From the NCBI GenBank assembly GCA_001275005.1, contig JWZX01003158.1:1-61938 (forward strand): a stretch of DNA of 61,938 bases, in the 5' to 3' direction. This stretch comes from Chrysochromulina tobinii. Lineage: Eukaryota; Haptophyta; Prymnesiales; Chrysochromulinaceae. Positions 1 through 61,938 of this stretch are shown here, piece by piece. How positions within the stretch are numbered: position 1 is the first letter of the stretch; every line of letters begins with the position of its first letter. A model generated the notes under the pieces. It did no database searches, was not told the origin of the DNA, and was given only the letters and a program-made list of their open reading frames with translations. Both the position numbers and the translations under genes were made by a program.

Positions 1-3000
1 CCTCGACCGCTGCCATCTCGGCTGCCGCCTTCTCAGCCGCCGCCGCCTCGGCCGCCGCCTTTTCGACCGCCGCCTTCTCGGCCGCCGCCGCCACAGCCGC
101 CGCCGCCTCTGCTGCTGCCTTCTCGGCTGCCGCCTTCTCAGCCGCCGCCGCCTCGGCCACCGCCTTTTCGACCGCTGCCTTCTCGGCCGCCGCCGCCACA
201 GCCGCCGCCGCCTCTGCCGCTGCCTTCTCGACAGCCGCCGCCTCCTCAGCCGCCTTGGCCTTTGCCTCCGCCTCCGCCTGTGCGCGCCGCCTCGCGGCGT
301 CTACGCGCAGCGCTTCCGCCCGGGCGGCCTCAGCAACCCTGAGCGCCTCGGCTGCCTCGGCGGCCTTGAGCGCCTCCGTCCTGGCAGCCTCAGCGGCCTT
401 GCGCGCCTCTGCCTGTTCGCTCATCGCCTGCAACTGCTGCCGCTCGAGGAGCGTTGAGCGGCGCACTGCTGCCGCATGGAGAGCCGCCGCCTGCCGCTTC
501 TCCTCTTCCGCCTTAGCAAGCGTATCCGCTGCAAAGTGACGCGGCTTCTCACACCGCTCGGCGCGCCGCTGGCGCACGTTTGTCTTGAGCACGAGCAGCA
601 CGAAGAGCCTCGAGGTGCGCCGCGCCGCACGCGGGAGCGCCGATGATGCGAGCAGCTGCGCGCGCGAGAAAGCTTCGGTGCGCGTGTGGCGCTCGTGTGC
701 GGTGCGATCGCGCGCTTGGCGCCTCTCGTTGACGTTGGCGCGCAGCATGGACCAGACCCAGAGGAGGCTCGGGCGGCGCGAATAGCTGCCCAGGCTGCGC
801 ATTAGCACCCGACGTGCCGCATGAGCCGCTGCAACCCGCGCCGCGTCCGCCTCACGTACCTGTTGTCGAGCCACGTACTCCTTGGCTTTCAGCCGATTGG
901 TCTCGTCGCGCAGGGCGGCCGTGAGCCGCGCTTGCTCGGCAAGCAAGCCACTTGTGAGCCGACGCTCGTCGAGCATCACGTGAGTGTGCTCCGCCTCGGC
1001 CGCCGCGAGCGCCGTCGCGAGCGCCTCCTCGCCGGAACGCACCAACCGGCGCAGCTCCGGCGCCGACGCCGTTGCGAGCGCCTCCTCGCTCGCTCGTGCG
1101 ATGGCATTGGCGCGGCTTGATGGTGCGGGCGCATTGTCGGCCGCACCATCGCCGAGGTGGCTCGGGCGGGCGGCGGCTATGCGACCGACTTCATCGTCAT
1201 CCGCATCCGCCCCCACGATGAAGTCGTCGCTGCCGCTGGCGACCGTATCGCCAGCCGCTTCATCGTAGTTGACCGCGTACGCGGGCGCATGGACCGTCGC
1301 TTCGTCGTAGTTGACCGCGTACGCGGGCGCAAGGACCGTCGCTTCGTCGTAGTTGACCGCGTACGCGGGCGCACTTGGGAGGGCCGATGGTGCGGTCGAT
1401 GTGGAGGCCGCTGGCGCGCGGGCCGAGGGTGGTGCGGAAGGAACGCTTGGGCCAGGAACTGCGATGCCCGGGAGCGCAATGGAAGGATACGCCATCTCGC
1501 GTTTCTTGTCTTTGGGCACCCGGGGGCGATGCATGCGACGATCGGCCTGCCCGACCGAGGGTGGTCCTGACGGCCCCCAGCGCGCCGACGGGGCCTGCAG
1601 CGCGCCAGCAGCGAGCATGGACGTCGCACCTGCACCAGCTTCGGGCGCTGGCGGCTTCGTTGGGCTGTGAAGGGCTGATGCGAGCGCCTTGGCCGCCTCG
1701 GCGGCGGACGAGGCGGCCGCAGCGGCCCCAACGGGCGTCATGTTGGGCACCATGGCAATGGCGCTAGCACCAGTCTCGAAGGGCCGAGTTGCTTCGAGGG
1801 GCGTGGCCGGGGGCGCTTCGTCAATTGCTTCGAGGGGCGTGGCCGGGGGCGCTTCGTCAATTGCTGCTCCAAGCAACGACTGGTCCGGGGGCGCTTCGTC
1901 AATTGCTTCGAGGGGCGTGGCCGGGGGCGCTTCGTCAATTGCTGCTCCAAGCAACGACTGGTCCGGGGGCGCGCGCTCAGGAGTCGATGGCTGCAGTGTG
2001 GCTGGCGACGTGGCGAGACGTGCCAGCGCCGCTGCCTCCGCCTCACGCGCGCGCTTTGCCTCCGCCTCGGCGTCCACCAGACGCGCCTCGAGCTTCGCGA
2101 TGGACGCGGCCGCCTCCGCCTGCATGGTCGTGACGGCCTCGGCCACCGCGGCGGCAACGGCAGCACGGAAGGCGGGCGTCGGCGTCGGCGTCGGCGAGGT
2201 TCCCCGCGAGGCATGATCAGAGGTGGCCACGGCCTCGGTCACCGCGGCGGCAACGGCAGCACGGAAGGCGGGCAGCGGCGTCGGCTGCGGCGAGGCTCCG
2301 GTGCCGACGGGTGACGGGCGGGTGGATACGTCGAGGGCGGCAAGGAAAGCGCCGGCTGCGTCGGCTTCCACTTCTGCTCGGAGTGCCGCCGCATCGGCCA
2401 CCAGCTCGGCCATCTCGGCTGACGGCGCGTCAGCTGACGGCACGTCGGCTGACGGCGCCGCGGCGGCTGGCGCCTCGACCTTAGGGGCCTTTTTAGCCTT
2501 CGGCGGCAACTTATACGCCCGTGGCACCTCGGCCACCGAATCCACCGTGGCCGCCGGCGCCGTCGCCTTCTCGCCTGCGCCGAAAAAGCGTTGGGAGAAC
2601 TGGATGGCGGCGTCGAACAGGAAAGGCAGCGGCGACGACGGCATTGGCGACGGCGGCGGGGGCTCAGCCACTTTCGCGTCCGCTGGCTCTTCGGCCTCTT
2701 CTTCGTCTTCAACGTCTGCCTCATCTGCCTCTTCGGCCTCTTCCACGTCTGCCCCATCTGCCCCGTCTGCCTCATCTGCCTCATCTGCCCCATCTGCCCC
2801 GTCTGCTTCATCTGCCTCATCTGCCTCTTCGGCCTTTGCCTCCGTGGCTGGCTCTGCTGGCTCTGCTAGCTCTGCAGGCTCTGCAGGCTCTGCAGGCGCT
2901 GCAGGCTCTGCAGGCGCTGCAGGCTCTGCTGGCTCTGCTGGCTCTGCTGGCTCTGCAAGCTCTGCAGGCTCTGCTGGCTCTGCAGGCTCTGCTGGCTCTG

Positions 3001-6000
3001 CAGGCTCTGCTAGCTCTGCAGGCTCTGCAGGCTCTGCTGGCTCTGCTGGCTCTGCCGCCTCGTTCAGCACGATGGGCGACTGCGGCTCTGCGCTCTCGAA
3101 CTCGCAGTGCACGGTGAGGACAGGCACCCCGATAGCTTTGCTGAGCTCTTCGGTGCTTGCGGCTTGCACGGCGCGCAGGAACGAAGCTGCTGAGAGCGGT
3201 TCATCTGCCGAGTGCATGACGGCCACCTCGAGGATCACCGAGCCCGCACGGCGCGAGAGCACCACGAGCTGCGATGGGTGCACGCCACCGTGGGCGGCCA
3301 GCCGGGCCAGTACCGTTTCCTCTGCCTGCGGGCTGAACTTGCCCAGCTGCCCCTCGAGCTTGAGTCTGAGAGTGCCAGCCTTCACGGTGGCCGTCAGTTC
3401 GGCCACCGGCGACTCGGGCTGCGCTGCATTCACAAGCACCAGCGATGGGGCCTCTGACGGCTGCCCCGGCTGCGCTGGAAGGGGGGCTGGTTGGGTGGCA
3501 GAAGGGGCGGGCGCCTTGGCGGCCGCACGTGCCTCCCACGCCTCCGCCTTGGCTGCCGCCTCCTCGGCTGCCGCCTTGGCCACCCTCGCAGCTTCGTCAG
3601 CCAAGCGCTGCTGTCTTAGCATGGCCACCTCGCTCAATCGCTGCTCACGAAGCTCCGCCACTTTGGCGCTGTTCACCGCCGCGGGCGGTGTGTACCCCTG
3701 TTTCGTGGCACGAACAGGTTTGATGGCTTCGACGGGTTCCGCGGCAACGATGGCGACACGAGCCGCATGGATCGCCACCGAACGCGTCGGCGAGGAGCGC
3801 GGGTTCTCAGGTTTGGCGAGCGTGGCGACAGCTGAACTGTCTGCGACGGCCTGCATGTAGCGTGATGCGATGGCTGGCGAGGAGCGGGAGGCGCCCAGAC
3901 GAGGGCGCTCATCCCCATCGCGTCTCTCTGGGCTCATTGGCGACGTGACGTTCGCATCGGGTGAGGTGATCGGGCGAGATCGGGCGAGATCGGGCGAGGT
4001 GACATTTGTCGAGCTCGCGGCGACCGCCTGCATGTACCGCGAAGTGATGGCCGCCCGGCGGTCTGCCTCCGCTTGCCCTGGCGTCGTGTCGGGCGTCGTC
4101 GGCTCACCGGGCGCCTTTGCTGGGGACTCGTGCACCGCCTGACCCGCCAACTTGGCCGCTTGGCGTGCCATCTCCGACTGGCCCGCCCGTTCCACCGCCG
4201 CTCGCGCGCGCTTCTGCTCCCGTGCCAGAGCGCGCGCCGCGGCGTCAGCGCGCACTTTGTCGGCGAGGGCAGCGGCCTCATCGTCACCCAACGCCGCATC
4301 AGCCTGCGCGCCGCCCGCGGGGCTCTGCACGGCATCGGCCGAGTCGGCTGCGAGCCAGCTCGCGAGCGTGACAGCCGGCGCCGGGGCCGGCGCGCGCAGT
4401 GCGAAGCGTACCCAGAGCTGCCAGAGGTGATAGATCTGTGCGCGCTCGAGGGCGCGCACGAGCATCGTACCTACGAGCGCCTGGCCGCGCCGGAGAAGGA
4501 ATGCAGCCTTGCGCTCGGCGAGGTCGAGCTTGGCCGCAGGCTTGCGCATCTGCTGCGACGTGAGCCGTGCCACCTCGGCCTCAAGCTTCTTTTCGCGCTC
4601 GGCCGCCGCCTCGACCTGGCGCGTGAGAGCGGCCATGCCTTCGGTGAGCTTGGGTGGCGGCGGCTTCGGCCCACGCACGCGCTCGAGGGTCGCTTCGGTG
4701 GCCGCTCGTTCGGCCGCCGCGTGCTCGTGCACCTCGAGCTGCGCACGGAGCGCCGCCTCCTGCCCCCTCGCGCCCGCAAGCGCGAGGCGCATCCTATCGA
4801 GCTCGGAGCGGAGCGAAGCACCCTGCTCACGCTCGGCGAGCAGCACCGCTGCGTCGATGGCCTCCGTTGGCGGCTCCGCAGCCTGGCCCACACGTGCAGC
4901 CTCGCGCTTCTCGTCCGTCACGCCCGCGCCGGAGGAGGAGGGCCGTGCAGCCTCGAGCTGCTCGTCCGCGTCACGCCGAGCTCGCTCGGCACGGCGCAGC
5001 TGCTCGCGCACCTTCTCGAGGTCGTCCTGGAGCGTCTGTACCTGCTCCTCCAGAGCTGCCTCGCGCAGCTGCGCAGCATGTCGCTCCATCGTATGCTCGA
5101 TGAGCTTCTCACTCAGACGCTCCTCGACCAGCCGCTCAAGCTCAAGCTCGAGGGCGCGCTCCGTCTCGGCATCCGCCTCCGACTGCGCCAGGTCCGCCCC
5201 TGGGTCCGCCTCTGGGTCCGCCTCCACGCCCGCCTCCTCGTACGCAACCGCCTCCGCCACCGCCTCCGCCACCGCCTCCTGCGCTTCCTCCGCCGGCGCA
5301 GACTCCTCATGCGATCGCTTCGGCACGGCTTCCAGCAGGGAGGCGTCCGCCATTGAGCCCGAGGCGGCCGCGCCGATGGCGGCGTCGAGGCGAGCGATCT
5401 CCTCTTGCTGCTGCGCCAGACGCTCTCGCCACGCGTCCTCGCTCGCCGGTAGACCCTCACCACCGAGTGGCACGCCACCGAGTGGTACGGCCTCCGCGGC
5501 AGGCATCGGCAGTGTGGCGAGGGTGGTGCCCGTGGCCACGTCCCGAAGCAGGACGCGCGCGGGCTCCGTGGCGGCGTCTTGGTGTTGAACTTCGCTCGGC
5601 TGGGGGTCAGTGGACGCATCCATCTGGGGCACAGTGCCACCGAGCGTCCTGGCCGTCTTCGCGGCCGCCTCCGCACGCGCCTCCGCCACCATCGCGCGCT
5701 CCTCGGCTCGCTGCACGCGCTCCTCGAGCTGAGCACGTGCCTGAAGCTCAGATTGGATCTCGGCGAGCGAGATTGGATCCGAGCCCAAGTCCCGGAGCCG
5801 TTCGGTCTCGACACGGCGCTCGACACGGCGCTCAGCGGCCTCGGCCTCATCGCGCCGTGCCGAGCGGTCCGAAGCGAGCGCCCCCTGCTGCGCGACCAGC
5901 GCGCCATTCTCCTCTTGCAGGCTCTCATGCGCCAGCACCAGTGCGGTGAACTTGGTCGCGAGGGACGTGTACTTGGCAATCTGCGCCTGATGCTTGCTGC

Positions 6001-9000
6001 TCAGCTCGTCGTGCAGGACGGCCAGCTCCTCGTGCGCGGTGCGCAGCGTCGCATGCTCGCCGCTCAGGCTCGCGTGGCTCGCGCGCAGCGTGGCCAACTC
6101 CTCCGTTGCGGCCGCCACGAGCACCTGCGCGCGCGGCTGTGCCTCACTCACACTCGCCAGGTGGCTCGCCGCCGCCGCCAGCTTCGCGTTGAGCTCTGCC
6201 TCCGCCTCCGCCGCCGCATCCTCCGCCTCGGCCAACTGACGGACATGCTCGCTCGCCATCTCGGGCTCGATCTGGCGCAGCTCGGCGAGCTTTGCCATGA
6301 GCTGCTGCTTCGCATGCCCGACACCCACCTGCAGCTCCGCCTCGTTCGCCGCCTGGGCGCGTAGCGTGAGAAGCTCCTCGCGCAGCGCGCGGCTCGCGTC
6401 GCGCTCGGCCTCCAGAGCCTTGAGGGCCGCGGCGAGCTCCTGCTTCGAGAGCACGAGCTGTTCGTGGGAGCGGCGTGCTACCGCCGTCGCACGCGAGGCC
6501 TCCTCGACGAGCACGCGCCGCTCCTCCGCACTCCCCTCGTCCGCGGCGTCGCCTCCGTGCAGCTTTGCGAGCAGCCGCGACTCTTCCGCGTCGGCCCGGC
6601 GTAACCGCTCCTCGTAACCGTCGGCCCGGCGTAACCGCTCCTCGTAACCGTCGGCCCGGCGTAACCGCTCCTCGAGCGCGCTCGCATGCGTGCGCGTGAT
6701 CCGCTCGATGCGTTCCTCGAGCGCCGCGCCCCCCGGCGCAACCAAGCCCTCTGGAGCAGCTTCGCTCGTCGGCGCCGCCTCGGCGAGCGGTGCGGCCGGT
6801 GCTGCGGCGGGTGCTGCGGCGGGTGCTGTGGCGGGCGCGGCTGAGGGCGCGCCCACGGCCCTGGCTGCAAGCTTCGCCCGAAGCTGCGCCTCAAGTCTCG
6901 TCACTTCCTCGAGCTGGGCCGCCGCCTCGGCCTGAGCGCACTCCAGAGCCGCGCGCTGGTCGGCCGCCGTGCCGCGCTCGTCGGCGCGCTCCCTGAGGAG
7001 CCTGTCGAGCTCGCGCTGCAGATACGCCTCGCGCTCCGTCGGGAGGGTGCGGGCCGCTGCCCTGTCCGCGATGGCCGCGGCCTGGTTGCTCGAGGCCGGC
7101 GTCTTCGCCTGCGCCGCCGACACGGCCTCGACCGCCATGGCCTCGGCCTGCGCCTGTGCCGCCTGTGCCGCCTGCGTCGCCTGCGCCGTCGCACGCAACG
7201 CCTCCGCCTCGGCCTGCCTCGCGCGGCGCAACTCGTCCGTTGCTCGGTGCGCCTCCTCCCTGGCGGCGGCCACCTCGGCCGCCGCAGCCGCCCGGACTGC
7301 CTCCACCTCGGCCGCCGCGGCCGCTCGAGCATCGGCCACCTCCTGGGCCGCCTCCTGCGCCGCCTCTATATTGGCCAGCTGCGCTGCATCGGCCGCCTCC
7401 TGTGCCGCCTGTGCCGCCGCCTGCCATGCACCTGCCGCCTCGGCGTGCGCCTCAGCCGCCTCTGCGCGCGCCTCAGCCGCCGCCACGTCGAGCCGGAGCG
7501 CTGCCGCCTGCTGCGCCGCCTCATGCGCGCGCGCCGCTTGGGCCGCTTGCGCCGCCTCCGCCGCGCGAGCCGCCAGGGTCGCCTGTGCCGCCGCACGAAA
7601 CGCCGCGATCTGTGCCGCCTGCGCGGCCTCCGCCTCGGCCTGCGCCCGCAGCGCCTCCGCCCGCGCCACTTCCGCCTGTGCCGCCTGCTCGACCTGAGCT
7701 TCCTCCGCCGCCTCGGCCGCTTCGGTCGCCTTTGCCGCAGCCTTCGCCGCCTGTTCCGCGGAGAGGGCGGCAGCCTCGGCCTCGGCGGCCCTCGCCGCCG
7801 CGGCGTCCGCCCCCTCTTTCGCCCTCGCCGCCGTGCCCACTACCTCAGCTTCCAATTCGGAGAGGGCCGCCGTCATCGCGCGCGCTGCGGCCTCTGCCTG
7901 CGCCACCGCCCTCGCATGGGACTGCGCCTGCGCCTTCGCGGCCTCGACGGCGACCGCACTTGCCGCCTGCGCCGCGCTCGCCGCCGCCTGCTGCACTGCC
8001 TCCTCGCTCCGCCGCTCCCGCTCTTCGAGACGAAAGGCGAGCTCCGCCTGGGCTGTGCGCGCCACGTGCGCTGCGCGCGCTGAGCCTTGCAGCTCGCTCA
8101 CCGAGCCTTTTAGCCGCTCGAGACGCGCGTGCAGCGCGTGCGAGTGCAACGCGTGCAAGCAGCGCCGAAGCAGATCATCCTCCTCTGTGCGTACCGTCAA
8201 GTCACCCAACGCGTCTGCCATCTGCTCCCAGCGCACCTCCCAGCGGCGCGTCACACTCTCTTGTTGCTCTCGCAGCTCGACGGTGCGGCGCACCACCGCG
8301 CGCCGCATGGCCTCGACGGTTGTACTGAGCTCCTCGATGCGCCCTCGCGCCGCGAGCAGCTCGGCCTTTGGCACGAGCGCCGCCGAGGCGCCTTCCGCGG
8401 CAGGCGCGGCAGGCGCGGCGGGTGCGGCGGGTGCGGCGGGCGCAGCGCGCGCTACCCTGCTCGGTACCCTGCTCTGTGGCTCGTCCTCGAGCGCGAGCTC
8501 AATCTCAGCCAACCTCGCCTCGGTGATCGCGTCGCGAGTGTCCTGCCGGGCGCCTCGCTCATCGGAGAGGCGCGCCACGCGCTCCTCGAGGTACACACGC
8601 CGCTGCCGTTCGGTGGCGAGTTCGGATGCGAGAACCGACTCCGCATCGGCGATGCTCTGCCGATGCTCGCGCAGCCTCGCGTCCGCCGCACGCGCAACCT
8701 TGACAGCCTCGGCCGACACGAGCTCAGCCTCCCTCTGACTTGACTCGGCTTGCTCATTCCACACCTCCTCGCGCGCCAGCAGCTCGTCGCGCTCGTCGGC
8801 CATCGCAGCCTCGGCCTCTTCGGCCGCCAACGCCCTCGCCTCGGCCGCCTGGGCGCGCGCCTAGGCGATCTGGATCGCCGCCTCGAGCTCGCGCAGCCGA
8901 AGCTGGTCGGCCGCGGCCAAGCCCTGCTCGGTGAAGGCGAAGCGCACCTCCATCTCGTGGACGACTCTCAAAGACTCTGACGCAATGCCACGATGCTCCG

Positions 9001-11770
9001 CGAGCTGTGAATGGAGCTCAGCCACCTCGCTCGCGTGCGCCTCCATGACTGACGCGAGCCGCGCTTGCTGCGCCTGTAGCGCGGCCGCCGCCTCCGCCTC
9101 GAGCAGCACCAGCTGCTCCGTGTGCTCGCGATCACGCTCGGAAAGCGAGGCCTGCAGCTCGAGCTTCTGCAACGCGGCCATCCGACCCGCGACCGCGTCC
9201 GCCTCCGAGCGCAAGCGGGCCGTGTCGGCGGGCGAGGCTGGGGCCCGTACGGGCGAGGCCGCGTCGAACACGTCGCGCTGCTCGGCCACGACGGCTGCTG
9301 CGGCCGCCGCGGCGGCATAGCTCGACTGCGCACGGCTCTCGGCCCTCGCCATCGCCTCGAGGGCGAGGGCATTGGCTGCCTCCGCCTCGGTCTGGGCCAG
9401 GGTGACCTGATGGCGCGATATCGCGGCGCCCGCGCGCATGCCCTCGTTCATGCTGGCCATCGCGCGCTCGTAGGCCACGCGCTGCTCGTCCAGCTGCTTC
9501 CGCTCTCGCACGCGAGCCTCCTCCGCGCTCGAGATGACGCGCGCCACCTGCTGCGACGCGGCACTCGCGCCCTCACGCATGCCCTCCCGCATGCTCGCGA
9601 ACGCCCGCTCGTACGCGACGCGCTGCTCGGTCAGCTGCGCCTGCGTCTGCGCGACGAGTGCCTCGCGTGCCGCCATGGCGCGCGCGCGCTCCTGGGCATG
9701 TGCATGCGCCGACGTCTCGGCGAGTTGGGTGAGCGCTGCCTCGTGGGAGGCGACGGAGTGCTGAGCTTGCATGAGCGCTTGCTCCGTGCGGCGCAGCGCC
9801 GATTCAAAGACGCCGAGCTCCAAGCGCAGCACGTTCGCCTCGGCGCGCTCCCGAGCCTCACGCTCCTCGCTCTCGTGCACGCGCGCCTCGGCGCGAAGCA
9901 GCCGCGCCTCGGTCTGCTGTTGACGAACCTCAGCCGCATGCAACCGCGCCTCGGTCTGCTGTTGACGAACCTCGGCCGCATGCAACGACACCTCGAGGGC
10001 GAGAGCGCGTCGCTCTGTGTCGGCTGTGTCGGCTGCGAGCGCCGTCGAGAGCGCCGTCGCGGACTCGAGGAGCCTCGCGGGAGCGTCGGCACTGGCGGGC
10101 ACAGTGGAGCGCAGCGAGAGCGCCGAGCTGAGCGGCTGCCCTTCGCCTCTGCCCAGATTCAGACGCGGCGGCAGCCCGGGCGACGCCGCTGCCGCCCATA
10201 CCACACGCTCCCTCAGCTCGTCTCGTGCAGTGGTGGCGAATGAAGAGGCAGCCGGCGAGCCCATCTCGGGCTGGCCGCTGAGCATCGCGTACGGCAGTGC
10301 GAAGGAGAGGGCGCGTGCCGCAATCTCCGCCGTGATCTCGATGGAGGCGAGCTCGGCGGAGAGCGTGGCCGCTGCGACCATCCCGGCGTGCTGCTCCTCG
10401 AGCACGAGCTCCGAAGTGGCCGCGTGCCCGGACGCCTGCCCGAGCGCGACCGCAAGCGCCGCCTCGCGCTGCGCCACCGCCGCGGCCGTGTGTGCGACGC
10501 TCGACGCGACGAGCGTGCGCTGCTCCTCGAGCTGAGCGCTCAGCTGCTCGTGGCTCGCCTTGTACTCCCTAATTAGGGAGGAGAGGCGCTCGATCTCGGA
10601 GGTCGAGCTCTCGAGACTCTGCAGGAGCTCCGGGCGCGACGCATCCCGACTCCGCAGCTGCTCCACTTCCTCGAGCAGTCGCTCGATTTGGCGATCCGCC
10701 GTCGCCTTGGCCGCGTCGGCCGCCTGCTGACCCACCGAGGCCGCGGTGAGAGCTGCCGACGCCGTCGCCTCCGCGGCGAGGAGCCGCTCGGTGAGGGCGG
10801 CGCGATCCTCCTGCACGGCACGCTCCTCCTGCTCGAACCGCTCGCGCATCTGGCGCACTGCCCTCTCCTGGCTCACCCACATCTTGAAGGCGCCGAAGCA
10901 CTGGCCGACGAGCCGACGGTACTGGGCGCGTGGCACGAGCATGGCAGCGGCTTGCTGCGCCCTCTGCGCGCGCCGCCACGTGCGGCGCGTGGCGGCCTCG
11001 TGCTCTGTGCGCAGCTCCTCGAGCTGCAGCTGGTGCTCCATGCGCATCTCCTTGAGCGTCCGATCGCGCGTCGCCTCCACTTCAAGCGCCATCGCCTCAG
11101 TCCGCTTCGCGAGGATCTGCTGAAGCTCACCCACGCGCGCCACGAGCGACTCGGAGCGCAGGCTGCGCTCCTCGAGCTCGTAGCCGCCCGCGCGCAGCTG
11201 CGACTCGAGCAGCTCCATCTGCCGCCGCTCCTTTCGCATGTGCTCCGCCAGTTGGTCGCGCTCGGCGCAGAAGCCCGCCGCGATCACCTTGAGTGCGGCA
11301 CTCACCCACCGCTGGAAGAGCCGCTCGAGGCGGGAGCGCTCGTTGCCATTCCAGAGCATGATCATGATTGCGCCGCGTGCCTTGCGCATCCCCTGCTGGC
11401 ACGCGTGAAGCGCTTGCTTCGCCTGCTGCTGCTCCTCGCGCAGCCCATGGATGAGCTCCTGCATGTCTGCGACCGAACGCGAGCGCCGGTCGGGCGCACC
11501 ACCGGTCGTCGAGGGCCGCTGCTCGTCGCGCATGCTCTGCACGGCGCGGCGCATCTCCTGCTCTGCGAGCTCCACCTTGAGCGTCGAGTCCTCCATCTGC
11601 GCCTTGACGGCCTCCAGGCGCGCTCGCCACGATGGAGAGTCGACCGATTTCATCCTCTGGTCGGCGACCTCCTGATCCTTGCGCACGCGCTCGCGCAGCT
11701 CCTCTCGCCAGGCTGCGCCCGGCTTGGCGATTGCCGACGTTGCCTTCGGAGGTCGGGCTGTGCTCGCCAT
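1..11770 (-). CDS. Giant coiled-coil repeat protein (3'-truncated by window)
   Basis: One minus-strand frame is open from the ATG at 11770 to the left edge except for a single TAG at 8861-8863: about 969 codons before it and about 2953 after it. The start at 11770 (MASTARPPKA) is chosen over an in-frame ATG at 11836 because the residues between are not protein-like. The product is Ala/Glu/Arg-rich with long heptad stretches, interrupted by short hydrophobic helices with Trp (for example LFQRWVSAALKV and IYHLWQLWVRFA) that resemble the W-containing repeats of SFI1-type centrosomal proteins. A globular SEA-like module lies at about 3090-3420, followed by EPA repeats, an acidic tract and several tandem repeats. 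A role as a cytoskeletal or centrosomal scaffold is inferred from composition only. The Ser/Ala-rich open frames on the plus strand are its shadows. Confidence 0.8.
17..226 (-). repeat. 105-bp tandem repeat (35 residues, five heptads)
   Basis: Two copies of a 105-bp unit (17-121 and 122-226) encode Ala/Glu/Lys/Val-rich helix. The period equals exactly five heptads, so expansion keeps the coiled-coil register. The array probably continues beyond the left edge. Confidence 0.8.
1262..1375 (-). repeat. 42-bp tandem repeat, three copies
   Basis: A unit of 42 bp (starts at 1265, 1307, 1349 on the plus strand) encodes a 14-residue minus-strand unit, APAYAVNYDEATV plus one variable residue. It lies in a non-coiled linker of the giant protein. 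Confidence 0.85.
1790..1982 (-). repeat. 36/78-bp composite tandem repeat
   Basis: A 36-bp unit at 1791 and 1827 passes into a 78-bp composite (1827-1904, 1905-1982). On the minus strand it encodes repeats built from AIDEAPPATPLE and AIDEAPPDQSLLGA, which is Pro-rich linker rather than coiled coil. Confidence 0.85.
2845..3057 (-). repeat. 9-bp repeat encoding (Glu-Pro-Ala)n
   Basis: Imperfect 9-bp units of the form ctctgcagg or ctctgctgg encode EPA triplets, with some AAP variants, on the minus strand. They follow an acidic stretch (2700-2840) and abut the SEA-like module, so they probably form an extended linker. Confidence 0.85.
6590..6679 (-). repeat. 30-bp tandem repeat, three copies
   Basis: Three near-identical 30-bp units encode a 10-residue repeat RADGYEERLR on the minus strand (the end units diverge) within a coiled-coil segment. 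Confidence 0.85.
8861..8863 (-). other. In-frame TAG inside the giant coiled-coil frame
   Basis: The context is a continuous coiled coil: the residues before (LRELEAAIQIA) and after (ARAQAAEARALAAEEAEAAM) share composition and register. One C-to-T change from CAG (Gln) would create it. A 99-nt in-frame intron starting at a GTGCGC just after the codons for EME and ending at CCCAG 13 nt past the TAG would also remove it. TAG is a genuine stop elsewhere in the window (61675-61677, 59471-59473, 58889-58891), so reassignment is unlikely. Confidence 0.85.
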
Positions 11771-11901
11771 TGATGGGTGGTCGTCTGTGGCTTGATCGCA
11801 GCCGGTGGCCGGCCGAGCAATAGAGCAATAGAGCAACTTCGAGCAGAGGGGGTTCTTAAACGCTGTGAACGAAGGTAGAAAGTGTGAATATACAATTCCG
11901 C

Positions 11902-14900
11902 CTACACCCCGGTCACGCGCTCTCCAAACCTGTCGGGCTGCGGCAGGTAAAACTCGTCGTCGACGCCGTCGACGACGAGCGGCGCGTCAGGTGCGGATGC
12001 CTTGGCATAGACGTGTGTGACGAGGCGGCGGCCCTCGGGCGCGCCGGGCGCGACGTGCGCGTCGAAAAAGTGGAGCAGCTGCTCGCGCGTGACGCCGCGC
12101 AGCCGCTTCGCCGAGCGCCACGGACGGCCGTAGTCGTACCGGCGCGTGACGATCTCAGTCCAGAGACGGCTTGCCTGCTGGCCGAGCCGCTGGTCGACGT
12201 CGGTCACCTGCGAGGCTAGAGCCTCACGCACGGTCTTGAGTTCGCTCTCGGGCAGCTGCGCGAGCGTCGGTCGGAAGCTCTGGAGGAAGGCGTCGATGCG
12301 TCGCTCGACCTCGGGTGGAGGCTGGATGGCCGACTGCACGGAGAAGACGAGGGAGCGCACGCCCTCGGATTCGGACACAGACGACTGCACGATGTAGCCG
12401 AGCTGCTGCTTCGTGCGCAGCTCGCCGTACAATGGCTGCTCGATCAGCTGGCTGAGCACAGCGAGGCACAGCCAATTGTCGCCATCTTCCTTGCCGACCT
12501 GACAAAAGACCTCTGTGGCTGAGTTGGCTTCGGCCGCGTTGGGCGCCACGTACTGTCGCAGCGTGCGCCCCACCGGGACGATGCGCACGCGCCGGCGCGG
12601 GATGCGCTCGGGCGCGAGCGCGCTGCTCGCGGGCAGCGCGGCCGTCACCTTGGCGGTGATCGCCTCTGCGTCCGCTGCGTCCAGGTTGCCCGCGAAGAAG
12701 CACTCAAGGAGGCTCTCCGGGAGAAGAGCGCCTTGGAAGCGTCTCACGTCGTCGATGCTCGCCTTCGAGACGGCGGCCTGCTCGGACGGGTCGCAGATCT
12801 AGTCAGTGGCAACCAGAGTGGCACACAAGGCCAATCCGTGGCAATCAAGGACATCAGTGCGATCACCTGCAGCTGCTCGATGGGATAACGCGGGGTCTCG
12901 AGCGCGAGCTGCCGGTAGTACGAGCACAGCCCGACAGGCTGGCGCTTCTCGAAGTTGGCGAGCTCCTGTTGCAGCGCCTCGCGCGTGCGCTCGAAGACGC
13001 TCGGCTCGAGCGCGGCCGTCTTCACCTGCGCCGCCACGTACTGGAGCAGCTCGGGCAGGCGCGAGCTGTACCCGCTCGCTGTCAGGAAGAGTCCGTTGTA
13101 CTCGGCGCCTACGCCCGCCCCGAGACCCGCGAGGCCCGCTTGGTAGGTCGACTCCTGCAGCGTGTCGCCGAGTGTCGACTGGAAGAGCTGAGCGGTGATC
13201 GACGCCTCCGCCGATGCATAGAGGAGCGGTGAGCGGAAGAGGAAGAAGGCGAACGCGCGCGGCCGCTTGAACGTCGCATCCTGCAGAAAGTGGAGAGTGA
13301 GCCCAGGCCGGTTGGCAAGCACCGTCGGCGCCACCTCAGGGCGCGCCGGCTGGATGCACGCCGCCCTGGCGCCGCCGCATTTGAGCGCAAAGTCGGTCGG
13401 GATGAATGGGTTGGGGAGCGGCGGGCGGAGCTCGGCGGGCGAGATCGTGGCCTCCCAAGCCTCCACCTCGCGCGTGAGCGGCAGCGTGGCGTACTTGGTG
13501 CCGTAGATGGGCTCGGTCAGGCTTGCGGGCACCTCGAGCTGCTTGGCGACGAGCGTGATCAGCGCGTTGCGCGGCTGGCGTGTCCAGTCCAGCATGAAGG
13601 CCGCGCCCACTTCCGTGCCTGACCCGACCAGGTTGGGACCGCTGATCCAACGGTCGGGCTCGAAAAAGGGCAGGCTGCCGCTGATGTCGGTGGCGAAGTC
13701 GCTCGGGCGCGAGGGCTCTGCATACTCGAAGCCCGTCCGCGCCATCGTGCGGTACTCTTCCACTACGTACGGCGGCACGCCCGCCTCGCTCAGGGTACGC
13801 AGGTACGCGAAGAGCAGGCCGCTCACGTCACGCCACTTGGTCAGGCCGAGGGGCGTGAGGTCGATGGAGACCGAGAGGATGACGAAGGCGCGCGAGAACT
13901 CCTCGACGTTCGCATCGAGCCCGTTGGCGAGCCCCTTGCGCTTGAGCAGCGGCAGCAGCCCGCCCGGCCCGCGGTTGCGCACGAGCAGCGACCACACGCC
14001 CTCCGGCTTTGCGTCCAGCCACTCGTTCAGGTTGGTCACCGGAAGGCACCATGCGACCTTGAGCTCGCGCATCTCCTTGACGGGCACCATGAGCGTCGCC
14101 CTCGGCGGCTCGCGCGCCGGGTTGAACGGCAGCGGCAGCCCGTCGTACGCGCTTGAGGCGCCTGGCAGAGCAGGGCGCGCCGCGGGCACCGCCGCAAAGT
14201 GGCGCAACGCGAGGCTCTGGAGCTCATCGAGGGGTTGCGGACCGACGAGCGCGAGCGACATCTGGTCGGCCTGGTAGAAGCGCCGATGGAAGCTGAGCAG
14301 CGCGTCGCGTGTCGCGTCGTCGCCATCGTGCAGCGTGCGTCGGTTGCCCGTGCTGAACTTGGAGTACGGGTGGTTCGGGTCCGCGCGTAGCTTGAACAGC
14401 TCCTCGTACCGCCAAAAGTCCGACTGCAGGTTCTTCGAGTGCTCGGACTCGATGGCACTCACTTCGCGGCCGGTGGCCGCCGGCGTGAATAGCGGCGCAG
14501 TGAAGAAGCCAGCGAAGCGCTCGAGCGCGCCGGGCAGCCCCGAGCCCTGCACGTCGAAGAAGTAGTTGGTGTCCTCGCTCGCAGTGTATGCATTATTGGA
14601 GCCACCGTAGTTGGCGATGTACTGCTCAAACCCACCCTCTTCAGGGAAGGCTTTGGTGCCGAGAAAGAGCATGTGCTCGCAAAAGTGGGCAAGCCCGGGC
14701 AGCGAGGGGGGGTCACTCATGGAGCCGACCAGAACGTCCATCGACGCGGCACCCTTGGCGGCGTCCGGGTCCGAGGCGAGGAGCACGCGCAGGCCGTTGG
14801 CGAGCACGAGGCCGCGAAAGCTACGGCGGTCGAGTGCCGCTTTGGCGACCGAGTAGACGAGCGTTCCTGGCGGCCCGGCGGCCGCAACAGCGCCGCCAGC

Positions 14901-15071
14901 ACGCAGCACAGTCGGTGCGGCCGGAATCGTCGCCGTGAGGCCAAGGATTGCGGTGATAATGGCACGGCGTGTCACGGCATTCGAGGCCGCGGCGGAGGAG
15001 CCGGAGGCGGTTGTGGAAGACGCTGCGCGCCAGCCCACAGGAGGCAAGAGGCGCTGAGTTCGCACCCGCAT
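11902..15071 (-). CDS. IDE: Insulin-degrading-enzyme-like M16 zinc metallopeptidase
   Basis: Two exons (12867-15071 and 11902-12798) give about 1033 residues, the usual length of full insulysins. Zn-binding HFCEH is at residues 129-133 with the downstream Glu in AIESEHS, followed by IDE signatures such as SNNAYTASEDTNYFF and HPYSKFSTGN. The C-terminal half carries KQQLGYIVQS. The intron joins EQLQ to ICDPSEQ in phase 0. The enzyme degrades medium-sized peptides. The N terminus is unusual: an Arg-rich leader, then RRAIITAILGLTATIP and an Ala-rich end, like a bipartite organelle signal, so a mitochondrial or plastid-lumen location is possible. It is divergent from the J-domain gene across 229 bp. 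Confidence 0.92.
12799..12866 (-). other. Intron of the M16 gene, degenerate TGATTGCC repeats
   Basis: A 68-nt GT-AG intron (donor CTGCAG then GTGATC; acceptor GACTAG then ATC). It interrupts the conserved peptidase frame and contains TTGATTGCCAC, GGATTGGCC and GGTTGCCACTGA, echoing the decamer of the introns at 30820-30872 and 45506-45637. No clean flanking duplication is visible, so it may be an older member of the family. Confidence 0.75.
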
Positions 15072-15300
15072 CGACGACGATCGGACGCCGAAAATTCGTC
15101 AAAAGTTTGCGCGCGCTGGCGCGGCATCACTCAATGTCGCTGCGAGAAAGCATCTGTAAATGTAAACAAAAAGCTCCTGCCATTCGGACGGCGGTCAAGT
15201 TTGAAATTGTCCGAGATCCGAAGAGATATGAGACTCGTGTCCAAAAAAACCGAGGAAACGAATCCAAAATGGGTGGGCTCTGGCGCGGTCGGCACCGTCC
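15072..15300. promoter_or_regulatory. Divergent promoter interval, M16 peptidase / J protein
   Basis: 229 bp separate two head-to-head starts (15071 minus, 15301 plus). It is more A/T-rich than the flanks, with aaatgtaaacaaaaagc and ccaaaaaaaccg. No TATA box is convincing. Confidence 0.5.
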
Positions 15301-16281
15301 ATGGGGGCGACACCCAACATAGAGCCGCTGAGCATCACCGTCGCGTCAGTGCTCGCTGCGCGCAACTACTTTGAGGTAATTGGCCTCGAGCCGTCGCGGT
15401 GCTGCGGCACCGAGCTCAAGAGCGCTTACAAGAAGACGGCGCTCAAGGTGCATCCCGATAAGTGCGAAGATTCTCGCGCGATTGAGGCCTTCCGCCGGCT
15501 GCAGGAGGCGTTCAAGGTCCTATCGGATCCGATGCTCCACGCGCGCTACACGCAGCACCTCGCGTCCGCGGAGACGCGCGCGGCCGCCGGCCGCGCCCAC
15601 GCCCGGAGCGCGGCATATGCGCAGCGCGCCAAGATGAGCAAGGACGAGCTCGAGCGGCAAGTGCGCGAGATGATGGCGCGGCAGAGCAAGCAGCAGCCGA
15701 TGGCAAGCAGTGAAGCAGCGCGCAAGGCCGCCGAGCAGCGCGTGGCACGCGAGCGCGAGCGGCAGCAGCGCCTCGAGAGGGAGGAGAAGCAGCGGCAGCA
15801 GGATGCGATGAAGCGGCGAGCAGAGGCGGAGAAGGCGCTGAACTCGGCGCGTAACCGCACGCCGCGCACGCCGAAGCCCAAGGCCGAGGAGGTGCTCGAC
15901 CCGGAGGCCATCAGGGTCGCCAAGGAGCGCGAGAGGCGGCGCGCGGCTTCGATGGGTTTCCTGTCCGACCAGATGGGGTGGGCACGCGCCACGAGCCGCG
16001 AGGATGCGGGCAGCGCACGCGGCAGCGGCCGGCAGGGCTCGACCCGACGCAGCAGCAGCCCCGGCAGCGACTCGGAGCGCAGCCCGGGCAGGCAACGGCC
16101 GAGCTCCGCGCGCAGCCCCGTCGCAGAATCGCCATTTGGCGAGCTGCGCTCCCTGCGCCGTGCGCAAACCGAGCGCGCACTCAACCGGCCGGTGCCGGCG
16201 TCATCCTACCTGCCGCGGTTCATGCACGCGAAGCCGACAAGTACGGTGACGGTGTCGGCGACCGTGTGCCAGCAGATATGA
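15301..16281 (+). CDS. J-domain (DnaJ/Hsp40 family) co-chaperone
   Basis: The 326-residue product has an N-terminal J domain at about residues 21-90: NYFEVIGLE, then the Hsp70-activating HPD at 51-53 (LKVHPDKC), then AFKVLSDPMLHARY. There is no Gly/Phe region or zinc finger, so it is a class C (type III) J protein. Residues 100-190 are a charged helix rich in Gln, Arg and Glu, and the C-terminal third is Ser/Arg/Pro-rich. It would stimulate the ATPase of an Hsp70 partner; the partner and location cannot be read from sequence. No targeting leader is evident. It is head-to-head with the M16 peptidase gene and convergent with the glycosyltransferase-like gene at 16907. Confidence 0.9.
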   Translation: MGATPNIEPLSITVASVLAARNYFEVIGLEPSRCCGTELKSAYKKTALKVHPDKCEDSRAIEAFRRLQEAFKVLSDPMLHARYTQHLASAETRAAAGRAHARSAAYAQRAKMSKDELERQVREMMARQSKQQPMASSEAARKAAEQRVARERERQQRLEREEKQRQQDAMKRRAEAEKALNSARNRTPRTPKPKAEEVLDPEAIRVAKERERRRAASMGFLSDQMGWARATSREDAGSARGSGRQGSTRRSSSPGSDSERSPGRQRPSSARSPVAESPFGELRSLRRAQTERALNRPVPASSYLPRFMHAKPTSTVTVSATVCQQI

Positions 16282-16906
16282 GGCGACCGGCGGGCCGATC
16301 ACCAGGTAGGAGCCGCGCAGCCGCGGCAAGCGCGGCAGCAGCAGCAGCGGCGGCGCCCGGCGGGCGACGCCGAGATGGATCGAGATTGATTAGGTACAGG
16401 GCCACATCAGAGCCACGAAACTTCGGCATGGGCAGGAACGTATCATGGCACTGGTCATGGGCATGATGGTTTGCGTGAGGTCGTGGGGAGGCCGATGCAG
16501 GCGGCGGCACAGCGAAATCGCAAAGGTGGTGAGCGTCACTGGGGTGCATATGTCATCAGATTCGTGGTCGAGATCGGACCTGGCCCACATGTAAAGATGG
16601 GTGCACGTTGATGGGGCCGGTGTCTTGCTCTTGGAGTATCAGCTGCGATTGCGCGGTGTGGTGCGATTTATAACTTACCGCACATATTTAATAATTAAAT
16701 TATTAACATTTAATCCCGGATATTTGATATTACTTACCGCACTCGAGCCTCATCGGCTCATGCTAACAAAAGACAAAACGACACATTCCGTTCGATTTAA
16801 ATATGCTACGACTGTGTTTCATTTTGCTTCGAGTTGGAGTTCGCCTCTGGCGTACTCGCTTCCGCCGGGGCGCGCGCACACCCGCGTCGCAGAGCTCACA
16901 AAATCC
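16282..16906. other. Intergenic region with AT-rich island
   Basis: No gene is seen between these convergent 3' ends. Positions 16668-16800 form an A/T-rich island inside GC-rich DNA, with a 19-nt palindrome (TTAATAATT, A, AATTATTAA) near 16688-16706 and a repeated motif ACTTACCGCAC spaced about 60 bp apart. It may hold transcription ends of both genes. Confidence 0.6.
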
Positions 16907-18445
16907 TCAATACTCGGGCACCCACTCGCCCCTGTGGCGCAAGTATGCAGGCGGATCGACGGCGGCATCGATAAACGGCCCCGCTCCTCCGCCAAGGCCA
17001 CTCAGAGTACTCCCTAGCTTGCTCCTTGTTGCCTTCAACCCCTCACACTCGGCCCACAGCGTGGCGGGGGCCGGGCTGCTAGGGAGCATCAATGCTGCCG
17101 CTCCGCCCGGCATTTGAAGGATCAGGTCGACTGCCTCGCACCGTGACGCGCCACGCAAGTCGAGGCGCGCCGCCACGAGGGGTGTACTGCTGCTCCTCGC
17201 GCCACCGCCGTACACAGCGCGGATCGCTTCGCGTACTTGAAGGGAGCCGTTGAGATGCAGCCACAGACGCGAAAACCCCGACGGGGCTGGATGGAACCAG
17301 CTGTGGTCGGCCGCCCCCGGCAGCACTGACCGGTACGCGGAGCCCACAGGCGATGCGGCCACAGGGTACGTCGTCTCGAGCACTGCGGTTGAGTTGCGAA
17401 ACTGGTACCGGTACACGTGGCCGCCCACGGTGCGCGCACTGGCGCGGCTGTGGAACTTAAAGACGAAGGAGCGATACATGAGCTCGAGGAAGAGGACGTC
17501 GCCGCGTACGCAATGCTTGTACAGGTCGGCTGGCATGAGGAGGCTCAGCAGGACGGCGTCGGCAAAGGGGGCACGCCACGTGCCCTCGAGATGATTCCAC
17601 AGCTCGGCAAAGATACTCGCATTGAGGACGAGGAGAGGGTCGTCGGCAATGTCGCTGTCCGGTGCCGGCAGCAGCTCCTCCTTAGTGATCAGCTCCTCCC
17701 ACGCCTGCCAGTCGCGTCCGATTGCCATGCGCGGGCCGTGGGCCTCCCACGCCCCGATTTTCAACAGCTTGCTCACCCACGGATGCATCGAGCAGTAGGA
17801 GCGTGCTCGCGCATGCGTGTCGACGTGCGGCGAGCGCTCGATGTCGAGAGTCGGCGAGCGGCCGCGGTGGTCGGCGTACCAGAGCGTGTTGCTGCTCTGA
17901 ATGATGGCGCTCACGCTCACGTCTTTCCACACGAAGCCGTCCGCATCCGTAACCAGCACGTGAGATGCTCGCATTTCGTCTACGGCGATCGAGGCGCCAT
18001 ACGCACGCTTGATGGTGCGCCAGATGGCACCATAGCGCAAAAGATCTTCGACACTTGCAAAGGGCCGCGGTGCAAGGCAGCCAATGGCCTCGGGCATGCG
18101 GTGTACGTCTGCGAAGCTCGCGTTGGAACTGCGCTCGCGAAGGGCAGTGGCAAACGAACGCAGGAGCACCCCACCAACTTGCGGCTTGAGCGCTGCAAGC
18201 TCCGCATCATCGGTGGCCAGCAAGAGCACGCGTGCAGTTGCGTACAGTTCGGGAGCGTTGGTGATTAGCGAAGTTAGCAGCTGGATCGTCGGGCGAACGT
18301 CTACCTGGCGATCGCCTGCTGGCGGCCGAGTTGAGATGACTATTGCAAGTGCGGCAGCACCTCCATGATGGCGCACGCGCAGTGGCTGTCCTACGGGTGT
18401 GGGTGCGCACCTTTGTGCTACGAAAGTCTCAGCTTGCTGCGACAT
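16907..18445 (-). CDS. Putative glycosyltransferase-like protein
   Basis: About 512 residues from the ATG at 18445; an upstream in-frame ATG at 18490 adds an Arg-rich stretch. The fold cue is a Rossmann-like start (LAIVISTRPP, ARVLLLATDD) followed by SHVLVTDADGFVWKD, whose DAD resembles the metal-binding DxD of GT-A glycosyltransferases. Further hydrophobic and Trp-rich blocks (WSKLLKIGAWEAHG-like, AELWNHLEGTW) and an all-beta C-terminal third (DHSWFHPAPSGFSRLWLHL) follow. I do not recognise a named CAZy family. No transmembrane anchor is visible, so an upstream exon could be missing. It is divergent from a GT61-like gene 325 bp away, which supports a shared glycan role. Confidence 0.5.
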   Translation of the reverse strand: MSQQAETFVAQRCAPTPVGQPLRVRHHGGAAALAIVISTRPPAGDRQVDVRPTIQLLTSLITNAPELYATARVLLLATDDAELAALKPQVGGVLLRSFATALRERSSNASFADVHRMPEAIGCLAPRPFASVEDLLRYGAIWRTIKRAYGASIAVDEMRASHVLVTDADGFVWKDVSVSAIIQSSNTLWYADHRGRSPTLDIERSPHVDTHARARSYCSMHPWVSKLLKIGAWEAHGPRMAIGRDWQAWEELITKEELLPAPDSDIADDPLLVLNASIFAELWNHLEGTWRAPFADAVLLSLLMPADLYKHCVRGDVLFLELMYRSFVFKFHSRASARTVGGHVYRYQFRNSTAVLETTYPVAASPVGSAYRSVLPGAADHSWFHPAPSGFSRLWLHLNGSLQVREAIRAVYGGGARSSSTPLVAARLDLRGASRCEAVDLILQMPGGAAALMLPSSPAPATLWAECEGLKATRSKLGSTLSGLGGGAGPFIDAAVDPPAYLRHRGEWVPEY

Positions 18446-18770
18446 GTGTAGAATGCGTGAGCGAGCTCGGCGGCGACGCACGGTGGGCATGCATTGGAGT
18501 GGTTCGATTTGTCAAGTCTACAATTCTCCGAGGACACGTATGACAGCACTTATGACGTGACACCTCTAGGAAGATCATCTCCGCCAACACCCTTCCACCA
18601 CAGCTGGCTTCCGGAGCACATTCGATAGTGACTTTGACTTGACTTCAAGTTGCAGAACGCTACGCGGCCTAAATAGGCAAGTCAAATAGGAATTCACTGT
18701 TGGAGTCAAATCGGCATTGGTAGGCACCCTCATACTCCGAGTCCGCTGTCGTCTCACTCGTTAACTAACT
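18446..18770. promoter_or_regulatory. Divergent interval between two glycosyltransferase-like genes
   Basis: It holds a 54-bp element (18575-18628) found again at 28617-28670, followed by cttgacttcaag and taaataggc. It is a plausible promoter or 5' UTR for the GT61-like gene. Confidence 0.5.
18575..18628 (+). repeat. 54-bp dispersed element, copy 1
   Basis: It matches 28617-28670 at 50 of 54 positions without gaps. Both copies lie upstream of plus-strand genes and are followed by repeats of cttgact. It could be a promoter module, 5' UTR homology or the remnant of a dispersed repeat. Confidence 0.8.
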
Positions 18771-20102
18771 ATGAAAAACTTTGAAATGCATGCAACCATG
18801 AAAATTGATGGGTTGGGTGCCTTGACCGGACCTCGCCGCCAACTGCGAATGATCGCCCATGAGAGCCTGCATCGCTTGGATTTCGCGGTGGAGCACTTGG
18901 CTGGAGCCTGGTCGCTGCGCAACGCGTGCGTTGTCTACCAAGCTCATGGCCGCCAATTGAGCGCCCAGTTCGTGAGCTTTGAAGGCCGCACAGCACACAT
19001 CCTGGCATTCTCAGAATACCGCTTCAGCTTTGTGCGTGTTTCGAATGTGCGAGCTGCGCGGAGCTCCGAGCGCGAGCGATACCGCCGCAGGTGTGCCGCA
19101 CGATCGTTGGGAATCGCCGCTCCGCTCCTGCAAAACAATCTCTTCCATGCCCTCTACCATGCAGTGCCTCTTCATTCAGACACAATCGGTCGCTCGGCGC
19201 TTGTAGAGGCGGCCACGTTCATCCCGCTGCTTGCGCACAAGGCCAGGATGCTTCCGAACTTAACATCTTCTTTTGAGTGGCGTGCATGGGAGCTGACGCT
19301 TCGTGCCTTGACGGCACGGACTGCATCGCAGATCGCGGCTGACGTGCGGAATCTGCTGCGCAACGAATGCACATGCTTCGACCTTGTTCTCGGATCGACT
19401 GGAGCCTTTGGGCCTGCGGCATCGAACGCAGCGCCTGCCATTCGCGCCTTTCGGGACGCTGCGGTGGCGCACGCTCGGGTCAGTTTGGGTCAGTTTGGGC
19501 AGTTTGGGAGCTCCCAGGGAGCTCGGGTCAGTTTGGGCAGCGCGCTCCCTGCCGCATGGGCACCACGACTCTCCTCCCGGTCTCCGCCGTTTGTCTTCAT
19601 TTGTCGATCGCAGACCCGCGTCCTCGTCAACCAAGATGAGCTTGTGGGCTTCCTTGGACCTGAGGTGGTGCAATCGGTGCAGATTGAGAGTTTGCCGCTC
19701 AGCCAGCAACTGACGCTCATTGCTGGAGCGAGTGGCATGGTGGGGGCGCATGGGCAAGCGATGGCGCTGCTCGTGTTCCTTCCTGCAGACTCTCGGCCCA
19801 CAGCCGTCATCGAGGTGCTTCCACCCCCACCGGAAACCGAGTCCGGCTTGCAGGTGAAGCCACCATACTGGCAGCTCTACTCGTCCTTGAGCCACGCCAT
19901 GGGAAACACGCACGTGCAATTCAGCGCAGCGCTTGCACCGCCGTGCTCGCGCTTCACTCATGTCGTAAACAAGGCGTTGGCGCCGCCAGATCGCATGCTG
20001 AGGTGCAACCTCTCGCTCGTAGGACACACTCGTCGGGAATTCCTCAGAAAGGTCCGTAGGCTTCATTATAGGCTTCACGCGAGCACGGCCAGCCTCAGTT
20101 AA
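18771..20102 (+). CDS. GT61-like (EOGT/DUF563 type) glycosyltransferase
   Basis: The 443-residue product matches the GT61 plan. An early QNNLFHALYH block is followed, in the C-terminal domain, by LPLSQQLTLIAGASGMVGAHGQAM, written here in parts: LPLSQQLTLI, then GASGMVGAHGQAM. This corresponds to the family's late-domain motif in which a loop before the GAHG-like turn binds nucleotide sugar. GT61 enzymes add xylose, arabinose or GlcNAc to glycans or proteins in the secretory pathway. No N-terminal membrane anchor is visible, so the true start may lie in an upstream exon. An in-frame 48-bp duplication (19473-19540) adds 16 residues of SLGQFGQFG-type sequence. Confidence 0.65.
   Translation: MKNFEMHATMKIDGLGALTGPRRQLRMIAHESLHRLDFAVEHLAGAWSLRNACVVYQAHGRQLSAQFVSFEGRTAHILAFSEYRFSFVRVSNVRAARSSERERYRRRCAARSLGIAAPLLQNNLFHALYHAVPLHSDTIGRSALVEAATFIPLLAHKARMLPNLTSSFEWRAWELTLRALTARTASQIAADVRNLLRNECTCFDLVLGSTGAFGPAASNAAPAIRAFRDAAVAHARVSLGQFGQFGSSQGARVSLGSALPAAWAPRLSSRSPPFVFICRSQTRVLVNQDELVGFLGPEVVQSVQIESLPLSQQLTLIAGASGMVGAHGQAMALLVFLPADSRPTAVIEVLPPPPETESGLQVKPPYWQLYSSLSHAMGNTHVQFSAALAPPCSRFTHVVNKALAPPDRMLRCNLSLVGHTRREFLRKVRRLHYRLHASTASLS
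19473..19540 (+). repeat. GTCAGTTTGGG repeats with a 48-bp duplication
   Basis: The motif GTCAGTTTGGG or a variant occurs four times in 68 bp. The block gctcgggtcagtttggg is repeated at a 48-bp distance around an inverted gagctcccagggagctc. It is in frame within the GT61-like gene. Confidence 0.8.
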
Positions 20103-20963
20103 GCTGACATGAGCCTCAAGATGAGCTACTCTCGGTCCCTCACTGCTCACACCTACTACAGTGGCCGAGCCGCGCTGGGGGTACCGAGTGTAAGGTGTCG
20201 CTGAGACTTGCAGAACCGGCTCCGACGTGCTGACTGTGTGACTCGGTGACCCCACAACTCCCCACCGTCTGAGCTCTAATGACCATTAGGGTTTGTGGGG
20301 TCCCATGATTTCGCAGGTGGGTGTGTGAAATCACAGGAACCTATGAATTCACGCCTACCCGCGATTTCACAGGGGAGTGCGATTTCACACTAAGGCCTGT
20401 GATTTCACAGGAGGGTGTGATTTCACGCCCGGGGGTGTGATTTCGCAGGGGGCTGTGATTTCACGCCCAGGGGTGTGATTTCGCGGGGGGCTGTGATTTC
20501 ACGCCCGGGGGTGTGATTTCGCAGGGGGCTGTGATTTCGCGTCCGGGGGCGTGATTTCACAGGGGGCCGTGATTTCACCCCCGGGGGTGTGATTTCATGG
20601 CTTCTCGAAATCACACCCCCCCCTGTGATTTCACACACTTCTGTGATTTCACACCCCAACCTACGAAAACGCACCCTACTGACGAATCGCATGGACCTCT
20701 GTCCGGCGGGGGTTTAAGTTAAAGTTATCTACTGGAGCGCCTTTTGCACCATGGAAGAAAATGGACATGTAGACTAGGGAGGGATTATATCACACATACC
20801 TTGATTTCAAACTGAGTGGTAGCCGATCAATTGATCATCAGTACCGTACGACACGTAACTCAATCGCGCCAAGCATATCGCCGCAACAACAACTGGGCTG
20901 CACCTCGAAATGAACGTCTTTACCAGTCTCACAGACCCACCTCCGAGGACGCGGAGGTGAATC
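20103..20963. other. Intergenic region without recognised gene
   Basis: A convergent interval dominated by the minisatellite at 20305-20670. The remaining parts (20103-20300 and 20690-20926) show no protein-like frame or RNA gene that I can recognise. Confidence 0.7.
20305..20670. repeat. TGTGATTTCRC minisatellite, 19-20 bp monomers in ~38-bp dimers
   Basis: About 17 degenerate monomers of the form tgtgatttcacgcccgggg or tgtgatttcgcagggggc are arranged in tandem. In the centre they alternate, giving a dimer of about 38 bp. A run near 20600 switches to the reverse complement (gaaatcacacccccc), so the array has internal inverted symmetry. Confidence 0.9.
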
Positions 20964-20996
20964 TCACAGACCCACCTCCGAGGACGCGGAGGTGAA
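20927..20996 (-). repeat. Tandem duplicated 35-bp hairpin at a gene 3' end
   Basis: Two perfect 35-bp copies (20927-20961, 20962-20996). Each contains cacctccg, a 6-nt loop and cggaggtg, forming an 8-bp stem. The second copy encodes the last residues (SSEVGL) and the TGA of the minus-strand gene; the first lies just downstream. It might act in 3'-end formation. Confidence 0.85.
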
Positions 20997-21389
20997 CATT
21001 GTTTTGTAGGCGCTGCTCACATCGAAGCGGGCGGGCGGAGCGGCCTCCGTGTGCCAGCGCTTGGAACCTTGCGACCCAAACCACGGCGTGCCTGGATTGT
21101 ACGTCTCCTTTTTGCTTGCCAGCTCCGAGTAGCGCGGGCCCGTGGCGGCGGACGCCACTTTGCCGCGCTGCAGATACGCCGGGCCAATGATGCGCTCGCG
21201 GCCTGTGGCTTCAAAAAAGGATCCCACTGGGGCGTTGTATGCGCCAGTGTGCGACATATTGCCTGCGGTGAAGCGATCACCGATCTCACCGATCGTGCCA
21301 CCAGGCTTATGCAGCAGGTGAGCATAGGGCCCGTTCGGCGAAGCCATGAGCTCCTGTCCGCCAGTCATCGAGCGCGTCTGGACCGGCAT
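20964..21389 (-). CDS. Small conserved-looking protein of unknown function
   Basis: The ATG at 21389 begins MPVQTRSMTGGQEL; an in-frame ATG at 21455 is less likely because the preceding residues look like 5' UTR. The 141-residue product is Gly/Tyr/Pro-rich without membrane segments: HKPGGTIGEIGDRFTAGN, ERIIGPAYLQRG, KETYNPGTPWFGS. Short proteins of this style, with regularly spaced Gly, Pro and Trp/Tyr, are common among flagellar microtubule-inner and associated proteins, but that is only an impression. The end of the frame lies in a duplicated hairpin. It is head-to-head with the SET methyltransferase gene, 183 bp away. Confidence 0.55.
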   Translation of the reverse strand: MPVQTRSMTGGQELMASPNGPYAHLLHKPGGTIGEIGDRFTAGNMSHTGAYNAPVGSFFEATGRERIIGPAYLQRGKVASAATGPRYSELASKKETYNPGTPWFGSQGSKRWHTEAAPPARFDVSSAYKTMFTSASSEVGL

Positions 21390-21572
21390 GACTCCAGGTG
21401 GTGGCCTACCTTTTCGTACATGTATTTGGGGAACTTCTGGAAACTTCCAGAGCAAAAATTTTGAGGACTTGGTTCAGGAGGGGTAAAGAAGTGTCCTCTT
21501 TGCGCCGCTCGCTCGCTCTTCACGTGTCGCTGGAAAAAAGGAGCGTGTGAACCTGTGAAGGCTCGGAAAAAA

Positions 21573-22869
21573 ATGGCCGATGACCTCGTGGCCTGGCTGG
21601 CCGCACACGGTGGCAGCCTCCTCGACGACAATCTTCAAATAGGCGGAGAGCCGCGCGGCGTATACGCTCGCTCGCCCATTGCTGCGGGCGATGTGCTGCT
21701 CTCCGTGCCCGCAGCTTTGCTACTCACCGCCGGCGCTGCCGCACGAGCCTCTGCCACTTCGGAGACCAACGCCATCATCCTCATGCTCCTTGGAGAGCGC
21801 ACCCGCGGCAGCCAGTCTACTTGGGCGCCATGGATCGCTGCACTGCCCGGTTTCGACTCCTTCAAAGCGTGTCTACCTTTGCTCTGGGACGAGGCGCACA
21901 TTGCCGACCTCCTTCGCTGTCCAGCAGCAATCGTCCGTGCTCGTCTGCAGCGCACCAGGGTCCTTGCTCTCTTCGACGAACTGGTCGCACCGAGACCCAG
22001 CTGGGACGATTACCGGTGGGCGTATGCAATTGTCGAGAGCCGCGCCCTTTATCTGGAGGAGGCGTCGCTCGGTGCCGAGCGTCTGTGTATCGCACCGATG
22101 GGCGACATGTTTAATCACCACGCTTCGGACCCTTCGGTGATGGCTTCGTATGACATTGGCAGCGGCGCCTTCGTCTTCGTGGCCTCCCGCGCCGCCGCGG
22201 CCGGGGAGGAGCTGTGCCTGCAGTACGGCGCTCATGACAACACGACGCTGCTCCTGAGCTACGGCTTCGTCCTAGGCAAGAATCCACACGAGCGCAGCCC
22301 GCTCTGCTCGACGGAGGTGCCGGCCCTGAGCGAAGCGGACGCCGAGTGGCTGTGCGAGAACGACCTGGGCGATACGCACGAGCACGACCCGGAGCTCGCG
22401 GGCACATCATCGTACTGCCTCACGCCCGAGGGTGCGAGCTTCAACTTGCACGCGGCGCTCCGTCTCCATCATGCGACTGCAACGCAGCGCAGCACGGGCG
22501 CGTGCTTCAGCATCCCTAGAGGGCGAACCCGTGAGCGTGGAGAATGAGCAACTTGTGTGGCAGTCGATCCAGCAGCTGGCCACGAGCCGTATCGAAGCCC
22601 TCGCTGGTGCGCCAGTACCCAAGGCCGTGGACCCCAAACTTGACGAACCGGACCCCAAACTTGACGGGCAGGTCACGGCGGCTCGATGGCGAGCGGCCCA
22701 GATGAGTCTCCTCACAGCTGCTCGTACGTGCGCCGATAAGTCGCTTCGAAAGCTTGGTCGGGCGGCGCCCAAGTCTCCAGCAGCGGAGAGGGAGGCTTCG
22801 GCGGCGGCGCGACGTCAAGCTCGAGGTCGGCGGTCCTCTAAGCGCGCTCGAGAGTGCAGTGACGTGTAA
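21573..22869 (+). CDS. SET-domain lysine methyltransferase (SETD3/Rubisco-LSMT type), +1 frame break
   Basis: From the ATG at 21573 the frame encodes a split SET domain: EPRGVYARSPIAAGDVLLSV, then the iSET region, then APMGDMFNHH and GEELCLQYGAHDNTTLLLSYGFV, the SAM and substrate pocket of the SETD3/SETD6/LSMT group. The LSMT substrate-binding domain continues one frame further on: LEGEPVSVENEQLVWQSI at about 22515-22565 through RWRAAQMSLLTAA to a basic tail ending at 22869. The shift of +1 falls between about 22490 and 22525. It could be an assembly error, an unusual intron or gene decay. These enzymes methylate Lys or His of targets such as Rubisco, aldolase or actin. The tail includes two copies of DPKLD from a 21-bp repeat. 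Confidence 0.82.
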
Positions 22870-23085
22870 CGGTACATGTAGCTTGTAGCGGAGCGTGTGC
22901 AGAGATGATCTAGAACGTCAACTTGCAGACTTGTGTATTTGCGGTTGATCGAAGTTTGTCATGCGTTCGGCGCCGGCGGTCCCTTTGCCGTTTCCGTTCG
23001 TTTTTGAGCGTCATTGAAACGAGAAGCGACGAAATAACGGTATTCGGTCAGCGTTCGGGAGTGACTCATCATTCCGATACCATGG

Positions 23086-24039
23086 TCATGCCGCCCTCCG
23101 TACTGTATACAGCAGCAAGCCGTCGTCCCACGTTGATGCGAGCCACCACTGAAACCGCACATGCAGGGGCTGCGAGGCACTCACCTGGCGCACGATTTCC
23201 TCGGGCAGGGGCTGCCGCTCTACAGCCAGGCCGAGGCGCGCGCAGCGCCTCTCGAATCGAAAGAGCGCCGGATCAAAGGTCACGCCGCCAATGTGCTGCA
23301 CACCCGCCGACCCCGCGAGCGCGCTCACCGCGCCGCCAGCGCACCTGTTAGTCAAGACCAGGTGAATGCTGAGCTTCGGGTTGACGGCCAGGAGGGCCGA
23401 CAGCGTAGCCTCGAGGCCGTCATGGTCATCATCGTCTGTCAAAGGCGAGCCCTCGAAGACGGGCGCGCTCACGAGGTCCGCGCCGATGACATGCGTCAGA
23501 CTAGCGGCATCCATGGGGAGACGCTTCACGGCTGAGAGCCCGCCCGCCGCATTCCACTTGCAGAATTTGAGAGGTAACTCTTCGTTGCTCGCGTGGGCCG
23601 CATTATGCTTCGCGTTGGCGAGTGCCGCATCACACACGTCGGAAGCGATAAATTGGGACGGCGCGCGTCCTCTTGCAACTGCGCACTGCTGCGCGGATAG
23701 AGCGCAACCAATAGAGGTCAAGCCGACACCTGATCCCACCTCGAGTACCGTCGCGTCCGTCAGTGGCACGCCGCCTGCGATCACCCACTGCAGCAGCGCC
23801 CGCCCTGCAGGCCAATCTACACAGCCCTGCCCAATTTCAGAAGCGCCGGCACGCACCTTTGAGCGGATGGAGACGCTGACGCTTATGTCAGGAGGGGCAG
23901 CGATGCGGTGGCACGTGGTCTTCCACTGGCGAAGGTGCAGCTTGTCGTCGGCGATGGCGAAAGTGAGAGCGCTCACGCCGCTTACGTATGCAACGACCGC
24001 CGTCGATGGAAGGCGCTTTCGGAGGGTGCTCCACGACAT
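23086..24039 (-). CDS. METTL21/FAM86-type (Methyltransf_16) protein lysine methyltransferase
   Basis: The ATG at 24039 gives 317 residues. A short beta-rich N-terminal part precedes a class I methyltransferase: motif I ATVLEVGSGVGLTSIGCA, acidic loop SDVCDAALANAKHN, and VIGADLVSAPVF, the [DN]xx-type post-motif IV of this family. The protein would transfer methyl from SAM to Lys of a chaperone or translation factor; the substrate is unknown. An in-frame segment near the end begins with GTGAGT and ends with TTTCAG (36 nt), so a tiny intron is formally possible; I leave it as coding. It is divergent from the membrane-protein gene at 24253. Confidence 0.8.
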   Translation of the reverse strand: MSWSTLRKRLPSTAVVAYVSGVSALTFAIADDKLHLRQWKTTCHRIAAPPDISVSVSIRSKVRAGASEIGQGCVDWPAGRALLQWVIAGGVPLTDATVLEVGSGVGLTSIGCALSAQQCAVARGRAPSQFIASDVCDAALANAKHNAAHASNEELPLKFCKWNAAGGLSAVKRLPMDAASLTHVIGADLVSAPVFEGSPLTDDDDHDGLEATLSALLAVNPKLSIHLVLTNRCAGGAVSALAGSAGVQHIGGVTFDPALFRFERRCARLGLAVERQPLPEEIVRQVSASQPLHVRFQWWLASTWDDGLLLYTVRRAA

Positions 24040-24252
24040 GCCGTCCCGTGCGCGGGGTTGCGAGCACACGTGCGAGTTTGCTTTCCACGCGTGGCCCTAA
24101 AGAAGGGTGCTTGAACTTTCCGGTCTCCACCAACAAAAATCTGAAATGCATTGAACGCGTGCTCGAACCGAACACTCGAAACACAAATCTGCGTCACGTG
24201 GGTCCCGCTATGAACAGCCAATTCACATCCTTGGACGGCGAGCAGGGGCGGA

Positions 24253-24942
24253 ATGTTTTCTTTCCAATCGCACGTGCCGCCGCCGCCGCCTCCGGAGCCT
24301 GGCTCGCTTCTGGATCATGTGGCTCGTGCGAAACGCCAGATGGCTGAGGCTGCGGCACGTGCGTACATATGGATCGCTCATCAGTCTCCATGGGTAGCCT
24401 CACGCATTGATGATACCGTGGCCATTGCGAGCGAAATGGAGAGGCGTGGGTGTACCAATCATCTCAATTTCAATGACTTCAATACGAGCCTGCTGCGGCC
24501 GCTGATGCAGGGCCTACCCGGTCTCGTGCGCTCGGTGAGGGCCACGGCAACGTGTCGACCAAATCAGGACATCATAGCTGCCTTTGAGATGTGGAACGTT
24601 CTGTGCTTCTGGCTCGCCGTGGCCATCATGCTGCTCAACCTGCTCTTGCCGTTTGGTGGAGCGCTGGGAGACCTCATCGGCGTTACGTTCCGCTACCTCG
24701 CGGCGTACACGCTTCACTTTGCGTTCGTGCGCGTCCCCACGCGCCGTTGGATGCTGATAGCTCTCATACTGCTCGCGCTGTACACGAGCATGTGCATCTT
24801 AGCCGTCTTTACCGTGCTGTTTCTCGTCACGGCGGTCACCTCCTTTGTGAGCGCCACCGCCAACGGCCTCCTCCTCTTCTACTCGTATCAGATCTACATG
24901 AGCCTCGAGGATGGCGCGGGTGCCACGATGGACATGCTCTGA
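24253..24942 (+). CDS. Predicted multi-pass membrane protein, unknown function
   Basis: The 229-residue product starts with a Pro-rich cytosolic-looking stretch and an amphipathic helix (residues 20-60). Three or four hydrophobic segments follow at about 117-160 and 165-212: LCFWLAVAIMLLNLLLPFGG, TFRYLAAYTLHF, and LIALILLALYTSMCILAVF plus TVLFLVTAV. The end (GLLLFYSYQIYMSLEDG) is polar and short. No signal peptide or family motif is recognised. Its gene is head-to-head with the METTL21-type gene across 213 bp. Confidence 0.6.
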   Translation: MFSFQSHVPPPPPPEPGSLLDHVARAKRQMAEAAARAYIWIAHQSPWVASRIDDTVAIASEMERRGCTNHLNFNDFNTSLLRPLMQGLPGLVRSVRATATCRPNQDIIAAFEMWNVLCFWLAVAIMLLNLLLPFGGALGDLIGVTFRYLAAYTLHFAFVRVPTRRWMLIALILLALYTSMCILAVFTVLFLVTAVTSFVSATANGLLLFYSYQIYMSLEDGAGATMDML

Positions 24943-25205
24943 GAGATTGAGACGAGAGTGCCGGGTGTATGCTCGGTGTGGCTTGGCCCCTGGTGGTTGG
25001 GCGACTCTGTATACGTATCTATGAAAGCCAAGACGTATTCGACACCCATTTCACACTGCTCGCTCTTCTTCACTCGTGAAGCCGACGTGAAGACGCGCGA
25101 TCTCCGACATCGGAACCGTCCGCGCACTGGATCGCGAACTCGTCCGCGCGCGCGTCGTCCGCGGGGGCGGAGGTGGATAGACAGACGCTCATTGTGCTAA
25201 CTAGG

Positions 25206-26714
25206 ATGCCGCGTCGGAACAGCGGCCTCGACCCATTTGGCGCTGCAAGCCATACAACGGCAGTCCGTGCGCCTCGCCGTGGCCTCGGGTACCTATTTTG
25301 CTGCGGTCGTTCGACGCGCGGCCTCGATGAGGACGTGAGTCCACCACTTTTGCGATCAAGAGTGCACAACCTGTGGCGTGAACAGCCTTACTCGAGCAGC
25401 AGCAGCGAGTTCTTTGTCATAGACGCCTCCTGGCAAGGCCACTTGCAAGCGAGCAGCGACGATGGTGCGGAGAGCAGCTGCCAGGGCAGCCAACCGCTCA
25501 ACACATTCGAGTGGTCAGCGTTGCCTCCGCACGTACGCTTTTCAGCGCCGCTGATCCGTGCCCACGAGGCCGGCTCTGAATTCGACGACAGCCCCGCGCC
25601 CAGCGTGTGGGTGCATGACATCTTCGTCTCCAAGGAAACCATTTTCGACCAGGTGAGCCGGGATTGGGCCGAGTATGACAAGTGGCACGCAGCCAGGCGA
25701 GCAGCACTCATGGATGCCAAGTGCCAGGCCACAGCGGCCGAGGTGGGTGCAGCGACCGTCTCCACGGCAGCCAGCGGAAGCAGCAGTGTCAGTATTCCCA
25801 ACGGGGCCAGCAGCAGCGGTTTCGGAGCCAGTGCCAGCGGCGGTAGCGGCGGCAGCAGCAGCAGCAGTGGCATCAGCAGCAGCAGTGGCATCAGCAGCCC
25901 TTGGCGCTTCCGACCGCTGCTATCGAGCGTACGATGGACGCCCCCGCCGCTGCCGTCCAGGGGCTCCTTGGCCAGCCTCGTCAATCGTAGCAGTGAAGGC
26001 GGTGGTGGCGGCGCTGGCAGCCGCGGCGGCCATACTGCTGGCGAGAGCATCGGAGCATCTGCGGGTGGCGCGACCGATGCAGCAGCCATGAGCGCACACG
26101 AGGGCGGCGGCTCACGAGAGGTAGCAGCGTCCAGCTCGAACACGTCCGCCGCCCAGGACGGCGCGGTGGGCGTGGCAACGCGTGCTGCCGCTGCTGCCGC
26201 TGCTTGCGCAGGGAGTCAGAGCGCGCCCGAGAATAGCGCCAGCAACAATGATACGAGCCTGTCCGAGGGCGATAGCTTGCTTCAGCGCTTGGGTGACTTC
26301 TTCAGCTTCGGAAGCAACAGCTTCCGCAGTGACCCTCCCCGAAGCACAGAAGATCTGGGAGGTGCTCTAGTGGCGGCGCAGCTGGCGGCGCAGCAGGCGG
26401 AGCAAGAGGCGGCGGAGGTCGACTTAGTTGTCGCAGGCATCATCACGGCGGCCGCGAGAAGCGCCGTACGCTCTCACCAAGGGAGTAAGGAGGCGGCGAT
26501 GGCCTGCCGTGCCGTGTCCACCGCAGACATGGCGCAAAGCGCGCCTGGCGGCGGTCTGGGCGACGCCGACTTGGCGCTGCAGCAGGCGGAAGGCACCTCT
26601 GCCGGAGCGGAAGGCACCTCTGCCGGAGGGGCCTCGTGCGAGGCGATCTCGCGATGGATCTCGCGAGGCCATCTCGCGCTGCCGGCAGGCGTGCAGCCTG
26701 CGCTCACCGCGTGA
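25206..26714 (+). CDS. Ser/Gly/Ala-rich low-complexity protein, unknown
   Basis: The ATG at 25206 is used; an in-frame GTG at 25173 is not needed. The product is 502 residues. The first 170 are more globular (LNTFEWSALPPHVRFSAPLI, APSVWVHDIFVSKETIFDQV) and could be a small domain. The middle is disordered (poly-Ser/Gly with GISSSSGISS). A helix rich in Ala and Gln occupies the C-terminal third, with LGDFFSFGSNSF and a duplicated GTSAGAE. No targeting signal or known motif is visible. The low-complexity part is encoded by GC-rich trinucleotide-like repeats. Confidence 0.5.
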   Translation: MPRRNSGLDPFGAASHTTAVRAPRRGLGYLFCCGRSTRGLDEDVSPPLLRSRVHNLWREQPYSSSSSEFFVIDASWQGHLQASSDDGAESSCQGSQPLNTFEWSALPPHVRFSAPLIRAHEAGSEFDDSPAPSVWVHDIFVSKETIFDQVSRDWAEYDKWHAARRAALMDAKCQATAAEVGAATVSTAASGSSSVSIPNGASSSGFGASASGGSGGSSSSSGISSSSGISSPWRFRPLLSSVRWTPPPLPSRGSLASLVNRSSEGGGGGAGSRGGHTAGESIGASAGGATDAAAMSAHEGGGSREVAASSSNTSAAQDGAVGVATRAAAAAAACAGSQSAPENSASNNDTSLSEGDSLLQRLGDFFSFGSNSFRSDPPRSTEDLGGALVAAQLAAQQAEQEAAEVDLVVAGIITAAARSAVRSHQGSKEAAMACRAVSTADMAQSAPGGGLGDADLALQQAEGTSAGAEGTSAGGASCEAISRWISRGHLALPAGVQPALTA

Positions 26715-27357
26715 TGCACCTAAGAAAAGTGAAGCTTTCATGAGCGCCTCAGTGACGAGAGCACGAGACGAGAGTGCGCACGTACGGCTGGGGGCCGCCA
26801 CTGGGGACTGGGCGCCGCCCCCCCAGAGTGATGCATCGACGTCACGGATTCGTATGTTTATAGTCTTAGAGATTAGACCCTTAGAACATTATATGAGACC
26901 GGCGCGGGGGCTTTCGCTGTTGGCCATCGGTGGATGGACGAATGCGACTCGACACTCGACTCGCAGCGCGGTACCGCGTACGGTAGTATCTAGCGCCGCG
27001 GGCCGCGCTCATCGCGACTTTCCCCCCTCGCGCCGTCACAGCGATTTCAGCGTGTACAGGCAACTCCAGCCCAGAGCCCCCTACTCGCCCGCCCGTGGTC
27101 CCCGTTATTGCATCTGATCACTGATGCACTGCCCACTGCGGCCCTTCAGAATGAATCGACGCGCGGCTAAGGAGCAGTTCGAGGCACGTCTTCCATGAGC
27201 TCTTCATGTCCCACCCCTATCCGTGGCGAACCTATCCATCGACGCGATTGCCTACAGCTCACGTAGTTGAGAAGCCCTCCGAGAGATGCCGGAGATGCCC
27301 CATCCCACTGTCTGTGCAGGGGCGACTCGTTTAGTGTGGCATCTTCGCCTGTTCGCC
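26715..27357. other. Intergenic region between convergent genes
   Basis: No gene is seen. There is a short A/T-richer patch with gtttatagtcttagagattagaccct near 26850, and otherwise unique sequence with no repeat array or RNA-gene signature that I can recognise. Confidence 0.6.
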
Positions 27358-28229
27358 TCACCGCGGGCTGGCACCCGGCCGAGCATACTTGACGCCGCCC
27401 AGCTTGTACGGGCCCGTGTGCGTGGCTGTCATCGCGTCGAAGACCGTCGAGGGCATCACCATCTGGGTGGCCAGCCCGTCGATGAACTCTGGCAGGTCGA
27501 GCCGCCCGTCCCGATTCTCGTCCATCGAATCGAAAAGCTCGTTGAGGGTCCCCTCTTTGGCTTTCACGTTGATCCGCTTGAGGGCCAGGGCGAGCTCGTC
27601 GCGCGAGAGTCGGCCAGAGCCGTCCGCGTCGATCTGCTCAAACGTCTTGGCGGCTTTGAGTCGCCTCGCCTCTGACCACGACGCGGTGCGCGCCTTCTCA
27701 ACGTCGCTGCAGAAGGTCTTCCAGTTGAACTTGCCGTCGCCGGTCACGTACTTGAACTGCAGTCAGCACGTACATGCACGCGTGAATCAAGGATGGCACA
27801 CAGGGACATCATGTCGGGTCTGGCGTTGTTGCGTCATGGCTGATGCGGGGGCAAGGGCAGTCTATAAGTGGCGATCCCCTTTGTGCATTGTGATCCCTCA
27901 CGCACCAGTGCATCGTTGAGTTGCTCCTTGGTGAGTTCCATGCCACCCGCCTTGAGCGTGCAGCCGACCATATGCCGTGAGATACAACCCTCGAGCCGCG
28001 GGTCGATGCGAATGAAGGCGTCGCGCATACGTACCATCTGATTGTGCAGCTCCTCTTTGACGAGCTCATTCTGTGAGGGGATGCCAGAAGCTAGCGCCTT
28101 CTTCGCCTGGCCGCGCGGCGAGTTGAGGATGGCCCACGCTGTGAGCGTCTCGCGCGTCGCCGCCCGGCTCTGATTCGCGCCGGCGACCCGGGAGAGGCGA
28201 GGGGATTGGACCAGTGGGCCGGTCTGCAT
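27358..28229 (-). CDS. EF-hand calcium-binding protein, two exons
   Basis: Exon 1 is 27906-28229 (ATG at 28229) and exon 2 is 27358-27756, joined in phase 0 across a 149-nt GT-AG intron (CTG then GTGCGT; CTGCAG then TTC). The 240-residue product has two clear C-terminal EF-hands: FEQIDADGSGRLSRDELALA and FDSMDENRDGRLDLPEF, with the second loop slightly irregular (Asn/Arg at positions 4-5). N-terminal helices (RDAFIRIDPRLEGCISRHM) form a degenerate pair lacking loop acids. The role is probably Ca2+ sensing. The short unstructured end (GPYKLGGVKYARPG) resembles tails of axonemal EF-hand proteins. It is head-to-head with the gene at 28752. Confidence 0.85.
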
Positions 28230-28751
28230 TTGTATTGCAATTTGTGTCAAGACATCAACGAACGTTCAGCGATTTCTGTTGATTTGTAACGATCTGCGAT
28301 GCATGCATCGCTCGTCGCTGTCACCGAAAGACTCTGGCCGGTCGGTACATGTACACGAGTACGCGGTGCGGGGTGCGGACCGGTCGAGCACCGGATGAGC
28401 CAAAAGTCCATTTACATTGTATCAATTCCTCTGTCGCACAGATATAAATTGAGTACGAGTACATGTACATGAACAGCTCGAAAGTGAATGAGCTCGTGCA
28501 CAGATGACCGGATCGAGGTCCTTGTCGCGTTCCACCCAACGGCTACATTGTATAGGATTCCTTGTCTGATAAGACACCTATAAAAACTGGCCGCCATTCA
28601 GGAGGACTCGCTTCTGTCATCTCCGCCCACTCCCTTCCACCACTGCTGGCCTCCGGAGCACATTCGATAGGCTTCCGTACGGTTGTCTGTTGTTTATGTA
28701 TAGACTTGACTTGACTTGCTTTGGTTTGCGCGCTTCGCTACCGGCGATCAC
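28230..28751. promoter_or_regulatory. Divergent interval with TATA-like box
   Basis: TATAAAA at 28579-28585 on the plus strand lies 38 bp upstream of the 54-bp dispersed element (28617-28670), which is followed by three cttgact-type repeats and then the ATG at 28752. Inverted gtacatgtac motifs occur at 28345-28360 and 28460-28475. Confidence 0.5.
28617..28670 (+). repeat. 54-bp dispersed element, copy 2
   Basis: It matches 18575-18628 at 50 of 54 positions. It is located between a TATA-like box and the start of the gene at 28752. Confidence 0.8.
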
Positions 28752-29372
28752 ATGTTGAATCAGCTTATCATGGCACTGTCATTCACGCAGCCACCATTTG
28801 CCGTGCGGCGGTCGCTTCCGCTGCCCCCTCGTAGCAACGAGCCCAGCGCCGGGGTTTTCGGCGCAGCAGCGGCTGCTCTGCTCTTGGGCACCGCCGTTGT
28901 CACAGGTGACCGCAATGTGTCAACGAAGGCACCCGTGGCGGACACTTCGAGCTTCCCAGACGACTCGGTGGTCGACAAGATCAGTGCTCGGATGGTATCG
29001 CTCGATAAAATTTCGCTCGATACGATTTCGCTCAGCGTGGCTCCGAAGCCCAGCACCGTTGCCAACATGGCGCCCTCCCTGCCATCGCCGGCGCTCCCAT
29101 CGCCACCGCCTACGATGGATGGCAGTTTGCTCGAGGAGCGGCTTGCCGTCATACTGGACGTTCGCGAAAGGGTCGTGGCGGCGCTGCGCGAGACGACCGA
29201 GACGAATACCAAGCTACGCGCGGAACTCGAGAGCTTGTACGCTCAGAATGCGGGACTGAGCTACACCGTCGACTCACGCGTCTTTGTGGGACTCAAGCAG
29301 GCTGTCAAGGCCCTGCGCAGGTCGAGCGCCACGGGTGCGGAGCAGGCCTCTGCGGCCAAGCAGGCCTTCTAA
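28752..29372 (+). CDS. Small coiled-coil protein with one membrane segment, unknown
   Basis: From the ATG at 28752 the product is 206 residues. An N-terminal basic stretch is followed by one hydrophobic helix (GVFGAAAAALLLGTAVVTG, about residues 34-52), similar to single-span segments of plastid proteins. A Ser/Pro linker contains a duplicated KISLD, and a coiled coil follows (LLEERLAVILDVRERVVAAL, then TKLRAELESLYAQN). The C terminus is basic. No domain is recognised; a plastid or endomembrane location is a guess. Confidence 0.5.
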   Translation: MLNQLIMALSFTQPPFAVRRSLPLPPRSNEPSAGVFGAAAAALLLGTAVVTGDRNVSTKAPVADTSSFPDDSVVDKISARMVSLDKISLDTISLSVAPKPSTVANMAPSLPSPALPSPPPTMDGSLLEERLAVILDVRERVVAALRETTETNTKLRAELESLYAQNAGLSYTVDSRVFVGLKQAVKALRRSSATGAEQASAAKQAF

Positions 29373-29649
29373 CGCCACGCATAAAAAAAGGACTAGGAAG
29401 CTGCGTCTATCGAGTATCAGACGCCGCAGTCTCGCCCGCTTGAGCCCAGCGGGTTCGCCATGTCGCGGCGCTGCCTCAGTCGTTGGACGTTGGTCGGGCG
29501 GCCTTGCGCGTGTTACATACAACTAACTTATCCACCCTTAAACATCAACACATAAACACAGTGCCTATCGTCTCGATACGTTGGGTGTTCAAAATTGTGT
29601 TTCCCCTCCCACGCCTCCCTCCCTTCCCGCGCTCCGACCGATTTACGAT

Positions 29650-30123
29650 TTACTGCATGTGGATGCGCAGCACGCAGCCTGGTGCGGAGAGCGTGTGGGT
29701 GCCGGGGGCGGAGAGCTGAAGACGCTGGCCCTGATGCTCCACGACGGCCGTGCGGAGAGGCGCTTGCGCTCCGCGGCTGCAGGGCTGACACGGGTTGACA
29801 CGTGTGCCCCAGGTTGACACGCCTCGCAATGCCCGCGCCGCACTGGGGTGGAAGGCAATGTCGACCTTGCCTGCAGCCAGCGTGATCACCCGAGCATCGA
29901 GCGGTCCGACGGCGCCCCCTCGTATGTACTCCGAGGTCGCTATCTCCGAGGTCGCCTGAATCCCAATGCTCCTTGTGCTGCGTCTCGGCACGGGCGCCTG
30001 CGCAGTGTCTGATGACGAGGTGCCACGAGGTGTGGGCGCGAGATCGCTCAAATGCGCACCTTCCTGGTGGCCGCCGTCATCGTCGCTGCTGCTGCTGCGG
30101 TCGCCGCCGGCACCGGCGTCACG

Positions 30124-30154
<31 letters not shown>

Positions 30155-30253
30155 CTCCGGCTGCGAGCAACAGCCAAATCGTTCGTCAAACCGACGGCTG
30201 CGCCCTCATGGGCTGTAACCGTCGTCTCTTCTTCCTCGGCTTCCGGGGTCCTG

Positions 30254-30288
<35 letters not shown>

Positions 30289-32648
30289 ACGGCGCAAGCC
30301 GATGGCCGAGGCAGCCGAGGACGACGTTGCGCAGGGCATCGCGTCAGAGGGAGTGGGTACAGTCGGAGCGCCGGCGGAGGTCACGGGCTGGTTCGCGGAC
30401 GTCGTCGGCGCGCGAATGGTGAGGAGCTCCGTCCATGGCCTTCGTTTTCGAAGCTCGGCGGTCGCGGAGTGTGCACGGCCCGTTCGTTGGCGGCCGGCCT
30501 GTTCGAATGCATCGCTCTCTCGACTTGCCAAATTAGGAAGTTCCGCTCCCGAGGCACTGTGCCTTAGCGCGTCGGCGCCCCCTCCCAACTGCTGCATCGC
30601 CGCCGCAAGGACGGCGAGCTGCGCGTCGTCCATCGGGCGAGCATGCAGCGCCGCTGCAAGGGCATCCTCAAGTGCCGCAGCCCCCGCATCGAGCGCCGCC
30701 TGATGTTCAAGCTTGAGGCGCGTCACCTGTGGGGAGAGGGGCGGGGCGCTGTGGTGAGCCCTTGCATGCGCGGCTCCCGCATCGAGCGCCGCCTGATGTT
30801 CGAGCTTGAGGCGCGTCACCTCCGCCAATCAGAGGCAATCAGAGGCAATCAGAGGCAATCAACGAGACTCACCTCCGCCTCGTGGCGCTCCTTGAGCTCC
30901 TTGAGCTCCTGCTGACGTTCCCATTCGAGCTGTGCTCGTATCTCAGCCTCGGCGCTCGCTTGCGTGTGGGAGCGCTTCATCAATCGCACCGCCTCCGCCT
31001 CGATCTCTGCGTGGTCGAGCATCGCAGCCGCGCGGGCGGCGGCCACCTCCTCGTGGCGCTGGAGCATTGATTCGCCCTCGACCCGCGCGCGGTCGAGGGC
31101 CTCCTCCACCAGGTTGTGCCGCAGCTCCTCGAGCGTGCTTGCATGCGCAGCCGCATGCCGCATGGTCGACTCCTCAGCCATCCCTGATTTGGTCATCCCA
31201 GCGAGCGTGCTTCCTAATTTGGCACGCGCAGCCCCAGTTTGGGTGACCATGCTTCGCGGAATGACGAGGCCGCTCGCCGCCGCGACGGCGCCCAGTAGCG
31301 TTGGGGTTGACGAACCTCCGAGCCACTGCCGAGCAGAGGACGGCTGCGCTCCGGCCGAAAACCCTGTGGCGGTCGCCGTGTTGGGCGCCGTGATGGGCGC
31401 TTCCTCCCTCGCCTTCGCCCTTGCGAGGGCGTCGAATCCCGTCGGTCTCTGATTGGCATGTGATTGCCTCTGATCGCCTCTGATTGCAACGGCGTCGAAT
31501 CCCGTCGGCCTCGCAGGCTGGCTACTAGTTTGGATAGCGGCTCTCAGGCCAGAGGGGCCTCCAGCGGCCGCCGCGGGCACAGCGCTGAGCACAGCGCCCA
31601 TAGGTGCGGGTGCTGGTGCGCGCTCGTTCAATGGCGGCCGCCCTGGCAGAGCTTCAGCAGCCATCGAACGTGCGTCCTCGGCGGGCATCGTGCGCAGCAC
31701 GATGAGGCTGAGGGCGGCCGACTCGCTGCTGCCACGTGAGTCGAGAGGACGGCGGGCCTCCCCTAGAACGTACTTGGCCAGCGCCGGGGAGAGCAGCTTG
31801 CCCGTTACTCCAATGATCGCATCACCCACACGGAGCTGGTGCTCGGGCGGGCTCGGCGCGCCCGCGGCTTCGCCGCCGCCGATTCGGAAGCGAGAGGGCG
31901 ACCCGAGCGGCGCACCGGACCGAAAGGCACTCGTGTTGCGCATTGCATCTTCCCAAGGGAGAGTGGAGCCGTTGCTTGGGATGTCCGCCGCCTCTGAGTA
32001 GACGACGAGCAAGTCGCCCGCGAGGGGCATGCGCCGCTTCTCGAGGCACGAGGCGACCGACTCGTGCGAGTCCCGCCGAATCTGCAGGCCCTCGACAAGC
32101 GCCTCGGCCAGCCCGATTTCGACGCCGGCCAGGCTCGCCGAGGGTAGCGTGATGACTCTCGTGAAGGGCGTGTCGGCGTGCCCAAAGCCGCGAGCAGCCG
32201 ATCCGGCGAGCTCGTTGGCGAGCAGCATGTGGACCGCCTTCCACGCTGCAAGGCCACCGTCTTCGCGCTCGAGTGAGCCTCGCCCGAGCAGGGCTGGGAG
32301 TAAGAGGCTGATCATCAGGGCGCTCCGAGGAGCGTCGCTAGCCGAAGGCGCGACGAGGGTGAAGAAGCTCTCGAGAAGGTGCGCCTTGAGCGGCGTGACG
32401 GAGCGCATCACACCGGAGACGCGCGTCTGTGCGGAGGTCAGACCATCAGATGGCGTGACTGCAATCAGCGACGCGGATGCCGCCTTGTCGAGCACAGGAT
32501 CCGTTTCGCAGTCCTGCAGGGTACTCAGGAGGGATGCCGCCGCCTGCGTACGGCCGAGCAGATTTACATGCAGCCCGCTGCTGATGTGCTCATCAACCGC
32601 GGCCGCGAGCAGTGTGGATGAGCTGGACGAGCGTACAAAATCGGGCAT
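29650..32648 (-). CDS. Large coiled-coil/low-complexity protein with a PDZ-like patch
   Basis: Exon 1 (30873-32648, ATG at 32648) and exon 2 (29650-30819) join in phase 0 to give about 981 residues. The first 350 are globular; LRVGDAIIGVTGKLLSPAL with ALSLIVLRTM looks like the end of a PDZ-type domain. The middle is a Pro/Ala linker, followed by a helix (HNLVEEALDRARVEGESMLQ and on) and a Ser-rich, RS-like region with two poly-Ser runs encoded by CTG repeats on the plus strand. The VTRLKLEHQAALDAG segment occurs twice in exon 2, suggesting either a local duplication or a second short intron ending at CCCCACAG (about 30729). The function is unknown. It is head-to-head with GPAT. Confidence 0.65.
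30820..30872 (-). mobile_element. Introner-like intron with 11-bp flanking duplication
   Basis: A 53-nt intron: GTGAGTCTCGTTGATTGCC followed by three more TGATTGCCTC-type units, ending GGCGGAG. The 11-mer tcacctccgcc (plus strand) flanks it at 30816-30826 and 30869-30879, so the intron equals a 42-bp insertion plus one copy of a target-site-like duplication. Splicing joins HEAE to VTRLKLE in frame. Confidence 0.8.
31428..31508 (+). mobile_element. Antisense TGATTGCC element flanked by 18-bp direct repeats
   Basis: A 45-bp core (31446-31490) with tgattggc, tgattgcctc, tgatcgcctc and tgattgc lies between two copies of ggcgtcgaatcccgtcgg. Relative to the host gene it is reversed, has no GTGAGT start and is read through in frame (63-bp period), adding VAIRGDQRQSHANQ to the protein. 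Confidence 0.75.
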
Positions 32649-32848
32649 GAAGATCGCTGCCTCGCCGCAGCCTCTCTCAAAAGACCGTCCATCCGCCCTT
32701 TTCACATTCACAGTTCAAAGCTACAAAAGCTACAAAAGCTACAAAAGCAAACAAAAGTACCCACGCACGCAAGCCAACAGTCAGCATACAGCTCACATTC
32801 CAAAAATGGGACAGAGAGGGTCTGTATTCCTGTGAGTTCTGTATTGGA
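32649..32848. promoter_or_regulatory. Divergent interval, coiled-coil gene / GPAT
   Basis: 200 bp between opposite starts, containing a 9-bp microsatellite (gctacaaaa, three copies plus a variant, 32720-32750). Confidence 0.5.
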
Positions 32849-35119
32849 ATGCGAGGAATCCTTTTGTGGCTCGCGGCTGGTGCCGTCGCCATCTTGCCTG
32901 AGCTGGGAGCGACGCCTTTCGAGGCGCTCTTTGTGGGATCGCTGCTGGTCGCGGCGTGGATCCTGAGCAATATCACACCCAAGCAGCTCATCATCTCCAT
33001 TACCCTGTCCATTATCGAAATCTTCTTCCGCGAGATGGGCGCGCGCAACCAGTTTAAGGTGCCCGGGCCCAATATGCCCACGATCTTCATGTGCGCGCCT
33101 CACGCCAACCAGTTCCTCGACCCGTTTGTGGTGATCAGCGCGGTGGGGCGCACCGACGTGTGCTACCTCGCAGCGGCCAAGTCGATGCGGCTGCGCTTTG
33201 TCGGGCTCATGGCGCGCCTGCTCGATTCGATCCCAGTCGAGCGCGCCGACGACGTCGCCTTCCAGGGACGCGGCACCGTGTGGATCTCGCCCGAGGACGG
33301 CATGACGGTGCTCGGCCGCGGCACCGACTTCACGCAGGCGCTCAAGCCTGGGGACGCCATCGTCGTCGAGGGGCGCGATGGGCCGCTCGCCATCAGGCAG
33401 GTGGTGTCTGACGAGGAGCTGCTCCTCAAGAGGCCAGCGCCGCCGCTGCCCGCCTCCGCCGACGAGGCGGAGTCAGGGGTGGCCGAGTCAGGGGTGGCGG
33501 CCGCGGCCGTGACGGCGGCAGCTCCTGCTGAAGCCGGGGGCTACACACCGTACCGCGTCAACCCGCATGTCGACCAATCGGCCATGTTCGATTCGGTGCA
33601 CGAGGCGCTCAATGCTGGCAAGGCGATCGGCATCTTTCCTGAAGGGGGCAGCCACGATCGACCGGGGCTGCTGCCGTTGAAGGCGGGCGTCGCGATCATG
33701 GCGCTGGGTGCGCTCACCAAGTACCCGCACATGCCTCTCCGCCTCGTGCCCGTTGGCCTGAACTACTTTTCGGGCCATCGCTTCCGCTCTCGAGTCTTTG
33801 TCGACATTGGCGAGCCTCTGACAGTGCCCTCGGAGCTCCTGCCTCGGTACATGCAGGGCGGCGAGGAGAAGCGCGCCGCGACGAGCGAGTTGATGGCGAT
33901 GCTCAACGCGGCACTCTCGGCGATCACCATCTCGGCGCCCGACTATGACACCCTCGAGTTCTTTTGGACGCTGCGGCGCTTGATCAAGTCATCGTCGCAT
34001 GGCCCGATGTCCATCACCGAACAGACCGAGCTCGCACGCCGTTTCGCTGCGGGCTATGAGCGGGTGCTGCCCGACGGCCGTCTATGGCGTGAGACGGAGC
34101 GAGTGCGTAGCGCACGTGAGCGCTGCGCTGAGTACAATCGACAGCTGAAGAGCCTCATGCTGCGCGACTATCAAGTGCACCATGTTCTCACTCACATGAC
34201 GCGCGACAAGGCGCTCTGCCTCTTCCTATGGCGCGCCCTCATGCTACTCGCGGCGACGGTACTCTGGTTGCCTATGACGCTGCTCTCGCTGCCTGTGCTC
34301 ATCTTGACGCGCCTCGTCTCGGCGAGCAAGGCGCGCCAGGCCGTCGTCAAATCGTCCGTCAAGATTCATGGGCGCGACGTCGCCGCCACGTGGAAGGTGC
34401 TCGTGGCACTTGTATTATTGCCTGTGCTTTGGGTGACGTACACGTGGCTGTCGGGCGAGCTCGTTCGGGAGCTCTACCGACGCGGCGGCAGCGGCGGCAG
34501 CAGCAGCGGCGCCGACGACAAGTCCGGGAGCGCCGTGTCCGGGAGCGCCGGTCCGCTCGAGAGGGACACGGGCGCGGCCGTGAATCTCGCGCGGCTGCTC
34601 ACCTTCTTCCTCCTCCCCGTATTCGCGTACGCCTTCATCCTACTCTCCGAACAGATGCTCGCCATCATGCGCTCGTTGCTGCCGCTGCTCGTCATCGCGG
34701 TCTCGCCCGCCAAGGCGCAGCAGATCATTGCGGAGCGCACCAAGCTGCAGCAGGACATGCGCACCCTCGTTGATGATTTGGGTTGGCGGCAAGATTCGTT
34801 CACCGACCTCACCCCGCGCCACACTTCAACCCCCTCCAAGGATCAGCGCTGTGACGAGCGCTGGCCGATGCAGCCATCATCGCAAGGCAACGCGCCTGCC
34901 TTCCCCGCATCGCCAGCTGCCTTGTCCGCCACCGCCTCGACCTCGCAAGGCCACGCGGCTTCCTTACCCCCGTCTCCAGCTGCCTCGACCTCGCCCGTCG
35001 ATGAAGCGCATTCCACAGCGGCGCCGGGGCGCTCGGCGACAGCGGGGTTCAGCGTATCCGTGCCGAGTCCGACTAGGTCACCGACCAGCACGCAGCGAGG
35101 GACGCCGGCACTCTTGTGA
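32849..35119 (+). CDS. Fungal-type (SCT1/GPT2-like) glycerol-3-phosphate acyltransferase
   Basis: 756 residues. The acyltransferase site has the variant block I of this group, APHANQFLDPF (residues 83-93, with His85 and Asp91), and the hallmark FPEGGSHDRPGLLPLKAG (263-280) followed by VAIMALG. Membrane segments lie at about 25-40 and 45-60, then in pairs near 448-485 and 512-535 and at 590-640, as in yeast Gat1/Gat2 of the ER. The enzyme acylates sn-1 of glycerol-3-phosphate (and possibly dihydroxyacetone phosphate), the first step to phosphatidate and triacylglycerol. An insertion at 140-245 separates the blocks. The disordered Ser/Pro-rich tail (650-756) may be regulatory. It is head-to-head with the coiled-coil gene. 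Confidence 0.93.
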   Translation: MRGILLWLAAGAVAILPELGATPFEALFVGSLLVAAWILSNITPKQLIISITLSIIEIFFREMGARNQFKVPGPNMPTIFMCAPHANQFLDPFVVISAVGRTDVCYLAAAKSMRLRFVGLMARLLDSIPVERADDVAFQGRGTVWISPEDGMTVLGRGTDFTQALKPGDAIVVEGRDGPLAIRQVVSDEELLLKRPAPPLPASADEAESGVAESGVAAAAVTAAAPAEAGGYTPYRVNPHVDQSAMFDSVHEALNAGKAIGIFPEGGSHDRPGLLPLKAGVAIMALGALTKYPHMPLRLVPVGLNYFSGHRFRSRVFVDIGEPLTVPSELLPRYMQGGEEKRAATSELMAMLNAALSAITISAPDYDTLEFFWTLRRLIKSSSHGPMSITEQTELARRFAAGYERVLPDGRLWRETERVRSARERCAEYNRQLKSLMLRDYQVHHVLTHMTRDKALCLFLWRALMLLAATVLWLPMTLLSLPVLILTRLVSASKARQAVVKSSVKIHGRDVAATWKVLVALVLLPVLWVTYTWLSGELVRELYRRGGSGGSSSGADDKSGSAVSGSAGPLERDTGAAVNLARLLTFFLLPVFAYAFILLSEQMLAIMRSLLPLLVIAVSPAKAQQIIAERTKLQQDMRTLVDDLGWRQDSFTDLTPRHTSTPSKDQRCDERWPMQPSSQGNAPAFPASPAALSATASTSQGHAASLPPSPAASTSPVDEAHSTAAPGRSATAGFSVSVPSPTRSPTSTQRGTPALL

Positions 35120-35826
35120 CTACCGTGGGTGAGCTGGCACACCGAGCATTTGCCGAGATCCTGAAGCGTCCTCGAACGCGCTCGAATTCCTTGGACCCAT
35201 CCGGACTTGAACGCGGGTGTGTAATCCGCGAAAGAGAAGGAGGCTCACCAAGTTGGGTTGACGTCGTCGTCGTGAAGGCCGTACACGTCGCGTACGGTAT
35301 CGCATGGGGATAGTTGTCTACAGCGCGTATCTGATGTGTCTATTTCACTGAGTTCAAAATCAGGTGGTGAGGATAGTGTGTGAATCCAGAAAGAATACCC
35401 TCCCCTACCCCTTTGGGTCAACCACTGAGTTCAAAATCAGGTGGTGGGGATAGTGTGTGAATCCAGAAAGAATACCCTCCCCTAGCCCTTTGGGTCAACC
35501 ACTGAGTTCAAGATCAGGTGGTGGGGATAGTGTGTGAATCCAGAAAGAATACCCTCCCCTACCCCTTTGGGTCAAGTTTTAACATTCATAACTGAAGAAG
35601 GAATTGAGAAACCAAACGAGACCGCGAGGGGCTCGACGGCAGGGTTCGGGAGGGGGCACTGGAGTGTGCGTGGGGGTGCGTTTTGTGAGCCTGCCAAGCG
35701 GGAGGGCGCGAGGATTCAATGGCGTGACGAATGGTAGACCGAACTGAAGTGTGAAGACATGTCCTCCGTGTGACTGTGAAGAGCATGGTGAACCTCTTTA
35801 AGTCTTTATTTTCCGAATGATCCATC
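35120..35826. other. Intergenic region with tandem array
   Basis: No gene is seen. It is dominated by the 77-bp triplicate at 35346-35576, followed by A/T-richer sequence up to the end of the next minus-strand gene. Confidence 0.7.
35346..35576. repeat. 77-bp tandem repeat, three near-identical copies
   Basis: Copies start at 35346, 35423 and 35500 with only about four differences among them, which implies recent expansion. Each contains cactgagttcaaaatcagg and tgtgtgaatccagaaagaat. There are no spacers, so it is not CRISPR-like. Confidence 0.95.
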
Positions 35827-37600
35827 TCATGGGTGGGCTGGTAAAGTGCTCGACCGGGCAACCGCCACTCTCTCTGTGTGCATTCTGCGCTGTGTGAGTG
35901 TGAGAGGCGTGAGCCACTCGACGGTCCGATTGAGTTGCGCTGCCCCGTGGAGTCGTGAGACAGTTTCTGCGGTGTCGGTGCCATTGATGAAGTACAGATT
36001 TGGCGGGAGGAATGCGTCATCAGCGGAGTAGAACATCCAAAACTCGGCCGGCGTGAGAAAGCGACGCGAGATGGCCACCAACGTCAGCCGTTGCTCTGCC
36101 TCACGCAGATAGGCAGCGAGATACGAAAGGGAGGAGGGCGCCATCACGAAGATATCGGCGTCCACGAAGCGCCTGAGGTCGTCGAGCAGGGCGCCAGACT
36201 GAACGCGGCACTTTGTTCTCGACCCATTCGGCAGGTCACTGGGACACCCATGCGTCCACACATCGTTCGGGTCATCGATTGCCTGTGCCTCTCTGGCCGT
36301 GAGATGGAGCAACACCCCCTTCGTCCCTCGGTTAATATGCTCTTGAGCTGGGCTTCGCACCCCTGACGCAACAGCGAGGCTTTGCTCGGCTCCTTCGTGG
36401 GGACCTCCAAGAGTGTCCAGATCTGCGGTCAGAGCTCCTGCACGCAGAGCTGCGGCGGCGCCGTGATGGGCGCGTCGCCCTGAGGCCAACGGCAACGCGC
36501 CCATCACGGCGCCTCGCGTCCTGTTGCGGAGGTCGCTTGGCTTGCGCGCGGTCTCCGTGCATACAGTCGCGTCAAGCACCGTCTCTTGCATGTCCCCGCC
36601 AGCCTCGACCAAGGCACGCCCCAAGTGCCAGATGGTCGCCGCGACCACAGAGGTGTCCTTGCCATGGTGCACGTCTTGCTTCCAGTCGATAGACGTCTTG
36701 GTGCCATCGCGATGCTTCGTAGGATCGGAGCGACGAGCATGGAGCACGACGGAGATGCGCTGGCGTGAGGCCTCAGATCCGTGCGGCGAGTGTGCAGGGG
36801 AGGAGCCTCGATCAGATGCGATTTCAAATCTCGTCCGGAGGCCGGCTCGCAACGCCCTCGTCACCGCAGCGTAGACTCCACTGTCGGACCATCCCGTACA
36901 GCTCCCACGAGCGATAGTGGTGCAGCATGACGCGAACTGAGCCCTGGCAGACGATGCACATTGGCCCGCTCTCACGCTCCGTCTTGCGACGCATGTACGA
37001 CACTGTTTTCGCCCAGCTCGGTTCGCCGGTCCACCCAAACACATGTCGAAATGAGATGATGGTCCAGTTGCGCGGACAAGCTCCAGCCGACTCCCAAGCG
37101 GATGATGACTCGCCGTGAAGCGAGAGGTTAGGCTTCAAATGCCTGAAGTCAAACACCTTCCACAAATCGAGAGAGTCCCGCCCAGGTGGGATATAGCTCC
37201 AGTTCATCGCACCGGCAATCAGCAGCGCGGACGCCACATCTAGCATGGCATGCCCCAGCTTTGCACCCGTCGTACGCTTTACGACGACTGCAGCACTTGG
37301 CGAAAGTCCGGTAAGCCACGGTGGCGCTTGTTGTGGCGCGGGCGGCAGCGCGAGCTCCTTAGCTCGCTCGAGGTCGGCGTAGCGCATGACATGAGTGTCG
37401 GGGCCGAGAAAAGAGTTCACGTCGCTGGTCGTGTTGCATGGTCGTGTAACGTCAAAACCGTTCGCAGCATCGAGATCGATGCATGCGCGAGGGGACTCGA
37501 GACTCACTTGAGACACTTGACCTAGGGCCGCCGTCCGGTGTGCCTCGCGGCACGCACACGCGCCACTTCTCTCGCTCAATGACGCTGAAGACTTAAACAT
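35827..37600 (-). pseudogene. Glycosyltransferase-like gene with frame breaks
   Basis: The 5' part (ATG at 37600) encodes TTGAKLGHAMLDVASALLIAG, AMNWSYIPPGRDSLDLWKVF and FRHVFGWTGEPSWAK. Near 36880-36890 the sense reading moves +1 to SGVYAAVTRALRAGLRTRFEI, RISVVLHARRSD and, at the end, FVDADIFVMAPSSLSYLAAY. That layout (GAxLGH turn, hxRRxD, ADxFVMxxSSLS) recalls fucosyltransferase-like or NodZ-like GT-B enzymes. A second break is likely around 36330-36420, where another frame reads VPTKEPSKASLLRQGCEAQL. A 57-bp perfect hairpin sits at 36457-36513. It could be a decayed gene, an assembly problem, or a gene with unrecognised introns. Confidence 0.5.
36457..36513. repeat. Perfect 19-bp inverted repeat with 19-nt loop
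   Basis: The left arm ggcgccgtgatgggcgcgt (36457-36475) and right arm acgcgcccatcacggcgcc (36495-36513) are exact reverse complements, separated by 19 nt. They lie inside the glycosyltransferase-like gene next to the disturbed reading frame. Confidence 0.95.
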
Positions 37601-37754
37601 ACAAGGTCACATGAAACGAACGATTTGTTGTCTCAAGCCGGTCTCTTGCGGTCACGCAGCGACCGCAGCTGGGCATGCGCAACTATAGCAGAGGACCCAC
37701 CTCGTGTCCTTTTCTGTGCGGGCCGTAGGGCGCAGCACCCTCCGCAGAGCGAAT

Positions 37755-38134
37755 TTACTTCTTGATGGGGCCGCGAGCCGGTTTGTCCGAGACCTCTGAG
37801 TACGGGAAGGTGGCACCCTTGTCGCAGGGCTTTTCCACCTGCGAACAGCAGTAGACGCACGTTTCAGCGCAGGATTTCCCCAGTGCTACGGTTCAAGGAA
37901 AATGCTACTCACGTTGCAGCCCTTGGCCACGGCAGGGACCTTCTCCGTCATGCCAGCAATGCCCGGACGAATGGCCCAGACCGCCTTCGCCTCCGCAGCG
38001 TTCGCCGCGACGGCGCCGAGAACCAGCGGGCTGGCAGCAAGCGCGCTGAAGACGTCGCGGCGCGTACGCGGCGCCCCGAGCTGCAGTGAGCTGGCGAAGG
38101 CGCAGAGGAGAGCGATCAAGAGGACTCGAAACAT
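37755..38134 (-). CDS. Small predicted thylakoid-lumen protein, two exons
   Basis: Exon 1 (37913-38134) and exon 2 (37755-37838) join in phase 0 across a 74-nt intron (GTGAGT...TTCGCAG). The 101-residue precursor has a signal peptide (MFRVLLIALLCAFASS), a short basic transit stretch starting LQLGAPRTRR, then a Tat-like second signal, RRDVFSALAASPLVLGAVAA, ending NAAEA: the tripartite layout of lumen proteins in algae with secondary plastids. The mature part is about 52 residues with KGCNVEKPCDKG and ends KPARGPIKK. The two Cys (five residues apart) could pair. It may be a small photosystem-associated subunit; I do not recognise the family. Confidence 0.72.
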
Positions 38135-38232
38135 GGGTTTCGACTTTCGAGGTCAGCGAGATGCGTCAATGAATCGTCAAAGTGCAGCGAAGATTACTTG
38201 GAGATTCTTTGTCCCTACACTTTTGGCCTCTA

Positions 38233-41200
38233 TCAAGCTTTCAACAAGGCATCGGGCGGAGCAACATGTGAAAAGGCGATGATTTTTCCATCGGAACGCC
38301 CTCGCAGACGAGAGTCGGGAGCGTGCGAACGAGAGTCATCAATGGGCGAGGCGCTGCGGCTGCCCCCGCTTCTGGTGAGGCCCTCAACCCCGCTGCTGCC
38401 GCTGTGGATGCTGGAGGAGTCATCTTCCTCCATAATGCCCTCCAGCTTGGCCGTTGCCCGCAAGAATGTGGCACGCAGTCTGGACTGATGTGAACTGCTG
38501 CTAGTGTGCCGCAAGTACCGCGCGAGCTCAATGCAGGTGTTGAGCTCGGCCATGTATTCCTCGCCCATTCGCACCAAGACCGGGTTCGAGACCGGCGGCG
38601 TCGTCACGAGCTGACCAGTATCTGAAGCCGCCTTGCGCCTAAGTAGGTCCCAACCTGCTTTGTCAGCCAGTTTGGGCCATTTGTTCCTTGTTCTGGTGAG
38701 CTTGCGGACGACCCAATCAATGCCAGAAAGCCGAGTATCAATCTTGCGGTGATTGGGCACCAGATTACGGGCCTTGGCTGCCATCGCGCTCCTCGCGGCG
38801 GCCGCAGCCGCTCGTCGAGCCTCGAGGATTTCATCCTTAAACTTCGTGTCGTGCTTGAGCGCATCGTCAATGGTTTCGACGTCGAGGGTAGTCAAATCGC
38901 AGTAGGTCACCGCCTTGGCCGTCTGCGTGCAGCGCGGCTGCATCTTGGCAACGCAGCTGGCATAGTAATCGTTGAAACCGAAGTTGTCCGTGTTGGTGAG
39001 GTTCGTTTGCATCCCGTCGTGCGTGGAGGTCTGAACTATGCCCTTGTTGATGAAGAAGCAGGCGGTGAGCGGCGTGCCCTGCATAGTGATAAGTTGATCC
39101 GGGATATAGACGCAAGCCTTGAACTCGGCGATGAGCGCAACGAGCGACGCATTCGACACGTTGTGGAAGAAGGGACATCTGGACGTGAGTCGACGGGAGG
39201 TGACGAGGTCCAGTTGCGCCGAGAGGTTGAGGGGCAGCTGATCAAACATGTTCATGTCCTGCAACGCGGCCGAGGAGGTGAGGAGGTATTCGTAGTACTC
39301 CATGATACGTGCGCGCAAGGCGGGCGGGACGGCCTTGAGCACGAGGTACGTCTTGATCGAATCGAGCTGCTTGCCCGTGAGCTGTCTTTTCGCATTCATC
39401 GCGGCGAGCGCTTGGTTGAGCGTAGAGATGATGTAGGCGTTGAGCAGCAGGCCGATGAACATGCATGCGGTCGTCAGGAGCGACTCCGTCACGGTCAACG
39501 GCTCAATGTCGCGTGGCATCAGCGAGGTCACCATACCAGCTCCCCAAGCGAAAGAGTACGTGTACTTCATCGTGACCGATGCGTCGTTCCTAAGCCAGTG
39601 GGGTGGTTGCCAGTTGTTCTCGCCCGCGTGCCACGGCGAGGCCAACCACGATCCTGGCTCAGGGCCCAACTCCTCCTCTGACCTCTCGATGTCAGCGACC
39701 ATCCACCAGAGACAGCCGAGCAGATGGCAGCAGAAGACGACGAGGGACAGCAATTTCACCACGGTAATCGCGTTGGGGTCCAAACCCAAATCTTCCAACG
39801 CTTCCAAGGACTTTGCGAGCCTCCGCATGCGAAAAAGCTTTGTGAGCTTTGCCATCCGCACGAGCCGCAGCATGCGGTTGGCGCGCGCGGCGTCCGCACC
39901 GCCCGACTGGGCTTGCTGCATTTCGGCTATCTGCGCATCACCGTAGGGATTGTCGGGATTCGTAAGCATGGTCACGATGTTGATCGGGAAGGAGCCGATC
40001 GCGTCCATCACAAAGGAACCATGCACGTATGCCTTGGCCACCTCCCAATCATCGGCGACGAGATGACCTTCGCGCATGAAACCTGTGCGGAAGTTGAGGA
40101 CAATGTCGATGATGAAAAACAGGTCGACCAACGCGTTGCCCCAATACCATTGCAGGTAGGAGATGCAATTTCCGCGAAACGAGATCGGGCCGTAGGGGTC
40201 CTTAGGATTTGTGCACATGGCTTGGACCATGTCCGGCTCGAATGCAATCTCGAGGGGAACGGCGATGCCGCAATAGAGGATGCCGATGGCGAGCAACACG
40301 TTCCAACGGGAGCGGAAGGGTGATTCAGGGGGGAGCACTTTGAAGCAGCAGACGCTACAGCAGCCACGAAAGGTCTTGAACTGCTCGGGGATGTACCAGA
40401 GGAGCGGCTGGACAACGTACTTGTTAATGTACGAGTTGCGCCACGTGGAATCGCCCGTGCCGCCTACTCTGCCTCTGGATTGCCGCCCCGCCCGAGTCCT
40501 GGTCTTTTGGTTGTTCTGACGCTGATCGTCTAGACCCTCCGGCTCCCACCACAGCTGAATGCGCACCTCGCCTTGCGTGTCGAGGACCACGGTCATGTCG
40601 CGGCGCACCTCGTTGCAGTATGTGTGGTCGGCCAGCTCAACGTCGGCGCGGCCAAGGAAATCATCTTTAGAGCCGCCGAGCCGATACAGATCGAAATCCC
40701 ACACCGATAGCTTAAGGGGGTCGGCAATAAGCTGGCCGAGGACGCCAGAGAAGGCAAAGACTTCGTCGACCCACACGGGGTTGAGAGTCTTAAGCTTCTT
40801 GCGTGATCGCTGCTGCTGCTGTCCCAATGCTAGCTTGACATCTGGACACGCGGTGGACGAGAGAATCGAAACACAGGTCGTGCGCACGTGAGCAAACCAG
40901 AGGGCGGATGAGCGAGGGCGCTGTTCGACTGTGAGATTAGTACAAGGGTCCGAAAGGCCGTTGGCGTCAGCCGAGCAGAGGCCCTTTGCTGAGAGAAGCT
41001 GCAAGTAAAGCGTGCCCTCCGACTCAAGGTCGGCGATTGTGGGCACCTTCCGCCTGTTATTGTTGACATACTCGGTAAGCTTGCCACGCACATCTTTGAT
41101 GAGGGCTTTGACGTTCGGATCGCCCTCGAGCATCTCCCAGGTATAAGTTCCGTCGAGCGGCGATTCAGCAGACTTTTCATCAGCGTTGAGTTCAGCGGAC

Positions 41201-41760
41201 GGCGCAGCAGCAGCAGCAGCAGAAGCCACAACCATGTTCATGATGGATTTCTTTCTTGAGAGGCCCCATGCTGGCGTCTTTGTGGGACTCGATTCTTCGA
41301 ATAAGCTGGGCGAGCTCGGGAGCGAATGGACTGAAGGATCTGGCGACGCAGTTGGGAACACGGCGATACAGCCGTCTTTGCCGCCCATAGCGTTTTCCAG
41401 GCGCGCAACATCCCTCCGCAAGTCGCCTGTGACGATTGCATGTTCGCGGAGCGTCTCACCGAGCTGCTCCTGTTGCGCGGACATCGTGGCCCATGTCAAC
41501 GCCAGGCGCTCCTCCAATTTTTGAGTCGCCGCCAGCGCGGCAAGCACACGCGCCTCATAGTTGGAGTCCATCACAACCCCGCGCGCCGCAGCGCCGGGCG
41601 CCGCAGCAGTGGAGCGTGCTGAGGAGGAAGAGGAGCTGGTTGAGGTCAGTGAATCGTTGACCATCTGCCCTAGCTGCTTATGCGCTCCCTCGAGGATCTG
41701 ATGGTCGACCTCCAGCCGCCTATGAAAGTCGTGCATCCGTTTCCGCAGTTCCAACTCCAT
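38233..41760 (-). CDS. C2-domain / cyclic-nucleotide-gated-type channel fusion
   Basis: Start ATG at 41760. A 102-nt in-frame intron (40842-40943) is inferred because its removal restores a C2 strand (SDP, then YVKLALGQQQQRS). The spliced product is about 1141 residues: an N-terminal coiled coil; a C2 domain at about 250-390 (GTLYLQLLSAKGL, LNPVWVDEVFAF, LKLSVWDFDLY); six transmembrane segments of the EAG/HCN/CNG group with S1-S2 near 480-560; and an S4 with repeated basic residues (RMLRLVRMAKLTKLFRMRRL). A pore, C-linker and CNBD-like domain (FKACVYIPDQLITMQG) follow. The filter lacks GYG: the line is SFAWGAGMVTSLMPRDIEP. The CNBD also lacks the canonical FGE. Voltage gating is likely; ion selectivity and ligand are open. 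Confidence 0.9.
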   Translation of the reverse strand: MELELRKRMHDFHRRLEVDHQILEGAHKQLGQMVNDSLTSTSSSSSSARSTAAAPGAAARGVVMDSNYEARVLAALAATQKLEERLALTWATMSAQQEQLGETLREHAIVTGDLRRDVARLENAMGGKDGCIAVFPTASPDPSVHSLPSSPSLFEESSPTKTPAWGLSRKKSIMNMVVASAAAAAAPSAELNADEKSAESPLDGTYTWEMLEGDPNVKALIKDVRGKLTEYVNNNRRKVPTIADLESEGTLYLQLLSAKGLCSADANGLSDPCTNLTVEQRPRSSALWFAHVRTTCVSILSSTACPDVKLALGQQQQRSRKKLKTLNPVWVDEVFAFSGVLGQLIADPLKLSVWDFDLYRLGGSKDDFLGRADVELADHTYCNEVRRDMTVVLDTQGEVRIQLWWEPEGLDDQRQNNQKTRTRAGRQSRGRVGGTGDSTWRNSYINKYVVQPLLWYIPEQFKTFRGCCSVCCFKVLPPESPFRSRWNVLLAIGILYCGIAVPLEIAFEPDMVQAMCTNPKDPYGPISFRGNCISYLQWYWGNALVDLFFIIDIVLNFRTGFMREGHLVADDWEVAKAYVHGSFVMDAIGSFPINIVTMLTNPDNPYGDAQIAEMQQAQSGGADAARANRMLRLVRMAKLTKLFRMRRLAKSLEALEDLGLDPNAITVVKLLSLVVFCCHLLGCLWWMVADIERSEEELGPEPGSWLASPWHAGENNWQPPHWLRNDASVTMKYTYSFAWGAGMVTSLMPRDIEPLTVTESLLTTACMFIGLLLNAYIISTLNQALAAMNAKRQLTGKQLDSIKTYLVLKAVPPALRARIMEYYEYLLTSSAALQDMNMFDQLPLNLSAQLDLVTSRRLTSRCPFFHNVSNASLVALIAEFKACVYIPDQLITMQGTPLTACFFINKGIVQTSTHDGMQTNLTNTDNFGFNDYYASCVAKMQPRCTQTAKAVTYCDLTTLDVETIDDALKHDTKFKDEILEARRAAAAAARSAMAAKARNLVPNHRKIDTRLSGIDWVVRKLTRTRNKWPKLADKAGWDLLRRKAASDTGQLVTTPPVSNPVLVRMGEEYMAELNTCIELARYLRHTSSSSHQSRLRATFLRATAKLEGIMEEDDSSSIHSGSSGVEGLTRSGGSRSASPIDDSRSHAPDSRLRGRSDGKIIAFSHVAPPDALLKA

Positions 41761-42388
41761 CTTCGCGCGGGTTCCTGGGTGCACGACGGAGAATTGGGTC
41801 TCGAGGCGACAAACGCGCCGCGCGTTTCTTCGGAAGATGCGTTTTCGTCGATGAGGCGAACAATCAAGAACTTCACGTACACGTTTACTTGCTCGTCCAC
41901 CGTCCCCCGGAGACACTTGATTGTGGTCTCTGAAGTGTCTCGAGATCCTCGAGGTATGAGGAGGCAGGCAGTCAGTCAGTCGGTCATGTCGGATGACGCG
42001 GCCACACGCCCGCGCTCACCAAACCTCCGTCTCAAAGCACAAAATAAAGGACGGCTCCGCTGGGCTGCCCCCCCCGGTCACCCACAAGTAGAAGTACTGA
42101 GTACCTCCAACCTCGCTCGCGTTTAATATTACACAGCCCAACACAGCCCCGGAGTGCGGAGAGCCCGCAGCCCCCCGCAGCCCCGCACCCCGCAGGGCTG
42201 TGTTTATATAGCGGAGTCAGTCGACGACCGCTGCCATCTATCCGTGGGATGGAAAGTGTGTGTCCTGATCGCTATATTTATCCCATAAACTCTTCCGCCA
42301 TAGGTCTCTTTGAACCGCCGTGCTAGACGAGGGCGAGCAGGGCCCATGGCGAGGGGCGGCGCGCAGCCAATGTCACTGTTGTGTCGTG
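41761..42388. other. Intergenic region
   Basis: The channel frame stays open upstream to about 41916 without an ATG, so a short upstream exon is possible. Positions 42126-42200 are rich in cagccc with an imperfect inverted pair (acacagccc and agggctgtg). No other gene is seen. Confidence 0.55.
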
Positions 42389-43006
42389 TCACTTACAGAA
42401 ACGATCCGCTTTCTCCTTCTCCCGTCGCCGCAGCATGTCCTCGCGGCTCACGCCTGGGCCTACCCGTTCTGTCACTGTCTGCAGAGTCTTCCACGTGCCA
42501 GCGCCCTGCGAGGGCTTTAGCTTTTGGTAGGTGAGCATCTCGCCATCCTCCTCGGCCTGCCTCTGCCGCTTGCGCTCCTCGCACTTGGCCGCACGGAGCG
42601 CCTCGAGGTCGGGCGCCTTTTTGTGCACGAGGAAGACGCTCGGCGTGGTGATGTCGCATGTGAAGGGTGCGGTGATGTTCAGCGATGCTTTGCCGAGCAC
42701 CATGTTTACCACGCGCACCTCGTCCGTCTGCAGGTTGCGGAAGCGGTCGGACACGCTCACGAAGAGCGAGTCGCCTACAGCTACCTGCGCGACAAAGTCG
42801 GTGTCCACGCCCATGACGACCACACCGGAGGTCGTCAGCCTGCCCACGCCGGGCACCTCGGTTGGCTGATTGTCTGGCAGTGCGAGCTCGCTCTCGGGGA
42901 TTTCATCATCGTGGCCATCACGGCCACGCTTCTTCCTCTTCTTCTTCTCCTTGTCGCCTCTGAACGAGAGCTTTCCGCCCACCACCAACCCAAAGCTCGA
43001 GCTCAT
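42389..43006 (-). CDS. Basic nuclear-type protein with FRG1-like C-terminal tail
   Basis: The ATG at 43006 (MSSSFGLVVGGKLSFRGDKE) gives 205 residues; upstream in-frame residues look untranslated. A Lys/Arg-rich signal (KKKRKKRGRD) follows. The core (GRLTTSGVVVMGVDTDFVAQ, VGDSLFVSVSDRF, VNMVLGKASLNITAPFTCD) is a small beta domain that I recall from conserved unnamed proteins of protists and fungi. The end, SREDMLRRREKEKADRFCK, matches the tail of FRG1 and related splicing-associated proteins. A role in RNA processing in the nucleus is inferred. Confidence 0.65.
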   Translation of the reverse strand: MSSSFGLVVGGKLSFRGDKEKKKRKKRGRDGHDDEIPESELALPDNQPTEVPGVGRLTTSGVVVMGVDTDFVAQVAVGDSLFVSVSDRFRNLQTDEVRVVNMVLGKASLNITAPFTCDITTPSVFLVHKKAPDLEALRAAKCEERKRQRQAEEDGEMLTYQKLKPSQGAGTWKTLQTVTERVGPGVSREDMLRRREKEKADRFCK

Positions 43007-43930
43007 GGGGAACCCCGAACCGACCGTCCGGCAACTCGGAATGCCTCGACAAAGAACACCGATGAGTTCGCCCGCGATGCCTCTACACAGCTCCCTCATT
43101 CATAGACACACGGAAACAGCATTTCACAGCAGGAGCGAGATGCTGCGAAGGACCCTCGAAATGAGACACATGCAGACGGAGAGCTGAGAACCAGCCAAAA
43201 TAAGAGAGTGCGGCGAGACCCATGTATGAACTCGTGAGGGAGGACGCCCGCCGACGTGGGCGGTGAACCCCCAGATGGGCGAGCCAAGGGGCAACGAGCA
43301 TTGTTTCGCGACCCACTGCGATGGACGAGCCAAGGGGTAACGAGCTCTGTTTCGCGGGAGACACCCAAACCCCCAATAACGGCGCCGGGGCAAACGCGAA
43401 ACGGCGGATCGCAATCTGAATCTCCAGGGTGAATCTCGTCTCTGCCTCCCCGCTCGTCTCTGCCCCCCCGACTGGGGCACTGGGCCTATGATGCGTACCT
43501 TCACGTTAGTTAGCCGAGCCGTTTAACTTTTGGGGCGTCACGCGGCGAAGTTGCGGCGGGCACGTACAACGTGGCGCTCATTGAAGCGCGCCCTCGCGGG
43601 CTCGCGGGCGGCGTTAAACGCGCCCGCATCATCAAGCATCATTCTCTGATCATTCTGTGGATCTGAAAAGCTACACGCCCGCGGATTCTGCGATTCAACG
43701 TTGATCGTATCGAGAAAAATATCACCGCCCGACGCCTTTTATTGCCTGGGTACCCCGCGCCCGCCTCGCCACGTGGTGTGCGCCGCTGCCGTCAGGACGG
43801 CGTGTTTTGCATGCGTGTTTTACTTACTTCGACTACTCGACTAAACATAACCGGGGTTCCGCACCGCACTATACAGCGGCGCTCATGCAAGTCTGCCACC
43901 ACCGCTCAAATATCTAGATTCCATGGGCCT
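43007..43930. other. Intergenic region
   Basis: No gene is seen. A 46-bp imperfect tandem duplication occurs at about 43274-43365 (gatgggcgagccaagggg and gatggacgagccaagggg). The remainder is GC-rich and unique. Confidence 0.6.
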
Positions 43931-44464
43931 TCACGGCAGCAGCTTCACCTTTGCGCGCTGTATGGCGCGCTCCGCAGAAGTGGGCAGGGCGATATCGCCT
44001 TGGCGCCAGTGGCGCGCCGCCTGCACCTGCGCCCGCGCTGCGTCCGCCATTGACGCCGCGCGGCGTGCGTCCTCCGAAGCTGCCGCAGCACGCAGCGACG
44101 CCTTGGCCGCCTCATGCGACGCGCGCTGCGCCGGGTGCGCGCGCACCGCGGCAGCGGCCGCAATCTGGTTGGCGGCCAGGGTGAGCCCGTAGGCAGATTG
44201 CGTGTCGCTGCCGCGCCGCTGCGTGGGTGACACGACGGCCGCCGCGTCGCCAAATGACCTCATGAGCTCCTCGTTCGAGAGTATTTCGAGCTGCAGATCG
44301 GCCCGCCAGTCTTCGAGCTCGACGCCCAGATCGAGGCCACCCGGCTCCGCGAGGCGAAAGGGCACTCTTTCGGAACGGCGCGTGGACGCCGCCGCAGTGG
44401 ACGCTGGCGCACCGCCGCCGGCCGCAGTGGACGCTGGCGCACCGCCGCCGCCGCCACCACCGCC

Positions 44465-44501
<37 letters not shown>

Positions 44502-47095
44502 CCGCTGCCGCCGCCGCTAAACGCCGCTAACTTACACCGCCTCGCGCCGCAATTCACCGGGTCGCGCGCCGTATCGAGCGTATGCATGCCGCCGCCATTC
44601 GCCTGGGTGAGTGACCGGAGTGCTGATGGGCGGGATGCCAGCTCGGTGGCGGCGGCGGCGGCGGCGGCGAGTGCGACCGGATAGCCCACCGGATAGCCGT
44701 TGCGCCGCGCATCCGCCTCGTCACTCCCACGGGTGATCGAGGCGACCCCGTCTTTCCTGGTCACGTTGCTGCGGCGTGGCACAGGCGCATGCATCGGCGG
44801 CACAGGCGCATGCATCGTGGCGTGCGGCGCGCCGAGCGCCGGAGCGGTCACAATCGGCGCCAGCTCCTGGAAGGGCATCGAGATCCGCCGAAGCACCGCA
44901 CGACTGCCTGCCCGCGTCTTGAAGGTGAGCGAGAGCAGACCTGCTTTGCTCGAGCTCCTCTCGACCTTGTGCCGAGCACGCCCTTCAGCGGCAGCGGCGG
45001 CGGCGTCGCCGCCGCTGACATCGCCTGTGCTCGGGTCGTTCTCCGCGCCGTCATCAGCTTCGTCAAACTGCGTGGGTGAGGGGAGTTCAGCACGTAAGAA
45101 CTCGTGCCACTGCTCCACATCCACGCCTTCCTTGTTGGCCTCGTCGTAGAGCTCATCGATGAAGACGTTCTCGATCTCGTACCCGCGCGAGGCGAGAGCG
45201 AGCTTACGCGCCATGGCGAGCTCGTGGAATCGTACGTACCGCTTGGCCGCTTCAGAGAATCGTCCGCGGCCCAGGCCCGCACCGCCGCCGCCGCTGCCGC
45301 TAACGCCGCCGCCTCCTCCACCTCCGCCGCCGCCTCCGCGCAGCACCTGGTTCCGCTGAGTGATGCGAGCTAACAGGCCGGCACCGTCGTCGGTGCTGCT
45401 AAAGCCGCCGTCGTCGCCGCCGCCGCCGTCGTCGCCGCCGCCGCTGCCAAAACTCATCTGGATCGTACGAGAGAGCTCCTCCTGCTCCTCCGACGCTGCG
45501 CGTAGCTGCTCCACGCGAGCATGAGGCAATCAGTGGCAATCAATTGCAATCAGAGGCAATCAACGACACTCACCTGCTCCGCGCGAGTCGCGAGCATGAG
45601 GCAGTCAGTGGCAATCAGTGGCAATAACGACACTCACCTGCTCCGCGCGAGTCGCGAGCATGAGGCGTTGCCACACGGTGGTGACCCGGAGCGTGCGGTT
45701 GCGGTTGCGCAGCGTCGTGTTCTCGGCTTCGAGCTCGGCGATGCGCTGAGCCATCGGCCCACCGCCGAGTGCGCTCACCACTTGCTGTATGTGGCTCGGG
45801 TGGTCCAGACCCTGGCCATCCCGCGCATGTACCTCCTTCCTGAGCCGATCGATCAGCAGCCGCGCCGCGCTCGCCTCCTCGCGAGCGAACGCGAGCTCGC
45901 TCTCGAGGTGCGAGGCGTCCAGTCGACCGAGGAAGGAATGAGGGCGCACCACCACGCTCACCGCCTTGGCCCGCACGGCAAACCGGAGCGTGCCGATCGT
46001 CTCGTCGAGGTTGGCACTCTCCGTGCGCAGCGTGACCACGACGGCGCTCGCCGTATTGCCGCCGAGCGACTCCTGCAGCAGGCGGGTGAGTTTGCTGTCG
46101 CGGTAGGGCACGTGCGCGGCGCCCTGGGCCATGCAGCGCACGCGACGTGGCCGCCAGCCGCTCGATGACGGTGCCGAGGGCGAAGAGGGACGTGTTGATG
46201 TTCCGCGCCTCTTCACGCCGCTGCGGCGCCGACGAAGGGCCTCTGACCGACTCGACATAGTACGACTTCTTGGAACTCTCCATCCCTGCGAGGTCGACCA
46301 ACGAGAGCTTGCCACTTTCCGCGCCGCCACTGTCCTGGCCACTGCTCACGTCGTGCAGCTCGAGCACAAAGAGTGCGTGCGAGCGCGACGAGCGAGCATT
46401 CATCTTCATCGCGGCGACCACACGCAGCTCGTTGCCAACGCCGCAGGCAGTCCATGACCTCCGTCTCGGAGGTGACGACCTCGCGAACGAGGCCTTCCAC
46501 CACGACACGCCGCTGTGCTGTCTCGCGCAGCACGAGGCCCTTGCGCCCACCCAATAGATCGTTGCACTGGTCATTGTACACCTCGACGTACGAGGCCATG
46601 ACGACGAACTGGGACGCCTTCGGCGCGCTGCGCAGCGAGGCGAAGATGTCGGCGATCGCACGCGGTGCGAGCCCGTGCAGCGTTACGTCCGACCCGCTCC
46701 AGTCGCGTATGACCTCCTCTGGACCGAACATCGTGTACGTCTTGCCGCTGCCTGCCGGAACGAGAGAGGCCGCAGAGCAGTGGCGCGTGTGTGGGGTCAC
46801 CGAGACAGAGGCGAGAGGCGGTCGCACGTAGCGTACCTGTCTGCCCGTATGCGATGATGCACAGATTGTAGCCATGCATAACGCGCGCGACGCGCTCGCG
46901 GCCCAAGATCTCATAGACTTCCTCTTGTGCTGCATCCGCATCCCACACCCAGTCCAGAGAGAACTCGAGGTTGCGCACCTGCACAGTCCGCTGCTGATCG
47001 AAGCGCTTCTTGACGATGATTGAGTCGTCGCGAGGCGCGGATGAGTCGAGGTCGGGGCGCAGCCGCGCGTACACGCCCACTGCTTCTTGGGCCAT
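43931..47095 (-). CDS. Orphan kinesin with coiled-coil/low-complexity tail, two +1 frame breaks
   Basis: Exon 1 (46837-47095) starts MAQEAVGVYARLRP; a phase-1 85-nt intron (46752-46836) splits the P-loop, restoring AYGQTGSGKTYTMFG. Exon 2 carries VMASYVEVYNDQ, switch I NARSSRSHALFVLEL, switch II SLVDLAGMESSKKSYYVES, then YRDSKLTRLLQESLGGN. Two +1 shifts are needed: near 46440 (after EVMDCL) and near 46120-46160 (between TVIERLAA and AAHVPYRDS). The neck and coil follow (LESELAFAREEASAARLL). Exon 3 (43931-45505) encodes a Gly-rich linker (poly-Gly at 44440-44515) and Ala-rich helices. The LAGMESSKKSY variant suggests a protist-specific class. It is a microtubule motor if intact. It is head-to-head with ClpP. 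Confidence 0.8.
44440..44515 (-). repeat. Trinucleotide tract encoding poly-Gly
   Basis: A nearly pure (ccg)n run on the plus strand encodes about 20 Gly residues in the kinesin tail. It is preceded by a 27-bp duplicate encoding GAPASTAAG. Confidence 0.9.
45506..45637 (-). mobile_element. Tandem pair of introner-like introns in the kinesin gene
   Basis: Two adjacent elements, each starting GTGAGTGTCGTT and made of TGATTGCC-type units, lie between three copies of a target-like sequence: 45506-45526 (7 nt shorter), 45574-45601 and 45638-45665. Donors are at 45637 and 45573; the acceptor GGAGCAG ends at 45506. Between the elements the sequence reads GAGCAG then GTGAGT, an acceptor abutting a donor with no exon between. 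Removal of all 132 nt joins RAEQ to LRAASEEQ in phase 0. Confidence 0.78.
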
Positions 47096-47289
47096 GCTCG
47101 GGCGTGGAGGGAGGGGTCCAGCGCAGGCCCGCCAAAGGGACTATGTCCCCATTGGTCAAGCTCGACTTTTGTCGTGAAAGCGTCGAAATGTGCACAACAT
47201 GTAAAGACCTCTTTCTACATGTAGACTGAAGTGACTTGTCTCCCTCGCAAGTTCGGAAAATCCTGAACCTCAGGCACGAGCATCGTCGA
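47096..47289. promoter_or_regulatory. Divergent interval, kinesin / ClpP
   Basis: About 194 bp between opposite starts; an in-frame GTG/ATG-free stretch precedes the ClpP ATG. It includes the inverted acatgtaaag and ctacatgtaga motifs at 47199-47226. Confidence 0.45.
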
Positions 47290-48039
47290 ATGCAGGGATT
47301 GCGACACACAGCGTTCGCCGTCCTTTCTTTCGCGGCTGCGACAGAAGGCTGGCAGGCGCCCGGCAGCCCGCTGCACCGCACGGGGCCTCCGCCGCAGTCG
47401 GTGCAGCCCGCGCTGCTGCGCTCCGCGTCCCCAGCCATGATGCCCATCGGCGTGCCTAAGGTCGCCTACCGCGTGCCCGGCGCAACTTCGGCGGACTGGG
47501 TGGACATCTACAACCGGCTGTACCGCGAGCGCATCATCTTCCTCGGGCAGGAGATCGATGACGAGATCTGCAACCAGATCATCGCCGTCATGCTCTTCTC
47601 CGACTCGGAGGACCAGGAGAAGCCGATGTATCTGTACATCAACTCGCCTGGCGGCTCAGTCATCGCTGGGCTCGCGCTGTACGACACGATCCAGCACATC
47701 GCGTCGCCGGTGATCACGGCCAATATCGGCATGGCGGCATCGATGGCGTCCTTCATTCTCGGCGCGGGCGAGCGCGGCAAGCGCGTGGCGCTGCCCAACT
47801 CGCGTGTCATGATCCACCAGCCGATGGGTGGCTCAGAGGGACAGGCTGAGGACATTCGCGTGGAGGCGGAGCAGATCCTCAAGATCAAGGGCACGCTCGT
47901 TACCATGTACGCGCAGATGACCGGCAACTCGCGCGAGCAGATCATGAAGGATCTCGACAGAGACAACTACATGTCGGCGCAGCAGGCTCTCGACTACGGG
48001 CTCATCGACAAGATCGTAACCTCGGTCAACGGCCCGTGA
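47290..48039 (+). CDS. clpP: Plastid-targeted ClpP protease subunit
   Basis: The ATG at 47290 is preferred because [20 protein letters not shown] looks like a signal peptide followed by WQAP, a secondary-plastid-type cleavage context; the 18 residues upstream are unlike leader sequence. The 249-residue product contains the full S14 core with triad Ser151 ([11 protein letters not shown]), His176 ([10 protein letters not shown]) and Asp225 (RDNYMSAQ), plus the INSPGGS turn (118-124). ClpP forms barrel-shaped proteolytic rings fed by ClpC-type Hsp100 ATPases in the stroma. Its nuclear location here contrasts with the plastid-encoded clpP of land plants. It is head-to-head with the kinesin gene. 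Confidence 0.95.
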
Positions 48040-48329
48040 GGGCGCGCGCATCATCTGCGACGGAGCAGAGCCTCGGAGCCCACGCGGCGAGGCGGCTACG
48101 AGCGGACTCGGCTTCGCCTTCCTGAGCATGCGACACACGCGGTGATGACTGATGTAGGGACGGCGTCGGCGCGCGCGCGGTGCCGGGAGGTGTTTACTCA
48201 GAATACTTCTCTCTTGAGAGCGCGGCCGGACCTCAAAGCTCAATCCTGTCGAGCACGCATTCTTTAATGACCCGCACGGACACTTGTAATTTAAGTATTA
48301 GTTGAAAATCGGATTTATTCATCTGCCCT

Positions 48330-48924
48330 TCAGTCGGTCTTCTTGCCCTCAGCCGCCGACGGCTCTTCGTCAATAGGCTCGTTGAAAGCGTAGATCAGGA
48401 AGCCGATGACAACGAACTGCACGGAAGCGATGCCAGCGATACCGGCGTATACCATCTTCTCGCCAGCCTTTTCGAATGTAAAGAGCTGATCGAGGACCAC
48501 GCCGTAAGCAAACATCATGACGATCGCAGGCACGCCAAACATGAACATCGTAGTGCGTATGAGCACCCGCAGTGCCGATACATTTGCACCCGATCTGCGG
48601 ACAGCACCAACGCGGTCAGACTGCATGCATTGAGGGATGTGCTGGGCGAGATGCGATGCACCGAAGCATTTGTATCAGCGCCAGGCTGCCGCCACCCTGA
48701 TTCCATCGCTTCGCGGCATCCGCCATGATCGGAATGGATGCGGTCCACTCGGGGTCTGAGCCAGTCGAGAGCGGCTGGCCTGAGTCCTCTGCATCTGCAG
48801 AGGACGGCAATGTCGAGGCTAGTCCGACTGGCGGCGGCGGCGTGGCAGCTGGAGTTGGGGCTGTAGCCACTGGCTCAGTCGCGGGTGCGGCGGCAGCCTT
48901 TTCCTTGGTCTGCTCCTGGCCCAT
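48330..48924 (-). CDS. VMA21: VMA21-like V-ATPase assembly factor (two-exon model)
   Basis: The C-terminal exon (48330-48594) encodes LRVLIRTTMFMFGVPAIVMM, then LFTFEKAGEKMVYAGIAGIAS, then a second membrane helix and IYAFNEP: the two-helix layout of VMA21, an ER protein needed to assemble the V-ATPase Vo sector. The usual short end is extended by an acidic tail (DEEPSAAEGKKTD) without the KKxx ER signal. An upstream exon (48749-48924, MGQEQTKEKAAAAP) with a Pro/Ala-rich stretch is inferred to join in phase 2 using donor GA then GTGGAC. An alternative donor (CAGG then GTGGCG) has the wrong phase. The exon 1 assignment is tentative; exon 2 is secure. Confidence 0.7.
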
Positions 48925-49143
48925 GGCAACGTAGCGCGCACGTAAGCTGGAAGCCGTCGAGCGGCCACGAGCGACGATCGTCCGGCGGGGCGACTCTGAA
49001 AACTAGAACATCTGCTGTGAATTACAACCATCGGCTGTGAAAGCGAACCCCCTCTTTCTTCGTCGCCTGTTCGCGGCGCTTTTCTGTACAATCGCGACGC
49101 GGCGCGCACGCGCCGCGTCTCCTAAGCGCGTCCGCGCACAATA
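48925..49143. promoter_or_regulatory. Divergent interval, VMA21-like / GT-SGNH gene
   Basis: 219 bp between opposite starts. It includes the repeated motif gctgtgaa at about 49013 and 49032. No TATA box is convincing. Confidence 0.4.
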
Positions 49144-49943
49144 ATGGTGCCGCCGAAGGTCGCGGTGTGCTTCGCGGGCGCGTGGCGCGACTGGCCTGGC
49201 GCATGGAGACACATACAGCCCAACATCATCGAGTCGCTGGGTGATGTGGACATCTTTGCCGTCTCAGATAGCATTCCTGCCGGCGCGCATGGCATGGGTG
49301 ATGTGAGCTTCACCGTTGCACGCATGCGGGAGGCATTCGGCGCGCGCTTCAAAGGTGGCGAGCACCTGTCGGCGCGTCATTTGGAAAACGTGTCGGCCCA
49401 TACGTGGCCCTCAATCACCGCTACCCAAGCGGCGCTGCCCAAGCATTCGACCGTGTTTGCTTATCTGTACAAGATTTGGCGCTGCGGCCAACTCATCCAC
49501 AAAAGTGGCGTTATGTACGATGTCATCGTTCGGCTGCGCCCAGACCTGTGGCCAACGCAACCATTCCACATCGTTCGTATCGGCCGTGGCGACGGAGCAG
49601 TGTACGAGTTGCAAGTTGGAGGACGATGCGTCCAGTTTGGGTCGCGCACTGTCGTCATCCACGCCTACACCAACTTCTGCGCCAACGACTGGCTTGCGAT
49701 TGGTAGTGCGAAAGCCATGACTGTGACCATGGATTTGCTACGCTTCTGGTCGCCCGCTTCTCGCTTCCTATCGCCCGACGAAGCGATGGACTCGCTCTTC
49801 TCGAAGAGCGTCGAACTGGCTCACAATTGGCTCTGGTGGCGCACAGGCACTGCAGTGGTCCGTCAGCCACTGTTTATTGAACTCGCCCGACGCCGATGCT
49901 CGCGTCCAAATTGCCTCAGAATGCCAGCATGGCAGATCATGCG

Positions 49944-49985
<42 letters not shown>

Positions 49986-52014
49986 AGGAGAGCAGGAGCC
50001 GCAACGGCCGCATGAGCTTGGGATGGCTGCCTTGGCAGCATCGTCAGTATTGAACGATACTTTTGCAGCGGGTACGTGCATTGTCCATGCCGCTGCACCT
50101 CGACCATCCATCGGCACAATGCAGCCCGGGCGCCATGGCCTCGTCAACGACTGCGGTGACGCTGATGGTTCCATACAGGACCTCGAGTGGTTCACGGGAC
50201 CGATTCCAGCAAGCTCGACGTCACGAACAGCAGCGGACATGGCCTTGGCATCCCAACCTGTGGTCTCACGCTCCGCTCGCGGTCGTGCCAAACGTGCAAA
50301 GGGTTTTATCGAACCACCACGTGTCTTGCCGATTTCCGAAGACAAGCTAGCATGGACCCGGCCAGCTTGCACTGACGTCGAAGACCTGTCGGTCATGGAT
50401 CCGCTTGTGCCGTGCAAGAAGCTGTCGGGCGATGAGCTATCCTACAAGCCTCTTGCCCATCGGCCTAGTGTCCTTCGCGGCTACGGCGTGCCCTTGTGCT
50501 TTCAATGTGATGGCTCCTCGCTGCCTTCTCGTTCAAAGGAGGCAGGATCGCTGCCAACGGGCGGGCCATTGGAAAATGCCATGCTCACAGCGGCACGTGC
50601 TGGCTATCAAGCTGTAGTTGAAGAGCTAGAGCACATTTCCGTCAGCCCTGAAGGTGCGCGCGCGCACGTCGGAGACGTAGCACGGCTTCGCTGGACTCTC
50701 GGTCGCTGCCTGAATCCACTGCACACGCCCGGGTCTCCTCGACCAGACGTACGCGTGCTTGTCGTTGGGTGCTCCATGACCCAGGGCTTCATGAATTGTG
50801 GCACGACACTGGCAGGCAAACAATGTTCCGTTCCTTGCGACAGCCTCTCGTGGTACCGCGTGCTTGGTGGTCTGCTGCAACAAGCGCTACCAGGGTGCAC
50901 CGTCGTAGCTCTACGCTCAACAAGCCGTGGTGGTCGCTCGGTCACGACTGCCCAGCGCTACGACACTCGCGTGCGCCGCTTCCAACCACACGTGATCCTA
51001 ACCGACCTGACCGTGTGCGATCTGCGCGGGATCACTTCGAGCCTCGACGAGGTGCGCGTGCAAGCAGGGATGGAGACGCTCGTACGGCGTGCGTTGGCCG
51101 ATGCAAGTTTTCCCGCACTCATACATGTGGAGTCGTGGTCTGAGCTCAATCCCATGGGCAAGTGCAAGAACGTGTCGGCGCACAGAGTGCACTTGCCAGT
51201 GGCAGCGCACTACAACGTGCCCACCTTGAGTTTCATGCTCGGCGTGTGCGCTGTCGCCCCGGAGAGCGCCCTGAGGCGACATTGGCGTGGAGGCTGTTCA
51301 GCTAACGCCAGCACGTGCCAGGCGCTCGACACCGAGGGCCAAGAGTGCGAGCCGCACCCCGGCCCACACACACATCGGGTGTTTGCGCTCCTGGCAGCGG
51401 AGCTCATGCTCGCTGAGGCAGTGCGTGCTGGCGTCCTGCTGGCAAGCGCCAAAGCGCGCTCGGGGTTGCCTCGCCCGGTACCGCTCGACGAGAGTGCGAC
51501 ACGCACACTCCTCCCAAGTGCCGCCCTCAGCAGCCTTGCAGCATGCCGAGCCCATCATGGCACCGGGACACCCCTCGAGACGCTTGATTTTGCGGAGGGT
51601 GCTTGCGGAACGCCAACGCGAGGCGAGGGGTGGCGCTGCTATGCCGACCGCCCCGGCAAACCGGGGTGGATTCGCGAGGTCTCTGACGAGCTCGCAGGCA
51701 CTGGCTTGGGCGACGATCCTCCTTTATCCTTCTCCGTGCCCCTGGCCACCAGCAAGCTGACTGTGGGGTTTCTGCGAAGCTACGATGCTCGCATGGGGAC
51801 TGCACGCGTCTGGCTCGACGACGACGTTGACTCTGCCGTGCTGCTCAACGGCTCGTGGGCGTCGCAGACATCGCAGACCGATCTCGCCGTCGTGCGCGCC
51901 GCCGAGCTGTGCCGTCGCACGTGCCTCAGCAAGCCACGCAATGCTAGGCATCAGGTGCACGTGCAGCGGGTGAGCGGACAAAAGTTCAAGCTTCTATCGA
52001 TCGAGCTGTGTTGA
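49144..52014 (+). CDS. Glycosyltransferase-like / SGNH-hydrolase fusion protein
   Basis: 956 residues in three parts. Residues 1-260 begin KVAVCFAGAWRDW and include DIFAVSDS and YDVIVRLRPDLW, as in GT-A-like proteins of eukaryotic algae and giant viruses (recalled, not searched). A poly-Gln run (269-280, pure CAG repeat at about 49949-49982) and a disordered linker follow. The middle is an SGNH/GDSL-type domain: block I VLVVGCSMTQG at about 539-549 (nucleophile Ser), then LRSTSRGG and PHVILTDLTVCDLRG, with a C-terminal HPGPHTHRVF at about 737 supplying a His. The last 150 residues are a Cys-containing beta-sandwich (SFSVPLATSKLTVGFLRSYD), lectin-like. Transfer or removal of acyl groups on a glycan is a reasonable guess. 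There is no signal peptide at this start. Confidence 0.7.
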
Positions 52015-52533
52015 CTGGATGAGTGAACGCTTTACAGTACCGTCATGTGCGACTAGCCACTACCTTAGTCCTTACTGTAAGAGTGCGGTGTACGACGACC
52101 TACGTAGAACTACTACGGCTGTCGTGTGTAGCTCGTTGCGAGTACAAGCACCCGACCTGGAGACCTGGTACGAGTCGAGTATAGCTTTTTTGTACAGCGT
52201 CTTTTGCATGGTCTTTTGACGTGAGTCTTGTATCAATGTCGCGCTTGAGGTTCGATTGTGCTATTACAGTATAGTACCTAATGTACGTAGCAGCTGCTCT
52301 CCCTCTCGCCGCGGCCGCTGCGCCAGCACCACCGCCATGACCACCGCTAAGCGCCACGCGCCCAGGCAGTGGCAGAGGACGAGCCGCCACGCGCCGACAG
52401 TGCCCGCCTGTCTCGTCGTATAGGCCCGGGGCTCACGCCACTCGACACAAGCGCCGCATTTCCTGCGTTCGAAAATTCAAAGGAGCACCATGGGGAGTGG
52501 TCGCAAAGCACCGATCAGCTCGTGCCCAACCTC
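52015..52533. other. Intergenic region between convergent genes
   Basis: No gene is seen. It is less GC-rich, with TACTGTAA-type motifs at about 52072 and 52267. Confidence 0.6.
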
Positions 52534-53595
52534 TCAAGCCGCAGGAAAGGTGCCGTCGAGGCGGACGGCAAGGTGACGGTCTGCAAAGGCACCCCTCGCG
52601 AAACTTGTGCCGCGGAACCCCGTGTCTAGGTCTCCTGGGATGAAGTGAAAGGCGACGCGCTCCGAAGCAGGCAGGCCACCATCGCGCAGATTCGCATTCG
52701 CAGAGTGAAGCAGATTCGCATCGAAGAGCACGACGGACCCAGACGTAACGGCAAGGTCCAACGGCGCGCGCTGCTTGCCATCTGGGCCCACGGCGAGCGT
52801 GCTCAGGATGGTCTCCTCGGAGATATACTCGCCCACTTGCTGTAGCGACGGCTGATACAGGTGCGCCCGCGCGCTCCCCACGGTAGAGTCGCGGTGAGAG
52901 CCCGGGAGCACTCGCAGGCAACCCGACTTGACATCGATGGTGCGCAGGTACACGACACACGAGATCGTGTCGGAGCGCGTCGTTCCGAAGTAGTAGTTGT
53001 CGTCGTGCCAGCTTACCGAGCCTGGAGATCCCGCCTGGACAGGAAAATACTTGGTCCCAAAGGCGTCAACCTCGGAGCGCTCGACGCTGGCGATCGCCGA
53101 GCTGTCGCTTGTACGGAGCCCACGACGAACAAGCGAGGCGGCGGTTTGGGCTATCGGTGGAAAGCGGACGAGCTCGAGCACTGTCCGGCTCTTCAGACCG
53201 ATCCCTTGGGCCTTGTGGATTGTTGGGGGCTTCTCCAACTTACCATTAGCATCCATGGCAAAAGAAAAATTGCACTGGGTACTGCTAGCGCCAGACGATT
53301 CCGAATCCCATGCTACAGATGATTTGGACAGGTCGGCATCTGCGGCTCGCTCAGCGTCGGCTTGAATCCCATGCAGCTCCTCGAGAACCCGGGCGATCAT
53401 CGCCGGTGGCACGATTCCAGGCAGAAGGATATAGCCGTTGCGTTCATAGCTGTCGAGCTGGCTATCAGTGAGATTGTGCACGTGCGGGAAAAGATGGCCG
53501 CTGCCAAGAAGCAGTTGCGGATTCTCCAGCAGCACACATACGATAGGCAGGATGACAGCGATGCCGACAGCCAGACGGGCACGGGGGACGCACAT
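52534..53595 (-). CDS. Membrane-anchored phytanoyl-CoA-dioxygenase (PhyH) family protein
   Basis: The ATG at 53595 gives 353 residues. A basic N terminus and one hydrophobic segment (LAVGIAVILPIVCVLL, residues 9-24) indicate a signal anchor of the secretory system. The catalytic domain has the NGYILLPGIVPP entrance strand, the 2-oxoglutarate/Fe(II) site with SWHDDNYYFG (HxD), the distal His in DANLLHSANAN and the 2-OG-binding Arg in SERVAFHF. Such PhyH members hydroxylate lipids, glycans or peptides. The substrate is unknown. The lumenal orientation fits the nearby glycan genes. Confidence 0.85.
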   Translation of the reverse strand: MCVPRARLAVGIAVILPIVCVLLENPQLLLGSGHLFPHVHNLTDSQLDSYERNGYILLPGIVPPAMIARVLEELHGIQADAERAADADLSKSSVAWDSESSGASSTQCNFSFAMDANGKLEKPPTIHKAQGIGLKSRTVLELVRFPPIAQTAASLVRRGLRTSDSSAIASVERSEVDAFGTKYFPVQAGSPGSVSWHDDNYYFGTTRSDTISCVVYLRTIDVKSGCLRVLPGSHRDSTVGSARAHLYQPSLQQVGEYISEETILSTLAVGPDGKQRAPLDLAVTSGSVVLFDANLLHSANANLRDGGLPASERVAFHFIPGDLDTGFRGTSFARGAFADRHLAVRLDGTFPAA

Positions 53596-54238
53596 CGTCA
53601 CCAGGGATTGGACCGGGGCGTGCCGGCGGCCGGGACGGATCGACGGAAGGGCCCGACAGGGCTATGAAGGGCAACCAATGGGCGGCAGCTGAGCACCCAC
53701 CTTCGGACCCGCGGGGCCCCGACCAACCCGACGGGCGGGCGCAGACCGCGCCCGCCCCTCGGCCGGTCCCCCCCCGCTCAGACGCGCGGCACCCGCGACT
53801 GGTCCGACCCGGATCGACCGCTGGAGCTAGCGCCGCCGCGGCGATTCCACACCGAACCATGCATGCATGCGCGAGACCCGTCTCGCGCCCGCCCCCCCCG
53901 GGGGGAGACTCACGCCCCCTTACCAGGGCCCCCCGCATCCGCGCTGAGACGAGCGCGACCTCCGCCGAGCGACGGCGGACGCGCCCCAGAGAGCCCCCAT
54001 TCACACGCCTCGCGCCGGTCCGACTCCCCTGTGAGGAAAACGGAGAGGATTGGCCATGACGCGTTATTCCTTTTCGACCTCGGAGATGAGCCGAGATCGC
54101 ACCCGCGACCCGGTCTCGCTCCGGTGTACAATGTAACCCGAGTTGTAACTGAAAAGACTTGACTTGTCTGAGACCCGTTGTGCTGTTGGCGGACAGCGAT
54201 CTTCCGAAAAATAACTCTGGGAGCTTAATAAGCGAGGC
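53596..54238. other. Intergenic GC-rich palindrome-rich region
   Basis: No credible protein frame. It contains a perfect hairpin gcgcgaga, cccg, tctcgcgc (53869-53888), the poly-C/poly-G palindrome at about 53892-53905 and a catgcatgcatg stretch (53858-53869). It does not resemble an RNA gene that I recognise. Confidence 0.6.
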
Positions 54239-54967
54239 TCAATTGGTGGCTGCTTCGCCACCTTCCATGCCACCAACTCGGGCCCACGCGGGCGTGTTGA
54301 ATTCCAGAATCGAGCAACGCTTCTCCTTCCATTTTAGCGCGTCACTTCTCACAAGGAACTCGTCATCGTGCCGGAACGCGAGCTGCCGGGTTCCAGGAAG
54401 TAGCTGGCCCAGCCGCTCGAGGAAGGCGCCCCGCCCTGAGCGCACATGGCTCCCAACGACAACCCAGGAGCCGCGCTTGGCTGCCTCAGCGACGCGCTGT
54501 GCCACGAGGCGACCGAGCCTTTCCTCGTAGAAGAGGTCGGCAAATATGCACAGGTCCGCGGCCGGCAATGCGGTTTTCGCGCCGAGGTCAAAGCGAAGTG
54601 TCGAGACGGCCGTTAGATGTTGTGCAGCAGCAGCCTGCGCCGTCATCTCGAGTGCAAGCGGCGAGATGTCAGATGCGATGACGGTTGGTACGCCACGAGC
54701 TGCGAGCGTGATAGCGACCAGCCCATTGCCGCAGCAGCAATCAAGCGCGCTACCCACACTCTCCCAGCCATCTGCCGGCAGGTTGCTCAGATGTTCGGCC
54801 ACGCCGAGGGCTGCAGGCCATAGCTTGGCGCCGAATGGATTGCTGCCTTCCATCTTGGACTGCTGCGCCCACCAGTCGCGATCAGCGACCTCCAGCACGC
54901 TCAGATGGAGCGGGGGTTCGCCGGCAAGCGAGAAGGCCACCAGATGACATGCCGGTAAGGCGAGCAT
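54239..54967 (-). CDS. ETFBKMT/METTL20-like protein methyltransferase
   Basis: The ATG at 54967 (MLALPACHLVAFSLAGEPP) gives 242 residues; a start at 55033 would add 22 residues with no clear purpose. The class I methyltransferase core is motif I SALDCCCGNGLVAITLA, ASDISPLALEMTAQ, and DLCIFADLFYEERLG, the acidic post-IV segment of the ETF-beta/METTL20 group, where F-Y-E/D follows the Asp. The short proline-free strand at WWAQQSKMEGSNPFGAKLWP (the WP turn) is also typical. It would methylate Lys on electron-transfer flavoprotein beta or a relative, in mitochondria or cytosol. The start region (about 54968-55111) is shared with the mitochondrial L2 gene. Confidence 0.75.
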   Translation of the reverse strand: MLALPACHLVAFSLAGEPPLHLSVLEVADRDWWAQQSKMEGSNPFGAKLWPAALGVAEHLSNLPADGWESVGSALDCCCGNGLVAITLAARGVPTVIASDISPLALEMTAQAAAAQHLTAVSTLRFDLGAKTALPAADLCIFADLFYEERLGRLVAQRVAEAAKRGSWVVVGSHVRSGRGAFLERLGQLLPGTRQLAFRHDDEFLVRSDALKWKEKRCSILEFNTPAWARVGGMEGGEAATN

Positions 54968-55111
54968 TTTTCGAGGTTCGTAACATTGAAACGTCCGTGC
55001 ACCAAAACGATCGGTCCAAGATGGGCCACGCACACTTCCTCAAACGAGGCCTCCTTGGGAACGAACTTCTACTTTAATGGGCTCTGCAATCCCAGCAGAA
55101 GCGCGTGCTCG

Positions 55112-56170
55112 ATGCGAAGAGCTCTTGACCGCTTGTCGTCGCTGCCGTCGCTCCGGTCGTCCTTGCTGCCTTCGCAATCGTTGCTTCGTCCATCCATCTT
55201 TCCGCCGCTGCTGCAGTCGTCGCGTTTCGCGACCGCGGCGATCAACGTGCCACGGTCCAAACGCTTTGAGCTGAGCGTGAAAGAGGGCACGCTGCCGATT
55301 GCGGCACTCAAAAAGTTCAACCCTGTGACCCCGGGCACGCGCCATCGTATCGTCATAGACAAATCACAGCTATGGCCCGGTCGGTCCGAGCCCAAGCTCA
55401 CGAAGCGCATCAAGTCGCATGCGGGTCGCAATCACACTGGACAGATTACCATCCGTGGCCGATGTGCGCCAAAGCATAGGCGCAAGTACCGTATCATCGA
55501 CTTCAAGCGGAGTCGCACCGACCCGGCCATCGTGCAGCGCTTCGAGTACGACCCCAATCGATCCACCTTCATCGCCCTGATCAAGTACGAGTCCGACGGT
55601 GAGCTCTCGTACATCCTGGCCCCACGCGATCTCGCTGTCGGCGCGACGGTGGCCTCGGGCGACGAGGCCTCTTTCGCGCCAGGCAACGCGATGGCCCTGG
55701 GCTCGATCCCTGACGGCACGGAGGTGCACAACATCGAGATGCTCCCGGGCAAGGGCGGTGAGATCGTGCGCTCCGCAGGCGCGGCGGCGCGGATCATCTC
55801 GAAAGACGACAAGTACGCCATCCTAAAGTTACCGTCGTCTGAGATTCGAAAGATGCCGATCGGGTGCATGGCGACGATCGGCGTGCTCAGCAACGACCAG
55901 TGGCGCAACCGGCGGCTCGGCAAGGCGGGCGCTTCCTGGTGGGTCGGCCGGCGGCCCCAGGTGCGCGGTGTCGCTATGAACCCAGTCGACCACCCGATGG
56001 GTGGAGGCGAGGGTAAGAGCTCGGGCGGCCGCGTCTCATGCTCACCGTGGGGCTGGTACACGAAGGGTCTGCGCACTCGCAATCGTAAGCAGTTCTCGAG
56101 CAAGCTCATCCTGCGCCGACGCAACCACGAGAAGCTCGGCCTCGCGTCGATCAATACGGGCGGCTGGTAA
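55112..56170 (+). CDS. MRPL2: Mitochondrial large-subunit ribosomal protein uL2m
   Basis: The ATG at 55112 (MRRALDRLSSLPSLRS) gives 352 residues with a Ser/Leu/Arg-rich mitochondrial presequence (about 1-45). The uL2 body follows: GRNHTGQITIRGRCAPKHRR, IALIKYESDGELSYILAP, then VHNIEMLPGKGGEIVRSAG. The C-terminal WWVGRRPQVRGVAMNPVDHP with MGGGEGKSSGG carries the His (VDHP) near the peptidyl-transferase centre. The basic tail RTRNRKQFSSKLILRRR is usual for L2. It is head-to-head with the ETFBKMT-like gene. Confidence 0.96.
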   Translation: MRRALDRLSSLPSLRSSLLPSQSLLRPSIFPPLLQSSRFATAAINVPRSKRFELSVKEGTLPIAALKKFNPVTPGTRHRIVIDKSQLWPGRSEPKLTKRIKSHAGRNHTGQITIRGRCAPKHRRKYRIIDFKRSRTDPAIVQRFEYDPNRSTFIALIKYESDGELSYILAPRDLAVGATVASGDEASFAPGNAMALGSIPDGTEVHNIEMLPGKGGEIVRSAGAAARIISKDDKYAILKLPSSEIRKMPIGCMATIGVLSNDQWRNRRLGKAGASWWVGRRPQVRGVAMNPVDHPMGGGEGKSSGGRVSCSPWGWYTKGLRTRNRKQFSSKLILRRRNHEKLGLASINTGGW

Positions 56171-56548
56171 GGGCCCTCGGCCCGACTGCCCTCGGGCGCG
56201 GGGGGCAATTACTCGCCACTGGTGCGTAGTTGTGGCGAAACCTGGTACCACTGGTACGTACCGGTAGCTTATGAAACGTGTACCGGTACCTGTAACCCGT
56301 CGGTATAACCACGGTACCCGCACAAACCCGCACGCCGTTAGCGTTACAGGGACCGGGCGCCCCCGCCCCGGAGTCAAACACCGTTATCACGGGCCTACCC
56401 TGTCTCTCACACTCGCTCTGTGCGTCCTGTTTCTAGGTACCGGTACTGTACACAACTCGCGGCGTCGGAAGAAGACGAAAACCGCGCGGTCCGCGGTGTG
56501 GGAAGGTTTGTAGAGTTTGCCTCCGGACGCGCGGGCCGCAGTTTCAGA
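56171..56548. promoter_or_regulatory. Intergenic interval with GTACCGGTAC palindromes
   Basis: Upstream of the EF-hand gene. The 10-mer gtaccggtac occurs at 56280-56289 and 56437-56446, among further ggtacc, accggtag and ccggtac motifs. It is a candidate regulatory or hairpin-rich element; no gene seen. Confidence 0.5.
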
Positions 56549-58891
56549 ATGCAGTGCGACCCAGTTGCGTTGTTGGCGCTCAACAGCCGCAAAATACAGG
56601 TTCAGAAAAGCTTGCGGGAGCAGGTGCGCGCCGGTCCTCTGGCTAGTTCATGCGCCCTGTCCCAGAAGCACCGCTCTGTCGAGTGTCGTGCTCACATGTT
56701 GTGCATGGCTCATCGTGCTGCGCAGTGTCCAAATCTGTACAAGCCTATCTCAAAGGAGCAATTCGTCCAGATAGTCGTGGATGCGTCGGAGAAGCGAGAA
56801 GCGCGTATGCCTCCGCAGGTCAACAATATTGGAGCGGTGAACGCTCCGTTGCGGAGTAGCTCAAGGCCAACGAGCGGTTTACCACCCCCTGAAATGATGC
56901 AGAGGCTGCCAACCCCTGAATTGATGCAGAGGCTTCGCAACCCGAACACCTCGGATCATGATCGACGCCTTCTACTCCAACATGACAAGAAGACTCGACC
57001 GAGGCCTGCTGCAGGCGTCGACCATTCGGCGGCCATCAATTGTCCTTCGCATGAACGCACAACAGAAGAGTTGGGCACTGCCGCTGCTCACATCTTTGAT
57101 CACATCTCGCGCGCCGGACACCGTGGTAGCGGAGTGGTGACCGTGCGAGAAGCGATCTCATATTTTCGCTTTGGACACGGATCCGCTGCTGGCGAACCGA
57201 GACCATTGTCACCAGTCTCACTATTGACCTCTTCCGATGCATCCCTCTCTGATCGCCGTGCTGCTCTCGCCTACGATGACCCTCCAGCGGGAGGAGCGAT
57301 CTTGGGCCGCCCGTCTACGCGCAAACATGTCCTGGAGCCGCTTGCCAGTGCGTCATCTATTTCAGCTAGCAGCTGGATTGAATTTGCGCCCGCTTCTCGC
57401 CTTCACTCTGCGGAAGTTGCCACCTGGGGCGATGACGACCTGAGGCGCTCTTCCCTCACTGGAATTCGACATACCGCATCAGCGCCCAACGGCATAGCAC
57501 TCACTGAGACTCGCCACACCGCATCGGCGCCCGACGCCATGGCATTGAAACGGCACCGCCGTTCAGGAACACAGCCTCCGAAAGCCGTACTCCGTATGCT
57601 CGGTGCACGGTTTGGCAAGATGCGCAGGCGCGTCGGAGCAGCTATGGAGGCGCTCCACGACGGCCGCGGGGGCTGCAACCTCGATGCGCTGATTGACACG
57701 CTCTCTGAACTCGGTGCAGAGGCATTGCCGCCGCTCATCCTCTCGACGGATGAAGTACGTGCTCTCGCTGAACTGTACGTCGTTTCTAGAGATCCCATCC
57801 CCGAAGGTGAAATGCCAGCAACAGTCGGTCTGCGCGACTTTCTACGCGACCTTTGGAGCGGTACGTTGACCCATGCTGCCAAGGTGCCGCTGAGGAGCCT
57901 GTACATTGCTGAAAGCAGGAACTTGAAGAGTGCTGGGAGCGATGCTCTGAATGAGCAATGCGACTCACAGGTACAACGTAGCGACTCACCCACAGCGGAG
58001 AGTCAGGGCACTCAGGACTCACGGCAGCAGGCAGGGGCGACGGATGAGGCAGATGGGCGACCAAAATCCAAGCAAGGCAAGTGGGGGATGCTATTGCGCC
58101 GTCCTACCAAACCGAATGTTATGTTGCGCGAGGTTGACTGGTGGCGGACGGCTGGCAGCAACGGCAGCAACAGTAGCGATGCGCAACGTGCTGCGACGAC
58201 GCTTGTCGAGAAAATCAAAGAAGTCGCGGATGAGAAGGGCTACGTGACCCTGCCCAAGTTCAGATCGGTCATGTGGACCCTCGGCGTGATAAAATCAAGT
58301 ATCGAAGATGCGGACGGCGTTTTCGGCTCGATTGATCTGAATGGCAATGGAAAGGTCACATTCGAGGAGCTCAAAATGGCGATTGATTGTGTCATCAACG
58401 AGGACACCGAAGCAAAGATCGAGCGCTTGGTGCGTGCTGATCAGGAAATGGAAGCTGCCGCAGTTCAACGCCTTCGCGACAGGCTTGCATCTCAGGCTGC
58501 TCGAGTTCTGGATCTCTTTCGCCAGTGGGACGTGGATGGCGATGGCACGGTGACTCGTGAAGAGTTTCGCAAAGCGATGCTTGGACCTGAGCTTGGATTC
58601 AACGACGCCTCACCTGAGAACATTAATGGCCTTTTTAATGCGTTCGATAAAGATGGGGAGGGCCAGATTTCCTTTCGAGAGCTGCATAGGATGCTGCGCA
58701 CGGTGAAAAGGGCGGAAAAGAAGATAAAGGTGGTTGCTCCAACAGAGCCTCCATGCGACATGGCTGCGCTCCGCTTACAAATGCGCAAGGATCTTGAAGA
58801 GATGGCCAATCAGAACGAGAAGAATGAGCGTGAGCTAGCCGCCGTCATGAATGCGCGAATTCCATCTCGCGAGAGGGTTTCTTCTCAATAG
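56549..58891 (+). CDS. Large EF-hand protein
   Basis: The ATG at 56549 is favoured because upstream in-frame sequence is built from GTACC repeats. It gives 780 residues. The first 500 are low-complexity Ser/Arg/Pro with duplicated MQRLPTPELMQRL and RHTASAP segments. The C-terminal quarter has three canonical EF loops: DLNGNGKVTFEE, DVDGDGTVTREE and DKDGEGQISFRE, the first preceded by a helix that replaces an EF-hand, and a final coiled coil. The last EF pair resembles calmodulin's C-lobe. The function is Ca2+ sensing; the partner is unknown. It could belong to the axonemal/EF-hand protein group common in flagellate algae. Confidence 0.85.
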   Translation: MQCDPVALLALNSRKIQVQKSLREQVRAGPLASSCALSQKHRSVECRAHMLCMAHRAAQCPNLYKPISKEQFVQIVVDASEKREARMPPQVNNIGAVNAPLRSSSRPTSGLPPPEMMQRLPTPELMQRLRNPNTSDHDRRLLLQHDKKTRPRPAAGVDHSAAINCPSHERTTEELGTAAAHIFDHISRAGHRGSGVVTVREAISYFRFGHGSAAGEPRPLSPVSLLTSSDASLSDRRAALAYDDPPAGGAILGRPSTRKHVLEPLASASSISASSWIEFAPASRLHSAEVATWGDDDLRRSSLTGIRHTASAPNGIALTETRHTASAPDAMALKRHRRSGTQPPKAVLRMLGARFGKMRRRVGAAMEALHDGRGGCNLDALIDTLSELGAEALPPLILSTDEVRALAELYVVSRDPIPEGEMPATVGLRDFLRDLWSGTLTHAAKVPLRSLYIAESRNLKSAGSDALNEQCDSQVQRSDSPTAESQGTQDSRQQAGATDEADGRPKSKQGKWGMLLRRPTKPNVMLREVDWWRTAGSNGSNSSDAQRAATTLVEKIKEVADEKGYVTLPKFRSVMWTLGVIKSSIEDADGVFGSIDLNGNGKVTFEELKMAIDCVINEDTEAKIERLVRADQEMEAAAVQRLRDRLASQAARVLDLFRQWDVDGDGTVTREEFRKAMLGPELGFNDASPENINGLFNAFDKDGEGQISFRELHRMLRTVKRAEKKIKVVAPTEPPCDMAALRLQMRKDLEEMANQNEKNERELAAVMNARIPSRERVSSQ

Positions 58892-59470
58892 CCAGGCTGA
58901 GAACCGCGCCAGGCAAAACATGGGCCTCAGTGAACGCACCATGAAGGCTAACCACAGCCTCCAGGGACGGGGAGTCGTCCCAGCCCCACGGACAATGGTG
59001 ATCAACATGGCCTAGAGCATGGCACTTTAATGCGCAGGATGCGTGTGGTGACTAAAGGATTGGATGAAGCGCGTGATGGCGCGTCTGCTCGAGTAGACAG
59101 ACCGGGGAAATACGCCTTGTCCTGAGCGGTGCTGCGGACCAATGTGCTTGCCTATGGGAAGTTTGCTGCACATGTGCTCGAGTAACGAGTATAGTCGATT
59201 CGACGCGAAATTCGCGCGTGATATCGACTTCAGGAGGAAATAGTTCTGTCCGGATTCGTAACCGCGGTAACATGTGTTGACAGATGTCGTCTCGGACAGC
59301 GTAGCTACTGGAATAACTGCACGTCTACATTCTACAAGCAGTGTCAAGCTCGTGTGTGATACGCCATTTATCATCGGTTCCACTTGCCACTTCCAGGCAG
59401 CCTGGCAGCTCGGCTGGCAGCGGCAGGCACGCAACGCCGAACACAGCACACGGGTGCACACAGCCTTTCT
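58892..59470. other. Intergenic region between convergent genes
   Basis: No gene is seen; no repeat array is visible. It contains scattered A/T-rich patches. Confidence 0.55.
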
Positions 59471-60715
59471 CTACGCACGGAACTGCTCCAAGAACGGCTC
59501 CCATGACTCGCCCTCAGCAGGAGGATCAACGGCCGCCTTGGAGACCAGCTTCGCCTTCGACATCTTGGCGCCCACCCACGCCTCGGTCCACCGCCACAGC
59601 GCGTCGGCCGCGGCGCTGTCCTTGGCCGCGGGAGCCACGTCGGTAAGCTCCATGTCAGAGAGGTACGAGCCGCTGGGTAGCCCGGGGGCGAGCAGCGCAT
59701 ACACGAGTGTGCGGCACCCATCCTCAGGCTTCTTGAACACAAGGCCCACCGCCGGGTTGTCCAGGATCGCCTTCCCCGCGGACGCTACTGCCGAGTCAAA
59801 CGACGGGCCGCCCAAGCCGCCAGGTGGCAGTGGGATGGGCGGCAGCGGGATCGGCAGCTGAGCAGCCGAGGGCTTGAACTCGCGGAAGAGGCTCGTGGCC
59901 ACGACGCCTGGGTGCACTGCGAGCGACGTGAGGCGCGTGGGCGGGTAGCGCTGCGCCAGCGCGCGTGCGAAGAGCACGTTCGCAAGCTTCGACTCTCCAT
60001 AAGCACTCGAGGAGTCCCACACGGTCGCATCGCTGGCGGGCTGCTCGATACGGCGCAGATCGAGCCCATCGGCAAGTGCATGCGCCGACGAGGCGGTGGT
60101 CACAATGCGCGCGCCGTCGGCGACCATGTGCGGCAGCAAAAGCTCTGCCAGCGCAAAGTGCGACACGTGGTTGACTTGAAACCCGACCTCGAGACCGTCG
60201 GCCGTCATCCTGCGCTCGGTCGGCCACACACCTGCGTTGAGCAAGAGGCCGCCCAAAGGGGCCCCGAGCCTTTCAGAGGCTGCCCGAATGTCGGCTGCGG
60301 CCTGCTCCACACTCTCGAATGCAGACAGGTCGAGGTCTACGGTCGCCACCACGGCACCGCTTCCAGCTTTCACCTTGATGTAGTCCACTGCCGCCCGAGC
60401 CTTTGTGGCGTCGCGGGCGCACAGAATGGTGGCGTAGCCAAACGTGGCAAGCGCGGCAGCCGCCTCGAGCCCAATGCCTTCGGTCGCCCCAGTGATAGCA
60501 ATCGCACACTCCTTGGAGATGGCAAAGTCGGAAGAAGGCAGCCGAGAGAGAGGGTCAGCGGCATCGGCGATACGCTGGCGTACGCGTCGAAGGAAGGTCT
60601 CGCGCTCGCGATCCAACTGAAAGCTGAGGCGCTCGATGCGGCTAATCGTTGTAGCAAGTGTCGACATGCTCATTGCACCCTCGGCGAACAATGCTAGCAA
60701 GAGGAAAGCCCGCAT
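59471..60715 (-). CDS. Short-chain dehydrogenase/reductase with signal leader
   Basis: The ATG at 60715 (MRAFLLLALFAEGAMS) is chosen because it yields a signal-like leader; upstream frame residues are not protein-like. 414 residues. Rossmann motifs: TGATEGIG (75-82), CARDATKA, DLDLSAF and LLLNAGVW; the catalytic YGESK (YxxxK) is preceded by Ser in TTASSAHA. The family is the WWOX/retinol-dehydrogenase/protochlorophyllide-reductase-like group (NADP-preferring). An inserted Pro/Leu/Gly-rich loop near 300-325 and a charged C-terminal extension (TEAWVGAKMSKAKLVSK) are unusual. It could act on a lipid, pigment or retinoid. It is head-to-head with the Arf-like gene. Confidence 0.85.
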   Translation of the reverse strand: MRAFLLLALFAEGAMSMSTLATTISRIERLSFQLDRERETFLRRVRQRIADAADPLSRLPSSDFAISKECAIAITGATEGIGLEAAAALATFGYATILCARDATKARAAVDYIKVKAGSGAVVATVDLDLSAFESVEQAAADIRAASERLGAPLGGLLLNAGVWPTERRMTADGLEVGFQVNHVSHFALAELLLPHMVADGARIVTTASSAHALADGLDLRRIEQPASDATVWDSSSAYGESKLANVLFARALAQRYPPTRLTSLAVHPGVVATSLFREFKPSAAQLPIPLPPIPLPPGGLGGPSFDSAVASAGKAILDNPAVGLVFKKPEDGCRTLVYALLAPGLPSGSYLSDMELTDVAPAAKDSAAADALWRWTEAWVGAKMSKAKLVSKAAVDPPAEGESWEPFLEQFRA

Positions 60716-60891
60716 CACGACAGAGGATCGTTCTCGGTGGTTTCCAGGAAACCAAGGGCCGTTGAGGAAACCAAGCTCATCACGCCGAGAAGCGGGGATG
60801 AGGCCCACGCCCCTCCTCAACACCTAACCTGTACCGTAGGCGGCCGAGCGTAACAGCCCGTTCACTCGAAGAAGTGGAATTGCACGATAAC
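60716..60891. promoter_or_regulatory. Divergent interval, SDR / Arf-like GTPase
   Basis: 176 bp between the two ATGs. No clear core-promoter motif. Confidence 0.4.
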
Positions 60892-61677
60892 ATGGGCGCC
60901 ATGATTGCACGCGACGCGCCTCCAGCGCTGCAGACGCTCGTCTCCGCGCTGCTGCGAACCAAACTCGAGCTGGCCATCGCCGGGCTGGACAGTTGTGGCA
61001 AGACGACGCTTTGCGCGACGCTGCCGCATGCAAGCGCCGCTGGGCCGATGATGGCGCCCATGCAGACCGCGCCGACAATAGGATTGGTGGTGCAGCGCGC
61101 GCGCACTCGCGGCATCGACCTGATGCTGTGGGACCTAGGCGGCCATCATCGATTCCGCGACGATTGGAAGCGGCATGCGCGTGGTTGCGGCGCGCTCATC
61201 TTCGTGGTGGACTGCGCAAACGAGTCACGCTTGGTTGAGGCGCGGCAGGCACTCCAGCGGTTGCTCGAGGACCCGATCGTGGGCGGGTTGCCGCTGCTCG
61301 TGCTGGCCAACAAGGTGGACCTGCTGACGCCGGCCGACCGCGCGCGCGAGGAGGTGAGCGGCTGGCGCGCGCTCGTCGAGCAGCTCAATCTCGGTGGAGA
61401 GGTCTCGGGCTCGTCATCACGACAGTGGAGCGTGCTGGGCGTGAGTGCGACGCGTGGCACCAACCTCGACAAGGTGGTGCGGTGGCTCGTGCTGCAAGCG
61501 CACGGCGCAGGCCCGGCGCCGAGCGTCGACACCGACGACGGGCCGTCGGGCCACAGCCGGCTCAGCTGGCAATCGGTGTCCACCGCGGTGAGTAGCGCCA
61601 AGCGGCGGTGGACGAAGAGCGGACGGTACACGTCGGTCCTCGCCGACGCGTCACGCTCGCTCATATTTTCCGAGTAG
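60892..61677 (+). CDS. Arf-family (ARL-like) small GTPase, atypical switch II
   Basis: The ATG at 60892 (MGAMIARD) gives 261 residues with Gly2, a possible N-myristoylation site. An in-frame GTG at 60874 is not favoured. G motifs: G1 GLDSCGKTT (31-39), switch I Thr in PTIGL (62), G3 WDLGGH (80-85), G4 NKVD (140-143) and G5 SAT (about 188-190). The usual catalytic Gln (WDxGGQ) is His85, so intrinsic GTP hydrolysis is probably reduced. The HHRFRDDWKR context is ARL8-like. A Ser-rich C-terminal extension of about 55 residues is absent from classical Arfs. Role: vesicle or organelle transport. Confidence 0.88.
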   Translation: MGAMIARDAPPALQTLVSALLRTKLELAIAGLDSCGKTTLCATLPHASAAGPMMAPMQTAPTIGLVVQRARTRGIDLMLWDLGGHHRFRDDWKRHARGCGALIFVVDCANESRLVEARQALQRLLEDPIVGGLPLLVLANKVDLLTPADRAREEVSGWRALVEQLNLGGEVSGSSSRQWSVLGVSATRGTNLDKVVRWLVLQAHGAGPAPSVDTDDGPSGHSRLSWQSVSTAVSSAKRRWTKSGRYTSVLADASRSLIFSE

Positions 61678-61938
61678 GAAATAGATGAAGGTTGGGGGTC
61701 GAGCTGATTGATGACGTCGACAATCAAAAAAGTGATCGACGCTCCCCCGACGCAAAACTAAGGGGGTAGGTCAGAGGGAGGCCCCGGCCCATGCTCGGGT
61801 CCGTCGGACTTTTGGCGAGGCGCTCGGGGGGCGATGGGGTTGCGCATGCTGCCTCCCGAAACCCAGGGCGGGTCACCCAAGACCCCAGGTAAGGCGCCGC
61901 GGCCAACTTTGACAAGATCGAGCGCAACCGCGCCTGGG
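61678..61938. other. Right-edge region, unassigned
   Basis: No feature is supported. The last 100 nt are GC-rich and could belong to another gene on either strand outside the window. Confidence 0.4.

Follow-up and report, generated by a model that had tools for sequence, protein, structure and literature searches.

Decamer-repeat introns of Chrysochromulina tobinii as candidate cassette insertions flanked by duplicated exon sequence

Introns of the haptophyte Chrysochromulina tobinii that are built of 10-nt repeats would, on our main reading, each have arisen when a splice-signal cassette entered an exon and the exon sequence at the point of entry was duplicated. We put the probability of this reading at roughly 70%. 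The mode of intron gain is an old open question, and this genome offers very many cases at differing stages of decay in one assembly. In many of them the exon duplication is still readable, so the events can be reconstructed locus by locus. The family also separates what the inserted and the duplicated sequence contribute to each splice signal, a division of labour between cassette and duplicated exon that does not appear in the passages of PMC9860276, PMC4202315 and PMC4974935 that were compared.

Genome-wide counts refer to the 53,154,812-base assembly (2,253 contigs; measured G+C 63.9% and 63.6%), with the reversed pattern as the control. The window, that is, the whole stretch of 61,938 nt that was analysed, is one of its contigs. 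One light-harvesting protein has, among its matches, chlorophyll a/c antennae of the red lineage.

A probable composite intron in the window

On the minus strand, positions 30872-30820 of the window read GTGAGTCTCGTTGATTGCCTCTGATTGCCTCTGATTGCCTCTGATTGGCGGAG (53 nt). A period-10 array of 3.6 copies with 100% match (TRF) occupies 30826-30861, and the sequence-only reading, which had described the 53 nt as made of decamers, was exact in both the sequence and the units. The direct repeat that it reported, TCACCTCCGCC on the plus strand, is also exact over 11 bp, with copies at 30816-30826 and 30869-30879. As an exon duplication, however, 11 bp may be an over-count, because the family head itself opens with GTGA, which matches the GTGA of the exon anyway. 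Comparison of heads showed GTGA at the 5' end of other copies too, as expected of the element's own donor, and only GGCGGAG need be exon. The exon duplication at this locus may thus be only 7 bp.

The intron first proposed, 30820..30872, stands as an in-frame alternative, but its acceptor is probably not the one in use, since a better one lies at 30727. Directly downstream of the 53 nt is a 51-bp exon piece, GTGACGCGCC...GCG (= GTGACGCGCCTCAAGCT...GCG), which is present twice. The second copy (30726-30676) is preceded by CATGCAAGGGCTCACCACAGCGCCCCGCCCCTCTCCCCACAG (CATGCAAGGGCTCACC...CCCCACAG), a good acceptor. Judged from sequence, the intron probably extends from 30872 to 30727 (146 nt); we favour this reading because of the better acceptor and because the 3' part belongs to a second intron-cassette family, called X below. 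The two 51-bp copies differ at 3 of 51 positions, all of them third codon positions and all synonymous, which would be a point for the inner copy having once been coding.

Excision of the 53 nt alone keeps the frame and adds 31 residues (VTRLKLEHQAALDAGAAHARAHHSAPPLSPQ). Excision of the 146 nt also keeps it and joins ...RHEAE|VTRLKLEHQ..., and successive removal of the 53 nt and the adjoining 93 nt, which leaves no exon in the middle, preserves the frame and gives the same mRNA as the 146-nt intron. The stretch cannot be read through in frame, because the upstream minus-strand frame (30852-32714, 621 codons) meets a TGA inside the array; the downstream frame occupies 29653-30828. A Pfam scan of these two frames returned no family.

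The locus appears to be a composite of two insertions at one exon junction, X with a 51-bp duplication and the head with its decamers with an exact 7-bp one (Table 1). The order of events is hinted at by the copies, with 3 differences in the 51 bp flanking X against 0 in the 7-11 bp repeat, so X may have been inserted first, but a 7-bp repeat would often be exact even at 6% divergence. The one pointer to a recent gain at this locus, and a weak one, is the exact 7-11 bp repeat. We take CTCAC within X to be branch-point-like by consensus.

Table 1. Features of the decamer-array sites in the window (all on the minus strand)
Feature	Position	Strand	Basis or remark
Predicted complete intron, 146 nt, GTGAGT...CCCCACAG	30727..30872	-	Donor is the family head; acceptor CCCCGCCCCTCTCCCCACAG|GTG
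53-nt intron of the sequence-only reading, alternative acceptor GGCGGAG|GTG	30820..30872	-	AG without adjoining pyrimidine tract
Family head GTGAGTCTCGTTGATTGCC (donor and first decamer)	30854..30872	-	Among the 105 places that match GTGAGTSTCGTYAATTGCC with at most 1 mismatch
Putative inserted cassette 1, 46 nt: head and TGATTGCCTC decamers	30827..30872	-	TRF period 10; exon copy GGCGGAG completes the 53 nt
Exon end GGCGGAG, original copy	30873..30879	-	Sequence
Exon end GGCGGAG, duplicated copy	30820..30826	-	Sequence
Inner copy R' of downstream exon piece, 51 bp	30769..30819	-	3 synonymous differences from exon copy
Putative inserted cassette 2 (X), CATGCAAGGGCTCACC...CCCCACAG	30727..30768	-	CTCAC, pyrimidine tract, AG; core differs from TTGCATGCAAGNGCTCACC by at most 2 mismatches
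Downstream exon piece R, original copy, 51 bp	30676..30726	-	Sequence
Compound 132-nt intron, kinesin-like gene	45506..45637	-	Two back-to-back cassettes, kinesin domain upstream
Antisense decamer array, four units, 18-bp exact duplication, period 63	31428..31508 (array 31449)	-	Inside 621-codon open frame

In the compound intron of the kinesin-like gene, the cassettes (45574-45637, 64 nt, and 45506-45573, 68 nt) are joined at CAG|GTGAGT with no exon between them, and the exon copies of this region lie around CATGCTCGCGACTCGCGCGGAGCAG. The sequence-only reading had these introns sharing their first 19 nt with the one at 30820. This applies to the inner head (45573), which agrees at all 19 bar the variable position, but not to the outer one (45637), which lacks one G.

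Cassette families and exon duplications across the genome

That the 30820 intron belongs to a family was borne out by genome-wide searches for the head, the decamers and the tail, all of which gave counts far above the reversed controls. The window form of the head, GTGAGTSTCGTTGATTGCC, was found exactly at 5 places (control 0) and with at most two mismatches at 129 (control 3), and the commoner form, GTGAGTSTCGTYAATTGCC, at 105 places with at most one mismatch (control 1). The first 100 of these 105 heads are spread over 72 loci on 59 contigs and include 17 tandem clusters, in which the spacing is often 63-95 bp. At the same stringency of one mismatch, the decamer pair CTGATTGCCNCTGATTGCC occurs at 2,614 places and the decamer-plus-acceptor tail TGATTGCCTCCCTCATCAG at 2,286, each against 0 reversed controls; these are counts of places and not of introns, since one array may hold several pairs. 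Array introns lie in BEACH, carboxypeptidase, MYST-type and kinesin-like genes, so that similar introns occur at unrelated sites, as is typical of introners.

Loci were sampled for closer reading. The 20 main ones (L036-L055) were picked from the first places in the decamer-pair listing, so all hold decamers and their densities are not genome averages. Unit and copy number differ between arrays and loci, and blocks of exon piece plus array recur in tandem. Compound structures were common in the sampled loci. In L050, four units stand back to back, each comprising the head, its decamers and exon end ...CTCGGGCTGCGGCAG, and L001 has the order exon, array, exon copy, array, exon copy, array, exon.

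The sequence-only reading had also suggested looking throughout the genome for decamers with flanking duplications. We took 225 arrays of at least 2 units from L036-L055, the window and L001-L003, leaving out arrays within 70 nt of a locus end, and used 628 shuffled flank pairs as the control. A flanking direct repeat scoring at least 12 was found at 95 of the 225 arrays and in none of the 628 shuffled pairs; at a score of at least 11 the figures were 102 and 2. The 30820 locus, with its 11-bp repeat, is outside the 95. These 95 duplications fall into 53 independent groups with lengths of 12-54 bp (median 26), where the lower limit is set by the score threshold of 12 and longer repeats may be missed or cut by the 70-nt flanks examined. 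The other 130 arrays had no duplication at the threshold used, which may mean that it was decayed, short or never there. The two copies are identical in 63 of the 95, suggesting that many duplications are young. At least 5 of the 53 groups, as judged by eye, repeat cassette-like rather than exon sequence.

A unit start directly follows the left copy in 23 of the 53 groups. AGGT lies inside 17 of the 53 duplicated pieces, compared with 102 of 1,060 background windows, and is thus enriched, not universal. In 25 groups an AG of the right copy lines up with a GT of the left one (an uncontrolled count). The idea that target-site duplications become splice sites survives in the sense that duplicated exon can supply splice signals, but with no single length, the range being from 7 bp at 30820 to 54 bp. 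One fixed target-site length was considered and rejected for the measured duplications because of their spread.

The second cassette has its own genome-wide distribution. Its core, TTGCATGCAAGNGCTCACC, occurs at 814 places with at most one mismatch, against 0 reversed controls, and the usual form of the local copies is TGCATGCAAGTGCTCACCACGGCGC, pyrimidines and then CCCCACAG. A flanking duplication, here of the downstream sequence, was present at 12 of 20 local X copies and in 16 of 350 mismatched pairs; one of 21 X matches was left out of this comparison, a second X copy in the flank accounts for some of the control matches, and several of the 12 (in L001, L045 and L054) are tandem element copies and not clearly exon. 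We read X introns at six loci. The clearest is in L050, where a 92-nt insert, which is not a multiple of 3, splits ...LLLTLGDE and VLNAARYVHRQLG.... At five of the six the spliced frame is open, as is some unspliced frame at the same five; at the sixth, L047, the automated pairing had matched the wrong copies. The decamer head and X, two unrelated cassettes, appear to share the habit of long duplication while taking complementary roles. Some decamer copies use a mode like that of X with a CTCATCAG tail of their own, as in L040.

Donor sites, excision and orientation

The splice-site character of the head is seen in what precedes it and in what varies within it. Counting tandem copies, 57 heads are exact, and 51 of these follow directly on AG. 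Across their first six positions, the leading 100 of the 105 listed heads carry 21 changes. Fifteen of these are at position 2, all T to C, giving a GC donor at 12 loci; three at position 1 occur in one tandem cluster, three are at position 4, and positions 3, 5 and 6 are unchanged. The donor is not strictly invariant, because the looser list (up to two mismatches from the window form) includes a few copies altered at positions 1, 5 or 6. Heads that lack the preceding AG are scarce (6 of the 57 exact ones), and to account for this in full, selection would need either a genome packed very densely with genes or insertion aimed at AG|G sites.

Excision was examined where the product resembles a known protein. 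In the BEACH-domain gene of L001, removal of three compound array introns gave a product that aligned to the LRBA BEACH domain (1t77) without gaps at the splice points; the closest gap, two residues long, lies shortly after the first of them. The same product also matched neurobeachin 1mi1, and scored 255.6 bits with Pfam Beach. In L055, removal of a 108-nt array intron gave ...VPMLNPDGV..., ungapped against cytosolic carboxypeptidase-like protein 5 (CCP5-like). In L040, removal of 100 nt restored a MYST/Tudor-knot stretch with an ungapped junction, although this match was weaker (E 1.7e-5). Going by homology, then, five introns in three proteins would be array insertions that are spliced with the coding sequence left intact. 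A 377-nt compound intron in L042 was also removed, giving an LCAT-family match at the level of the score.

Arrays show a strong bias towards the sense orientation in genes. We called the strand of both flanks by codon usage for 105 clusters in L036-L055, the window, L001-L003 and L056-L063; the caller was right for 74 of 79 held-out 150-nt coding pieces. Both flanks were called sense in 32 clusters, and one was sense with the other uncalled in 48. One flank was called each way in 4 clusters and neither flank was called in 15. Three clusters had both flanks antisense, of which the one in L049 was sense on inspection and the other two have only 2 units; three more had one antisense flank with the other uncalled, including a 20-unit cluster in L045. 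Antisense arrays as a common class were rejected, the 13-unit antisense call in L049 being sense from its coiled-coil frame. We likewise rejected as evidence a mod-3 test of insertion length for antisense arrays in open frames. Its result (10 of 15 were multiples of 3 at the strictest cut) is suggestive, but tandem copies lack independence, the G+C of this genome makes long open frames likely by chance, and a number of these arrays are really sense.

The orientations also differ in what they encode. With a period of 10, three or more units in the sense direction place TGA in each frame, whereas the antisense direction reads EAIRGNQRQS in every frame without a stop. The antisense array at 31428-31508 in the window is in frame (63 is a multiple of 3) and has no stop; the codon-usage caller supported neither strand there. 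If the 621-codon frame is truly coding, this insertion would be translated instead of spliced.

Possible origins of the introns

Our proposal can be set out in steps. The decamer cassette would carry GTGAGTSTCG as its 5' splice site, together with arrayed TGATTGCCTC-like units, each of which has a branch-point-like CTGAT followed by a pyrimidine-rich stretch; the role of CTGAT follows from the branch-point consensus yTnAy. The duplicated end of the upstream exon would supply this cassette with its acceptor AG. With three or more units, TGA in every frame would mean that the insert must be spliced. X would be the mirror image, in which the duplicated downstream exon gives the GT and the cassette gives the branch point, the pyrimidine tract and the AG; at 30820 both types would have entered the same junction. 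Spread would take place by copying of cassette sequence, from either DNA or RNA, into a staggered break, in a repair-like or retroposition-like manner and not by cut-and-paste transposition, with selection retaining insertions that splice. Both splicing at 30820 and the mobilising process are things we infer.

Staggered-break repair or retroposition would explain the variable duplications, and a specific template would be needed because the cassettes are uniform and their 5' ends are fixed. As a bolder reading we tentatively offer, at somewhat below even odds, that interchangeable cassettes of a donor-and-branch-point type and an acceptor type are copied at staggered breaks, that the long and variable exon duplication supplies the missing splice site, and that repeated rounds produce composite introns in which exon fragments alternate with decamer arrays. 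The minisatellite would then be mobile intron-making material throughout the genome. The likelihoods given to these readings and to their rivals are not mutually exclusive.

SINE/LINE-type retroposition leaves target duplications of variable length, and some such elements have short tandem-repeat tails. The 12-54 bp duplications found here are variable in the same way. The likeness lies in the duplications and repeats, and not in a reverse transcriptase, an RNA promoter or a series of 5' truncations.

Introners of Micromonas and Aureococcus insert with target-site duplications that become splice sites. The decamer-repeat family may be called introner-like, although the variable length of its duplications argues against a standard cut-and-paste introner, that is, a non-autonomous DNA transposon whose short, fixed target-site duplication turns into splice sites. 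This conventional explanation, which we consider improbable, would fit the many copies of similar introns in unrelated genes and the 5' splice site that they carry, and a short fixed duplication in the 130 sub-threshold arrays would escape our method. It fits less well with measured duplications of so many lengths in 53 groups, or with two unrelated cassettes that share the long-duplication habit. No terminal inverted repeats were seen by eye between head and tail. In Gozashti et al. (2022; PMC9860276), a Chrysochromulina sp. family (family 5, Fig. 2C) has its own 5' splice site, a co-opted 3' site, 4-bp duplications and no inverted repeats, which speaks for an introner of this kind. The passages compared have many similar introns in unrelated genes, with the 5' splice site carried and the 3' borrowed from the insertion site, as here. 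Their duplications, however, are of 4 bp, or of 3-9 bp for some earlier families, whereas ours were measured at 12-54 bp around a body of decamers (PMC9860276). Low-complexity families were filtered out of that survey, and a repeat-based family of the present kind would probably have been set aside by the filter. To judge from the present genome, an active process of intron making may escape surveys in which repeat-rich intron families are thrown out. In the titles and abstract openings of the openly licensed papers that our searches listed, we found no description of decamer-array introns with long exon duplications.

Tandem duplication of exon sequence containing AGGT (the Rogers model) is summed up in the passages compared from a potato case, which also cites the case of Hellsten (PMC4974935). 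There, as here, duplicated exon can give both GT and AG, and AGGT is enriched in our duplicated pieces. A new intron made of duplicated exon only, as in the Rogers and Hellsten cases, failed as a description of these loci, since the copies are separated by foreign sequence, a decamer or X cassette, which gives the remaining signals and does so as a genome-wide family.

An account without a dedicated mobile element has been proposed for Daphnia, in which staggered double-strand breaks are closed by end joining with captured intron or satellite DNA. It shares the break with our main reading but takes its filler from another source. It would fit the variable duplications, the existence of two classes of filler and the repeated insertions at a single site, and the passages compared describe Daphnia neointrons with 4-12 bp direct repeats from repeated staggered double-strand breaks and with secondary insertions within young introns (PMC4202315). 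The repeats there are shorter than ours, and those passages describe no common cassette (PMC4202315). Random capture would give mixed filler with random ends, yet the same few cassettes are used repeatedly, 51 of the 57 exact heads abut AG, and the left array junction falls at a unit start in 23 of 53 groups. We regard this account as unlikely, though deserving more weight than the conventional introner.

The flush heads, together with the strong sense bias, would also be expected if intron RNA were reverse-spliced into transcripts or DNA at AG|G and copied back. Reverse splicing alone duplicates no exon sequence, yet 95 of 225 arrays are flanked by duplications, and the window holds an antisense array with an 18-bp duplication, where the coding strand is not certain; spread through RNA in this way seems to us about as improbable as the cut-and-paste introner. 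Most doubtful of all is the view that these are old introns whose interior expanded to a minisatellite by slippage, their likeness being due to selection for branch-point-like units and not to mobility. Units and copy numbers do vary by locus, blocks of exon piece and array are tandemly amplified, and tandem heads lie 63-95 bp apart in several clusters. Slippage, however, does not explain why unrelated genes have one and the same 19-nt head behind an AG, or why a foreign array has duplicated sequence on either side.

Cassette X, donor variants and adjoining cassettes

The core of a second intron cassette, X, occurred at 814 places in the genome at no more than one mismatch, and 12 of its 20 local copies carried flanking duplications of 21-46 bp. 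The head of the decamer family (donor plus first decamer), which usually begins with GTGAGT, frequently started instead with GCGAGT, a putative GC donor. Among the first 100 heads listed, 15 copies at 12 loci were of this type. Where cassettes adjoined each other, the junction read CAG/GTGAGT, leaving exons of zero length that look like recursive-splicing sites.

Location of cassettes, arrays and tandem repeats
Feature	Location	Strand	Details
Cassette X	window 30727-30768	(-)	TGCATGCAAGTGCTCACC...CCCCACAG; also genome-wide
Back-to-back junctions, CAG/GTGAGT	window 45573/45574; 4300-4750 of L050 (another sampled locus)
GCGAGT-type heads	12 contigs, e.g. G000:C1067:25567-25756
Antisense decamer array	window 31428-31508		inside 621-codon minus-strand open frame; 18-bp duplication
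Tandem repeat	window 35346-35575		77-bp unit x3, 97% match
Tandem repeat	window 20363-20597		38-bp unit x6.2, 87% match

Repeats and reading frames

The antisense array had a period of 63 and kept the open frame, without stops; read in this orientation, the decamers translated to EAIRGNQRQS in all frames. GATTGCC was absent between the listed copies of the two other tandem repeats in the window. The kinesin motor domain passed between two frames (46216-47214 and 45618-46682) near window position 46440 (-). There was no evident intron at this switch, and an assembly indel possibly lies behind it.

Distribution of array introns

The array introns were unevenly distributed. The 8 kb of L054, a sampled locus that by eye is an ion-channel-like gene, contained 11 clusters, whereas clear sites in the window numbered only about three over its 62 kb.
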